Shown piece by piece: positions 1 to 64,000 of a DNA stretch of 64,000 bases; positions within the stretch are counted from its first letter, which is position 1, and every line of letters starts with the position of its first letter. Source of the stretch: Cephalotus follicularis (Eukaryota > Streptophyta > Magnoliopsida > Oxalidales > Cephalotaceae); the NCBI GenBank assembly GCA_001972305.1, contig BDDD01000057.1, positions 357,854 through 421,853 of the forward strand. Direction: 5' to 3'. Below the pieces are notes generated by a model. The model saw only the letters and a program-made list of their open reading frames with translations, ran no database searches and had not been told where the DNA came from. The translations under genes and the position numbers were made by a program.

Positions 1-80
1 TTGTTTGTGTATACTTTTTCATGATGAGATTTTGGGTCAAATAAGATTATGTGACGGTTGGTGAAAAACCGATATATTTA

Positions 81-1254
81 GGTTCTGTTTATTTAGAGGA
101 AAATAAGTTCTTGAGAAAAATATTTTCACTGGAAAATATTTTTTTGTGTTTGGTATATAATACAAAAAATATTTTCTATTATTTGGAACACACAATGAAC
201 AATATTTTCTTTCGTTAATAAAATCATTTTTTCTCCATTAACATATGAATACTAAAAAATATAGTAAATATATTTTACAAAATTAAAAGTATGATATCTA
301 AATTCAAATTGGTAACATCATACTACTAAATAATACCCAAGTATTATTTACTGGATTTGTGGGTTGATTTCTCTGATGGGAATCCAGAAAATATACAAAG
401 TTACAGAAAACATGTTAGATTTTTATCCAAATCTCCATTTTAAAAAGGTAATACCACAGTTGTTATATATATAGCATACAAAAGGTCAAATGACACATCA
501 AAACATACTTAGAGAGAGAGAGAGGGAAAGGGAGAGGGAGAGAGGGAGGGAGAGAGAAAGGGGGAGAGAGAGGGAGAGAAAGAGAGGGAGGGGGAGAGAG
601 AGTTTTTTTAATCGTGAGAGATAAGGGAGAGGAAATTTTTTTCCTTTTTTTGGTTCCGTTTGTTTGGAGGAAAACATCTTTCTGAAAAACATTTTCTTCA
701 TTTTCCAGTGTTTGATAAGTTTTAGAAAATAAGTCAAAGAAAACATTTTCCAAGTCAACAAAAAATTATAATAAAAATATAGGAAAATGTTTTCCCTTGA
801 AAAAAAAAAGGGAAAACATTTTCCCTATTCTCCTTTCCTCTCACATTCTCAACCTCGACACTTCAGCTCTCCTCTATCCCTCTTTCACTCTAGCTATTAA
901 AATATATTTGTTATATTTTTTAGTATTCATATGTTAATAGAGAAAAAAATAATTTTATTAACAAAGGAAGATATTTTTCAGAGTGTGTTCCAAACAATGA
1001 AAAATATTTTCTGGATTGTACACCAAACATAGGAAAATAAAATATTTTCTAAGAAAAATTTCCAATGAAAATATTTTCCTTAGGAAATTATTTTTCTTCA
1101 AACAAACGGAGGAAAGCATTTTCCTGTATTTATGTTAACATTTTCCGTTGACTGAAAATTATTTTCCTTTGACTTATTTTCTAAAGGTTACCAAACATAG
1201 GAAAATGGAGAAAATATTTTTCAGGAAATTATTTTTCTCTAAACAAACAAAGCC
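81..1254. repeat. Interleaved foldback (MITE-like) repeats
   Basis: Two pairs of long inverted arms are visible. Arm 81-290 is the reverse complement of 894-1112, and arm 652-800 is the reverse complement of about 1113-1254. The arms begin with a shared terminal motif of the GGTTCYGTTTGTTTRGAGG type and are rich in GAAAATATTTTC. The centre (781-825) is itself a palindrome built on GGAAAATGTTTTCCC. There is no coding capacity. Known hAT- or Mutator-type MITEs have comparable termini; I cannot assign the superfamily because no clean target duplication is visible. The order L1-L2-R1-R2 is interleaved rather than nested. Confidence 0.7.
510..602. repeat. GA-rich microsatellite
   Basis: Imperfect (GA)n/(GGGA)n purine tract lying between the foldback arms. 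The open frames across it are low-complexity artefacts (serine/proline/leucine runs). Confidence 0.9.
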
Positions 1255-1514
1255 TTATATGATTTTTTTTTCTTTCATATATATGATGGTGACTGCAGTT
1301 TCATAGCGTTCAACAACAATTTTGTGATTTTGAGCAAATTTGGAACATATTTGGAGTGTATGATCGATTGCCTACACAAATCAATCTCTTTCAAATGGAT
1401 AGCCTAGAGGAACTTTATACATGTAAGATTGCTGCCATTTTTGGTGCAGGGCCATATTTGTCCGATGAAATTAGTTGTAGCAAATAGAGGCAGTGCTTGG
1501 TTACCCACTATAGA
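1255..1514. other. Unassigned flanking sequence left of the copia element
   Basis: No gene recognised. This is the original target of the copia insertion: it ends in the duplicated ctatt, and the same target resumes at 23,699. A polypyrimidine/AG junction near 1,440-1,450 could be a splice-acceptor relic, but no protein family is recognisable. Confidence 0.4.
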
Positions 1515-1519
1515 CTATT

Positions 1520-1584
1520 TATTATAAACTTGTGAGATTAACTAACAAATGAAGATAAAGAAACCAAGAGAGAAAGTAGGAGAC
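1520..1584 (-). repeat. Copia 3' LTR, first part
   Basis: Matches 23,506-23,570 with few differences (tattataaac here, tgttataaac in the other copy). The LTR is cut at 1,584 by the solo LTR insertion and resumes at 11,378. The duplicated target is gagac (1,580-1,584) against cagac (11,373-11,377), one mismatch. Confidence 0.85.
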
Positions 1585-2859
1585 TGTAACACCCCGCTAA
1601 GAGAAAACGACATTAAAGCAGTAAGGGCAATTAACACATAAAATACAGCTCATGTAAAACCCATAAAATTTAAACTTTTAACAAGCTGTCAGTTGCGGAA
1701 GCATTAAAAAGAAATCCATAAGCTGTAAAATCTGTAACGTGCATCCCATACTACACGCTACCCAAAACAACCCAACATTGTTAATCGCCCACAAAACGGA
1801 GCGTGATCACAGTACAAGTTCAAATCCCACAAGTAAACAAATCCATAAAACGATACATCAGAATCCTTTAACAACTTAGTTTATTATAGGACATGAGAAT
1901 GAGTAAAACTGAGAACAATACAATAACTTGTTCTTCGGCCATGCTAGTCCGACCGGTCCACAGCATCAATCTGTAAAGCAGGGAGTTAGCCTTTGTCCTC
2001 ACTAGGCTAAGTCATAAAAGTAACTCGGGATCAACATGATCCATGTCATGATATGAATGCATGAATGATGCAGTGCAGTGGAGACCCCAGTTTATATATA
2101 TATGAAAATATATACGTATAACAGTACAGTAAAATATCATATATATATATATGTGAAATATATGTATGCAACAACAGTAGTAACCCGGCCAGGGCTACAT
2201 CAATAAGCACAGTAATGTCCAAGAAGGACCAATAGGCAGTACAGGATGTCCACATAGGACCACAACAACAGGCAGTATGTGTAACGCCGCCAACTCCTGG
2301 CCCCACGCTACACTCCCATTTCGGTCCCTACTTCAACCAACCGAGCGAGGCAACAGTACAGTGAGTTACCCAAACATACTCCTGGCCCCTAGGTCAACCC
2401 TACCACTAGCCGGCGCTGGCAACCTCCGCCATGCAACCAGTGCCTCAAGCACAAACACATAGCAATTCACAAAGCACACAGTGGATTCAAGCAGTAACAG
2501 TACAGTAAACAGGACAGTAGTGATCGTTTAGATCCACAACAGGCAGGTTGTTTCCAAAATGTTTCAAAAGTGACAACATTTGAAATATTACATTTTCAGT
2601 AGAAAATACTTTTAAACAGTTTCAGTAGTGGAAATCGCTTTCCAAAGATGTTTGAAAATACGATATCAATATTCATATAGCATTTTCAATTTACATATGC
2701 ATTTCTAAGTAGCAACACATTAGAAATCATAATCCAAGTACAAGCAGTACAAACAGGCAGTAAACGGTGTATGTGCAATGCATACAAATGCTCAAATGCA
2801 CCCTAATAGGAATCGGGATCATTTCGTATTGTTAGATGAAGAAACCTCCAAACAGTACC

Positions 2860-3117
2860 AGAAGACGTCGATGTCTATCCAAAAGGCGTCGATGTCTTTT
2901 CCTATAGACGTCGATGTCCAAGTACTTAGAGTCAGCGTGTTCTGCTGCAGAAGGCGTCGATGTCCATTTCATACGCGTCGATGCTCAAGGTCTGGAACCT
3001 TAGAACGACAGCGTATTGTTCACGGCGTCGACGCGTTAAGGTGGAAACCTTAGACGTCGACGTGTGATACGTCAAAACCTAAACAGATAGCCCAAGGCAT
3101 CGATGTCTTTCTATAGA
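2860..3117. repeat. Array of GACRTCGAYGTC palindromes (left part)
   Basis: About ten copies of a 12-bp palindromic core (GACGTCGATGTC, with GCGTCGACGC variants), spaced irregularly by 15-50 bp. The array continues across the Athila insertion at 10,114 and recurs at 11,040-11,200. The GACGTC hexamer is the core recognised by many plant bZIP factors (C-box); that is only a suggestion of function. Confidence 0.8.
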
Positions 3118-3716
3118 TGTTCACTGTTAAAAGAATGTTTTAAAATTTATAGCCGCAAGTGCACGGATCATGCAGTAACGGGTCGAACGCAGGGAAACGT
3201 TAAACTAGTTATAATTTATTCAACCTAGGCGAAGTATACCAAATTTTGAGATAAATTATCAAACTAATGAATAGAAGCTAACAAAATACATAATTAAGAA
3301 GCGGTTTTAGGGTATAGAAACTCACCGTAGATTGTATTGAACAATTCCATTTAGTTGAACGATCAAACCTTGATAATCAGCGGTAGCTAGGTCGATACGG
3401 AGTGCGACAGTGATGACAAGACGTATGAGTAGACATGCTAGGTCTATACGAAGTATGGAAACGGCGGCAAGACGTATGAGTAGACATGCTAGGTCTATAC
3501 GAAGTGTGTTCGTTGTTGACAAATCTTATGAGTAGACTCCGTTGAATTAAGCACCGTTTATTCACCAACTTTCAGCTTCACTGACAAGATGTTTGTGGAT
3601 TTTAATCAGACAGACAAAGTGTGTGCGAAGGCAGAAATATTGAAGAACAAATCAAATATTCAAGTATTTTTGTTGATGGAATTGAAACAATAACAATCTA
3701 GGCTTTTTTCTTCCCC
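3118..3716 (-). repeat. Athila 3' LTR, 3' half only
   Basis: This is the downstream portion of the LTR, ending at TG (3,118). It shares about 43 bp (3,674-3,716) with 9,363-9,405 in the other LTR copy, and integrase coding sequence is fused directly to it at GGGGAAGAA. The upstream half is missing. It contains two direct repeats of about 60 bp (3,415-3,520, motif agacatgctaggtctatac). Confidence 0.65.
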
Positions 3717-4549
3717 AGGACCATCCCAACGAGACCTCAATTTTCCAGGAAGCAAATGTAAACGTGAATTATATAAAAGAACCTTGTCTCCTACTTCGAA
3801 ATTTTTCCGCAAAATCCGCGCATCATGAAAAGCCTTGGTCTTTTCTTTGGAAATCTTTGCATTGTCATACGCGTCATTTCGAATTTCTTCTAACTCAGAT
3901 AATTGAAGTGCACGATGACTACCCGCAATGGAACGATCAAAATTTAAACGCTTAATAGCCCAAAATGCTCGATGTTCTAATTCTACCAGAAGATGACAAG
4001 CTTTACCATACATAAGACGGTAAGGAGATTGACCAAGGTCAGTTTTAAAAGCGGTTCGATATGCCCATAAAACATCCACAAGTGGCGTGGACCAATCCTT
4101 TCTATTGGGGTTGACTGTTTTTTTTTTGAGAATTTGCTTGATTTGGCGATTAGATACCTCAACTTGCCCACTTATTTGGGGATGATATGGTGTGGCGAGC
4201 TTGTGAGTGATCCCATATCTTTTCATAAGTGCTTCAAAAGAACGATTGCAAAAATGAGTACCTCTATCACTGATAATGGCACGTGGGGTGCCAAAACAAG
4301 AAAAAATATGTCCCTTGAGAAATTTAACAACGGCGGAGTTGTCATTGGTTCGACAAGGAATCACCTCAATCCACTTCGAAACATAATCAACAGCTAAAAG
4401 GATGTATAAATTCTCAAATGAATTTGGAAACGGACCCATAAAATAAATACCCCAAACATCAAAGATCTCGACCGTCAAAATCGGTGTCAAAGGCATCATA
4501 TTTCGTTTCGTCACATGGCCTAAAGCTTGACACGAAGCACAAGCCTTAC
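3717..4549 (-). pseudogene. Athila-like integrase, core and C-terminal part
   Basis: Encodes the catalytic core and C-terminal region of a Ty3/gypsy integrase. Visible motifs are [20 protein letters not shown] and [10 protein letters not shown], followed by WAYRTAFKT and KLRSRWDGP. The second aspartate and the glutamate of the DDE triad are present. At the first position (normally GIDFMGP in this family) there is tyrosine, so catalysis should be lost. The N-terminal zinc-binding part is separated by the inserted solo LTR and lies at 7,401-7,541. The 3' end is fused to LTR sequence by deletion. The first residues of the open frame here come from the inserted LTR, not from integrase. Confidence 0.9.
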
Positions 4550-5109
4550 TGTCACGCCCCGAATCGTGGGATTGGGCCCCACGATTCGACACGTGGCATT
4601 CCGTACAATCATCATCATAAATGAGTATAAAATTTAAAACTTAAATAAATTAAAATCAAAATCCTTTATTTAATGTGTGGATTACAGACCCAGTTCGAAT
4701 CATACAAAATACATAATGCTTTGAATCAGAATAAAATAAATACATAATTATTTCCTGCAACTTGTTCATGGAAGCGTACTGTCGAGGAGGAGAAACTTAC
4801 TGCACTCTTTATCCTTGCCGCTGCTGCGATGTGCCTCCAATACCTGTACCTGGCCCATTCAAAGGAATGGGTCAGCAACCCTGAGGGTTGTGTAGGTCAC
4901 CCCATACACGGACACATACCAGAGGAACAAACAATACAAGCAGAGGAGAAACAAATATAATAAATATGCATGCCTATATGAATGCAAATCATAATCCATA
5001 GCATAATCATCATCATCCTTTATTCTCGGACTGCTCTACACAAATCATACATAACAATCATATCACAGAGGAGTCTAGTCCGGTCATCCTATGGTCTGGT
5101 CAGTATACA

Positions 5110-5345
5110 TGGTTCACCTTTAGGTTCACCAGCCCGCGGAATTCTCCTCCAGGTTCACCTGCTGAGCGGAATTCACCCCCTTAGGTTCACCTGCTCGCGG
5201 TTCACCCTTTGGATCACCTGCTTTGGCGGAATTCACCTTTAGGTTCACCATTGGCGGTTCGCCCGAGGATCACCTGCCTCGCGGAATTCACCCCCTTAGG
5301 TTCACCTGCTCGGCGGAATTCTCCCCTGTTGGGCTCACCAGCTCG
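5110..5345. repeat. AGGTTCACC / GGAATTCACC array in LTR B
   Basis: About eight units of roughly 25-30 bp, each combining AGGTTCACC(T/A)GC with CGGAATTCACC. It is the reverse complement of the array at 40,480-40,815 in the related LTR, in the equivalent position. Confidence 0.85.
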
Positions 5346-5879
5346 GGATCATTTATCTAAGTCTTTTCCCTTTTCATTCCATTTCCTGATTCCATTTCCT
5401 TCCTTGACTTATTTCCCTTTCTTTTCTTTGGCTTTCTTAAGCCGGTCCAAGGTTCGCCATTGTGCAGGGCACTCCCCATGCACAAGGTTCACCTCAACTT
5501 GCATGGCACATTCATAGTCTCAACCCTTATTAATCATTGCCCGGACATGCGCGTGTATATAAACATTCTTTCTTGCATGTAGGGTGGCCACGCACTTGCT
5601 GTTAGGACGTCTGCCATGCGGGGACGTGTGCATGTTCACACTCCGTGGCCCCCTTCTTCCTGGCGCATGCATATATAAATATCTACCCTTTTATCAATTG
5701 CCCGGGGGTACACAGGCTTATTCACATGCATGGCATTGGTATACCATTTCCCCATGCAGGGGAGTGGGCATGCATGCATGCACATGGCTTACACACTATT
5801 ACATGCTCTGCCTCCCCATACCACACATGCACAGCCCCCTTCCTCATGCCATTGCTTTCTTTACGCATGCAGGGGACCA

Positions 5880-6500
5880 TGCGCGCCCAGCTTGGAGGTT
5901 CGATGCAAGGCAGAGGCAGCGCCATTACTGGCGCCCTGGCATCTCCCTCCGCTCAGCCTAGGCAGTTGGTACGCCGGCATCAGAGGCGCACCGTCCGGTC
6001 GCTTGCGCTCGGCCATGGCTTCGTGGACGCTCGTCTCCTGGCAGTGAGGACGCTCGGCCATAGCAGTGAGGACGCTAGGCCATGGCGTCTTCCCCCGGAG
6101 GTTTAGAGCGCTCGGCCATGGCATGTCACTCCCTGCAATTTGGAGCGCACGGCCATGGCAGTGAGGACGCTCGTCCTGGAAACATGGAGCGCTCGTCCTG
6201 GCAACGTGGAGCGCACGGCCATGGCGTCTCTTCCCCGGCTGCTTGGAGCGCACGGCCATGAAGCGCTCGGACATGGATTCACAGGCGCACCGCCCGGCCT
6301 TGAAGCGCTCAGCCATGGCTTCTTCCCCCCTGCACGCCATCATCCTTCTCAGGCGCACACGCAGGGCAACGCGACTCCTCTGGCATCACTTGCTTCATGC
6401 TTTGGACGCCTGCTCTCAGTTCGCCGGTGATGGAGGGAGCCCCCCGGCGCCATCCAGTGAGGCGTAGCGTGTCGCCCGGCCTAGGCGCACGGCCATGAAG
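5880..6500. repeat. GCGCTCGGCCATGGC array in LTR B
   Basis: GC-rich array of roughly 15-40-bp units containing GAGCGC(A/T)CGGCCATGG, at least a dozen copies. In reverse complement the core reads CCATGGCCGAGCG, related to the CATGCCGAGCA units at 39,850-40,440. Open frames here on both strands are repeat-driven. Confidence 0.8.
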
Positions 6501-7400
6501 GCTCAACCCCTGTCCTGGCGTCCCTGCTCATGGCGTCTTCATGCGTAGTTACTGTTCATGCAACAGTAACGCGTAAAGTTGGGAAGGGGGACAACATGTG
6601 GGGCGCACGGCTTGGCACATATGTATATATCCTACTTCACATACTAATACAAACCATAATGCAACAATCAAAGAACAATAAAGTGTACATAGCAGACAAA
6701 CCAAATAATCGAATATACATAATATACATTCACGCACATACATCAGCTGGTAGGCACTCGAGTATGGAGTAACCTACCTGGAGTAAGGTTGAAAACGGAG
6801 ATGCTTACTCCTCTCCAAATTCGGGACTTTCCTTAAATCAGGGGACCGCTACGCTTCTCGCCAATTCTCCTTCTTTGTGTTCTTCTTGCCCCCAGGGAAA
6901 TGGGTATTTATAAGGGTGGAGCGTAGAGGACGTGGGGCTTACCTGGACAGCACCCATTTGTCTTCTACCTCTCCCTCTCTCACTCTCTCGATTTTTCTAG
7001 AGAATGTATGCAAAAAGAAATGGCCAAAAGTGTATTCCTTGAGTCCCTGTCTCCTTTTATATTGGCCATTGGATGAGTCTAGAATTTCCTAGACTAATCC
7101 AGCGGATGCAGGCCTTGCCAGGCTTGGGCCAGCTTCAGCAATTGGGCCTCACTAAAGCCAATTTAGACTTTGCACAATAGGGCCCAAAGATCTAATTATT
7201 GCATTAAATCCAGCCCAAGGTCATAACCATAATTCCTTTAGCCCACTTTCACAAATTATATTATCTCAAGGCCCAAAATCATCATTTATTTCCCATTAAG
7301 GCCCAATTAAATACATCATAACTTTCGGGTCCAGCCCAAAAAGTGGGAAAATAGTTACAAAGCCCAGTAATAATATTTTATAATATTTAGGGTTCTTACA

Positions 7401-7541
7401 CTTACAGTACTGAAATGCATCTTTAAAAATAGCCGGCCAATAAAAACCACATTGTAAAACCTTAGCCGCTATCTTGGTCGGGCCGAAATGACCACCACAG
7501 GCTTGATCATGAAAAAAAAAATAGAATCGAGCGATGCTCAT
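7401..7541 (-). pseudogene. Athila-like integrase, N-terminal zinc-binding part
   Basis: Translated on the minus strand it contains [18 protein letters not shown] and GFYWPAIFKDAFQYC, the HHCC zinc-binding region of Ty3/gypsy integrases. It continues, after the inserted LTR, at 4,549 with [20 protein letters not shown] run of A at 7,511-7,520 causes a frameshift against the upstream RNase H frame. Confidence 0.85.
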
Positions 7542-7986
7542 GATCAGGAATATATCGTCGCAAAATTAAATCCGGACATGCTTTAAAAAGATAAGGATCA
7601 TCCCAATAAAAATGCTTTGCTTGCGACAGGAACCTATGCCTAACTTGAGCGGACCAATCCGAGGGTACACTTCCCGTAACAAGATAATTCACTATGTCCG
7701 CATACCATGGTTCACTCTCAACGCGCATAATTTGCTCATCAGGAAAACTTTCATTAATCAGACCATGGACCACGGGTGTATTGGAAAGTCGGGATAGATG
7801 GTCAGCTACCAAATTCTCAGTTCCTTTCTTGTCTCGAATTTCAATGTCAAACTCTTGAAGGAGTAGAACCCACCGGATAAGACGTGCTTTTGCATCCTTT
7901 TTACTCATGAGATACCGAATCGTAGCATGATCAGTATACACGATGACATGTGATCCTAAAAGATATGAACGAAATTTCTCACTCAT
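7507..7986 (-). pseudogene. Athila-like RNase H, with RT deleted
   Basis: Contains [40 protein letters not shown] and VADHLSRL, the C-terminal half of the RT-linked RNase H and the connection domain. Just upstream, the protease frame (ending near 8,056 and continuing as [11 protein letters not shown]-like sequence to about 7,990) joins it directly, so essentially the whole reverse transcriptase is deleted. Downstream is the integrase zinc region. Confidence 0.85.
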
Positions 7987-8055
7987 CAGACCATTTCGAC
8001 AATTGATTAACGCATTGCTTGTAGCGAGGAAAGGTCTACCAAGGATAACCGGAAT

Positions 8056-9349
8056 TTAATCATTTAAGTTTGCAACAGGCTGGGTGTCTAAGACGATGAA
8101 GTCGACAGGAAAGAAAAACTCTCCAACCTTTATCAACACATCCTCGATTTTTCCTCGCGGCACCTTCACAGTTCTATCCGCTAATTGCAATGTCATCGTG
8201 GTTGGTCTTAACTCTCCTAATCCAAGCTTCTCATAAATCGATGACGGCAACAAGTTCACACTTGCTCCTAAATCGAGCAAGGCATGCTCAATTTTTGTGT
8301 TGCCAATAACACAAGAGATTGTCGGGCAGCCAGGGTCTTTATACTTTCGCATCGTGGGTTGTGAAAATAGTGCACTAATGTTGGCTGCCAAGAAAGCTTT
8401 TTTGAGAGTCTGAAGGATCCTCTTTTTAGTGCATAAGTCTTTAAGGACTTTTACGTAAGAGGGCACCTGTTCTATGGCTTCCAGCAATGGGATATTGATT
8501 TGGACTTGCTTAAATGTTTCGATGATCTTCTCCATTGCTGGGGCTTTCTTGCTTTGCAATCTTTTTGGAAAGGGAGCTGGTGGGTCAAATGAACGCTTTG
8601 GCGCCTCGACCGGTTGTTTCTTCTTCTCATCCTCTTTCTCCTTCCTCAATTCATCATGCGCATTTAATTGTATTGATTGCTTAGATGGGTCAATCAATAA
8701 TTCTTGCTAATTTTCTTGCGCCAAGGATTCCTCCATTTGCTCACTCACGTTTTCCGTTTGATCCGCTGGATGGTATTCATCCACTCCTTAGGATAAAAAC
8801 TTGTTTTGATGGACCAGAGGAGGAAGCTGAATTTTGCGGATTTACAGGTTGGTGGATTTGAGCGGAATGGTTTAAGGCAGTCCTAGGATTCTGGTCAGGT
8901 TGTGAAGGCATTTTTCCTTTTTCTCTTTCGTGCAGAGCGGATGCTAGTTGTGAAATTTGTTTTTCCATGTTATGCTGACTAGTCATCATGGTGCTCATTA
9001 GAAGTTCTATGCTCTTTTCTAACGACGAAATCGTAGATGTATCATCCCTTTGGTTTGGCAAACTTGATGTATGTTGACTTGAGAATTGATTTTGTGGTGG
9101 GAAGGATGGCCGAATAGTGTTCAAATTTTGGGAGAACCTTAGAAATGTCTGTTGTGGTGCAGACTGGCTAGGGAAGCTCGAAGGTTGTCCCAAAAAGTAT
9201 GGAGGTGGGGCACCAATGCTAGAAGGCTGCCCCGAAAAGCTGGTTTGTTCTCGCATGTTTTGTCCTTGACTCCATGAGAAGTTTGGATGATTTCGCCAAC
9301 CCGGATTGTAAGTGTTACTATACGGGTTGTATTGGTTCATAGCAGACAC
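8056..9349 (-). pseudogene. Athila-like gag C-terminal region and protease
   Basis: The frame opens at an internal methionine (MSAMNQYNPYSNTYNPGW), which corresponds to the middle of Athila gag; the gag N-terminus is missing. A Q/S/P-rich linker follows (9,000-9,250), then a frameshift near 8,787 and a stop near 8,708. The pepsin-like protease is at 8,060-8,400, with CVIGNTKIEHALLDLGASVN holding the active-site aspartate. The end runs into a GRPFLAT motif and then the RT deletion. Gag would package RNA and the protease would mature the polyprotein; neither can work here. Confidence 0.85.
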
Positions 9350-9362
9350 ATTCTCAGAGATG

Positions 9363-10113
9363 GAATTGAAACAATAACAATCTAGGCTTTGTTCTTCCCC
9401 AAAACCTTGAGAAGTTTAGCTACTAAACATTGTGAAACAAAACTAAAATTGATAAAGAAAACTAGGGTTTCTACCAGCCTCTACATCTTATCAATTTGGC
9501 CGACCATATGTTGTTTTTATACTACAAAATTGATCAAAAACGGAAATAAAGCAATCCTAGTTACAAAATCTGGCAAAAAATCTAACTTTCTATTTCTGCT
9601 ACAGAGGAAGACGTCGATCCCCATGAAAAGACGTCGATGTCTTTTGGTAAAAATCGCGTTTTGCTGAGATACACGTGAAAGACATCGATCCCTAAGCAGA
9701 AAGACGTCAATCCCTTTTGGTCCAAAAGTTACAAGTCGAATTTGCACAAAGACGTTGATCCCTTTGATGAAAGACGTCGATGTCTTTATCATAGCTCTTG
9801 AAGGTAAGTTGCAATTCCCATAAAAGACGTCGATCCTCAACAAAAGACGTCGATGCGTTTAATGAAAACCCAGAAAAGACGTCGATCCGTATGATAAACA
9901 TCGACACTTTTCACTCTGTTTCTGTCGAATTTGTCAATTCTTCAATATTTACACTTTCAAGCTCCAATTTGCACAACTTTGGGTAGTATTTTTGCACTTT
10001 GGTCATCTTGCACTTGTACCTGAAAATCAATATAACACAACCAAAGTAGTCTATTCCAAGCATAAAAATATCACAAATAACGTATTAAAAACAATACATT
10101 TTTATGCTAAACA
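9363..10113 (-). repeat. Athila 5' LTR, 5' half only
   Basis: Minus-strand LTR beginning TGTTTAGC at 10,113. It contains the Athila-typical CAGGTACAAGTGC stretch and an array of GACATCGACGTC palindromes (9,600-9,910, about 12 copies), then breaks off within the 43-bp segment shared with 3,674-3,716 and continues into mid-gag. No PBS remains. Confidence 0.7.
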
Positions 10114-11372
10114 ATAGACGTTGATCCGTTTCACATCAGTAACCAGGCAAAACCCAAAAGACGTCGACGTTCATCAAAAGGCGTCGATGTTTATCGAGTA
10201 ACAGTCGTCTTCTTCCTCATGACTTAACAAACAGTAGGCATTACAACCTATATTCATGCACAATAACAGGGAATCAAGGCAGGAAACCAACATGCAGATA
10301 CTCATTACATATCTAGCATATCATGGCATCAATCCAGTGTCAAAATCAATTCAATAAACATGCATTTCATACACCAAAACCATAGACCATGCATGAGTAT
10401 CAATCTCAAGATTTCAGTTATGGCTTCCCCTACCTTTCGTTCCACGTTAGGAACTGGAAAGTCCACCTCTTTGTGTTCCAAACTGGTCACGGCAGCCTCT
10501 AGGTCCTTCCCGTTGCTGCAAGCCACCAGCTCCAACCACGTTCAACAATGGTGATTTGGTTTTTCTCTCCTTAACTCTCTGTTTCTTACCCTCACCGTGT
10601 CTCTCTCAAGTGTCTGATTCTTTCTCAATCAGTAACAACCGAAGGTAAGGGGTGAAGGCTATCTTTTATGCAACTCACCCTTTGTTTCTTCTTCCTCTGT
10701 GTTTTGTTGCAGGTCACATGTGTCTAGGACACTCCCCCACCTCTGCATGCAGTAGCTGGGTTCGTTTCTCTGTCTTTTTCTCAGCCTTCACGCCAGACAA
10801 TGCCATATTCCTTCTAACCATCCATTGCATGCACACATGTCCCTCCCTTCTTTGCACTTGTTGCATGCTCATACCCATGCCACACTTGTCCTCACAACTT
10901 CAGTCATGCAGGTTAGGGAGTCATGTGCATGTCTGACACGTCCTAATTCATGCCTCAAGGCGCCTGCAAAAGGCCCTAACTAGATTCCTCTTTGCACGTT
11001 GTATGTCAGTAGAGTAACGTGCCTGGCATTCGAAGTTAAGGCATCGATGTCTTTCAAAAGACGTCGATGTCTTTCCCCATTTCACACGAGGGCGTCGATG
11101 TCCTCGTCAGCGTCGATGTGCATGTGCATGCAGCTACGTGCGCCCCTTTGCTTCAAAGACGTCGACGTGATTCCAAAGGCGTCGACGCGTTTCCCCCAGA
11201 ACAGCGTCGTTTTATCCTTTTAACATTCTTTTAGTATTTTTATTCTAAGATTTAACATTATTAGAGTCTGGAAAACATCATCAAAGTCTTGGAAATCCAT
11301 TCCTTTATTAATTTCACAATAAAAACACATTACATTGCGAAATTACAACATAGGAAAATCTCGGGCGTTACA
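10114..11372 (-). repeat. Solo LTR A, right part
   Basis: Continuation of the solo LTR from 3,117, starting within the palindrome array (ATAGACGTTGATCC). The open frames at 10,329-10,936 have no recognisable relatives. The GACGTCGATGTC array returns at 11,040-11,200. AT-rich DNA then leads to the terminus GGGCGTTACA. Confidence 0.75.
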
Positions 11373-11377
11373 CAGAC

Positions 11378-11504
11378 AATAAGAGATTTTCTTATTATGA
11401 ATTTCTTAACTTCTTCATAACAATACATTTATATTTATAGGAGTTTAGAGGGGTTGATGGAATAGTGTTTGGTTGTTGGAATAGTAATTCATTATTATAC
11501 AATA
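11378..11504 (-). repeat. Copia 3' LTR, second part
   Basis: Continuation of the LTR from 1,584; it aligns with 23,571-23,698. The LTR/internal boundary is set by the adjacent polypurine tract on the minus strand and by the shared end TACAATA. Confidence 0.85.
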
Positions 11505-11515
11505 CTCCCCCTTGA
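11505..11515 (-). other. Copia polypurine tract
   Basis: The minus strand reads TCAAGGGGGAG immediately upstream of the 3' LTR. This is the expected site of plus-strand DNA priming. Confidence 0.75.
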
Positions 11516-11629
11516 ATTTCTATTCCATATCACTATGACTGTCTCGTTAAAACCTTGCTAGGAAAAACCTATTGGGATAAAAACATTTACGAAAGAAAAA
11601 GAGTACAGTCTCCCCCTAAAACAAAACTT

Positions 11630-12746
11630 CACAAGTTCTTGTACTCTATTAATGAAGATCTTTAATATAACACATCCCAATATCATGTGTGAGCTTCTTG
11701 AATGTAGTACCTGGTAATGCCTTCGTAAATAAATCCGCTAAATTATCACTTGATCGGATTTGTTGTACATCAATATTACCATTTTTTTGAAGCTCGTGGG
11801 TATAGAAGAATTTTGGTGAAATATGTTTCGTTCGATCAACCTTGATATATCCTCCTTTGAGTTGTATGATACAAACAACATTATCTTCTTATATTACAGT
11901 GGGATTATTTCTAATCGAGAATAGTCCACACGATTCTTGTATATGTTGAATCATTGATCTCAACCATATACATTCTTGGCTTGCTTCATGAATTGCAAGG
12001 ATCTCTGAGTGATTTGATGAAGTTGCTGTCATTTGTCTGTTTTGTTGATCGCCATGATGTAGCAGTGTAACAAAAGGTAAAGACATAACCGGTTTGTGAT
12101 AATGCTTTATGTGGATCAGACAAGTATCTTGCATCACCATATCCAATCAATATTGATTTTGTTCCCCTTGGATAAAATAGACCCATATTAGTGATTCCAC
12201 GAAAATAGCGCATTATGTGCTTAATCCCATTCCAATGTCTTCTTGTTGGTGTAGAGCTATATCTTGCTAACAAATTAACGGAAAATGCAATATCAAGTCT
12301 TGTGCAATTTTCAAGATACAATAGTGTTCCAATTGCACTAAGATAAGGTACTTCAGGTCTAAGGATTTCTTCTCCTTCTTCTTGAGGATGAAATGGATCT
12401 TTCTTGATATCAAGTGATTGAACTACCATGGGAGTGCTTAAAGGATAAGCTTTGTCCATGTTGAATGGACTAAGAACCTTTTCCATGAATGTGGATTGAT
12501 TGATGAAAATCCCAGATGATATGTGCTCCACCTGTATACCAAGAAATTTTTTTATTTTTCCAAGATCTTTCATTTCAAACTCACATTGTAAATATGTAGC
12601 AGTCTTTGTAAGCTCTTTAGAAGTACCTACAAGATTTAAGTCATCCAAATATACTGCAATAATAGCAAGTCCATCGTTAGATTTTTTTATAAAAATACAT
12701 GGACATATTTGATCATTTGTATACCCTTCTTTAATTAAATATTCAC
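11630..12746 (-). pseudogene. Copia RT (C-terminal part) and RNase H
   Basis: Minus-strand coding with the RT active site YLDDLNLVGT (canonical YVDDL), then FEMKDLGKIKKFLGIQVEH, TRLDIAFSVNLLARYSS and HWNGIKHIMRYFRG. The RNase H end follows: ATSSNHSEILAIHEAS and, near 11,640-11,760, DNLADLFTKALPG. A frameshift lies around 12,060. The first residues of the long open frame (beyond 12,747) come from the CACTA end. RT upstream of SEYLIKEGY continues at 16,825. This enzyme would copy the RNA genome and degrade the RNA strand. Confidence 0.9.
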
Positions 12747-13185
12747 TTACACTACAAGAAAAACGGGCAACCACGAGGGCAGATGGCAAGGGCAATAAGT
12801 GCCCTCGCAATGCCCTCGCCCTTACTCTGACCTACATATCGGTGCCTTCTTCTTCTTTTTCATTCACGCTGCGCCTGCCTTCTTTCTCTCTTTTTCGTGC
12901 CGCGCCATTTTTCTTCTCTCCTACAACTCTCTCCATCGCGCCATAGATCTTGCCCCCATAAACGTCTCCAGCCACGTGTGCAAGCTCTGTGGTCCTCAGA
13001 TCGCGCCATTTTCGTCGTCTCCATATCGCACCGCCAGTTTTCTTCCCAGCGGTAGATTGCGCCACTGTTAATCGCAACCCCAGGTATTTTTTTTCTTTTT
13101 GCATTGTTTATTTAATTAATTCTTTATATATTTATATATTACGGTTTATAATACAACCTGTATTTAAAAATTTTAATTGATTAAA

Positions 13186-13950
13186 GGGAGAGAAGCTCTC
13201 ACTACCTCTAGGTTTTCTCCCTTTTGAGAATTGTGTCCAGCCGTGCTCATGGTTAACATGAGCACGGCTACCTTGATTTCGTTTATTACGTATGTAGCCT
13301 TTTAGTATCTCTTCTTTACTGTCTGTTAGTTTTGAATGGCAGCGTCTTTGTCAGGCTTTTGGTTTTAGTTTTCATGGCTCTTCCATGAACGTTGTCGATG
13401 GTTGCAGCACGCGGCTCTCTTTTGCGATCTCTTTTGTGATCATTTCGCGTTTTTCGCGCATGAGACCTCTGCAGGTCTGTGTTGTCCCGTTTTGGGATTT
13501 TTTGTTCTCTGAGTAAGGAGGTTATCTTTCCTTGCTCATTGTAGATGGTGATTTGTTCCTGGTTTTTAGGGATGAATCCGTATGTTTGATCGATTATGGC
13601 CTCTCCTTCTTGATTTCCGGTGCTTAGTCTCTTTGTCCACTCTCCTTTAACTTGCTTTCCCTTGGCCAAGGATCGCGATTTCGGAGGAGTGGGTAGTGCT
13701 AGAGACCAGGCTCCTGGTGTGGTGTAAGTTTGAGACTCTGGGGTTGGGATGCTGCCGCTGGGGTTGTTCTGGCTCTATCTGGCCTTTGCCTTGAAGCTGG
13801 TCTTCTCCTTGCACCATTTTTTGTCTTTGTCTGGGCTTCGTCATTTTGGGTAGCGCTTGACATGTTTTCATATCTTCTTTTCCGTAAGCTTGCTACTGTC
13901 TGCCTTTTCCTACATGTGGTTCTGAGTTTGATTTGGAGTTTGGCTTAGTA
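13186..13950 (-). other. Unidentified segment inside the CACTA element
   Basis: Two minus-strand frames (13,869-13,647 and 13,669-13,316) read as one basic, Q/K/R-rich, low-complexity protein interrupted by a frameshift. I do not recognise the family; a LINE ORF1-like tail or a captured host fragment are possibilities. At its left edge are a perfect 13-bp hairpin (13,239-13,269) and a second weaker inverted repeat AAAGGGAGA/TCTCCCTTT (13,185-13,225). Confidence 0.35.
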
Positions 13951-14570
13951 CGGTGGGAGGGGCCTGGAATGCTATTTTTCGCTATCGTTCTTTCTCTTTT
14001 GCTTTTTATTAGTTTTTGCAATGCACATGTGTAGTTTTGCAAATACCTAAACTTTAACTACTTTGTATAACATATCTCGCCATGAATAATTTGGTAAGGG
14101 AGGCTCAATGATGGAAATTGTGGGCTGCATTTACGTGTTTTGCTCTTGTTATGATGGAAGAATGTATTTGGTTTTAAGATTAGAGGTAAAAATGTTTTTG
14201 AGCGAGCTGTTTATTTTTTAATGTACTGATATCTAATGTTTACTTGAATGGTTTCATTTCTAATATGCTAACAAGTTGTTAGTCTATTGATTTGGGATAT
14301 ATGATACATGGGTTGAAAGTAATCTCCATGTGTGTGGACATTAGGGTGCCTGCTTAAGGAGTTCTATGACCTACTTAAGGATACGGATGAACCATTGTGT
14401 AATGGGTGTAATTTGGCATATGTAGTTAATAATGCAGTATATGTAGTAAATACTGTTTGCAATAGTATTCTTAATATTCTAATTTGGCATGACATTATAA
14501 TTTGATAATATATAATAGGACAACTGTATATAGTTTGTATCGTTTTTAAATACGATGAGTTCTTGCAGAT

Positions 14571-16232
14571 ATGCCTCGCAGGGTCACACGTTCCTCTATT
14601 CCTAGAGATTCCACCACACCCTCCGGATCTACGCGTCCCAAGACGGACTCCATGGAGTTAGACACACGGGAGCAGGATATCGATGTTCCCAGTGCTAGTA
14701 AGGAAATTTGTTATGTCACCATATTTGACCTTAAACTGTTTTTCATATTGTCGAAGCTTTATTGTTATATTTTGTTATATATGTTTACAATGAAACGTAA
14801 CCATGTTTTTGAATCAGGTTCCCATCAACGACAGATGAGGGGAGCTAGTAGGGGGCGGACTTGCCCCCATAGGGGGTTAAGGGTTTTAGGCCTATTCAGC
14901 ATATCAGTGCCAATGGGTAAGTAACTAGTAATTCAAGTATATTTTTTTAAAACTAACCTATGATGTTGGTGCTAATATTTGTTTAATTGCATGTGTTTTA
15001 AGGAGATGGACGTGAAGAACACCATAGCGTCCATCATCAAGAGCAGAATACTACAACCATGGACCACGTGGAGCCACTGGCCCGATTCAGAGAAGGAACT
15101 ACTGTGGGAGAAGCTATTTGTGGGTAAAACTGTTGCAGTTAACAATCAGTATTATTTAGGATATTTTTTAAACTCGTTATTTGACACTGGTGTTTTGTAG
15201 AACTACTTCCACTTTCTGCCATCTAATGCACACAGCAGGCTTCCATTATATAGTTAAGTGCAGGAGAATTACACAAAGTGGATGCGTAACTATAGGAAGA
15301 AGGCAATGACGGGCGCTGGTGTGTAGCAGATGAGCCCTGAGTGCAGGCAGCATGGCCCTGTAGGGATACCACAACCAGTGTGGGATGAAATGGTGAACAG
15401 GTGGATGTCCGAGGATTTTTAGAAGCGGGCAAGAACAAATGCCGCCAATAGGGCGAACAAAGCACACACCACCTACACTGGCGGTAGTTACACGATGGAA
15501 AGACAACTTCATATTAGGGTAAGTAATAAACTTAATTTATAATTACGGTGCTTAATAAACTTAATTTGTGTTGCAAACTAATTCGAAATTGCATTTGACT
15601 TGCAGGAAGCCAAGAGGAAACCTACTGTGGATGTATTTTACGACACCCATTGGAGGGCGGGGAATGATACTCTTCCACCTCCTATTATAATGGAGAGGAT
15701 AGTGAGTCACAAACTGAAATGAATATGTCAATTACCCTTTATATGTCAATCACTTAATTGATTAATCTTGTATTTTTTTATAGGAGAAGTACCGGGCTGC
15801 TGTCGGGCCAGATACTGTGGAGGGGCCCGACGATACAAGCAGGTTGGCTCCCTTCGACATCGTGGCATGGACAGAGGCAACTAAAGGTCCACGAAGGGCA
15901 AGATCCGTGGATTAGGGAACTACATGACTTCCACAAAGATGCTACCACAAGCACTTCGAGTTACTCAGCCAAGAGTGGGGAGTCAGAGTCGCCCATTCAC
16001 TTCACAGCCATCAGTGCCCAGCCCAGGGATGGACGCAGGTGTTGGCGAGGTCTCAGAGATTCTCCAGCAGGTGGACTGGCTGCAGATGACAATTGAGACT
16101 TTTATGGCTCAAATGACGCAGATGATGGGGTCTCATTCCAGACGCATACCATCTTATCAGAGTTCACCGCGGACTCGGTACCCCCCCTTCCAGCCATCTC
16201 CAGACTCGGACGATAGCGATGACGAGTCGTAG
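14571..16232 (+). pseudogene. CACTA-associated Transposase_24 (TNPA-like) gene, multi-exon, broken
   Basis: The start MPRRVTRSSIPRDSTTPS at 14,571 opens a probable first exon; later exons lie at about 14,819-14,915, 15,003-15,130, 15,262-15,520, 15,606-15,700 and 15,784-16,232, separated by AT-rich introns with GT...AG-like edges. The diagnostic part is at 15,380-15,700: WDEMVNRWMSEDF, ANRANKAHTTYTGGSY and VDVFYDTHWRAG, characteristic of plant Ptta/En/Spm Transposase_24. Stops at about 15,327 (VxQMSP) and 15,419 (DFxKRARTN) each fit CAG-to-TAG. This protein class binds subterminal repeats. Exon edges are inferred by eye. Confidence 0.7.
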
Positions 16233-16824
16233 TTTGTTGAGTTTGACACATTTTAAGATTGTTTGTAAACGTCTTACACTTTTTATAAATATACTATAAA
16301 GCTCATTTACATTGTTTTGTTAGTTTAATGTGAATAAAATGTGTCATTTAGTAGTTATGGGTGGAGTCAATAACAATTGTGAAATATAAACTGTTATTGT
16401 GGCTGCTGCTGAAATGAATTGCAGGTTTTGCTTGGATATAGGGAATGGATTCTGCTGATATAAGCACCAGCAGAATCTGTAAAATTGAGAGGGCATGGCG
16501 ATGGTAATGCCCTCGCCATTCTGCAGCAAATAAACACGGCGAGGGTCTGCTAGGGTATATGCATGTACGAGCATATGACGGCGAGGGGGAGCCTGCCATA
16601 ACTATACCCTCACCATGGCTACTGCGAGGGGGATCTAGCCCTGGACATACCCTCACCGTGGTGAGGGCAATATGCGCCGAGGGGACCTGACTCTCGCCAT
16701 ACCCTCGTCTTACCCTCGCCAAGTTAACGGCGAGGAAGAATTTGGCGAGGGTTTTTTCCCCTCCCCAACGGCGAGGTGGCGAGGGGAAGTGCCCTCGCTG
16801 TTAACCTATTTTTTAGTATTGTTA

Positions 16825-16975
16825 GTCGATTGTACCACATTCGACCAAATTGTTTCAATCCATACAACGAATGTTGTTGCTTAATTGAATACATGTGGTG
16901 AGATTTGTTCGATTCAGGAATTTTAAATCCATCAGGAATTCTCATATATATGTCACTATCAAGTTATCCATCTTT
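16825..16975 (-). pseudogene. Copia RT, middle fragment
   Basis: The minus strand encodes LDSDIYMRIPDGFKIPES, HHMYSIKQQHSLYGLKQ and GRMWYNRL, the palm region just before the YVDDL block. It joins SEYLIKEGY at 12,746 once the CACTA element is removed. Upstream it is cut by the insertion at about 16,976. Confidence 0.85.
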
Positions 16976-19440
16976 TTGGGAGCCTATGGCTTATAGGGCA
17001 GTGGAAACACTCAATTTGAATTTTCAGCTTTAGGATGATCAACTTTAATTCCAACCGAATAGTTAATTCCAAAGTAATGGGAAAACCCTAAATCCTAAAT
17101 TCAAAGAGTCCCAATAAAAGTCAAAGATCACTAATTAAACATACAAACAAAACCTAAACCATCACCAAGAAAGAAGAAGGGGCGGATTGCATTAGGGTTG
17201 CCATAAACCCTAATGCAAAGGGCAAAAAATTGACATTGGGGGAACACACAAGCCCTAACGCCAAAACCCTCAAGAACCCGAACCCAACAACCCTAACCCT
17301 AAGGGTTTTAAAGGTTTGCTCAACCTTCAAACACGGGCACGAATGGGATCCCACCCCTCAAACCCGAAGCTCCAAGGAAAAAGAAGGAGAAGAAAACTTT
17401 ACCAAAGTGAAGAACTGCTTCCTTCAAGATATGCTCCCTCTAACACTTTATTTCCAAAGCTCAAATTTGCTCCAAGGACTTCCTTTTGTTAAGGCAAGGA
17501 AGATGACATGGAAAGATGGAGCCTTTGTGTTTAACTTAATCTAGATCACTATAGGTAAAGATTGAGATGCAAGGCACAAATTAATCTCCACCTTAAATGA
17601 CATTTGAGGGGTGAAAGGTTGATTGATATTCTTTTCTCTTCAAGCTTTTAGACAATGGTGTTTTATCTTTGAGAATGGAGAAGCACAACCTTGCAAGAGA
17701 GAATGGGAGAGAGAGCAACAATGTGAGAGGGAGAGATTGCAAGAGAGAAAAGTCTTTGCCGTGTAAAAGGCCAAGACTTAGACAAAGTGTGTTAAGTAAG
17801 TAATGTAAATATCTTACTTTATGCCTTTTGTCTCTTATGCATTAAAACATTTTGTCATGCTACATTAAATGCAACAATGACTCATCTCTTCCTTTAATTC
17901 ATGTTTCTTCATTTATACATTACTTTGGCCGGCCAAATCTCTAACAATTTCCAGCATTTCCGTGTGATACAGATGAAGGAAAAAGAGTTGACAAAGTCAA
18001 CAATATAAGGCTACTTTTGGGCATGATTTGGGCCTCCCAATATTTGACAATATTGAGCCCATTAATTTGGGCCAAGATGGTCCAACCTTAGGACCAAATT
18101 CGGATAACATATGGGAAAGTATCCCAAGCCCAAAGTTAAGCCCAAAGCTCTCTCATAAACAACAAGTCCCCAAAGTACTCAGTGTCAATATCAACCCTTT
18201 GCTTTGAATATTTTATCATGGCACTGCGTGGGCCTAAATTCAGTAAATAAAATATCCACTAGCAAAGTAACATCTCCTTGATGTTGACCTTTCATTAAAT
18301 AACATATTTCCATCACACGTTAACCTGTTCAAAGTCAGGCAAGACCCGAAAGCCCGGTCGTTCTCCGGTATGATGATAAATTCCCTGAACATCCCGTTTA
18401 TCTGGTACGACTAATTTAATAGTCACCGACTATTAAAATAGCCCCGGTGTGAGCTACAGTCACCACCCCGGATTCGTGTATGATCACGTCTATCTATCAT
18501 GGGGCTGGATAGCCAGTGCTTTATCCAGTCTTCGGCATATGTGTCATGTTTTCTTCGTCATACTTAGCTTCAATCATCGGTTTAGGGTTTGGATGAATGT
18601 CACCCCTAGATTTAGCCATGATTCTAAATATCTATGATCGCACTAAGACTATGACAAACCTCCTATGGAAACTACCCCGTCTCTGATCCGCCTATAACCT
18701 GTACAGGATTTTAAGTCTGCAACGTACACAGATAAATATAGTTGGTCACCCTCAGCCCGGATGTGACAATCCCTTGTTACGCACTCACTCATACATCTCA
18801 ATGCAGCTTCCATAAGACCCAAAGACAACCCTTTTGCCAGCACGTGGCTAGTGCTGGGGAAGGCGGAAATCAAAGTCAAGCAGTCACCACACAATGTATA
18901 CTAGCCGTTTAGGTCAAAGAAGACAATGCAGGCGTGGACCTACTAGTCACCATAGACTATACACTACCGAGACCATAGGAATCCCTATTGACATGGGTAT
19001 TGACTATCAAAATAGGGATCCTATTGGTGGGTCAGTTCAGCATCATGCATTCGCGCATGCACCCCACATTAGCTTTAGGATAATACCGAATGGTCCATGA
19101 GAAGATCCATCCTCCCTCCCTGGGAGCAAGTATAATATGGAAAGTCTTTAACACAGTTCAATAATGGACCAAAGAAAGTGAACCTTTGACTTGGAACAGT
19201 TTAGTCATAGAGAATAAGGATCCCATTCTCATGGCCTCCATGGTAAGAGATCCAACCCTTTGATGTGACAGGGCTATATATGGCATACAGTTAATTAAGA
19301 TTAATTATTATGTTCCTTTTGGTTGGTTGGGATGAGCCATATAATCATGCCAATATAAATAAATTTTGCACATAGAACATAAATGGAATACAGAATAGTA
19401 TAAATCAAAAGTGTATATATACAAACACCACTCCACGTGG
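16976..19440 (-). mobile_element. Probable solo LTR inserted in copia RT
   Basis: About 2.46 kb of non-coding sequence splits the copia RT between VVTTYL (19,480) and LDSDIYM (16,975). One edge reads TGTTATATTATGGG on the minus strand, a typical LTR start. The other edge (GATGGATAA) lacks a clear CA, and flanks cttat/cttga are not a clean duplication, so a few bases appear lost. The interior holds telomere-like CCCTAA strings by chance (17,270-17,300) and no transposon protein. The long frame at 17,230-17,544 shows no family resemblance. Confidence 0.5.
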
Positions 19441-20253
19441 CATGTAGGGACACCCATAATATAACAATAAGTATGTTGTTACTACGTCCATAAGACGAGT
19501 TTCAAGCCCGTTTGAAGTAGCCATACTGATTAGGAATCGAAAAGTGATTCCATCCATAACTGGAGAATATGTTTCCTGGTAATCAATACATGTTCTCTGT
19601 AAAAACCCTTGAGATACAAGCCTTGCTTTTTATCTCACAATTTCATTTTTCTCATTTCGTTTTTGAACAAATATCCATCTAAATCCAACAGGGGTTACAC
19701 CTTTTGGATTTTGAATTATTAGTCCAAATACCTCTCTTTTGGACAAAGATTACAATTATGCTTGTATTGCATCTTTCCATTTTGACTAATCATTTCTTTG
19801 TTGACATTGTTCAACACTTTGTGGCTCAGAATCCATAACAGAATTTGTAATATCCAATGCAACGACATAGGCAAATTTGTCATTAACTATAATCTCATCT
19901 CGATTCCATATTTGATCATTATGTGCATAATTAATCGAGACTTTTTTATTTTGAAATCCCATAGCCTCTTTAGGGCTTTGTACTCTCTCTTGAGTCAATG
20001 TGGGTTATGGAAATAACACATTGTCTTGTGTTAATATTATTTTAGGGTTTTTTACACCACCCTTATTTGCCTTTTGTTTTCGTGGTACTATACCTTTAGC
20101 ACCAATTGGTCTACCATGTTTCAAGTATGGTTTAGACTTTAATATATCGATTGAGTTTTCACTAGCTTTAGATATATCAATTCTTGTTGGAGCATTCACA
20201 GTTGGTATATAAGATTTTACTACTTTTTGACCATCATTAAATGCATATGGCAT
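19441..20253 (-). pseudogene. Copia RT N-terminal part and integrase-RT linker
   Basis: Decayed minus-strand coding. The linker is at 20,253-20,005 (KGIVPRKQKANKGG), then DQIWNRDEIIVNDKFAYVVALDI at 19,998-19,786, then RT fingers with traces of a GVNPIGYKWVFVRKRNE-type block around 19,620-19,720 in shifting frames. Multiple frameshifts and stops are present. Confidence 0.7.
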
Positions 20254-20465
20254 TTGATTAGCAGTATTTTACAAATTAATAATTCTTTGAACTTGTAGTT
20301 AACATTCATTTATACGTTGATCAAAATTATGTACTCTTGATGCTTTCCATGAATTTTTATTTTCATTTTTTCAATAAAATCTTGTCTCCCCCTAACACTG
20401 GGAAAGCCAATTCATCAAAGTGATAGTCTGCATAACGTGCAGTAAACATGTCACATGTTAAAAGT

Positions 20466-21108
20466 TCAAGACCTTATAATTGATGGAGAATCAAATCTCA
20501 CATAAACTCCAAGTCTACGTTGTGGTCCCATCTTGCTCCATTGAGGAGGTGAAATAGGGACATATACTGCACATCCAAACACTCTTAAGTGTGATATGTT
20601 TGGTTCTTGACCAAGAACAAGTTGCAATGGAGAATATTTATGATATGCAGTCGATTTTATACGTATAAGAGCCGTAGCATGCAATATCGCATGTCCCCAG
20701 GCTAAAATGGGTAACTGACCTCATCAATAAAGGACGAGCAATCAATTGCAGTCTTCTGATAAGATATTCGGTGAACCCATTTTGGTTGTGTACATGAGGA
20801 ACAGGATGTTCAATGGAAATTCCTATTGCCATACAATATTCATCAAATGTTTTGGATCAAAATTCAACAATATTATTTGAAGGAATAGATTTTATAGGAT
20901 GATCTATAAATTGTGCTCGTAATTTACTTATTTGAGCTAATAGTCTCGCAAATGCAACATTACGAGTTGAAAACAAGTATACATGTGACCATCTTGTTGA
21001 TGCATCTATTAAGATCTTGAAATATCGAAATGGTCCAGATGATGGATTAATTGGTCCACAAATATCTCCTTGAATTCTCTCTAAGAATTTTGGAGATTCT
21101 ACAACCAC
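20466..21108 (-). pseudogene. Copia integrase
   Basis: The core starts ERIQGDICGPINPSSGPFRYF with the first catalytic aspartate, then DASTRWSHVYLFSTRNVAF. It continues in another frame with HPVPHVHNQNGFTEYLIRR, where the catalytic glutamate of the family appears as the NG(L/F)xE block. The C-terminal block is KSTAYHKYSPLQLVLGQEPNISHLRVFGC. At least two frameshifts separate these blocks. The gene would insert the cDNA; it is not functional here. Confidence 0.88.
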
Positions 21109-21382
21109 TTTTGTTGTAGATGGTCTTATAATGAGTTTTCCTTACGAACAAGCAACACAATGGTTCTCATTATTCAATAGCATTTTCTGGTTCTTAAGTG
21201 GATGGCTATGTGAATTTTCAATGATTCGACACATCATTGTCACACCTTGGTGGCCTAGCCGTTCATGCCAAATCATGAACCCTTTTAAGTCTATGGCTTG
21301 AATCCACAACATTATGAGATTCCATTGCTCTAATTTTCATAATGTATAGCCTAGAAGAAAGTCCAGGAAGTTTCTCCAATAT

Positions 21383-21739
21383 TTACTTTCGGCCGGAAGC
21401 ATTACCAGTGATATAAAGATATTCTTTGCCATTTTCATTTGTGGTTTCAATATGACAACCATTAAGGCGAATATCTTTGAAACTAAGCAAGTTTCTTATA
21501 GAATTTATAGAATATAAAGCATCTGTGATGCGAATTTGTGTTCCATTTGATAACACAAAGCTAGCCATCTCAGAACCTTCAATTAGGTCTGATGTACCAG
21601 AAATTGTTCCGACATTAGCCTTTGTTATTGTTAAATGTGAAAAATATTTTTCATTCTTGAGTATTGTGTGTGTTGTTGCACTGTCAGCTATGCATATATC
21701 TCCAATATCTATTGTATGATGATCTATAGATAAAAACAC
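21383..21739 (-). pseudogene. Copia aspartic protease
   Basis: The open frame includes ICIADSATTHTIL, the D-S-(A/G) active-site motif of copia proteases, and the downstream block LYSINSIRNLLSFKDIRLNG, which precedes the GAG-pre-integrase region. An HxxxC/CxxC integrase zinc region follows at 21,110-21,290 in decayed form. Confidence 0.85.
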
Positions 21740-21933
21740 ACATGTTAAATATAACTATGTTATATTTATTACTTCGTAAACACTTTATTCAAAAGTGATA
21801 CATATTAAAACAATGGCATATAACATCAACCGAGATGGAAGTCTTTGTCGACAATCACTTGGTCCATTTTCTCATTTGGATCAGCTAAGAAATCAGCAAT
21901 GACCAAATGGGTTGTACCCATTGAAACAAAGTC

Positions 21934-22736
21934 TTATTGCATAGTTTCCAAAGGATCACAATGACCAATAAAATTTGTTTCAATTTGTTTGCCTTTCTCA
22001 TTTAGAGAAGCTTTGTATAAGTCGACCCAATGCTTCGCTGTGCGACAAGCACAGTACCAATGACCTTCCATACCACATTGATTGTAATTACGCTTTTTTA
22101 CTTTGAGCTTGTCCAGCATTGCTGGATTTTACAGGATTGCGTCACTTTTGACATTGTTTTGTATCAGGATTTTTCCATTTCATGTTATTGTTATTATGTG
22201 GCCCCAAGAAATTTTGCTTTCTTCCATTGCCACTTCCTCTTCCACGTCCTCGTCCACGCCCTCTTCCTCATCCTTCAAAATAGAATGAAGTTACATGTAC
22301 CTCTGGTAAAGGGACTGAACTAGTTGGACGACTGTCATGATTTTACAGGAGTAATTCATTATTTTGCTCCGCAATAAGAAGAGATCCAATTAGTTCACGA
22401 TTTTTATTGAACCTGTGTAACCTATACTATTGTTACAGTAACACATTGGATGCATTAAATGTTCGATATGTTTTCTCCAACAACATATCCTCGGTGATAC
22501 GTGAAATTATATTCTGAAACTATTTTAAAGTCTTGAAATCATAGCTGTGACCAATCATTCAATTCCTTTGGCAGTACAACAGTTTTCAAATGCTTAAACC
22601 TATCATTTAGATTTTTCCACAATTCAAGTGGATTTTCAATAATTAGATATTCATATTTCTGGCCATCATCAATACGATGCCTTATTCTTTCCAGAAATAT
22701 CAAGGGCAATGAATTTCTGTTTTTCAATGCTTGCCA
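21934..22736 (-). pseudogene. Copia gag with CCHC knuckle
   Basis: The probable start on the minus strand is ATG at 22,736 (MASIEKQKFIALDISG). It is followed by IRHRIDDGQKYEYLI and ENPLELWKNLNDRFKH (22,727-22,539), the UBN2-like gag domain, frameshifted. The zinc knuckle at 22,080-22,040 reads NYNQCGMEGHWYCACR; the first cysteine is replaced by asparagine, so zinc binding is probably impaired. An R/G-rich stretch lies near 22,220-22,270. Confidence 0.8.
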
Positions 22737-22808
22737 TTTTTACACTGAATCAAAAGATAAAATAAATGTCATTTAAGCATAGTAAATAAACAAAGTTTAC
22801 TGCAATAA

Positions 22809-22982
22809 AAAAATTGGGACCTCATTGGTACAATCACAGGTCATGCTCACTTTCTCCCAATTTAATCAGGGCATGAGACCACTTGAGCATAATGGGGCTT
22901 GCCGGGACTTGAACATCGGACCTCAAGTATAAACGAGCGGCTTCCTACCACTAAGTCATCATCTCAAGTGATGATAATTGTT
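22809..22982 (-). mobile_element. tRNA-derived SINE
   Basis: Read on the minus strand, a pol III box A (GATGACTTAGTGGTAGG, 22,945-22,961) is followed 40 bp later by a box B (GATGTTCAAGTCCC, 22,904-22,917). A tRNA-unrelated body and a T-rich 3' end precede a short A/T tail. Flanks share TGCAATAA (22,801-22,808 and 22,983-22,990), a plausible target duplication. Length is about 170 bp, typical of plant SINEs. It lies in the copia untranslated leader. Confidence 0.75.
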
Positions 22983-23487
22983 TGCAATAATAAATATATA
23001 TAGATATATGATAATATCCTTATTTAGATTATTAATTGGACAAAATATCAAATAATTGCAATAAATAAAATTGATCATAAAGAAAATAATGTAAATATAT
23101 AAACAGTAAACGGGTTCTCACCTATACATCGTAAGGTGGTACCGCTACATATTAAATATTTATGTTCCCACTAAGTCTCAGGCAATTCCAGTACACAAAT
23201 GGTACCTCAAGAAAAGTAAATCACAAAAATATTTCACACCACGTATATGGTGATTCGCACAGATGAGTAATATACTAAAGTAATAATAGAGACATACATT
23301 TTCATACGCTCTCTGTACTCCATACAAACGATGAAACCACGAAACTTTATTATATATATATATAATATGTGTTTTCACACATAGGCGGTACTCCGACCAA
23401 TCGATGGAACATTTAATCTTTGTTATTATATATGTGTGTGTGTGTGTGTGAAACTAATTTAAATTACCTCAAATCTCCGCTGGATAA

Positions 23488-23505
23488 AGTCTCGTGCTGA
23501 TAACG
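23488..23505 (-). other. Copia primer-binding site region
   Basis: Immediately downstream of the 5' LTR on the minus strand is CGTTATCAGCACGAGAC, a variant of the TGGTATCAGAGC-type site used by many plant copia elements with initiator-Met tRNA. Confidence 0.55.
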
Positions 23506-23698
23506 TGTTATAAACTTATGAGATTAACTAACAAATGAAGATAAAGAAATCAAGAAAGAAAGTAGGAGAGAATAAGAGATTTTCTTATTATGAATCCTTT
23601 AACTTCTTAATAACAATACATTCCTATTTATAAGAGTTTAAAAGGGATTGTTGAAATAGTGTTTTGTTGTTAGAATAGTAATTCATTATTATACAATA
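23506..23698 (-). repeat. Copia 5' LTR, intact
   Basis: 193-bp LTR. On the minus strand it starts TATTGTATAATAATG and ends TTTATAACA, with TATAAATAGG as a probable TATA box around 23,628-23,637. The target duplication ctatt follows at 23,699. Confidence 0.85.
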
Positions 23699-23703
23699 CT
23701 ATT

Positions 23704-24183
23704 AGATTAATTAGGAGAATCATTTTTTTTCTTTGGGAAAATCTTTTGCTACTTTTCTAGGGTCAGGCGGTGTTATTACGTCACTTGAACATTTTAAGAT
23801 CTTGTTGTAAGATCCCATATTTTGGTAATAAATATTATTAGTAATAAATATTATTTACTATAAGTAATAATGTTGGGTGCTTTTTTTTTAATAATCAATT
23901 TTACATGTTATGTAAAAGCGTAAAATTTCTGTTTTCTGACGTAACAGTGTACATAAATGTTTACGTTTGTACGAATCTGATAATTTTGCATAAGAAAATA
24001 CTTTATAGAGTAAAACATGAAAAAAAAATTACGATCGTATTTTCATCTAAACAGTTCGACATTATTTTACGCGTTATGCGAATATTTTGCGAGGAAACGA
24101 ATTTTTTGTAAAATTGATCGAGGCTCGGACCTACGTGACGACCCTAGTACCTAAACACAATCCTAGAATAGGGCCATGAGTGG
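23704..24183. other. Flanking sequence between the copia and hAT elements, probably an old long LTR
   Basis: No gene. A TGTAAGATCCC stretch at about 23,806 resembles the 5' end of the long Tekay-like LTRs here, and the sequence after the hAT (33,235 on) and after solo LTR C (37,701-38,955) reads as its continuation. The assignment is inferred from style, not from matched ends. Confidence 0.35.
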
Positions 24184-24266
24184 CCTATAGGCAGGGACGT
24201 AGCTAGGAATCTAACACAATGGCGGCACAAGTTCATTGTTTAAAAAAAATTAATAGTCGTACCTGA

Positions 24267-26560
24267 TTACAATAATGTATGACGAGTTTTCATATTTTGG
24301 AACCGTTGGATTATTGCTTCATTATCAATGACATTAAATATATCTTTTTCAATATATGTCACCAAAATGTCGTTCATCCATTGATCTCTCATTCGGTTTC
24401 GTAGTCGGTTCTTTATAATATTCATAGCAGAAAAATCTCTCTCCACAGTAGCAGTCAATAATATAAGTTTCCAGTTGATTTTTAAGCTCCATAAGATCGG
24501 CAGCAGAAAAATCATTTGGATAAAACTTGGCGAATGAAACTAAATCCTCTGTATTAAATGCCAAGAAATGATTAATGGGATTTAGACAAGCCATGCAAAG
24601 AAGCAGTTTGGTATTTACTTCTGTAAAACGATCATTCAACTCCAGCAATTGCATATCAATAACTGTATAAAATACCTCAATACGATAATAATTTGAGTTT
24701 ATAAGCCCTTGAATTCTCTATCTCGACCTACCTCGAGGCACCCACATATCATCCATATTCGGAACAATGATGTTTTGTTTGTTAGAGAATAATTACACTT
24801 CATCAAGAAGAGAATCCCTACAATTTTCTCTCATATCTTTTAACCTTTGTTTAGAAATATTAACTTATCTCATTGCATTTACAATATCTTGTTCTTTTCG
24901 CTGCAATGCTTATGAAAGTTCATTAGTAATCCCAAGGGTATCATGCATAAGATGCAGACAAAATACAAAATCAAAGTATTGTAAAGCCTCCATTAAAGCA
25001 CATGCCTCACCTCTTTGTTCTGAATTTGAGCCACCCACTGTAATAATATCAAGAACTTCAATTATATATGGCAAAATAAATATAAAGTTGATTAATGTAC
25101 CGTAATGAGACCCCCAACGAGTATCATCTGGACGCTTGAGACCAATTTCTTGATTTAAACCTTTTTCCAGTTACCAAACCATTATTTTCCAATGCTTTGA
25201 AGACACGTTCAGCATGTTTGTCTCGAAGTTGATCACGGCGTTTGCATGAAGCTCCAATAATATTTAATAAATTGGTTACTATATTAAAAAGTAAAGCAAC
25301 ATAGACATGATTTTTTTTGCAGTAGCAACCAATGCTAATTGAAGTTGATGTGCAAAACAATGACTATAGTGTGCAGTCTTATTCTCTTTTATAATAAGAG
25401 ACTTAAGACCACCAAACTCACCTCGCATATTGCTTGCTCCATCTTACCCTTGACCTCGAATGCTTGATAAGCTTAAACCATACTTAGAGAACAGAGCTTC
25501 AATTACCATTTTCAATGATAAAGATGTGGTACTTGATACATGCACAATACCAATGAAACGTTCAATAAAACACCCTTCTCTATTCACAAAACTCAAGGCC
25601 ACTGCCATTTGTTCTTTACTTGAAATATCATGAGCTTCATCAACCAAAATAGAGAATAAACCATTTCCAAGCTCCTTGATTATAGCATTGGTTGTTTCAA
25701 TAGCATATGCATTGATAATATCTTTCTGAATTTCTGGAGCAGTCATTTGTTGATTCTCAGGTGCATTGCACAATGTAACATTATTGATATCCTCATTATG
25801 ATTTCCAAGAAACTTCAAAAGTTCAAGAAAATTACCTTGATTTTTGGAATTTTCAGATTCATCGTTTCCTCTAAAGGCCATTCCTTGTCGCAAAAGAAAT
25901 CTAACATAATCAACTGATGCATTCAAGCAAGTTCGATATTCTTGTCGAGCACGATCACTTTGTTGACAAATAATAGTCTGGATATGTTGTTTTTGATTCA
26001 TCAAAGCCTCACAATTCCTCCGAGCTTGATTATGAGCACTGTTATGAGCTCCAACATGAGTGTCAAACTTCTTTTTATTTTTTCAGTATTTAAAACCTAT
26101 ATTAACAAAGGTCTTTCCACTGGGATTGAAGAGATAAGAATATAAACAATATGCAATATCATCTGTTATGCTATACTCCAACCATGTAGAATATTTATCA
26201 AACCAAACTTTATTAAATCGTCGCATTTTTTCTCCAATTAAAGATTGAAAAAACTCATGATCACAAGGTTGGCAAGGACCTTTTTGCAGATATGCTCTTT
26301 GAACTTCATCATTCTTGGATCCATAACTAGAGATTAGTGGTCGTAATCCAGGATCAGAATGAAGACTGCCTAAATCAACTTCTATGCATCTTCTTTTACT
26401 AAAGATCAGATTTTGACATGCTAGAGTCATTGGGTGCTTCTCTTTTATTAGAATCGATATCTACTTGATTTTTAGCTTCAGCAGTGGGTTCCTTTTCACA
26501 ATTACTCGGCACATGAGAAGATGATAGAATTTCACAATTTTGCACTTTTTTTAATACCTT
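24267..26560 (-). pseudogene. hAT transposase (TTF zinc finger, DUF4371, C-terminal dimerisation)
   Basis: N-terminal region about 26,560-26,430 (acidic, poorly conserved). The TTF-type zinc finger is at 26,430-26,083 (DPGLRPLISSYGSKNDEVQRAYLQKGPCQP). DUF4371 spans 26,004-25,444 (YVRFLLRQGMAFRGNDESENSKNQGNFLELL, then LFSILVDEAHDISSKEQMA). Decayed RNase H-fold sequence is at 25,360-24,660. The C-terminal hAT dimerisation block is at 24,460-24,350 (TATVERDFSAMNIIKNRLRNRM). At least three frameshifts or stops are present. It would cut and paste hAT ends; this copy is dead. Confidence 0.88.
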
Positions 26561-26735
26561 AACATAATTGTTGAATTGAAAAGAAAAAAAATACTAGAAG
26601 CTGATGCGAAAGAAGAAAGTCTAATTTTGTTATACATGTTAATCTGTTATAATCTAATTTCTATGTTAATTCTTTATTAGTATTCATAAATATAATATTT
26701 CATCCATTTATTTTCCGTTACTCTAAGACAAAAAC

Positions 26736-27518
26736 TGTGACGACCCGAATTCTCTTTTGTACTGTTCATGCATACATCGTACCGTATTGTACCGTATTGG
26801 ACCATACTAAACTATATTGAATTGAGGTATTCTTATACCTATTGATATTGTATTGATCACATGCATGTATAGTCGGGATTTTGGGCGGAGTTTCAGAGTG
26901 TTGACCGAATTGACTATTTAAGTCAATTCCTTGTCATTTCTCTCATTCTTATCATTCATCCTCCTCTCTCTATCCTTCTCCCTCTCTCTCTATCTAAGCA
27001 GCCTCCATCTTCCACCATTGCAACCCCGGATTACATCTCCATCGACAAGGACAACAATTGCAAGTAGTGGATTGGTGATTGAACGGCATAGCAGTGGTTT
27101 GAGTGATTGAAAGCTCGACTTTTTAAGCTTCAGTGAGAGGTAGGACTTCTTACTTGAATTGCCTGCCTCCTGTATTGATTGAATGATTGATTGTATTGAC
27201 TGAATGACTGATTGAATGATTGAATTGAGTGAATTGGGATTTTTAGGGTTTATAGCAAACCCTTAACCTAATTGTTGATTAAAGGATTGAAATTGAATTT
27301 GGAAGGTTGTAACTAGTCTTACTAACCTCAAATGATTGATTGTAAACTTTGGTTTTCAAAGTATGGCTTTAAATTGGATTTTGACTTGAGATTGGCCCAA
27401 TTTTCTGCAAAAAAATCGACTCTGCCCTGAAAAGATATCGACCCTTAGCCCAAAGACGTCGATGTCTTTCTCATCATAGCGTTGTATCTTTGATTCTGCG
27501 GCAAAGACATCGACGTCT
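26736..27518 (+). repeat. Tekay 5' LTR, truncated
   Basis: Aligns base by base with 30,125-30,913. The match stops at GACATCGACGTCT inside the palindrome array. It includes the CT-rich 26,940-27,000 stretch and the start of the GACRTCGAYGTC array. Confidence 0.9.
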
Positions 27519-27551
27519 CATCATAGCCGATCTTATTGTTGAGATTGATGA

Positions 27552-30072
27552 TTGTTGAGATTGATGAATAAGTACCCTCTGCCGCACATTGATGAGCTAT
27601 TCGATCAGCTTAGAGGAGCGACAGTGTTTTCTAAGCTCGACTTGAGATCGGGCTACCACCGGTTGAAAGTCAGACCGGAGGATATTCTGAAGACGGCTTT
27701 AAGATTGAGATATGGCCATTATGAGTTCTTAGTTATGCCTTTTGGTGTGACTAATACTCCTGCGGCTTTCATGGACCTGATGAACCGAGTGTTCAGACAG
27801 TATTTGGTTCAGTTCATTGTAGTGTTCATTGATGACCTCTTAGTCTATTCCAGGACCGACGAGGAGCATGCCAAGCACCTCTACATTGTATTGCAAACTT
27901 TGAGGGATCATCGACTGTATGCCAAATTCGACAAGTGCGAGTTTTGGCTATCGAAGGCTGCTTTCTAGGGCATATTGTTTCTGGTGATGGTTTATCAGTG
28001 GATCCATCGAAAGTAGAGGCAGTGAAAGATTGGAAACGATTGACGAATGCTTCTGAAGTTCGCAGCTTCTTGGGTTTAGCAGGGTATTATCGTCAGTTTG
28101 TTGAGAGATTTTCTCGTATTGCAACACCGTTGACCAAATTGACACAGAAGAACGCTGCCTTTGTATGGGATAGTGATTCTGAAAGAAGTTTTCAAGAGTT
28201 GAAAGACAGATTGATTTCTGCTCCTGTCCTAGCCTTTCCAGACGGGAACGAAGACTTTATTGTATACACCGATGCTTCTGGGAAGGGGTTTGGTTGTGTT
28301 CTTATGCAATACGGCAAAGTGATTGCATATGCATCGAGAAAGATCAAACCACATGAAGAAAACTATCCAGTGCATGACTTGGAATTGGCGGCCATTGTCA
28401 TTGATCTTGGAAAATGGCGCCACTTCCTTTATGGGACCAAGTTCACAGTTTTCACTGATCATAAGAGTTTGAGATATCTCTTTTCACAGAAGGAATTGAA
28501 CATGAGATAGAGAAGGTGGTTTGAGCTTCTTAATGATTATGATTGTGATATTGAAAATCATCCTGGAAAATCCAATGTCGTTGCAGATGCATTGAGTCGC
28601 AAGCTATCTTGTATGACTCTTTCCCATATACAGGTGCAACCTGCATTGCTTGACCGGATTAGAGATGCACAGATAGTGGATATTGAATTACAGAAAGTGG
28701 CTACTGCTATAGATGAACGATTGAAACCCGATTTCTCTCAATCTACAGATGGGTTATTTTGATACAAGAACAGAATTTGCATTCCAGCCGATAACGAGTT
28801 GAAGGAAGAGCTTCTTTCTCAAGCTCATAAATCTCGTCTCTCTGTTCATCCAGGGAGTACAAAGATGTATCGTGACCTAAAACTTAGCTATTGGTGGACT
28901 GGCATGAAGAGAGAAATCGCAGAGTTTGTATCGAGATGCCTCACTTATCAGCAAGTTAAGGGAGAGCACCAGAGACCGGCGGGCTTGCTTCAGCCATTAC
29001 TCATTCTTGAGTGGAAATGGGAGCACATTACTATGGATTTCGTGTCTGGGTTGCCTCTGACTCGTGACAGACATGATGGTATATGGGTTGTGGTCGATCG
29101 ACTCACGAAGTAGGCCCACTTTCTACCGATTCGGATGACTTATTCTAGAGAAAAGTTGTCCAAATTGTTCATGAAAGAGATTGTTAAAGCACATGGAGCT
29201 CCTGTCAGCATTGTTTCAGATCGAGACTCTCGCTTCACTTCCGGGTTTTGGAGGAAGTTACAGGTAGCTATGGGTACAAAATTGAGTTTCAGCACTGCTT
29301 TTCATCCATAAACGGATGGTTTGTCTGAAAGGACCATTCAGACATTGAAGGACATGCTTCGAGCATGCGTTCTCAACTTTGGAGGTAGTTGGGATGACTA
29401 CTTGCATTTGATTGAGTTCTCGTATAACAATAGTTATCACGAGAACATACATATGGCTCCCAGTAAAGCCCTATATGGTAGGAAGTGTTGATCGCCAGTT
29501 TGTTGGGATCAGGTCAATGAAAAGAGTATTTTGGGGCCAGAGATTGTACAGATTACCGCAGAGAAAGTGAAATTGATTAGAGACCAATTGATTGTTGCAC
29601 AGAGTAGACAGAAAAGCTATGCTGATGTTCATCGTAGAGGCTTGGAGTTTAGTGTTGGTGACCATGTTTTCCTCAAGGTATCGCCCACTAAAGGAGTCTT
29701 GAGATTCGGGAAGAAAGGAAAGATTTCTCCTCGTTTTATTGGACCTTTGAGGTATTGGATCGGATTGGCCGACTTGCTTACAGGCTTGCCTTGCCTCCAA
29801 TATTGTCGGGAGTGCATGATGTGTTCCAAGTTTCTCAGTTGAGGAGATATGTTCGAGATCCTTCACACATCATTGAGCATGGTCAGATTCAGTTGGAACC
29901 TGACTTATCGTTTACAGAGACTCCTATACAGATTATTGACCGACAGATCAGAGTATTGAGAAACAAGACTATCCCTTTGGTCAGTGTTCTATGGCAGTAT
30001 CATGGTTCTATGGAGCGCACCTGGGAGTGTGAGGACGATATGAGAGGGACATATCCTTTCCTTTTTGATTGA
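27552..30072 (+). pseudogene. Chromovirus pol: RT, RNase H, integrase, chromodomain
   Basis: RT is truncated at the N-terminus: [31 protein letters not shown] and the catalytic FIDDLLVYS. RNase H follows ([36 protein letters not shown]), then integrase with zinc residues (HPGSTKMYRDLKLSYWW, CLTYQQVK), core HITMDFVSGLP, IVSDRDSRFTS and the [12 protein letters not shown] glutamate block. The GPF-like region and chromodomain end at 30,072. Interruptions: a frameshift near 27,960; stops near 28,509, 28,760, 29,113, 29,310 and 29,490, at least three of them explicable as C-to-T; a frameshift near 29,755. RT, RNase H and integrase would act in cDNA synthesis and insertion. Confidence 0.92.
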
Positions 30073-30107
30073 TTGATCATTGACCGATGAATCTGGGGAC
30101 CAGATTC

Positions 30108-30124
30108 TTTTAAGGAGGGGAGAA
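30108..30124 (+). other. Tekay polypurine tract
   Basis: TTTTAAGGAGGGGAGAA directly precedes the 3' LTR (TGTGATGACCC at 30,125). Confidence 0.85.
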
Positions 30125-32540
30125 TGTGATGACCCGAATTCCCTTTTGTACTGTTCATGCATACATCGTACCGTATTATACCATATTGGACCGTACTGAA
30201 CTGTATTGAATTGAGATATTCTTATACCTATTGATATTGTATTGATCACATGCATGTATAGTCAGGATTTTGGGCAGAGTTTCGGAGTGTTGACCGAATC
30301 GACTATTTAAGTCAATTCCTTGTCATTTCTCTCATTCTCACCATTCATCCTCCTCTCTCTATACTTCTCCCTCTCTATCTATCTGAGCAGCCTCTATCTT
30401 CCACCATTGCAGCCCCGGATTGCATCTCCATCGACAAGGACAGCGATTGCAAGTAGTGGATTGGTGATTGAACGACATAGCAGCGGTTTGAGTGATTGGA
30501 AGCTTGACTTTTGAAGCTTCAGTGAGACGTAGGACTTCTTACTTGAATTGCCTACCTCCTGTATTGATTGAATGATTTATTGTATTGACTGAATGACTGA
30601 TTGAATGATTGAATTGAGTGAATTGGGGTTTTTAGGGTTTATAGCAAACCCTTGACCTAATTGTTGATTAAAGGATTGAAATTGAATTTGGAAGGTTGTA
30701 ACTAGTCTTACTAACCTCAAATGATTGATTGTAAACTTTGGTTTTCAAAGAATGGCTTTAAATTGGATTTTGACTTGAGATTGGCCCTATTTTCTACAAA
30801 AAATCAACTCTGCCTGGAAAAGACATCGACCCTTAGCCCAAAGACGTCGATGTCTTTCTCATCAGAGCGTTGTATCTTTGATTCTGCGGTAAAGACATCG
30901 ACGTCTTTCAAAGACATCAACGTCTTTGCCTCGAGATGTCTCTCCCCTGCAAAGACATCGATGCCGAACATCGATGTGTATTCTCAGGCTATTTTTATTG
31001 AAAAGCGTCGACGCCTTTCTCCAAGGACATCGACGTCTTTGGCCAGATCTCTACACAAATAGGAAAGACATCGATGTCTTTCAAAGACATCGACGTCTTT
31101 CCACCGTTTTAAAGAGGAGTCGATGTCTTTCACCAAAGACATCGACGCCTAATGTACTGAAAGGAGTTTTTAACTGTTTTAAAGCCGGTTTTCAACTTCT
31201 TTTCACATTGCTAGAGCCTCACTTGAGGTGTTCAAGTGTTTGAAAATAGTTTTAATGATTGTACTGATCGATTGATTGCTTGAGTCATGAGTGTTGTTGT
31301 GAGTCTAAGTCGGTAAAATGGACGCACGTTTCCATCCCTTCATTAGGCACCACCACTTATCGGCCTTGCTTCGACGTTGTATTGATACATTGATCGATTG
31401 CTTGAGTCGTCAGTGTTGTTGTGAGTCTAAGTCGGTACTATGGACGCACGTTCCCATTTCTCCATTAGACACCACCACTTATTGACTTTACTTAATGTTG
31501 TATTGACTCGATTGAATGATTGATTGTATTGTATGAATCCTATAAAGCGACCTTGTTGTTTACGTTGGCATGTGAGGTTGACTTTATCCACCTATTCCGT
31601 CGATCGTTTCTTTTATTGTATTGTCTTGCTGACGAGCATGTGCTGACGAGCACGATTGATTGACGATTGACGCTCGCTGAGGGCCGTAGCTCCCTAACAG
31701 AATCAGTAGCTCTCTCATCTGTAGCTCATCGAGATTGTATTAGCCCAGCCATAGGCTGGAAGATCTATGCATTCCATACCTGATCAGTCTGAGAACCGTA
31801 GGTAGATCTCCCACCCTTTTTGAAGGACTACCTTCCGTGGGATTGATCACTGCTAACTGATTGACATTGAATTGACACCGGTCGCACGCTCTATAGGATA
31901 TTGATTGATTGATTGGGTGTTTCATACACCGCCACTGAGTGTCTGTCATTGATTGATTGTTATAGATCCTATCCGTGTGCTCTGTTATGGGCCACTATCA
32001 TACGGGTAGTCTGATCGCCAATTGTACATGTACATTTGCCATGTCATGCATTGATATTGTACACCGCACATTGATATTGTATAGATTGTCACCGATATTG
32101 CACATTGTACATGCATACATGCTGCATGGGGTTTCTGCTTAGCCAGTGTGGCTAACCCCATCCTTCGGGGTGGGGCTGTGTTGTACCTTTGTATGCGGCG
32201 TAGGTAGGGCAGCAAGTAGCAGTGGACAGAAGGACTGAACACCCGTTGACCGCACGACTTCTTGGGTATCGCGAAGCTGATAGAGCTATTGTAGTGAAAG
32301 ATGGAAATGTATTGCATTGTAATGTTGTTTTGAAGGATTGATGATGTATTGAAAAGACTAGTATTGTAAAGGATTTGTGTTGTATTGTATGGTTGGATTT
32401 GTATTGTATCTTCCGCAACTGATATGTATTGCAAAGTTTTAAAGTTTTTCACATTTTTATATTGCTAGTCCTGACCATTGTATTATGTATTGGATTGAGA
32501 GTAATGCCGCGTGTCCGCCCTACAGGCGCGGGGTCTTACA
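30125..32540 (+). repeat. Tekay 3' LTR, complete
   Basis: 2,416 bp, TG...CA. The palindrome array at 30,820-31,150 has about 15 copies of GACATCGACGTC-type units, several as tandem pairs joined by TTTCAAA. Two related 110-bp segments containing tcggtaNNatggacgcacg lie at 31,300-31,500. The remainder is non-coding; frames inside it are not genes. Confidence 0.9.
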
Positions 32541-33234
32541 AAAACTCCTAAATATCACAAAAATCGGTATCTACAATCAAATGCAATAAACTATAAATCA
32601 ATAGTTATTGTGTTAAAAAAGAAAGATCAAACAAACTCAAAAATAGCAAAATAAATTGTACTTACATTAGAACTTCTAATAAGTTAACTGGTACTTTATA
32701 CATAAATGAAAAAGAAACAAACTTTTATTGTGTAAAGCTTCTACTAGTAATAATTATGATGAGTCAAAAAGTCTCTCTGGTAGAGTAGTTAAGAAAATGT
32801 AAGAAGTGATTAACATAGAAATTAGAATCGTAAGGTCTAGCTTGTCAAAAATTGATTTTGGAAATCAAGATCTATACCTTAGGTTAGTGACGACAACCTA
32901 TGATGTCGCCTCTTCAAATTTCATTGTCAATCTGATCATAATTCTCAATCTTTTTATTTATTTATTTATTTATTTAAACTGTTCTTCTCTCAAATCTCAA
33001 TAGTTAATAGGGTTTATTTATTAATTTCTTTTATTATACCCAATATGTGCTGATATTTTTTACTTAATAAATTACTTAAAAGCCCATAATTATTATAGCC
33101 CAACTACTTACACTACAACCCAAATTTATAGGTAGGCACACACTATATATAATAAAAAAAATAAAAACTTTACAAAAGAGAGGGGAGGCACGTGCCTACG
33201 TAGGCCTCTCACTGCCTCTGTCCTTGCCTATAGG

Positions 33235-33429
33235 GTCGGCCATATGTGGTTAATAACACCCTTGACACTTGTCCTTAAGTGTAAGCCATGCATGAGACAA
33301 ACTCTTACACACTCAAACATGCTCACTATTCCCACCATTTCACATGCAAAGGTCGGTCATACACTCACACACTCCCAAAATCAATCAATAAGCATAAAAC
33401 AAACACATTCAAGATTGCTCATTTAAAGC
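33235..33429. other. Short flank between the hAT and solo LTR C
   Basis: CACTCAAACATG-type degenerate short repeats (33,295-33,380). No gene seen. It ends in cctta, the target duplicated by the next insertion. Confidence 0.5.
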
Positions 33430-33837
33430 CCTTATGTCACACCCCGTTTTCGATTTAACACATGGTTATCAGTTAATCTAGTATTTTACCAAAATAGTCA
33501 TAAATTTAAAACTTTTTGTGGAAGCAATCATTCATACTGGATTTATAAAAGTAGCATACACACACAGCTCATACTCCGTACTTAAGCTTAATACAGTACA
33601 TGTTATATAATACATATGGAAAATGTAAATATAACAACGGAGTATGACTTTATTACAATGCAACTCACTTTAACAACCTTAAATAAAAGTCTTCAAACGA
33701 GACTTCAGCAGCACTTGTCCAAATGCCTTCGTCAATCTAAAATTTTAGGTATTAGCCTTTGTCCTCACTCGGTTAAGTAGGAAGTATGCATGAATGCGAA
33801 TATACATATATAATCATGCATGACAGTTCATAATTTT

Positions 33838-33840
<3 letters not shown>

Positions 33841-33892
<52 letters not shown>
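33841..33892. repeat. (CT)n then (AT)n microsatellite
   Basis: About 20 CT units followed by an AT run, within solo LTR C. Confidence 0.95.
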
Positions 33893-34349
33893 AGAATTCA
33901 TGACAATTGGCTACAGTCAAACAGTTATCAAACATACTGCACAAGGGTGCAAATAAGCAATCCAGTGCGTGTCCGAAGACCAGTAGTGGGTGTCACATGT
34001 CGCTAACTCCTAGCCCCAACTGTGCACCACCTAACTACTACCACGCATTCCGATGATGGTAGAAAAGGTAAACAGTATTGTCGGTACTTGACGGACAGCT
34101 AACACTCACGATCTGCGTTGCAGATAATTTGGTGAATAAACTCTAGCCAACTCCTGACACTTAGGCTCACCTCTGTAGTCAATGATGGCTCCTATCACTC
34201 GACTAACAGAAACTAGCGGAGATAAACAGTACAATCCAGTATAGCAGTATATATATATATATATATGATATGTAATGTAACAGTGGTTTTCTTTTGAGAA
34301 AATGGTAAAACAGTTCAGTAAAATCTCATTTTGAGAAAACAGTAAACAG

Positions 34350-35540
34350 TGTTAGAGATAAAGTGCTACGAGCCAGTACTGAGTTTGTATTTACTATATA
34401 TTGTGTAAACGATTTATAAATTCAATGAAGATGTTTATGTTTTATCAATGGCTATGAGTTCGTTTCATTAATACATGCTTAATTAATTGTAAATGAATGT
34501 CCTGGAATGAGGTTAGAGAACCAAGTTCATGATGAGATCATGATGTGAGAGTTGGAATCTCGGTATACTTTATTTCGAATCTTCCTGGTCATAGGATTGA
34601 CATTCAGAGCATGATCAATCTGGATAGACCAGCACGTACTATCAGATCGATAAACAGAGGGTGACTGATCTCACACTCACTCGCATGGATAATGCTATGA
34701 CAACTACGTGGGTGCTCGTTTAACGAGTTCACTGAAGGTGATTGTTAATAGAATATCTGTAAGGAGGTTTACTTACATGTCAGACAGAATTCTAGTTTTA
34801 CAGCAGTGCACGTGGTCCTTGGACACGAGCCGTCACTGGATGTCTTGTGCAAAAGGGTGTTGTGTTTTGATGATGCTTAAATACATATTCTATGAAGTGT
34901 ATACATGTATTAGTTGGACATTGTACGCTTGTGTATGGAGGCATGTGAACTGGCAACAATGAATCTATTGCTTCTAGTAAAAGAAGATTATGCTCATGAT
35001 GATTTTTGTTAGCGATTAAGCGCCTGGTCAGGCTAGCCACGATATCAAGAGTGTGATATCATTTGTTAAATATTATAGGGGCACCTCTAATATTATTTAG
35101 GCTAATGAAAGATAGTCACAAGGCTAAAAATTAAATTATTGGGGTCTGATATAATCAATACCCTAGATTTAATCAGAGTATTGTCAATGGAGGGACTATA
35201 CGTGCATGTAACTGTAAATAGTAGTTCGCATATTATTCATATTACCTGGGGGTCGTTATGCATTGCTAGACGTCGATGTCGACCAGTAGGATGCCCGAGA
35301 TTAAATTGATAAATTAATTTTGGAAGAAAAGAATTAAAAGAGTTTTAATTCGAAATGTCCAAGAGAATATTTTTTATGTGATAATAAATATTTAATTGGA
35401 TAATTGTGAGTGTCACGATTTAATCATACGGCCAGCGTAATAGTGAACCCATACGGTCACACACAATACAGGCTAATAATTCCAACACGGTTATGAGAAA
35501 AAAAAAAGGATAATTATTTCTTAATTATATTTAATGAGAT

Positions 35541-35581
<41 letters not shown>

Positions 35582-36092
35582 GTTGGTTGAATTAGGAGAT
35601 TGTGTTTAAGTAGGATTTGTCTAGCAGCAAATATATAAACACATCTTCCTATTCTCAATTGAAATTTTTTTTAGAACTAGAACACACTTTTGCTCTATTC
35701 TAAAGAACCCTAGCCGCCCCTCTCTCTCTCATAGACAATCAAGTGTTGATAACTTGTGAAGCATTTGTGTTGGAGATTGAAGCTTGGTGTGGATACCTTG
35801 GAGGCCTTCTACACTTGGAGGTTAGAACCGTTCTATACAAACAACAAAAACCTGTGCTTTTGAAAGCAAGAAGACTCAAAGGAAGAAGGAAGGAGCCGCT
35901 CAATTGATGTGAGTTATTCCGCCTACTTCTCCTTATTGTTATCTATATATCTAACTATATATGTATGCTCAAAAGATCCTGGAAACGAACCATATGGCTT
36001 GATATTCATGAGATGATTACACAATATATATATATATTAGGGTTTTATGCATCTAGATATTTTATTGTTTAAATCGCCATACGGTTCCAACA
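34350..36092 (+). mobile_element. Copia-type solo LTR nested in solo LTR C
   Basis: 1,743-bp unit TGTTAGAGATAAAG...CGGTTCCAACA with perfect duplication aacag (34,345-34,349 and 36,093-36,097). The TACGGTTCCAACA ending followed by a TGGTATCAGAGC site is common in Angela/TAR-type copia elements; here only the LTR remains. It includes a (TG)n run at 35,551-35,578. A TATATAAACAC box at about 35,630 is a plausible TATA with a CT-rich leader after it. Confidence 0.85.
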
Positions 36093-36589
36093 AACAGTGC
36101 CTCACTTGGAGGAAAAACAGTATAGTGGAAACAGTGATTCTCACTTGGAGAACAGTAAACAGTAACAGTGACAGTACCTCTCATAGGAGGAAAACAGTAA
36201 AATACAGTAACAGTAGGTTTTCCTTTTGAAAACGGTAGTTGAAAATCCTTATTTGTGCACATAGTACTCAATTGGTAAAATCCTTGAAATTTCTTGAAAC
36301 AGTAGTATTTATGAATTACTTGATAGATATGCAATATCTATAACAGTAGCACTATACAGTAGCATAATAGTATGAACAGTAGTAATTCAAGGATTCAAAC
36401 AGTGAATTAAATAGCACAACCACAGTCACTTTATGCAATCACACAAGAAATGCATAAGTCATTCAATTCCAGAAATGTGACTATGCATGGCCAGGATTGA
36501 TTATTGGAATCATCCCATATGGAAACCAGTGTAATTACATACAATTCAACCTAAACGGTACCTATCAGTGGTGAAAATATCCCTTAACA

Positions 36590-36715
36590 GTCGACTGTTT
36601 CCTTGCACAGTCGACTGTTACTTATGAATAGCTAACTGGTTACCTTGAGTAGTCGACTGTTTACATTGAGTAGTCGATTGTTATACTCAACAGACGACTG
36701 TTTTACCTAGAAAAT
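36590..36715. repeat. CAGTCGACTGTT array in solo LTR C
   Basis: Five copies of (A)CAGTCGACTGTT or one-base variants, spaced 20-30 bp, with further copies at 37,445-37,505. The core CAGTCGACTG is a perfect palindrome centred on TCGA, as in the other LTR arrays. Confidence 0.85.
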
Positions 36716-37700
36716 TGATTCACAGCAGGAACAGTAAACAGAGCATGTTTTATAACATTTTCAATTCACTCCAAATCAACATGCAATCTAATACAGACCA
36801 TCTCAACACGATATACATGCTATATATTTCAGAATCATATCATAAATCCTACAACCTACCTCAAATCGCTATCCTAGAATTAGTTGGATGATTCTTCTCT
36901 TTGAGTTTCAATATTCCACAATTCAATCCCACTCCAAATTCCAGGATTCAAACTACGGTTGCATGTCAACAGTAGATATAGAGAATGAATTCAGTATGGA
37001 TATACCAATTGAATAACTATAACAATAACTGATATCATAACAAAAGCTTACCAATTGGATTTCAAACTTCCTAACTCCACTTGGAACTCCAAATTAGCAT
37101 GCACACTCAATACAGTAGATGATCCCTCTCTTTGCAGTGATATTTCTAACTCTCAATTCAACTCAGAACTTAGCTAATATAGAAAATTTGTTCAGTGACT
37201 CATCAATTCCATTAACTCCAATCCCTGACATTTTCTTTCTCTCTCTCACTCTACTGTTTTGTTTCTTCTTTACTTATTATGCAGGTGAGGAATGCTAAGG
37301 ACACACTAATCAATCCATTGTGAGCAGTTGGTGACACGTTTGTGCCACGTTTCCTTATCATTTCTCGCAATGCAACACATGTCCAAGCCACGCACGCCTT
37401 GCTATGTTTTCAAGCAATACGTATCGAGCTCATGTCTGAGCTCTACCAGTAGACTGTTTTATCCAGCAGTCGAATGTCCTTTAATGGTCGACCAGTCGAC
37501 TGTCAGGCCCAAAATTCTGATTCCTTAAACTTTATTCCTCTAACTTTCAATTCAATTCAATTTAGTCCTTAACTTATCCAATTAAACCCTCAATAACAAA
37601 ATTAGCTTAATTAAAAGGACAATTAAACATAAATTACAATTCAATGTATATTTTATTGGTACAATAAACATCGAATCTAAATTGTGGTTATTACACCTTA

Positions 37701-38955
37701 GTTACTTACTTACTCTCTTTGCATTTCATGAGAGAGAGTTTTGAGAGTTGAACTCAGCTGCTTGGAGTGGTCTTCGAGTGCACCTTTGGAGGCTTAACAC
37801 AGTATACACAACAAGCACAAGAAGGTAGATTCTTCTACTCACTCTACCTTGGGTTTTTATGCATGCTTCATGCTGTTTTCTCTTGCTCACTTGTTATTTT
37901 GGCTTAGATCATACATGCATTTTGAAATCTCAGTGGATTATAACATCTACCTTTGGCTTAGATCATACATGCATGTTGAAATCTCAGTGGATTATAAGAT
38001 CTACCTGTTATTTTAAGTCCCCGTTGCCTTGCTTTTGAGCCCCCGGCCCATGGATCATCACAAAATGTACATGCAATCCCGTTTTTAACATGCCTGCACA
38101 TGTTGTAACTTTCAGAGCTTGTATCTCACTAATTACTTGGTAGAAATTTTTTGTCCTTATATTAGATTGAAGATAAATGATTCCTCTACAACTCTAATTC
38201 ACATGGACTGAGCAAATAATGTCATTTTGGACCCGAAATTTGACTTGTATGATTATTGGACAAAAACTGTTTGCATTTTGTACATGCAAGATCTGAATGT
38301 TCCTCACTTCAAATCCCTTTCCCAAATGACATGAAATTTCTACCACAGTCGATGGAATTCGAAAATCAACCACAGTTTAAAAGATATAATTTTTCTCGTA
38401 AAACTGATCAGGATTCGCGACATGCAAGTTGTGCATTTTGTTATTTTTGTTGTGACTTGGTTACTTTTCGGATTTACTCTTATTTTATATGCATACATAG
38501 CTTAATCAGTGTACTTTAATAATAATTTTTGTTATTAATCATATATGGATCTTTTGTACACGTTTCAGAACAGTTTACCTCAGTAGCGCGTTATAACATT
38601 TATGTTTTGAAAATCAAAATTCATTTATACGTAACTTCTTCGTTACATGTCGGATTTGCTTGGTTCTCGCCTTGTCGATATCATAAAAACATGTATTTTA
38701 TTCCTACATCTTTGTATGTTACTGTTTAGTGCCAAAAATTTTGTATCTTCTGTACTTTTTCTAAATTAAATTAGAAACTGCCATAAATCTTCTTACAATA
38801 ATGGTATGTAAATCTACTCACAAATGAACATCATTTGTAATAATGAGTATAGATGATCAAATTATGTTTTGGTTTGATTGTATGAATTGAATCAAACTGT
38901 GTGGACTTATGGCTGAGTTGTAAATGTAAATGTGAGAAAACAAATCTAAGGACGA
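37701..38955. other. Old long-LTR-like sequence with a short tandem duplication
   Basis: No gene. A roughly 67-bp unit containing GGCTTAGATCATACATGCAT is duplicated at about 37,904-38,010. The sequence has the look of a transcribed LTR leader (GAGAGAGTTTTGAGAG, then CT-rich). Frames at 38,256-38,729 have no family resemblance. Confidence 0.35.
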
Positions 38956-39849
38956 AGAATTGTCCTACCCATGCATGTGGTGGCGAGTCATGCCTCGAAC
39001 CCCGAGGAGGACCTCAATGCCTGACACATGGCAGGTCCATCCATACTGTAATGCCCCTAAATATAATAAATGACCTTTATGTGTATGTGGGCCTTACTCT
39101 TCTTCCTTTGGGCCCGATTTGGACCTTGGGAGGTAATTGGAATTGGGCCTTAAGAAGGAAAAGAAGGGAAGAGAGTTTGGGCCGGCCTGCATTGAAAGAG
39201 AAATGGCTGGTAGATTCTAGATTCTTCCCTAAACAGTTAGAAAAAGAGGGAGACACCCAGGAGACACGCTTTGGACATTCTTACACACTCCCATCACTGG
39301 AAAAATTGAGAGAAGCGAGAGAAGTGGGAGATGGGACCAGATGTTGGCAAAAAGGAAAGAAGAAGACAAAAGGAGGAAGATTTCAAGGGAGAGTTTGATG
39401 CCTCCTGTATTTCCGCACAAATTCCTATCTCCTGAAGCTAAGGGAGCAATGGAAGAGTGAAGAAGTGAAGGGAGCTAAGGTGCGCCACACTCGAAACGCC
39501 AAGAGGAAATCCAGGATCTAAGCAAGAAGTCATGCAATCTCTGTTTTGAACCGGATTCAGGTAGATTGCTATATGTCCGAGCACCTACCAGCATATGCGT
39601 ATTGTTTGTTCTGTGTGATGTGCTATTTTTTGTGAGTGTTGTATGTAATGTATGTGTTGTTTGTATTGCTGTGATTGTTATTGTGCTTGTTAGATTAGGA
39701 TTTCTTTGGTTGTTTCTCTGCCAAGGTTGACGTATTGGTAAATGGTTGTGATAAAATTCAGTACTTGAAAGTACTTAGAGGAGAATCCTAACGCTGAGCT
39801 AGACTAGTCTCTAGAGGACCCAGAGCTTCTCGACTCGAAGTCAGACTAT

Positions 39850-40440
39850 TCCCAAGTGTGGCGAGCATGACTTGTCCAAGCGTGCCAAGCATGACTTGCT
39901 CATGCGTGCTGAGCATGACTTGCTCAAAGCGTGCCGAGCATGATTTGTTCATGCATGCCAAGCATGATTAATTCCATGCATGCCGAGAAGACCAACCCAC
40001 ATGGTCGCCAAGCACACTAGTCCCATGCATGCCAAGCAGACCAGCCCACATGGTCGCCGAGCATGACTAGTTCATGCATGCCGAGCAGACCTGTCCATAA
40101 GCTCGTCGAGCACACTAGTCCTATGCATACAGAGTAGACCAGCCCACATGGTCGTCGAGCATGACTAGTTCATGCATGCCTAGCAGACCTGTCCATAAGG
40201 TCGTCGAGCACACAAGTCATGCATCCTGAGCAACTAATGCTCCTAAACAGATCAGAGTTCTAGAGCAATCAGCGCTCTAATACGAACCAGCTCACGCATG
40301 CCGAGCAAACCAGTCCATATGGTCACCGAGCACATTCGTCCTATGCGTGCCGAGCTGACCAGTCCTTAAAGGCGCAAGGAAGACTAGCGCCTAATGGTAC
40401 AACGCCCTTAAAGAGTCGAGCATACCACCTTCTATGCCTG
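39850..40440. repeat. CATGCCGAGCA array in LTR E
   Basis: About 16 degenerate units of 22-35 bp containing GC(A/G)TGCCGAGCA with either TGACTTG/TGACTAG or GACCAGCC. It is in the equivalent position to the CCATGGCCGAGC array of LTR B. Confidence 0.85.
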
Positions 40441-40479
40441 TTAAGAGAACACACATAGAATTATTAGTGAGACATCCTA

Positions 40480-40815
40480 TAGCAGGTGAACTTTAGTAGC
40501 AAATTCTGCATAGTGACTGTCCCTTAGCTGGTAAGCCCAAATGGGGTGAATATCGTTAGAACAGGTGAACTCAAAAGTGAATTCCGCTAAGAGCAGGTGA
40601 ACCTAAGGGTGAATTCCGCTAAGAGCAGGTGAACCTAAGGGTGAATTCCGCATGACAGGTGAACCTCGGGTGAATCCCGCTTAATAGGTAAACCTAAGAG
40701 TGAATTCCGCCAGAACAGGTGAACCTAAGGGTGAATTCCGTCATAGCAGGTGAACCTAAGGGTGAATTCGGCATGGCAGGTGAACCTAAAGGTGAATTCC
40801 GCATGGCAGGTGAAC
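40480..40815. repeat. AGGTGAACCTAAGGGTGAATTCCGC array in LTR E
   Basis: Roughly nine or ten 25-30-bp units (AGGTGAACCTAAGGGTGAAT then TCCGC). The unit contains the near-palindromes AGGTGAACCT and GAATTC. It matches the array at 5,110-5,345. Confidence 0.9.
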
Positions 40816-42259
40816 CTTACATAAAATTCAGACCAACCACTATATTTATTGAAGTTAGAACTAGTGGTCTGCCCATAGTATAGAGAAACTGAGATGAATG
40901 ATGGTTCAATGTGGATTATCTTATGGCATGTACGCATTCCTCTATTTATATTTGTATCTCCTCTATTTGTGCATCTCTACGTATAGTAGCCTACACAACT
41001 ATGGGTTGCTGACCCATTCATTGTAATGGGTCAGGTTCAGGTACAGTTGGAGCATCACAGCAACCCAAAGGATAAAGAGCAGTGCAAGTTCCTCTCCTCG
41101 GCAGTGCAGTTCCGAAGACCAGTTCAGCAAGTAAGAAATATGTAAACTTTGATATGTTAATTACCTGTCGGTTTGTGGCAGAGTCATTATGAACAGTATC
41201 ATATATTAATTATAGTATGTTTAGGACTTATTCACATTCTTATCTGGTCTTATATCCGCATATGAGATAATGAATTGAAGTTTTAAATTTTATGGTACTT
41301 AAATAGTGATTAGTTGTACGGTATATCACGTGTTGGGCAGTGGGGCCCATCCCACAGTTCGAGGCGTGACACATACGATCCATCCTATACATAGCATCAT
41401 ACCCCAAATATGCTATAAATTTAAAACTTTAATCCAATTATGCATGCAGAAACAACTATTCCAACTTGCATGGATGAACCCAACATAATTCATAATACAC
41501 CATACATAACTAAAGCACTGCCACAAGCCGGCAGGTCAACGAAAAAAACTAAAAAATAAAATATGTCTCTTATACAATAAGGTAGATAGAGGGAACTGCA
41601 CTACTACAAGATATCATGCTCTACAAACCGTCCCATCTCACATCGAGGCGTCCTCAGCACTCGTCCATAAAATGTTGTGCCCATTTCGAGAATGGGTCAG
41701 CCAACAATGGCTATGTAGGAAATACTATATGCAATGAAGTGAATAGGTATATACAGATATATGCATGGCATGTGAAATGCATGAATGTCAATTGTGGACA
41801 GCGTTGGTATATCAACCGTCCCTAAGCGGTGGCATACTTAACTAGTCCTAATCACAAAAGGAGCATAGGTATGCAGACACTCCATAAGTCAAACCATAAC
41901 CATCAATGGGTCAAACAATCCATAAGGTCTGAGTACCACTCTACCCCCTCCGGCCCAAGATAGTACTGCCACCGACTACATACCCTTTCAGGGTCGTAGC
42001 TGAGTGGGATCGAGATAACGTTGACCACATCATCCATAAGATAAGGCTTGTTCACAATGGTCCCAGCGAACGATATGATAGAGTTTGTTCACAATGGTCC
42101 CAGCCCATTATACGATATTCTCATTGGTCCGCCCACAATGCGATGATCCCAGTAGGTCTACCCTAAAAGTGGGGTTCCGTAACCCCCATATGATGTGGTC
42201 TAACACCCATAACCTTCATGATAGAAATGAAGATTATCAATCGGTTATCTCATCAGGTC

Positions 42260-42643
42260 TCAAACAAACTCCTCAAAACAGAAATGGCAAAGAAGGGCAC
42301 TGGAACTCTCAAACCATGCGAGAGAGCATCTTCAAAAACCACGAAGAGCCCAGGCTTGCTCTTCATAGCCATCTGAGATTTTGGGGAAGATTTAACGTTA
42401 TGCCCCATGAAAGCATTACTTCCTGGCGAGTTCCAGTACACTCTCACGAGAGAGCACACTTATATCAAAATAGCCTTCCGAAGCTTGAGTTCCAGCTTCA
42501 GAGGTGGGAGCAGCAGGGTCTCCCGTCGCAGCCCCCACATTTTCCTCTGAGTCAAGGGGGTGCTCGGCAACAGACACCACCATTGCCAAGGAAGCAACTT
42601 CCTCGGGAGTAGGAGATATGCGGGTTTGTTTGGTTCTAGCCAT
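42260..42643 (-). pseudogene. Antisense accessory protein with H3-like N-terminus, truncated copy
   Basis: The start codon at 42,643 gives MARTKQTRISPTPEEVASLA, then a spacer and SVLSRESVLELARK, where a stop interrupts at about 42,415. A second frame continues with KSKPGLFVVFEDALSHGLRV and PVPFFAISVLRSLF. These blocks align with SVLNRERVKELAKK, SRPGLFRYF and the LEHGLRLPLPSFAIEV stretch of the larger copy at 46,532, so it is the same family. The conserved blocks belong to the Pfam 'putative gypsy type transposon' (Transposase_28) family. It is truncated at the junction near 42,255. The first seven residues equal the start of histone H3. Confidence 0.75.
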
Positions 42644-42860
42644 CTATACCAGAGACAGAGGATGAGAAGCTAAGAGAACCTAAAGGGAAGTCCTAGATCA
42701 GTTTGAAGCAACAGGTAGCCGAGAGATACTCACCTAAAAGTTTGAAGAAAGATGTGTGAAACGAGGTTGACTTGAAAACCCAGGAAATCAAAGGAGCTTA
42801 ACGTTGCAAGATGATATCCAAAAGTCAAAGAAGGTAAAGGATCTTCTTTGAGAAAAAAGC

Positions 42861-42874
42861 ACCCTTTAAAGGCC
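42861..42874 (-). promoter_or_regulatory. TATA-like box of the antisense gene, copy 2
   Basis: The minus strand reads GGCCTTTAAAGGGT about 220 bp upstream of the ATG. It is followed by TCTCAAAGAAG, matching CCCTTTAAAAAGG and TCTCAGAGAAG in the other copy at the same distance from its ATG. Confidence 0.5.
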
Positions 42875-43263
42875 AAATGATGGATTTCAGACATATTCAG
42901 GCCGCACAATCTCTGTAGATCAAATAGCCAAAAAACAGTCCGTCAAATTAGACTCGGGAAATGAAGAGACATAGGTGGGAATTATGTAGGGCATTCCACG
43001 TGTAAATTATGCTCGATACGCCTACTACGGACGTTAAATTTGGGCCCAAAAAAGTGAAGTCCATTAACCGAGAAAAGCTAGCAAGACTCTTTTCTCGGTA
43101 ATCCTTCTTCCTTTGCTTAGGCAAGCCCAACTACATCCCAGAGGATTGCATTAAGACCTTTATCCTCTGTCCTTTTTCCTCTTCCAGTTTAACTCCAACT
43201 CTACAATGAAGTTCCGCCCGAGCGAAAGCTCCCAGCTCTGCTCCTCCTCCTCTACCACGACCA

Positions 43264-43287
43264 GAGAAGGAGGACCAGGGGGGCATA
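43264..43287 (+). other. Tat copy 2 polypurine tract
   Basis: Purine-rich GAGAAGGAGGACCAGGGGGG run directly before the LTR start TGATGAGGG. Confidence 0.75.
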
Positions 43288-43897
43288 TGATGAGGGAAAA
43301 AATCTATCGATATTCAGCACGCCACGTGTCATCTGCAGCCACTGCCACTTGTGCAAAGGATTCAAAATCTGAGTGGATAGTAGTCAGAGGAAACTCCTCA
43401 GCGCCAAATAAGGAAAAAAACGAGATCCTCGGCTATTTTCCAGAGGACATCATCCCCCATAATGGAATAAGGCCGCAAAATCAGCCTATATTCCAGGGAT
43501 CCACCTCCTCAGGATCAGCAAGCAGGGAGCCAAATCCGGTGGAGAATCAGGGAAATCCCGAGATCCTCAGCATTTCCTTAGGGGAACGCAAACTACTTCC
43601 GAAAATTGAGCAAAGGCAGTTACAAACAATCCCTATAAATACCAGAATCAAAGACTTTACACAGGTCCGTCATTTTTACATACACTAAAGCACCCTTTGA
43701 TTGTTTTTCTCTGCCTTGTCTAACTTAAGCATCGGAGTGTCCCCAGGAGAAAACCCTCATGGGCCTGCGATCAGTTAACCTTCTTTGTCCAGGGAAAGCA
43801 ACCAAACAACATTCTCGGAGCATATCAAAGCATTTCTCTCAACAAATCAAAGTCATACACCTGGGATACTGTTGAGTGGAGGATTTCTGTATCAACA
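43288..43897 (+). repeat. Tat copy 2 3' LTR
   Basis: 610 bp, TGATGAGGG...TGTATCAACA. Its ends resemble the reverse complement of the larger element's LTRs (TGATATGGG...GACATCAACA). It includes a CCACGTGTCATCTGC block and a CCTATAAATACC TATA box near 43,630. Confidence 0.8.
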
Positions 43898-44600
43898 GTA
43901 CTAATAGCGATTGTTGTGGCAATTCCTATTGGTGAACATCAATAGCGATTGTCTAGCAATCACTACTATTTTTTTTTATTGGTTTTTAATTTTAATATTA
44001 TATATATTTATAAAAATATTTTATATCAAAAGTGAAACCGAAATGATATTTATAAATATTTTTTTGATTACTCTATTGATTAAGATATTATTGTTATAAT
44101 ATATATTGATGACACAATTTGTCTTCTTTATTAAAAATTATTCATAACATAATTTTTAAAAATAATTGATTTAAATAATTATTAATAAGCAAATAATATT
44201 GAATAGCAAATAAAAGTAGTAATATTTTTGTGTTTAACTATATTATCAAGTAATTATAGTTCTTATTTTTCTATATAATTACTATTTATATAATATTTTA
44301 ATAATCTTATTTTCAGTAATTTGAATAATATATAATTTTATTAGAATAATTTAAATAAATCATCAATATTATATTTTAATTATTTACTATTTAAATTAAT
44401 AAAAAATATATAATGTATAATAATATCAATACAAATTAGTAGATAATTTAAGTTTATAAAACTTGCAATATAGTTCAAATAGTTAAAAAATTAAATCAAA
44501 AGATATTGATTTGTTGTAAAACTCTTTTTAAATATTTATGTTTATATTTATTGATTAGAAAACCTATATATGTTTTAAAAAAAAATTATAATTGAGGAGA
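43898..44600. other. AT-rich non-coding stretch
   Basis: Very AT-rich DNA without recognised genes. Near its left edge AATAGCGATTG occurs twice (43,906 and 43,940) and may be the remains of a small insertion. The frame at 43,911-44,099 is an AT-composition artefact. Confidence 0.6.
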
Positions 44601-44603
44601 TTG

Positions 44604-45547
44604 GTAGCGATGAAACTGTCTCGACTTACAAGCTAGTACTGAAAGACGAAGATGATAAGGTCCTTTGATTATACGGTTGATTGTACATGTAAAAAGTTTG
44701 AATCCATGTTTGAAAGTTCTTAATATATTCTGAGAGGGTGGACAAAGGATGCTAAAGACGGGTTAGTCATCAGTTACAATGAAAAAGATGCAACTGAAAA
44801 GGCCAAAAATTCAACCCATTTGCGCATGAGCCGAATAACGATTCAGTTTGCTGCTAAATGGCAGTAGAAATCTTGGAGAATGCACAAAACAACTTTGAAA
44901 ACTAAAAGGATTGGTAAGTATATGGAGAATGACGGACGAAGCAAGTGTTAAATCCACCTTGCGCTAGGAAAAAAAGGGGAAAGAATATTGGAAGAAAAAG
45001 TGTTGTTGAGAAGAGAGCAAGTAAGAGAAAGACAGTGAAAGTCGATGATGAGCCTAAAACTGTAATTAGAACTAATGGTTTAACACGATGTCAGTGAACT
45101 TTATATATATTCTTTTCATCAGTATTTGAGATTATTAGTTAATGATTCATACTTATTTGATTCTGTTTTTTATTGTCATGTAGGTGAAATGCCAACAAGT
45201 GTGGAGTATTTTAGTCTCAATGGCTCATCAGAATCTCAAATACTCTATAATCACACAATTTCCAGCCACTGTGCGACGCTTACATGCATTGATAACATGG
45301 ATTATGGACAGCAGGTTTGATCAACCACTTTCATTGTTAGCTTCTTTTTTTCTTTTTTCTTTTTTCTTTTTTCTTTTTTCAATATGCCGATATGTTTCCT
45401 TATATATGGTATAAAATTTATTGTTATGACCTCGTTAAGGTATTCTACTTATTTTCACTTGGACATAATGCTTAACAACTCATTTATTGTATGAATATGT
45501 GTAGGCTCCCTTCCCAACAATGTTCCAAGGTCACTTGTTAGAAGAAA
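44604..45547 (+). pseudogene. FAR1-related (FRS) gene, 3' remnant
   Basis: Plus-strand pieces resemble the SWIM zinc finger of FHY3/FAR1 proteins: TYKLVLKDEDDK, a frameshift, SFDYTVDCTCKKFESM, then YILRGWTKDAKDGLV. The segment with the Cx..HxH zinc ligands between them is deleted. Further on, VLNPPCARKKRGKNIGRKS and SKRKTVKVDDEPKTV match the 'PP..kkKG' tail of this family. A possible additional exon begins after CATGTAG at 45,182. FRS proteins are transposase-derived transcription regulators of light signalling. This copy is broken by stops, and the Tat element is inserted at its end (45,548-45,552). Confidence 0.65.
45342..45382. repeat. TTTTTCTTTT short tandem repeat
   Basis: Pyrimidine tract of repeated TTTTTTC units in the presumed intron of the FRS remnant. 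Confidence 0.8.
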
Positions 45548-45552
45548 GTTGG

Positions 45553-46003
45553 TGTTGATGTCGAAATCAACTTATCAATAGGACCCTATGTGTAGGGTTT
45601 TGATTTGTAGAGGAAACGTTGTGTATGCTCCGAGGAAACTGACCGAAGAACCAGGAGATTTCACACCCGGGGACTCTCCGACGCTTAAGTCAGGCAGTGA
45701 ACAAATAAGACAGTAAGGTGCTTTAAGTGTATAAAAATGGCGGACCTGTGCAATGTATTCGATTGATGTATTTATAGTAGAGCTTGTTGTAACTGTCTTG
45801 CTTGACTTACAGAGATGATTATTGTACCCCTAAGGAAATGCCGAGTATCTCGGCATTTCCCTGATTTGGCACCGGAGCGTTATTGTGGGTTATCTTCTCA
45901 AATTATAAATGCCCGATCACGTGTCTGTAGCTCTGGATAACACTTGTATTGTTTTCCCAAGGACAAATGGCGATATTTTTTGTGCAAGATTTTTCCCATA
46001 TCG
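45553..46003 (-). repeat. Tat 3' LTR
   Basis: 451 bp. It aligns with 55,655-56,141 except for scattered substitutions and a 36-bp segment (near 55,735-55,770) absent here. On the minus strand its first two bases are CG instead of TG. Confidence 0.92.
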
Positions 46004-46028
46004 TATGCCCTCCGGGTCTTTTTTTTCT
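46004..46028 (-). other. Tat polypurine tract
   Basis: The minus strand reads AAAAAAAAGACCCGGAGGG before the 3' LTR, purine-rich as required for plus-strand priming. Confidence 0.7.
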
Positions 46029-46290
46029 TGGCTTGGCAGGGAAGGAAGACCATTTGCGGCCTGGCTTGATACTGAGCAGGGCTTTAATATGTTTTCAGAA
46101 CCTAATTTGGCTATTGGGCCTACATCTCTTAGCCCAACTTTGATATTAACTTTAAGAAGGTCAAACGTCCATAACGCTAGCATCTTTTCATTTGCTACGC
46201 GATACCTCTTCGTTTTTAGCGCATGACTTGAAGGGTTGATCTCAACCGTTTAACCCTGCCGAGATCTAACGGTCTGGAAATAAGCCTTAG

Positions 46291-46304
46291 CCCTTTAAAA
46301 AGGT
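46291..46304 (+). promoter_or_regulatory. TATA-like box of the antisense gene
   Basis: CCCTTTAAAAAGGT lies 228-241 bp before the ATG at 46,532, followed by a CT-rich leader. A homologous box at the same distance is seen in copy 2 (42,861-42,874). Confidence 0.5.
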
Positions 46305-46531
46305 ACTACCTTCTCAGAGAAGTTTCTTTACGCTTCCTTGAATCTCCAAAGCTTTTGCTTCTTCTAGCTTCTCAATATTCCCAGATTACCTTCCGATCTT
46401 CCTTCAAGTCTTCATTGTAAAAATCTCTGGTGATGACCTTTTTCGGCTTAGATCGCTTTTTAGAAATCATCTGATCATTCTTAGGGTTTTTCTGGATTTT
46501 TTTATCCTCCCTTTCTCTCTAACAATTTTGA

Positions 46532-48907
46532 ATGGCTAGGACCAAGCAAACCTCCAGACGAGATAACGATCCAGACGTGGCTAGTCGCTTGGCGGGTGAA
46601 GTGACTATAGCCGACCGTCCTGTTGGTGCTGAGGTGGAGATGGATGCTGCCGCAGTGGGTACTCCCGGAAACACCTCTACTGAAGTGGGGGCCCAAGTGT
46701 TTAGGGCCGATTTCAACAGGAGCGTGCTCAACCGAGAGAGAGTGAAGGAGTTGGCTAAGAAGTACTCCTTTCCGAGTGGCCTGGAATACGGCCTACCCGG
46801 TGATCCCAAAGAGGTGACCGAGAGCAGACCTGGGCTTTTCCGGTATTTTTGGACGCACTGGAGCATGGTCTGAGGCTCCCTCTTCCATCTTTCGCTATTG
46901 AGGTTATGGGGCACTTCAAGATCCATCCCTTACTGTTCTAACCGCAATCTTGGGCCTTCATCATAGGGTTTTTGGTGAAGTGTCTGGAATCCGAGGCGGT
47001 TGCTACAGTCGAGCTCTTCAAGGAGTTCCATATTTTGGAGGTCTCTCCTGGAAAGCGCGAGTACTACTTCAAGTCCCGTCCTGGGCTGACCAAGAAGCTT
47101 CTGGTAGAGCCTACTAAGTCCATCAAGGGTTGGAGAGGGAGGTACTTTCTCATCAGGAACCTCCCTGATTTCATGTCTTTTCAGTGGTCGAACGCACTGG
47201 ATATTCAACATCTCAACAATCGGTCAGTTCTGACTATGGCCGAAAGGGCCGACCTGGAAAAACTCTCTGCTCTAGAGCCCGAGGGGGTGAATCATATCAT
47301 CTGGGAGGACCGCCTTCACCGGGTTGGGATTAGCATGTCCTTGGGCCGACGACATCTCTTGGATGACGAGGAAGAAATTCCAATCGGGGTAGAGAGAGAG
47401 AGGGGTGATAATATCCGAGATAAACCCGAGGCTCGGCCCGTGGCTGAGGAAGAAAGTCATATAAAGCCTTCGTCTCCTCCAAATTTAACTTCTGTTTTTC
47501 CTTTCATTTCTTTATTATTTTTTGCTTTATTATTTATTCTATGGTTCTTTGCAGCAATGGGTCATCGGCGCAATGTAACTAGCATCCTGATGGTCAGTAA
47601 GGAGAGGAGAAAGCAAGTTACAGTTAGGGAGCAAAGCAGAAAGAAAAAGCTGCTGAGGCCGAGTGAGGCTCTGTCACTGCTGCTGCTGCCAAGAAAACCG
47701 ACAAGGGTAAGCGACCTATAAAATAACGTCCCCCTACTACTCTTCCCATCCCTCCGAGCAAGAAAAGCAAAGGGGGGAAAGAGGCCAAGAACTCCTCTCT
47801 TGGCCCAGAGAGCGCTCCTCCTAGCGCGAGCCCTTAGGATCACATTCAATTGTCCGCTCCTTGGAATGTTGACAGGATGATTGACGAGCTGGAGGCCTTG
47901 GGTAGTTCTAGTTTGAACTTGAACACTCCTAGGGTTCCTCTTGAGCTTAGCCGACTGTACTTCCTCCCGTCCGAGCTTCAAGCAAGGAAGGGTTGAACCC
48001 ATGAGATACTGATAAACCACTACATTTGGAGCAACATTAGGGTAAGTGATTTCTTCTGTCCCTTACCGTACATAATACTTGTTTTTCCTCTAACACTCGT
48101 CTTTCTCTGACAGGCTCTGAATGATACTCAGCTGATGGTGGAAAACTTCAACACCACTATTGAGAAGAATGACCAGCTGAGAGGAGAGGTAGCGGAGCTC
48201 AAGGAGACCACCGAATCGGCCAAAACTCGGTTGGAAGAAGTTCTCAGAGCCCAAGAGTCCGTCGTTGAGGAGAAGAAGGAGGCTGTTGAGGCTTTGGTGA
48301 AGGAGAGGACAGAGAAGAAGCAAGTGGAAAAGAAGCTCGTGCGGCTCAGTGAGTAGTACCTGCGCTGCATCAGAAATTCGAGGGTTATCAGAGCATAGAT
48401 GAAGCTCGGACGAAGCAGGCAGTGGACAAGGCCCTGGTGGAATTAAAGTCCTCGGACGAATTCCATACTCTGATGGAAGCCTCCGTGGAGGACTACAAAT
48501 CTTCTTCAGCTTTTGGCGATAAAGTTCTCAAGGAATCCGCCGAGTACTTCTGTCGAGGCTTTTATGCTTGCCGGAACTGGATTTCATCTCTTCATCCAGA
48601 GGTTCCTTCGCATGGCATTGTTTACTGCCCGACTACGGATACTTTCAACTTCTATCCTGAGGGCATCGAGGTAGAGGAAGAGAAAGTTGAGCTTGCCTTG
48701 GAAGAAGAAGCTCGTCCTGCTCGGGAAGAAGATGAGGTATAGAGAACCAGGTATCCAGATCTGGTTATCCTACCCTCGGATCCTACTGTGGACTCTTCTT
48801 CTTTGCCACCTTCTTCAGAGCTTGTAGCTCATCAGCCTCCAGCCTCTGAACCCTTCGCTACTCCTTTTCCAGAGGATGATCCTGAGCCCTCTCCCCCGGA
48901 GTCTTAG
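46532..48907 (+). pseudogene. Antisense accessory gene of the Tat element, protein with histone H3-like N-terminus
   Basis: The ATG at 46,532 gives MARTKQTSRRDNDPD; residues 2-7 and R8 equal the H3 tail, and position 9 is R instead of K. Next come SVLNRERVKELAKK and SRPGLFRYF, a 1-nt frameshift near 46,851, then LEHGLRLPLPSFAIEV, ELFKEFHILEVSP, REYYFKSRPGL and KGWRGRYFLIRNLPDF (the 'putative gypsy type transposon' Transposase_28 family). A K-rich linker (47,590-47,800) precedes a coiled coil at 48,135-48,356 and an acidic tail ending in SPPES at 48,907. Probable introns are about 47,456-47,554 and a clear GT...AG at 48,041-48,113. Stops at 46,939, 48,354 and 48,740 fit C-to-T changes. Function unknown. 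Confidence 0.8.
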
Positions 48908-48975
48908 TTTTGTAGCTTTGCCTTTTCTTTTGCATTGTAACTTTTGCTTTGTAACTTGTAATTTCTAATCTGGTA

Positions 48976-48983
48976 ATAATAAA
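48976..48983 (+). terminator. Polyadenylation signal of the antisense gene
   Basis: AATAAAAA about 70 bp after the stop codon, preceded by TTGTAACTTGTAATTTC-type U-rich elements, as in plant 3' ends. Confidence 0.55.
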
Positions 48984-48999
48984 AAGAGCTTTCAACATC

Positions 49000-50050
49000 A
49001 TTGTGTCTTTTCTTTCTGAACTTCTTTGCTCTTGTATGCTTGAGCTCTATTCGAGCTTACAATTCCCTTAGGATAATTTAATGTAAGTAATAGAACTTGA
49101 TTTATGCTTCATTTGAGCATTATAATTCCCCTTAGGAATTATTAGTTTAGTCTAACTTATAGACTTCATGTATTATTGTCTTACAGTTTTCAGACTCGGT
49201 TACCTAAGCTTTCTAGCCCTCTTAGGACACTTTGTATCAAAAGCGCTTAGGCAAAAAGACTCAATCTTCACGAGCTCTTAAGTGTTCGTAGATCAAGTTT
49301 TAGGTCTGCTCGGACAAGTTCTGACGGGTTTACCGAGCAGGATCCAGTCTGGTCGGACTTTTTCCGATCAGGTCGTATGAGCTTGCAGTCCTCGTAGGGA
49401 CACTTGTTTCAAAGTGCTCAGTCCAACGAACTTGATCGTTGCGAGTTCTTATGGATTCGCCTATCAAGACACGATACTAGTTTGGTCGGACAAGTTCTTA
49501 TAGAGCTGCCGACCAGCGTTTGCTACCTTGGGAGTGTTATTTCTTCCTTAGAAGTCTTTTAGCATTGCTCCTTTGGGAGTCTTATTGCTTCCTTAGAAGT
49601 CTTTTAGCATTGCTCCCTTGGGAGTCTTTCGCGCTCCTTGGAAGGAGTCTTTATTGATTTGAGACATCAGTCTATTCAAGACTTTATCCTGTATTTGTTT
49701 ACTCCCTTAGAAGTCTTACATCTTTGTGAGACTTAGAGAGCTCGTGTCCTATATCAAGACCTGCTATGATTGCTCCCTTGGGAGCGTGGTCGGACGAGCT
49801 TGTATTAAAGCTTCTTGACTGAGGGAACTAAACGGCGGCTGTTCAGAGGTTTAAGGACTTGAACATTGGGCCTCCAGTCCCTTGTAAACTTGGAACTATA
49901 ATCTTGAACATGCTTTTTAAGTCAAAAATTGAGCTTTTATTGACATTCTTGTATTTGTACAAACTTACAATAGTCATTGATAGTATTTTCTCAGATGCTC
50001 GGCATTCCAAACTCTAGGAATCGCCCTGTCCCCAGAGTTTCAAGTTTGAA
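49000..50050 (-). repeat. Tat 3' untranslated region with short tandem repeat
   Basis: Non-coding between integrase and the antisense gene. At 49,525-49,640 a unit of about 55 bp (TTGGGAGTCTTATT, TCCTTAGAAGTCTTTTAGCA) is repeated two and a half times. Other GAGCT/GGTCGGACAAG blocks recur at 49,300-49,520. Retand elements are known to carry amplified tandem repeats in this position. Confidence 0.7.
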
Positions 50051-50053
50051 TGT

Positions 50054-51100
50054 TCATGGTCGGATCATTCTTTTCACCTTATAGGTTCCTTCCCAATTCG
50101 GGGTTAGCTTTCCTCTGGTACTGGTCGGATCTGTTATTACCGCATTGCGGAGGACTAGATCTCCTTCCCTTAGTGGTCGGGGATTTACCCTTTTGTTGTA
50201 ATAGCGACTCACTCTTTGTTGGTAAGCTGCTACTTTGATGGATGTTTTATCTCTGAGCTCTTCCACTAGGTCTAGGAGACTTCTCAATCCTTCCTCATTA
50301 TTTTCCTCACTGGAATGCACGACTCTTGGTGACTGCACTCTAATTTCTACCGGTATCATGGCTTCTGCTCCAAAACAAAGGTTGAATGGGGACTCACCAG
50401 TTATGGTTCGAGGAGTGGTTCTATAAGCCCATCAAACACTTAGCAGCTCCTCTGTCCATCTTCCCTTGCTCTTCAAGGTGCTTATTTAACCCTGAGATGA
50501 TCTCCCTGTTACTCACCTCGGTTTGGCCATTGTTCTGGGGGTAGGCTACTGAGGTAAGCCTATGCTCAATTCTCCATTCTTTGCAAAAGTCACAGAATGC
50601 TTGGCAATCAAACTGCTTCCCATTATCCAAGACTATTATCCTCGGGACTCCGAATCTACAAATGATTAATTTCCAGACAAAGCTCTCCGTGTTCTTCTCT
50701 GTTATTGTGGCTAGAGGCTCAACTTCTACCCATTTGGTAAAGTAATCCACTGCCTCAATGAGGTACTTCCTCTGCCCAGTTGCTGCTGGAAGTGGTCCGA
50801 CGAAGTCCATCCCCCATTGTGCAAATGGCCAAGGGGCAGTGATAGACGCCAGGGGCTCGGATGGTCTTCTTCTTATATTAGCATTCCTCTGACACTTATC
50901 ACACTTTCTTACAAAGTTGATGGCATCCTGATGCATGGTGGGCCAGAAATAGCCCTACCTTAACAATTTGTTAGACAAGGTTCTGCTCCCCGTGTGATTG
51001 TAACATACTCCTTCATGAACTTCCCTCAAAGCATTATCGGCCTTTGAGGGGGTCAAACATCTCAGCCAATGAAAAGAAAATGACCTCTTGTAGAGGATCT
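50054..51100 (-). pseudogene. Tat integrase
   Basis: The zinc region at 51,030-50,880 is LREVHEGVCYNHTGSRTLSN, then a stop (LLRxGYFW), then NFVRKCDKCQRNAN. The core has FAQWGMDFVGPLP, RIIVLDNGKQFD and NNGQTEVSNREI, so all three DDE residues are present. A frameshift near 50,420 separates the C-terminal part (50,359-50,054: YYNKRVNPRPLREGDLVLR and LTPNWEGTYKVKR). It would insert the cDNA. Confidence 0.92.
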
Positions 51101-51287
51101 CATCTCAAAATTGGTATCTGTTTGCTCTGTACACCAACCTTCTTGCCTCTTCGGGGTCCTCTGGAAAAATTCTATATCTTAGACAATTGATAAATGGAGT
51201 CATCCAGTCTGGCTCCTGTGGTACGTCTATGTCCATCACATCTATCTCTGAAATGGTGGGCCTGTCCATGTAGCCTACTAGCACGGT

Positions 51288-51815
51288 TTAATTTTTCTGT
51301 AACTCTTCCGTTGTAGCTAGTTTTAACAACTGGTCTGCTCGGACGTTCTCTGCTCTGGGTACTTTCAAAACTCTCAACACTTGGAAAGTCGACTTGAGAC
51401 TCTGAATGTGCACTAAGTACTTGGTCATTGAGTCTTCTCGAGCTTCATACTCTCCATTCGGCAGACCAACCACTAGCTGAGAATCACTTGAGGCTTCTAT
51501 CTTTTGAACCTTTAAGTGCTTTGCAATTGTCAGCCCGGCGATCAGAGCTTCCCACTCGGCTTCATTGTTTGTAACTTTGAACCCAAATCTCAGAGTGTAC
51601 TCCAATATCCACCCATCCAAACTGACCAATACCAAACCTGCTCCACTTCCAGAGACATTGGATGAGCCATCTACTGAAAGCTTCCATAACCCCTTCTCAT
51701 CTTCAGAGGTGTCTTCTTCCATACACTCCGTAAGTGTATGGTCTCCTACAAAGGCAGCCAAGACCTGTGATTCTATCTCTGGTCTGGCTTTGTACTTTAC
51801 ATCATACTTGCCCAA
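51288..51815 (-). CDS. Second (archaeal-like) RNase H of the Tat clade
   Basis: An uninterrupted block of about 175 residues. Acidic residues are in order: WKLSVDGSSNVSGSGAGLVL (first D), NNEAEWEALIAG (E), ASSDSQLVVG (D) and NVRADQLLKLAT (D). A second RNase H, distinct from the RT-linked one, placed between RNase H and integrase is known for Tat-lineage elements. It is translated as part of the pol polyprotein, so the ATG at 51,815 is only the frame opening. It ends at TEELQKN with a stop before the integrase. Confidence 0.85.
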   Translation of the reverse strand: MGKYDVKYKARPEIESQVLAAFVGDHTLTECMEEDTSEDEKGLWKLSVDGSSNVSGSGAGLVLVSLDGWILEYTLRFGFKVTNNEAEWEALIAGLTIAKHLKVQKIEASSDSQLVVGLPNGEYEAREDSMTKYLVHIQSLKSTFQVLRVLKVPRAENVRADQLLKLATTEELQKN

Positions 51816-53182
51816 TTCGACCGACTACTTGATCAATCTGCTCGAGACGTCTGACTTTGCTAGCACTTGTCTTAGTGGCTTGTCGGTCAAGACTCTAATG
51901 ATATGGGCTTGAAAGTATGGCCTTAACTTCCTCGCTGCTATAATCAGAGTATAAGCGTATTTCTCTACTTGTGGATACCTACCCTCAGTGTCATTCAAGG
52001 CCTTGCTCATATAGTATACTGGCCTCTGAACTTTCTCATCTTCCCTGACAAGCACTGCACTCACTGCGTCTGATGTTGCCACAAGGTACAAATACAAGTC
52101 TTCCTCATCCTTTGGTTTTGATATCAGATGAGGGAAAGCCGGGTATTCCTTCAACTTGCGAAGGCCGCTTGACAATCTTCCGACCAAGAAAATCCCTTGG
52201 GATCTCTCAGCACTTTGAAAACAGGGAGGCATTTTTTTGTTGATTTTGATACGAACCTGCTCAGGACTGCTATATAGCCATTCAATTTTTGTATGTCCCT
52301 GATAGTCTGAGGAGGCCTCATGCTCTGAATTGCTGAAATTTTCTCTAGGTTGGCCTCTATCCCTCTACTCGAGACCATGAAACCGAGGAACTTACTAGAA
52401 GTGACCCCAAAAGTGCACTTGGAAGGATTGAGCTTCATTTTGTATCTTCTCAGTACCTCAAAAGTTTTCTCCAAGTCTTTAATATGGGGACTCATTGCTG
52501 GTGTTTTGACGAGCATATCGTCAATGTATACCTCCATATTCCTCCCGATCTGAGGCTCAAAAATTTTGTTGACCAATCGTTGGTAGGTCGCCCCTGCATT
52601 CTTCAATCCAAAGGGCATGACTTTGTAGTAATGCATGTCCCTGTCAATGATGAAAGCTTTCTTGTTCTCGTCGAACCCACACATGGGGATTTGATTATAA
52701 CCCCAATATGCATCCAAAAAGCTCAACATCCTGTATCCCGAGGTTTCATCTACCAACTAATCGATCTTCATGAGGGGGAAGTGATCTTTTGGGCAAGCTT
52801 TGTTTAAGTCTATGAAGTCTATACACATCATCCACTTTCCATTAGCCTTCTTGCCTAGGACCGGGTTTGCCAGCCAGTTTGAGTAGAGCACTTCCCTAAT
52901 GAACCCCACTTGTAATAGCTTGCTCACCTCTTCTGCTATAAGCTATTACCTCTCAGGAGCGAAGTTCCTTTTCTTTTGCTTGGTCGGAGGCCTCATAGGA
53001 TCTACGCTTAGCTTATGAACCATCACCTCTGGGCTGATCCCAGGGACCTCCTCTGCTGACCAGACAAACACATCTTTATTGTTTTTTAGGAACGTTATTA
53101 GTTCCTCTTTCTCCACCTCTCCAAGTTGTGAGCCGACTTGGAAAATTTTCTCTGTGTTGCCCTCTTCCAAGGGCACCTGCAC
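51816..53182 (-). pseudogene. Tat reverse transcriptase and RT-linked RNase H
   Basis: Leader VEKEELITFLKNNKDVFVWSAEEVPGI, then the PTKQKKRNFAPER block with a stop. RT continues through ANPVLGKKANGKWMMCIDFIDLNKACPKD, a stop at KIDxLVDE (fits CAG to TAG), FLDAYWGYNQIPM, PFGLKNAGATYQRLVN and the active site VYIDDMLVK, then KLNPSKCTFGV. The connection and RNase H are at 52,232-51,825 (YLVATSDAVSAVLVREDEKVQRPVYYMSK, YPQVEKYAYTLIIAARKL, VLTDKPLRQVL), after a frameshift near 52,200. Confidence 0.92.
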
Positions 53183-53359
53183 AACATCCTTAACAGGTTA
53201 TGGACGCTCGAGCTCCACCTCTCCTCTGAGCTCCACATTAGCTATGGGCAAGGCCTTCTCTTTCCCCTTGTCCATTATGGCAGTTTTGTAACACTGCCTT
53301 GCTACCTGTTGGTCTCCTCGAACTTCCCCCACACCAAACCTTGTTGGGAATTTCATCAC

Positions 53360-54103
53360 TCAGTGCCTTGTTGACACTATTGCTTCCATCAAATTCAATC
53401 CTGGTCGCCCAATTATTGCATTGTATGGGCTTGGTGTATCAACCACCAGGAAGGTCATCTGCACTTGAGTCTGGCGTGGGGCCGTGCCCGCCACTACTGA
53501 TAGGTCAATGAATCCCAGAAGATGGACCATCTCACCTGCAAAGCCTACCAGAGGTGTCTTCACGGGCTTCAACTGGTCGACCGGTATCCTTAACTGATCA
53601 AAGGCATGCTCGTATAGGATATCGGCTGAGCTCCCGCTATCAATAAGGATCCTTTTCATAGTGAATAGTGCCACCTGAAGAGTTACCACCACGGGATCAT
53701 CATGAGGGAGACGTACTCCCTCATAGTTCACCTCGGAGAAGGATATCACCTCCTCATCTCCACCAGTCTTCAACATTTTTCTATGTTGATATTGTTGCAC
53801 AGCAAAGGTTTGCCTTGCATAGGCTTTCCTTGACCTGTTATGATCGCCACCAGACGCGACCCCCCCAGAGATGGTGTGGATGACACCTCTGGGATGCTGC
53901 TCCTCTTGTTGTTGTGGAGTTTGTTCATTACGCTCCTTTCTTTCTTGTGGACCATTCCTGTCAACATACTTACGTAAGTGACCCCTCCGAATCAGGTCCT
54001 CAATCTGATTCTTCAAAAGCTTGCACTCCTCTGTATCGTGTCCGTGATCATGATGGTACAGGCAATATTTATCTGAGTCCCTCTTTTCTGGTGCGAAACT
54101 CAA
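53360..54103 (-). pseudogene. Tat gag C-terminus (zinc knuckle) and protease
   Basis: Opens with DSDKYCLYHHDHGHDTEECKLL, a CCHC-like zinc region, and RRGHLRKYV. After a Q/E/R-rich linker comes VNYEGVRLPHDDPVVV and the protease active site RILIDSGSSADILYEHAF (D-S-G), ending SPYNAIIGRPGLNLMEAIVSTRH. The frame is open for 247 residues. Downstream a short gap with stops precedes RT. Confidence 0.9.
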
Positions 54104-54286
54104 TGGTGTTGGCCCTTGAATTGAGACTTTGTCTTTCTCTACAGCAAGTATCCTGGTGCGTGTCTCCAGGAGTGGGGCAAAATTATTGTAGGTCGGGATT
54201 GGTGCCCCCCTTTTTAGGGATTCCTCCTTCCTGGAAAGCTTGTGTCTCAGGTCATCTTTGGTCAGCTCTGACCTATCCTTTCTCTT

Positions 54287-55600
54287 CTATTTCTTCCCGG
54301 GAGCACTTCGTGAGTGCTCCGCTTTCTCCACCTGTTGGCCCGACCAGGAAGTTTTCTGTTTCCTAGCGGCCATTGCCTCCTTGGCATTGACGTACTTCTC
54401 TGCTCTCCTCAGCAGATCCGCCATGTCCTGAGCAGGCTTCTTCATGAGAGAGAAGGTGAAAGGGGAGTTATCCTTCAACCCACTATTCAGAGCAGCCATG
54501 GGGAATGATGGCTTCATGTCTTTCACTGTCAGGGACTCCTTGTTAAATCTGGTAAGGTAGTCTCTCAGGGACTCATCCTTCCCCTGCACCACGTTGATTA
54601 AATGACTTGAATTCCTCCTTTGCGTGGTGTTGTTGAGGAACTTGATAACGAACAGTTCCGTAAACTGCTCAAAATTCATCACTGAATCCACTGGCAGGGT
54701 TGAATACCACGACTGGGCTACTCCAGTCAATGTTGTTGGGAATCCTCGGTAAAGAACCTCATTCGAGGCTTGGTGCACTAGCATGACTTGTGTGTAGTAG
54801 CCCACATGATAAATAGGGTCCATAGACCCATCATACTACTTGAGACTCGGAAACCAAAATCCCCTTGGGATACGTTCCTTCATTATCTCATGTGTGAAAG
54901 GAGTGGAGTTGATATTTATTACCTCGGACAAGTACCCTTTTCCCTGCTCGGCTCCGTTGATCCTTTTCTCCATCTCAGCAAGCCTTTTGTTCATGGCTTG
55001 CTCTACATCCTTAATATTCCTAGTCTTGCTAGAAACTTGGGATGTGCCCGTTGCTAGTCGAACCTAGTGGTCTGACCTGCTCCCGCGCAATGTTTCAGTC
55101 CTGCGCGAAGTGTTGGAACGCGCTCGGGTCTCCTCGACATCTACCTGGTGATCCACTTCCATTGGTTGCTGCTCGGGATACTCTAGACGAGAATTGTTGC
55201 TGTGATCTCTGGAGTTTAAGTACTCTGCCCTTAGATATTTATTGATATCTGGTCTCCTCCTCAGAGGTATATCAACATTTGACCGCCTCAGGGGGCGCAT
55301 GCCCCTCCTAGGCGGGTTTCACCTTGCCCCTCGGGACTGTTGGACCTCCAAAGCTGCTCTACTCGGACCCGATTGCTCTTGGATAATTGGTCAGCTCGAT
55401 CCAACCTGATTCTGGTTGGCTAGATTGATTCCCAACAAGGTGGTAAGACCCCCCACTTCCTGGAGCAGCTGATTGAATTGCTCCCCAGTAATGGGAGCTT
55501 GCTCAACCGCAGAAACTTGACCGATAGCAGGTGGTTGATTTCTAGTAGGAGCCTGGCTGCCGTCGACCTCGGAATTGTTGTTGTTTCTTCTCAGAGGCAT
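54287..55600 (-). pseudogene. Tat gag
   Basis: The probable start is ATG at 55,600 (MPLRRNNNNSEV), 55 bp downstream of the LTR. The N-terminal part stops at 55,391. A middle segment (55,300-55,064) is rich in R/S/N. The conserved Retrotrans_gag domain is at 54,823-54,287: MLVHQASNEVLYRGFPTTLTGVAQSWY, FVIKFLNNTTQRR, KDESLRDYLTRFNKE and AEKYVNAKEAMAARK. At least three interruptions. Gag would form the particle. Confidence 0.85.
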
Positions 55601-55635
55601 GATTAGATGATCGCTTGAAAGCTTTTTGAAGGGCT

Positions 55636-55654
55636 TCCCATAGACAGCGCCAAC
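55636..55654 (-). other. Tat primer-binding site
   Basis: The minus strand reads GTTGGCGCTGTCTATGGGA immediately after the 5' LTR. TTGGCGCxGTCT(A/G)TGGG is the usual sequence here in Tat-clade elements; I do not assign the tRNA. Confidence 0.7.
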
Positions 55655-56141
55655 TGTTGATGTCAAAATCAATTCCTCAACAGTACCCCATGTGTAAGGC
55701 TTTGATTTGTAGAGGAAACATTGTGTATGCTCCGAGAATGAGTGTTTAATCGTCTTCCTTGCACACAAATAATAAACTGACCGAAGAACCAGGAGGTTTC
55801 ACTCCCAGGGACTCTCCGATGCTTAAGTCAGGCAGTGAACAAAGAAGACAGTAAGGTGCTTTAAGTGTATAAAAATGGAGGACTTGTGCAATGTATTCTA
55901 TTGTTGTATTTATAGTAGAGTTTGTTGTAATTGCCTTACTTGACTTACGGAGATGATTATTGTACCCCTAAGGAAATACCGGGTATCTCGTCATTTCCCT
56001 GATTTGGCGCCGGAGCGTTATTGTGCGTTCTCTTCTCATATTATAAACGCTCGATCACGTGTCTGTAGCTCTGGATAACACTTGTCTTGTTTTTCCTTTG
56101 ACACATGATGGTATTTTTTGTGTAAGATTTTTCCCATATCA
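55655..56141 (-). repeat. Tat 5' LTR
   Basis: 487 bp; on the minus strand TGATATGGG...GACATCAACA. TATAAATAC-type boxes around 55,905-55,915 and a GGCGCCGGAGCG block are shared with the 3' copy. It is followed by gttgg (56,142-56,146). Confidence 0.92.
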
Positions 56142-56146
56142 GTTGG

Positions 56147-56689
56147 AGATAACAAATTTACCCTACTAGTATGACAAATGGTCAAATAACATGAATCAGA
56201 ATTTTTTTAGCAGAAAAATTAAGGATCTGCCAATACCATGAATATCAGAATCACACTACTGGCAATTTATGGGGCAATGAAAACGAGATAAAATCATCAT
56301 AGAATTTTTTCGTTGACAATTACTAATGATCGATATTAATGTTTAGTCTAATGTGTTTCTTGTTCCATATCTTTGTCTCTAATGTTGTCTTTTATACAAA
56401 ATTAAAATGGCATTTAGTTCTCTTATGGTGGCATACTTTGCCAATGGTTTCTCTACTTACTGATGTTTACTTTTTTCAGGTGGAGCATGAAACGAAAAAT
56501 CATATTTAGCTAAAGCTATATCAATTGCCGACTATAAAACATGTCTATATTGAGAACAAACAATGATAAAAATACATGAAAATTATGATCAATAGATGGG
56601 AGGATCCGTTCATAAAAGCATCCAAAAAGACAATGTATCCTTTTACAACTTAAAATTCTTAAGAGAAACTAGACTCCAACCTAAATTGG
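56147..56689. other. AT-rich continuation of the Tat target, no gene recognised
   Basis: This directly continues the FRS remnant interrupted at 45,552. A TTTTTTCAGGTGG acceptor-like site at 56,472 may belong to it. No protein block recognised. Confidence 0.4.
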
Positions 56690-57550
56690 AACGAATCAAT
56701 CCCTACAACTATTGAGTTAGAAAGCCATTCTCAAGTTCTGCCCAGGCCTTCTTTTAACAATTTGACTGAGCCTGGAGCGAAGGCACTCAAACTACAAAGA
56801 AAATTGACTAATTATATTCCATTCCCACTTAATTTTAGTTAACGAGTTTAGCAAAGTAGCTTTCCATTTCCTTAAATCAACTTAGGAAGCTTAAGGGAAG
56901 CTGAATGGTTGTTTACATGCTTACTTGTTAAAGAAAGGAAGAATGTTATCCTCCTAGTGATACGCGGGGAGCTGTCTGTCTAAAGAGAACTACTCTGGCT
57001 AATCTGCTATCAGCTTATTCCTTTTTTGTCTGAAAGTCGTTAAGGGCATCAAGGCCAGATATGAAACTATCTCGTTCCGCAAAAACATAATCAAACAATT
57101 TGTGAACACATGACTCGAAGAAGTCACTTGACAAAACCAGTGGGGGGAATTAACGTCTTTAGCTGCGTCATGCTCCTTTAAAAAAATTAGTATCTGCCTA
57201 CAGAACAGGCTTTTGCCACTATTGATCAGTCCGCTAGTTTCTTTGATCCCACTCGGTCTTCCAGCTTCGCTCTAGAAAGTACCGCTTAATAGCAATATAA
57301 ATGGATAACCTTCATCTCGGCGTGACTACGTTACGTACCTTGGAATGGCGGACTGAACACCAAACCTTCATTACATTACAAAAGGGCTCCCCTGATTTCC
57401 AACGTCTTGGGAAACTGGTCGAGATAGATGACAGAGTCTTTTTCCTCTCTTCCTTACCTTATCGGGAGGGCAATCTTCTCTGATGGCCTTCAACCTTTCC
57501 TGCACAGCTTAGGTGGAGGGTGAAGAAGGCCTCCTTCCGGGGGGGGGTAT
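56690..57550. other. Candidate mitochondrial-derived insertion (NUMT)
   Basis: Base composition is balanced, unlike the AT-rich surroundings. Strings such as GATACGCGGGGAGCTGTC, CTTGGAATGGCGGACTG and CTCCTTCCGGGGGGGGG have the texture of plant mitochondrial intergenic DNA. No mitochondrial gene is recognised, so this rests on composition and style only. Confidence 0.4.
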
Positions 57551-57555
57551 TAACT

Positions 57556-58135
57556 AGGGACGGTAATTTTCCCAGCCCCCGCTCCTCCCTCTCTGCTCCG
57601 CTTTAAATGGGGTGGGGAATCTCTACCCCGTTTAAGGATTGGGGTGAGGATGGGGGAAAAAATATGCCCCGCAGGTGGGGGTAGGGAGAGGGCAAAACAA
57701 GTGTTTTCCCTGCTCCTCCCCGCCCCGCCCCGCCTCACCCTGCTTCGCCTTTATATATTTTATCACATATGTGATATATCAATAAATGAACTTCTCAAAA
57801 TATTATTGTAATATTATATCTAAAATTTATTGTAATATGTATTTATGTATAACAAATACATATAATCTTTTTTTTCTTAAACTTTAAGCATATTAATATT
57901 AAGAATAAAAGAAACTATTAGTCATGTGGTTGTATTTAGCTTATACATCCATGAGGTTAGAGATGACGATGATGTGGATCGAGACAGATTTTGCCATCCC
58001 TGCTCCCACCCCGCCAAAGAAATGGCGTCTCCGCCTCCGCCCCGCCCCGCCATGGGGAAAGGATACTCCGCCCTATCTCCGCCCCGCTCTTTGACGGGGT
58101 GGGGACGGGGATGGAAAAATCCGCCGCAATATCGA
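57556..58135. repeat. GC-rich CCCCGCCCCGCC modules
   Basis: Two GC-rich blocks (57,556-57,750 and 57,985-58,135), both containing CCCCGCC(CCGCC) and GGGGTGGGGA strings, flank an AT-rich centre. Similar GGGGACGGGG-type non-autonomous repeats are widespread in plants. Frames within are compositional. Confidence 0.6.
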
Positions 58136-58228
58136 AACGAATATACATACAATTGGTAGTAGAACATGAGCTATCTCATAAGTAGTGCCAAAAAAGACTT
58201 CAACCTTTTTTCAGTCCTCTATGAGCAA

Positions 58229-58354
58229 AAATCGAAATGCATACATTTGTCTCATACACTATGGGGATTGTGAGAAGAGGTATATTTTACATTCCATAGG
58301 GGCTACAATTGGAGATACCATTGTTTCTGGTACAGAAGTTTCCTTAAAAATGGG
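58229..58354 (+). pseudogene. rpl2: Plastid rpl2 fragment (NUPT)
   Basis: Translated, it gives [20 protein letters not shown] and [11 protein letters not shown], matching plastid ribosomal protein L2 near the end of its first exon, with a few substitutions and no frameshift over about 40 residues. Similarity starts abruptly at AATCGAAATGC and ends at AAAATGGGA. The rest of rpl2 is absent. It is a nuclear copy of plastid DNA and not a functional gene. Confidence 0.85.
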
Positions 58355-58448
58355 AGCGAACTGCATTACTCAACCGAGCCGAGGTACCGTTGACTCTATC
58401 TTATCAATTCATTGAATGCACTTTATTACATTTTGTATATATGCTCAC

Positions 58449-58793
58449 TCCTTTTATAATTTAGATTAGTTGTAATTAATAATTTGTAAATTTAACTGTT
58501 TAATTTGATTTTCTGTTCATGAAGATTAAGAATGTCAATTTTTAAGTTAATCAGAAATCTCTAACTATTATAATTTTGCATGTTTCTGCAAAACAATTTA
58601 ACGGTTACAAATAATTAACTGTAAAACTCCGAGAGTTGTTGAATTATTTTGTAGAAACATGCAAAATTATAATAGTTAGAGATTTCTGACTGACTTGAAA
58701 ATTGACATGCTTGATTGAATAAAAAATCAAATTCAATTGTTAGATTTACAAATTATTAAGTACAAGTAGTCTAAATTATAAAATGTTGGATAA
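58449..58793. repeat. Foldback MITE 1
   Basis: Two arms of about 160 bp (58,449-58,620 and 58,632-58,793) are inverted copies sharing CAGAAATCTCTAACTATT and TTTTGCATGTTTCT blocks, with a short centre. No coding capacity. Confidence 0.85.
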
Positions 58794-58799
58794 GTTTTC

Positions 58800-59456
58800 T
58801 CCAAATCCTTATAAACTGAAGATGTGAAAAGAAAAAACATATATTTTTTGACTTATGGGAACCAAACCCAAACCAGCACTTCCAAATTGAAAATCTAAAT
58901 GGGAACGTTCTATTCTCCCGTTTCATATATGTCCATTTGTATACTATTTCTATTACTGTGGTTGTTTGCACTAGTTTAGAGAGTGTGCCCGTAGGATCAT
59001 CAAACACAAAATTAAGGACCAAATCGAATGATTAATTAATGCTTCCTCAAATTCTCTCCAATAACGTAATTGGTTAGTGCGATGTAACCATTGAAACCAA
59101 TTGGAAGCAGGACCGTCCATGTGAATTGGTGACATTGTCAATTTCTGATTTTCTTGCATTTAATGGTCAGTGAAGTTGATCAGCTAGCCTTGAATAACTA
59201 AATCATTAGAGTCATCTCCATTGAATCGTGGAAAGTCGATCTTGACTGACCTAAGATTTTGGTTATTTGGTTCAAGTGTAGTGATGTATATTGCTGCATG
59301 TTAGGATCTGAAGTAGTTGAATTGTTCTTCTGAGATTCCACAACCAAGGGTCAATAATATATCCACCTTTTGCTCCAATCTGGTTATTATGTTTACAATT
59401 TATCAAAATGTATGTTCTCGTTGTGTTTGGTTTTTGCTATGATTATTATCTGACAT
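58800..59456 (-). pseudogene. Ty3/gypsy gag relic
   Basis: A probable start MSDNNHSKNQTQREH lies at 59,456. The conserved gag domain follows: KIDFPRFNGDDSNDLVIQG, NQKLTMSPIHMDGPASNWFQ, WLHRTNQLRYWREFEEAL, then in another frame FVFDDPTGTLSKLVQT. At least four stops or frameshifts are present. The downstream pol is gone, abutting MITE 1. Confidence 0.75.
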
Positions 59457-60301
59457 TGTTCAATATGGGAGCACAAATGAAACTTCGTAAGATTAATATA
59501 TCTGGTTTAATAGAAATCAAGAGAGTGAAAAAGAAGAGAAAGAAAAGAAGAAAGAATTTTGGAGAAAGAAGATTGTATTAATTTCTAGTTCTTACACACA
59601 CAAATAAAAAAAATTATGATTGAAGTATAATGGGATTATAAAAAACGTGGGTTTTAAAACTGGTTAATAATTAACGTCATGAAGACTTTTATTAACATGG
59701 ATCAATTATCCATGTGTCAAAATTTTACACGAAAAAGTATGTAGTACTCAATATTATGGTAGGACTAGAAAATTTTCCGTATAAGTTGAGCAATCGAGAT
59801 CTTCATGCAGCTCCACCTTGAGGGGAAGTATTATATATGATTTAGGATTTAATTTATCTTGTGTAACATCTACATTCCAAAACCACTATTTGTATAAACA
59901 GTATCAAACGCTTGACTAGTGAAATACACTCTTTTATTATACCCCACACCAGCTAATATTAAATGTGATTTAACTACCTAGAAAATATTTATATATCAAA
60001 TAAGGAGATATAATTAAATTCACGTACTGGGTCAGATCTCACAGAACTAACCTTCTCCCTCACCAGCCGACACAATAGTTTTGATGTTGTCAATATTTTA
60101 TGGTATTGGTGGGGTCTAGAAGTTCAAAAATTGGAAACAATGGGTCCTGTCTCTCGTGACCTAATGTCACAAAAGTGATGAATCTTTTAATTAAAATATT
60201 TAAGATAGTGTGACTTTCTACTTACAATCAATTTTAGCCTATTTATTATTGTCAGTCTCCTCAGTGCCTTCATTTCGTTGGTAGCCAATAATTTATTTTA
60301 T
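59457..60301. other. AT-rich flank, possibly LTR of the gag relic
   Basis: Position and a CTTCTTTC-rich leader-like stretch (minus strand, 59,520-59,580) suggest 5' LTR remains for the minus-strand gag, but no matching second LTR exists in the window. No gene seen. Confidence 0.35.
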
Positions 60302-60596
60302 TGGATAAAATATAAAAAAAAAATTTATGATATTTGAATTTATTAACACTTTACCTCTTATATTTTTAAATATTACAAAATCTCCTCTCAAGTTTGAGTC
60401 TTTTTAACCATTAATTCCCTCAGGTTTGAGTCTGTTAACGATTAACCCCTCAAGTTTGAGTCCATTTAATCATTAACCCTTTGTGTTATAAGCATAAATT
60501 TTAAGTCAATGAAGTATATGTAATATTTGAAAACAGAGGGGATAAAGTGTTAACAAGTCTAAATTTTAAAAGATTTTTTGTACTTTACCCTATTCT
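60302..60596. repeat. MITE 2 with internal 33-bp repeats
   Basis: Arms 60,302-60,378 and 60,512-60,596 are inverted copies (TTATTAACACTTTACC against GATAAAGTGTTAACAA). The centre has three tandem units of TCAAGTTTGAGTC followed by CATTAA. Confidence 0.75.
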
Positions 60597-62379
60597 AAAC
60601 TTGTTTTCTTTTATATTGAGTGCTTTGTTTTAATGATTTATGTATGTTACTGTAATAAAAAAGTGTTATGATAAATTATTTTTTAAATAATATATTTGAA
60701 TTCAGCGTAAAAAGTGTCTGATCATAAATAAAAAATAAAATATTTTTACTTACATTTAATTGAATTTTTATTTATCTAATACTAAATTGTTTTTAAATCT
60801 AAAAAATAATTTTAACCATTTAAAAAAATGGAACTAATCTTTTTCAAGGGGAGAGAGGATGACGTAGAGAGTGAAAGTACAGTTTTCGGTTTTTTGGTAA
60901 CATAGACTATCGGAGGATGGGGTCACCGATGTCGGAATGAGGCGAAACTTAATGGGTTGATTGGAAACGGACCGTTGATCAATACTCACAACGGTGCCGT
61001 GGTTTTGGGGTCAAAATCGTATTCCGATGTCGTTTTGTGGGTTAATTTACTTTTTTTTTTATAATTTCATGGGTATAATCATAAATTTTCAAAACTTGTG
61101 TTTTAAGTCATTTAGGGTTTTTTTTTTTTGCAAACAATATAAATAACTCATTATAAGTTGTTTGGTGCGGTCAATTTTTGATAATATCAATTACAAGTAT
61201 AGTCTTGAGCAGACTTCTTTTTTCTTCCGAATCGATCTTGAGTTGATTTTGATTAAAGATTATTATTTTCTTGTGATTTGAGTATTCTTTTCTTGGTGCT
61301 TCTACATCATTATTACTTCAATTTAAAATCGTTCAATTGATTATGTGTTCAACTCACAAACTTTATAGTTTTTGCCACGCTATTGATTTCGTACTCATTT
61401 TTTTTCACCGGTACTTTAAAACATTTTATTTTGTAGATACGAATTTGGTAAACTGTAGTATCTTACTAAAATTATTATAGTACGAATACGAAAAACAAAG
61501 AATAAAAGAGTAATGCTAGACATTTTAACGTTTTTATTAATTTTTTTATTTCAATATGTAACTCGACATATGTCATATATTTATTCATTTATGAAAAGTA
61601 ATAGGACTAAACTATATGTTTTATTATTTATGAATAATACCACATGTATTAGGATAAAAAATTTAATAAAATTGTTTAAATGTCTAACATTACTTAAGAA
61701 GAAAACATACTGACATCAATATGTTTACAATTGCTATTAATGTGTTCAAAGCTACAAAAATCTAAATTATGACCTATCACCTTCTTCTTAAACCTAGACA
61801 ATCAATAATCAATTCTTTTTTAGGTCTTTAAGGATACACTCCAATACAAATTTCTTCCAGTACCATTAAGAAACGCATGATTCGATCCCCGGTGAGGAGT
61901 TTGTCATATAAGATGACCTTAAAAAAACATTTTAAGGTCACTAGCCTCTAACCTGCGTTTTGCGTGAAAATAGTGTTGTTCTAGTTTTTGAGTGAATAAT
62001 ATGATAAATCTACATAATTTTTATTATTAAAATTTTAAAATCATTGAAAGATGATGTATAACATAATAAAGAGGTATAATTTTAATATTATAATATAATG
62101 AACAAAATGATCTAGTTTCAGTTATTAAAAATTTAAGATGATGTTACGTTTTATAATGAGTTTAGATGGTTTGATACATATACATGTACTTTTTAGTATT
62201 GCATATCCGGTATCTCTTCCATGCATTTTTGTCACGTGATATTGTCAAGGCCATGTGTATACTTGTGAAGAGAGTTCTTGTATTGAAAAGTTATGTCTCG
62301 ATGTATTTTTTTAAGTAAGGGAGAGACTTCCCTCAAATTAGCTAAATTAGTTAGAGGGTTTCCTTCTCTAAAAAACTTA
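60597..62379. other. AT-rich non-coding stretch
   Basis: No recognisable gene. Short frames (for example 61,513-61,713) are AT-composition artefacts. A GATTCGATCCCCGGTGAGG string at 61,880 resembles a pol III box B region, but no box A partner is found. Confidence 0.5.
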
Positions 62380-62663
62380 TGCTTTAAAAATTTACGCTTC
62401 AAATCCAATCGTTACATTTAATATTTTACATATATAGATCATATATATCAATTTTGAAGTCAATCAGATTTTATAACTATTTCATTTTCCATAATACTTT
62501 CAACGGTTTTAACCAAATAAAGTTTTTTAGTTATAACCATTGAAAGTATTATGAAAAATAAAATAGTTATAGATATCTGATTTACTTTAAAATTGATATA
62601 TATTATCTACATATATAAAATATCAAATATAACGATTGGATTTAAAACGTAAAATTTTAAAGT
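62380..62663. repeat. Foldback MITE 3
   Basis: Near-perfect inverted arms 62,380-62,508 and 62,535-62,663, sharing AAATCCAATCGTTA, ATATATCAATTTT and CATAATACTTTCAA blocks around a 25-bp centre. No coding capacity. Confidence 0.88.
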
Positions 62664-62900
62664 CTAATAATACCAGAAATGTTTTCGTTAAAATTTCACT
62701 ATTATAAAATGGAGTTCTCTTTTTTTTTTTCTGCCTATTACTTTTAATATATTATTAGATGCTCATAATTAGTAAATATACTCCGATTTTGTAAATAAAA
62801 TATTATTTGTATATATTAAGATAAACATGTGTTAAATAATAATAATAAAATAATTTTTCTATTTTGTTTGAGTTTTGTAGTGTGAACCATGCCCTACGTT

Positions 62901-63202
62901 AGTGGTTGTTTGGTGAAGCTTGTACTTTTGGCAAAATTGCTTTTCAGAGAGCTTTTGTGAAAAGATTTGTGTTTGGATGATAACATTAAGAAGTATTTTT
63001 CCAAACTAAATTTATATGAAAAAAAAAGACATTTGATAATCTGAATGTTATATTATATGTGTAGTTGAGGTATTATATGAAAGATTTAAAAATATTTAAA
63101 AGAAAACAACAAAAACACTTACCAAAAGCTTAAACAATTTGAAAACAGGGTTTTTCCAGTTTTTACAAAATCTATTCTAGAAGCTTAACTAAACAATCCC
63201 TC
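62901..63202. repeat. MITE 4 (short terminal inverted repeats)
   Basis: Termini GTTGTTTGGTGAAGCTT and (reverse complement of the right end) GATTGTTTAGTTAAGCTT, with CAAAAGC/GCTTTTG subterminal strings. Typical of small hAT-like MITEs; the target duplication is unclear. Confidence 0.6.
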
Positions 63203-63204
63203 AA

Positions 63205-63400
63205 CCCGTATTGGGCCAGTCGATCGTGATATGCCATCCCAATGGGCACGAAACACTCAATTCGTATTGTACCGGTCGATCATGCTATGCTATGCTGGTG
63301 CGCTTAAAACACTCAATCCTTGTTGGGTCGATCCATCGTGCTATGGCATGTCGATGGGCATGAAACCCTCAAATCAACACGGTGCTAGATATTGGGCCGG
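63205..63400. repeat. 57-bp degenerate tandem repeat
   Basis: Three units and a partial fourth, each with a TCGATCGTG(A/C)TATG block, GGGCA(C/T)GAAAC and CACTCAAT. No gene. Confidence 0.8.
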
Positions 63401-64000
63401 TCTAGCATGACACGAGACTATAACAAGTCATGTCATATTGAACTTGATCGGCCCACAACATATAGGCTTGTTCCATTGCCATCTTTACTTTCAAGGCATT
63501 AAAAGGAATGATATCACTACTTTCCATAAAAGAACAGGGCCATAGTTTCTCATTAGAAGCCATGTTAGTTGACGAGGCCCATGGCCCCATGTATACTATC
63601 AAGACTCAAGGTCTGGTTGAGTATCATAAGAGGGTCATACGTTCATTTTGTTACTAAACTATCACTTTCTTTGAGTAATTCTTAGAATTAATCCAATTAC
63701 AAATTTCCTACTTGAATCTGTCGTTTTTTTATGTCATATTTCTCAAATGATACGAAATATATTTCTATTATAATTAACACCACTAAAATGACTTATTAAA
63801 AAAAATACATACGTATTATTTTCATTGTAGAAATTTGAGTGTCAGTAATGAAATTTGAACGTAACAGTCAATGTTAATACACAGATGAAAGAAAACTTTG
63901 TTATTGATGTTCGAATTGATTATTGTTATTATAATGTTTCAAAACTGAAATAGAAATGATTTATAATCCAAAGATTAAAATTGAATACTTGATTAGAATT
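63401..64000. other. Unassigned end of window
   Basis: No gene recognised. A 66-residue minus-strand frame (63,602-63,402) has no recognisable motif. Confidence 0.4.

Follow-up and report, generated by a model that had tools for sequence, protein, structure and literature searches.

Introduction

Retand elements carry open reading frames of the TRP28 type (PF04195) in antisense orientation, between pol and the 3' LTR (PMC11963269, PMC7264820). According to the accessible text of PMC11963269, the region between pol and the 3' LTR in Retand elements measures 2.9–6.6 kb, TRP28 is predicted to bind DNA, and 97% of the clusters of Retand elements with recent activity have antisense open reading frames (aORFs) of this type. 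For Grande, the aORF protein is described as localizing to the nucleus (PMC7264820). The N-terminus of histone H3, in turn, is read and copied by several proteins. The VRT motifs of PAF15 and DPPA3, as well as the ART of H3, all bind the PHD finger of UHRF1 (PMC11187062), and SNAG domains mimic the H3 tail in LSD1 (PMC5896174). In plants, unmethylated H3K4 is read by SHH1 and by ZMP, a PHD protein, both of which have links to Pol IV (PMC7617993). Among proteins encoded by transposable elements, VANC binds tandem-repeat regions and removes silent marks (PMC10398659).

Here, we analyzed a stretch of 64,000 nucleotides from the genome of Cephalotus follicularis (contig BDDD01000057.1; hereafter, the window), in which an aORF of this kind starts with a near copy of the H3 N-terminus, and we followed this N-terminal tip through related aORFs of the same genome.

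Results

The host element and its antisense ORF

The window contains a Ty3/gypsy LTR retrotransposon of about 10.6 kb, spanning positions 45553–56141, with the 5-bp target-site duplication GTTGG on both sides. Its two LTRs could be aligned in two parts, with identities of 88% and 91%, and the Pfam matches on the minus strand follow the order gag, reverse transcriptase, RNase H and integrase, with a second RNase H-like domain before the integrase:

45553–46003, minus strand: 3' LTR, adjoining the target-site duplication GTTGG
50057–50954, minus strand: integrase and the open frame continuing it (PF17921 and PF00665 within 50424–50954)
51291–51824, minus strand: second RNase H-like domain (PF13456, RVT_3)
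51831–52364, minus strand: RNase H adjoining the reverse transcriptase (PF17917)
52154–52756, minus strand: reverse transcriptase (PF00078)
54290–54835, minus strand: gag piece (PF03732)
55655–56141, minus strand: 5' LTR, adjoining the target-site duplication GTTGG

The stretch between pol and the 3' LTR, from 50057 to 46003, is about 4.05 kb long and holds a plus-strand ORF that starts at 46532, inside the element and antisense to gag and pol, between the integrase and the 3' LTR. The element is Retand/Tat-like, a placement based on this anatomy together with the antisense ORF. Other elements were also noted in the window. Two directly repeated copies of a sequence of at least 518 bp, 95% identical, lie at 27001–27518 and 30390–30906 (the scan started at 27001), with weak reverse transcriptase and integrase matches of 27–29% identity between them, at 27597–27977 and 28886–29236; judged from these sequences, 27001–30906 is probably an LTR element as well, and a younger one. 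On the minus strand, from 4547 to 3720, a further Ty3/gypsy element is represented by integrase-like matches with 35% and 25% identity to the integrase parts of the main element.

The ORF at 46532 runs to 46873 on the plus strand, encodes 113 amino acids and starts with MARTKQTSRRDNDPDVASRL. The N-terminus of histone H3 reads ARTKQTARK. The first-pass annotation, which was made from the letters of the window, had described the start as MARTKQTSRR and had listed the residues that match or differ from H3; this is indeed what the ORF encodes, as A1, R2, T3, K4, Q5, T6 and R8 of H3 are identical, A7 is replaced by S and K9 by R. The aORF can be followed further downstream on the same strand, in pieces:

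46532–46558, plus strand: H3-like tip, ATG and codons 2–9, MARTKQTSR (H3 A1–R8 with A7 replaced by S)
46532–46873, plus strand: initial 113-amino-acid piece of the aORF, ended by a frameshift near 46840
46837–47481, plus strand: continuation of the aORF in another frame, with a stop at 46939; TRP28-domain region, located by tblastn with the L018 and L169 proteins
48042–48113, plus strand: probable aORF intron, GTAAGT ... CAG, proposed from sequence alone
48111–48353, plus strand: probable downstream exon, 81 amino acids open, with many charged residues

Because the frame shifts near 46840 and then meets a stop at 46939, this copy is dead. The ORF at 46532 is best explained as the start of a decayed TRP28-type antisense accessory gene of a Retand/Tat-like retrotransposon. 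The likeness to Transposase_28 that had been suggested for the protein stands for its relatives and not for the broken window copy itself: hmmscan at E values up to 0.1 gave no Transposase_28 match for the window pieces, while PF04195 was found, over its cut-off, in both intact relatives that were tested (L018 and L169, with E values of 9.5e-13 and 3e-7). The window pieces are 75–80% identical to L018 and 46–54% identical to L169. The coiled coil that had also been proposed was not supported by a simple heptad test, as 48111–48353 scores no better than shuffled sequences, 527 of 1000 of which were as good. No PDB entry was found to match the first 22 residues, and an AlphaFold2 model of residues 1–269 of L169, built with 7 sequences, had a mean pLDDT of 42, which is too poor for fold comparison.

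Families of aORFs that share the tip

A search of the 1.58-Gb assembly that contains the window for relatives of the window copy (the first family) produced 10,348 first-look candidates, of which 150 were scored, the window copy among them. Exactly MARTKQT is read in 75 of the 150, a figure that should be considered together with the fact that the ranking of the matches measured similarity to a query containing the tip, so that the sample leans towards it; a few rows with equal scores on small contigs may, moreover, be assembly duplicates. Met is found at position 1 in 138 copies (92%). When the frame was fixed slightly differently, and with Met counted as residue 1, T4 was kept in 139, K5 in 143, T7 in 137 and R9 in 131 of the 150 copies, and the equivalents of H3 K4, T3 and T6 are all among the 30 best-kept of 106 positions. 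The loosest position of the tip is Q6, corresponding to H3 Q5, with Q in 105, R in 24 and K in 11 copies. The tip is then mostly followed by SR or AR; eight of the 75 exact copies read MARTKQTAR and one reads MARTKQTARK. This last copy, L146, thus starts with the first ten residues of H3.

A second family was obtained not through the tip but through the PF04195 domain, which lies about 100 residues downstream of it. This search gave 150 scored loci of 9,886 candidates, with matches in none of the 14 control genomes. Forty of the 150 loci were examined, half of them (20) in full and the other 20 as short stretches; long open frames were one reason for picking them. Of the 20 full loci, nine belong to the second family, and in these the tip reads MARTKQT six times, MPRTKQT once and MTRTKQT once and is garbled in one locus (L164). 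In 20 further second-family places, MARTKQT was found 14 times and MERTKQT, MVRTKQT and MARIKQT once each, with three places unreadable. Overall, the exact MARTKQT is present in 20 of 29 second-family places, and is mostly followed by KR or RR. One second-family member, L169, is 48–53% identical to six first-family copies. Another one, seen at L168/L191 on contig C2581, has an open aORF of 594 amino acids that includes a segment with many A, E and R residues, as well as a basic cluster, KRPR, at residue 495 that could be a nuclear signal.

The tip is not a feature of all loci with this domain. In 11 other PF04195 loci (L151–L161), it was absent from the three frames of the 900 nt upstream; L156, L158 and L159 start with M[AS]S..TS, and the remaining ones are too decayed to be read. 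By their sequences, other TRP28 groups therefore seem to be without the tip.

When the whole genome was searched with a degenerate DNA pattern for MARTKQT, 2,551 matches were found, as compared with 2 for the reversed control. H3 genes and aORFs were told apart in the first 24 of these 2,551 places. Four were copies already assigned to the first or second family, and the other 20 all appeared by eye to be aORF-like N-termini of several families, some of them frameshifted, with none looking like H3. Among the 24 places, MARTKQT was encoded in 16 different ways. As the pattern fixes MARTKQT, only the residues that follow the tip are informative here, and of these R9 was kept in 18 of the 20 N-termini, with positions 8 and 10 varying. 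Four of the 20 places belong to a third family, MARTKQT[SAT]R.SP.L[ED]..., and a protein search with one of its members gave 150 scored matches of 5,989 candidates.

The window itself holds a second and independent aORF, on the other strand from the first:

42422–42643, minus strand: start of the second aORF, MARTKQTRISPTPEEVASLAMVV..., which shares 43% identity with the first ORF over 76 columns
42268–42369, minus strand: fragment of its TRP28 region in another frame, VVFEDALSHGLRVPVPFF..., matching residues 95–128 of L169
43535–43876, plus strand: LTR remnant, inverted relative to the LTR of the first element and 74–76% identical to it

This second aORF, which begins at 42643 with MARTKQTRISPTPEEVASL..., is 55–63% identical to third-family pieces and also starts with MARTKQT, although R9 (R8 of H3) is not kept. 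Its TRP28-region fragment at 42268–42369 is below Pfam detection. The LTR remnant at 43535–43876 likely belongs to the same element as this aORF, and tandem repeats were noted beside it, at about 39863–40817. The aORFs at 46532 and 42643 are thus diverged from each other and yet both begin with the tip, within a single window.

All of the relatives that bear the tip come from one genome. In IMG/VR and GTDB genomes, 4, 47 and 55 stretches fit a peptide pattern, and none was confirmed as a relative. It had been proposed that random N-termini among homologues would reveal the H3 match as chance; instead, MARTKQTxR is kept in three diverged families of this genome.

Selection on the tip

Codons of the first and second families were compared in an alignment without gaps of 150 first-family and 8 second-family copies, one of which has a one-codon insertion near residue 69. 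Between the families, codons 2–7 rank best of 101 six-codon windows, with 85% amino acid identity, and 65% of the codon comparisons over these six codons are synonymous changes. Over codons 10–23, the amino acid identity between families is 16%. Rates were calculated with 7 second-family copies and with those 85 of the first family in which Met is the first residue and 106 codons are open. For codons 2–7, pN between families is 0.059, with synonymous sites being saturated; for codon 8 together with codons 10–23, it is 0.612, and dN/dS for codons 10–106 is 0.27. When 100 six-codon windows were scanned with 40 of the 85 copies, codons 2–7 presented the lowest pN (0.062, as compared with a median of 0.38). 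The same trend is seen within the first family, where a comparison of 8 diverged copies with 66 others gave a pN of 0.060, versus 0.243 for codons 10–60.

The pattern that is kept, ARTKQTxR, corresponds to H3 residues 1–6 and 8. Since the tip is kept across families despite saturated synonymous sites, and neighboring codons change, these codon comparisons indicate that the tip is under protein-level selection on ARTKQTxR. Constraint at the nucleotide level, such as a splice or antisense element, was also considered as the main cause and was ruled out, as the codons differ freely, with the 16 codings in 24 places.

The start codon and the position of the tip

The first-pass annotation had named a true start codon elsewhere as one way in which the match could prove to be chance. 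For the window's own family, the start is supported, whereas for the second family it is less certain. For 149 of the 150 first-family copies, any in-frame ATG within the 376–400 nt upstream is separated from the start ATG by a stop in the same frame. A pyrimidine tract ending in AG is found no more than 30 nt before the ATG in 130 of the 150 copies, and 9 nt before it in 112, and GTGAG-like donors are seen about 100 nt upstream in many of the 24 copies that were inspected by eye. An intron in the 5'UTR of the first-family aORFs is thus likely, judging by these signals. With this stop present in all but one of the 150 copies, the tip should be free at the N-terminus in the window's family, a position that is well supported by the sequences.

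In the second family, 7 of 9 full loci have an in-frame upstream ATG, giving M[TS][TS]SSSSSSLSGN[LP]-MARTKQT. The same upstream codon is in frame in L184 and L190, and the other short second-family stretches end just before it; in L164 and L169, the upstream ATG is out of frame. A donor-like sequence, [AC]AG|GTGAGC, is present upstream of the tip in all eight second-family copies that were inspected; in four of them, no AG that might act as an acceptor lies close to the ATG. The second-family tip may, therefore, be internal, unless an intron in the 5'UTR is spliced out.

Discussion

What the tip might do

The reading that we prefer is that the tip of a TRP28-type aORF protein mimics the H3 tail and occupies a host pocket for the unmodified H3 N-terminus, for which, on the sequence evidence given above, we see close to an even chance. 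The first Met is ordinarily removed before an N-terminus of this kind. Its removal would leave ARTKQT[S/A/K/R]R, presenting the A1-R2-T3-K4 core that is read by H3K4me0 pockets. The aORF protein would be nuclear and bound to the element's own DNA, and the free tip would fit a host pocket that reads A1-R2-T3-K4me0. The most likely targets would be recruiters of Pol IV and RNA-directed DNA methylation (RdDM), such as ZMP, which has a PHD finger for unmethylated H3K4. SHH1 would be a less likely target, as it also needs K9me, which the tip does not offer; indeed, a PHD-type reader is favored over SHH1 because K9 is absent from the tip, being matched in one copy only. Silencing at the element could then be titrated or redirected, so that the aORF protein would counter silencing locally, much as VANC proteins do. 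A VIM (UHRF1-like) protein was considered as the first target and set aside, since its PHD finger is reported not to recognize the H3K4 peptide; the source is a title cited in PMC7617993, according to which VIM1, a plant homologue of UHRF1, does not recognize this peptide.

The full form of this proposal is that an old and large group of plant retrotransposons encodes an antisense DNA-binding protein with a selected and free copy of the H3 tail, which captures the H3K4me0 readers of Pol IV/RdDM and acts against silencing. With all of its parts taken together, we consider this rather unlikely, and it should be read as a tentative scheme built on sequence comparison. A selected mimic of the H3 tip would nonetheless supply a molecular hypothesis, with named host targets, for at least one group of TRP28 aORFs. 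It should also be considered that antibodies to the H3 N-terminus or to H3K4 might cross-react with the transposon protein.

Other explanations of the tip

A selected tip could instead serve another role of a basic motif, such as nuclear import, contact with nucleic acids, assembly or N-terminal processing, in which case the likeness to H3 would be convergent and not read by H3 readers. We regard this as a real possibility, if a somewhat doubtful one. The motif is indeed basic, Q5 is replaced by R or K in 35 of the 150 first-family copies, and the second-family motif may be internal and thus unfit for a pocket that takes the free H3 N-terminus. A generic basic motif would, however, allow K and R to be exchanged and T to be lost, yet K4 is kept in 143, T3 in 139 and T6 in 137 of 150 copies, and the families still agree in A-R-T-K-Q-T although their synonymous sites are saturated. 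The tip might also act on enzymes rather than on H3K4me0 readers: H3K4 writers (ATX/COMPASS-like) or erasers (LSD1-like LDL proteins) could take it as a substrate or be decoyed by it. R2-T3-K4-Q5-T6 surrounds the substrate lysine, as this explanation would expect, and SNAG domains provide a precedent in which an N-terminal mimic can block LSD1 (PMC5896174); a recruited H3K4 demethylase would, on the other hand, be expected to favor silencing rather than escape, and we find the explanation improbable.

Two further explanations give the likeness no role. As the copies descend from few ancestors, their number alone proves nothing, and a chance match to H3 could have been spread by copying. The match has, however, persisted across families whose synonymous sites are saturated and whose neighboring codons have changed, and this conservation contradicts coincidence, which we consider very improbable; what is left of it is an accidental H3 likeness of a motif that is itself conserved. 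That the 5' end of a host H3 gene was captured is hardly credible, even though retrotransposons are known to capture pieces of host genes (PMC7264820) and one copy reads MARTKQTARK. The window ORF and its relatives have no H3 likeness after residue 9–10, and hmmscan of the window ORF at E values up to 0.1 gave no match to any family, core histones included. A capture of a few codons in the distant past is conceivable.

Comparison with known systems

Returning to the preferred reading of the tip as an H3-tail mimic, the closest described systems should be considered side by side. The window's aORFs resemble the TRP28 aORFs of Retand in their antisense place between pol and the 3' LTR and in the PF04195 domain of two intact relatives. 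The LTR, internal and pol-to-3' LTR lengths of the 45553–56141 element are inside the ranges given in the available part of PMC11963269, and the tandem repeats near the second element of the window are a further likeness. Unlike the window's aORFs, those of Retand are described without mention of an H3-like N-terminus in the available text of PMC11963269 and PMC7264820: a term search of the former found neither histones nor N-termini mentioned, and the passages of the latter on Retand ORF4, Grande GENE23 and RIRE2 do not give one. In the accessible parts of the open-licence literature, no published H3-like tip on TRP28 proteins was found.

PAF15 and DPPA3 likewise copy the H3 tip, by a short A/V-R-T motif with which they compete with H3 for a reader (PMC11187062, as available). 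These are animal host proteins with a shorter match, whereas the plant aORF tip matches 7 of the first 8 residues of H3 and is a candidate ligand. SNAG-domain factors, such as GFI1 and SNAI1, likewise carry an N-terminal mimic of the H3 tail on a DNA-binding protein, as described in PMC5896174. The SNAG target is LSD1, unlike the H3K4me0 readers proposed for the aORF tip. To our knowledge, SNAG sequences do not read ARTKQT and have no homology to aORF proteins.

VANC, of the Arabidopsis VANDAL elements, is likewise an accessory protein of a transposable element that acts on the chromatin of its own element, with tandem repeats in the element (PMC10398659, in its available text). The VANC protein is unrelated to that of the aORF, and anti-silencing is reported for VANC but only proposed for the aORF. 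VANDAL elements are DNA transposons, and we know of no H3-like tip in VANC. Histone mimicry is used by some animal viruses; if the preferred reading is true, plant retrotransposons would use it as well.
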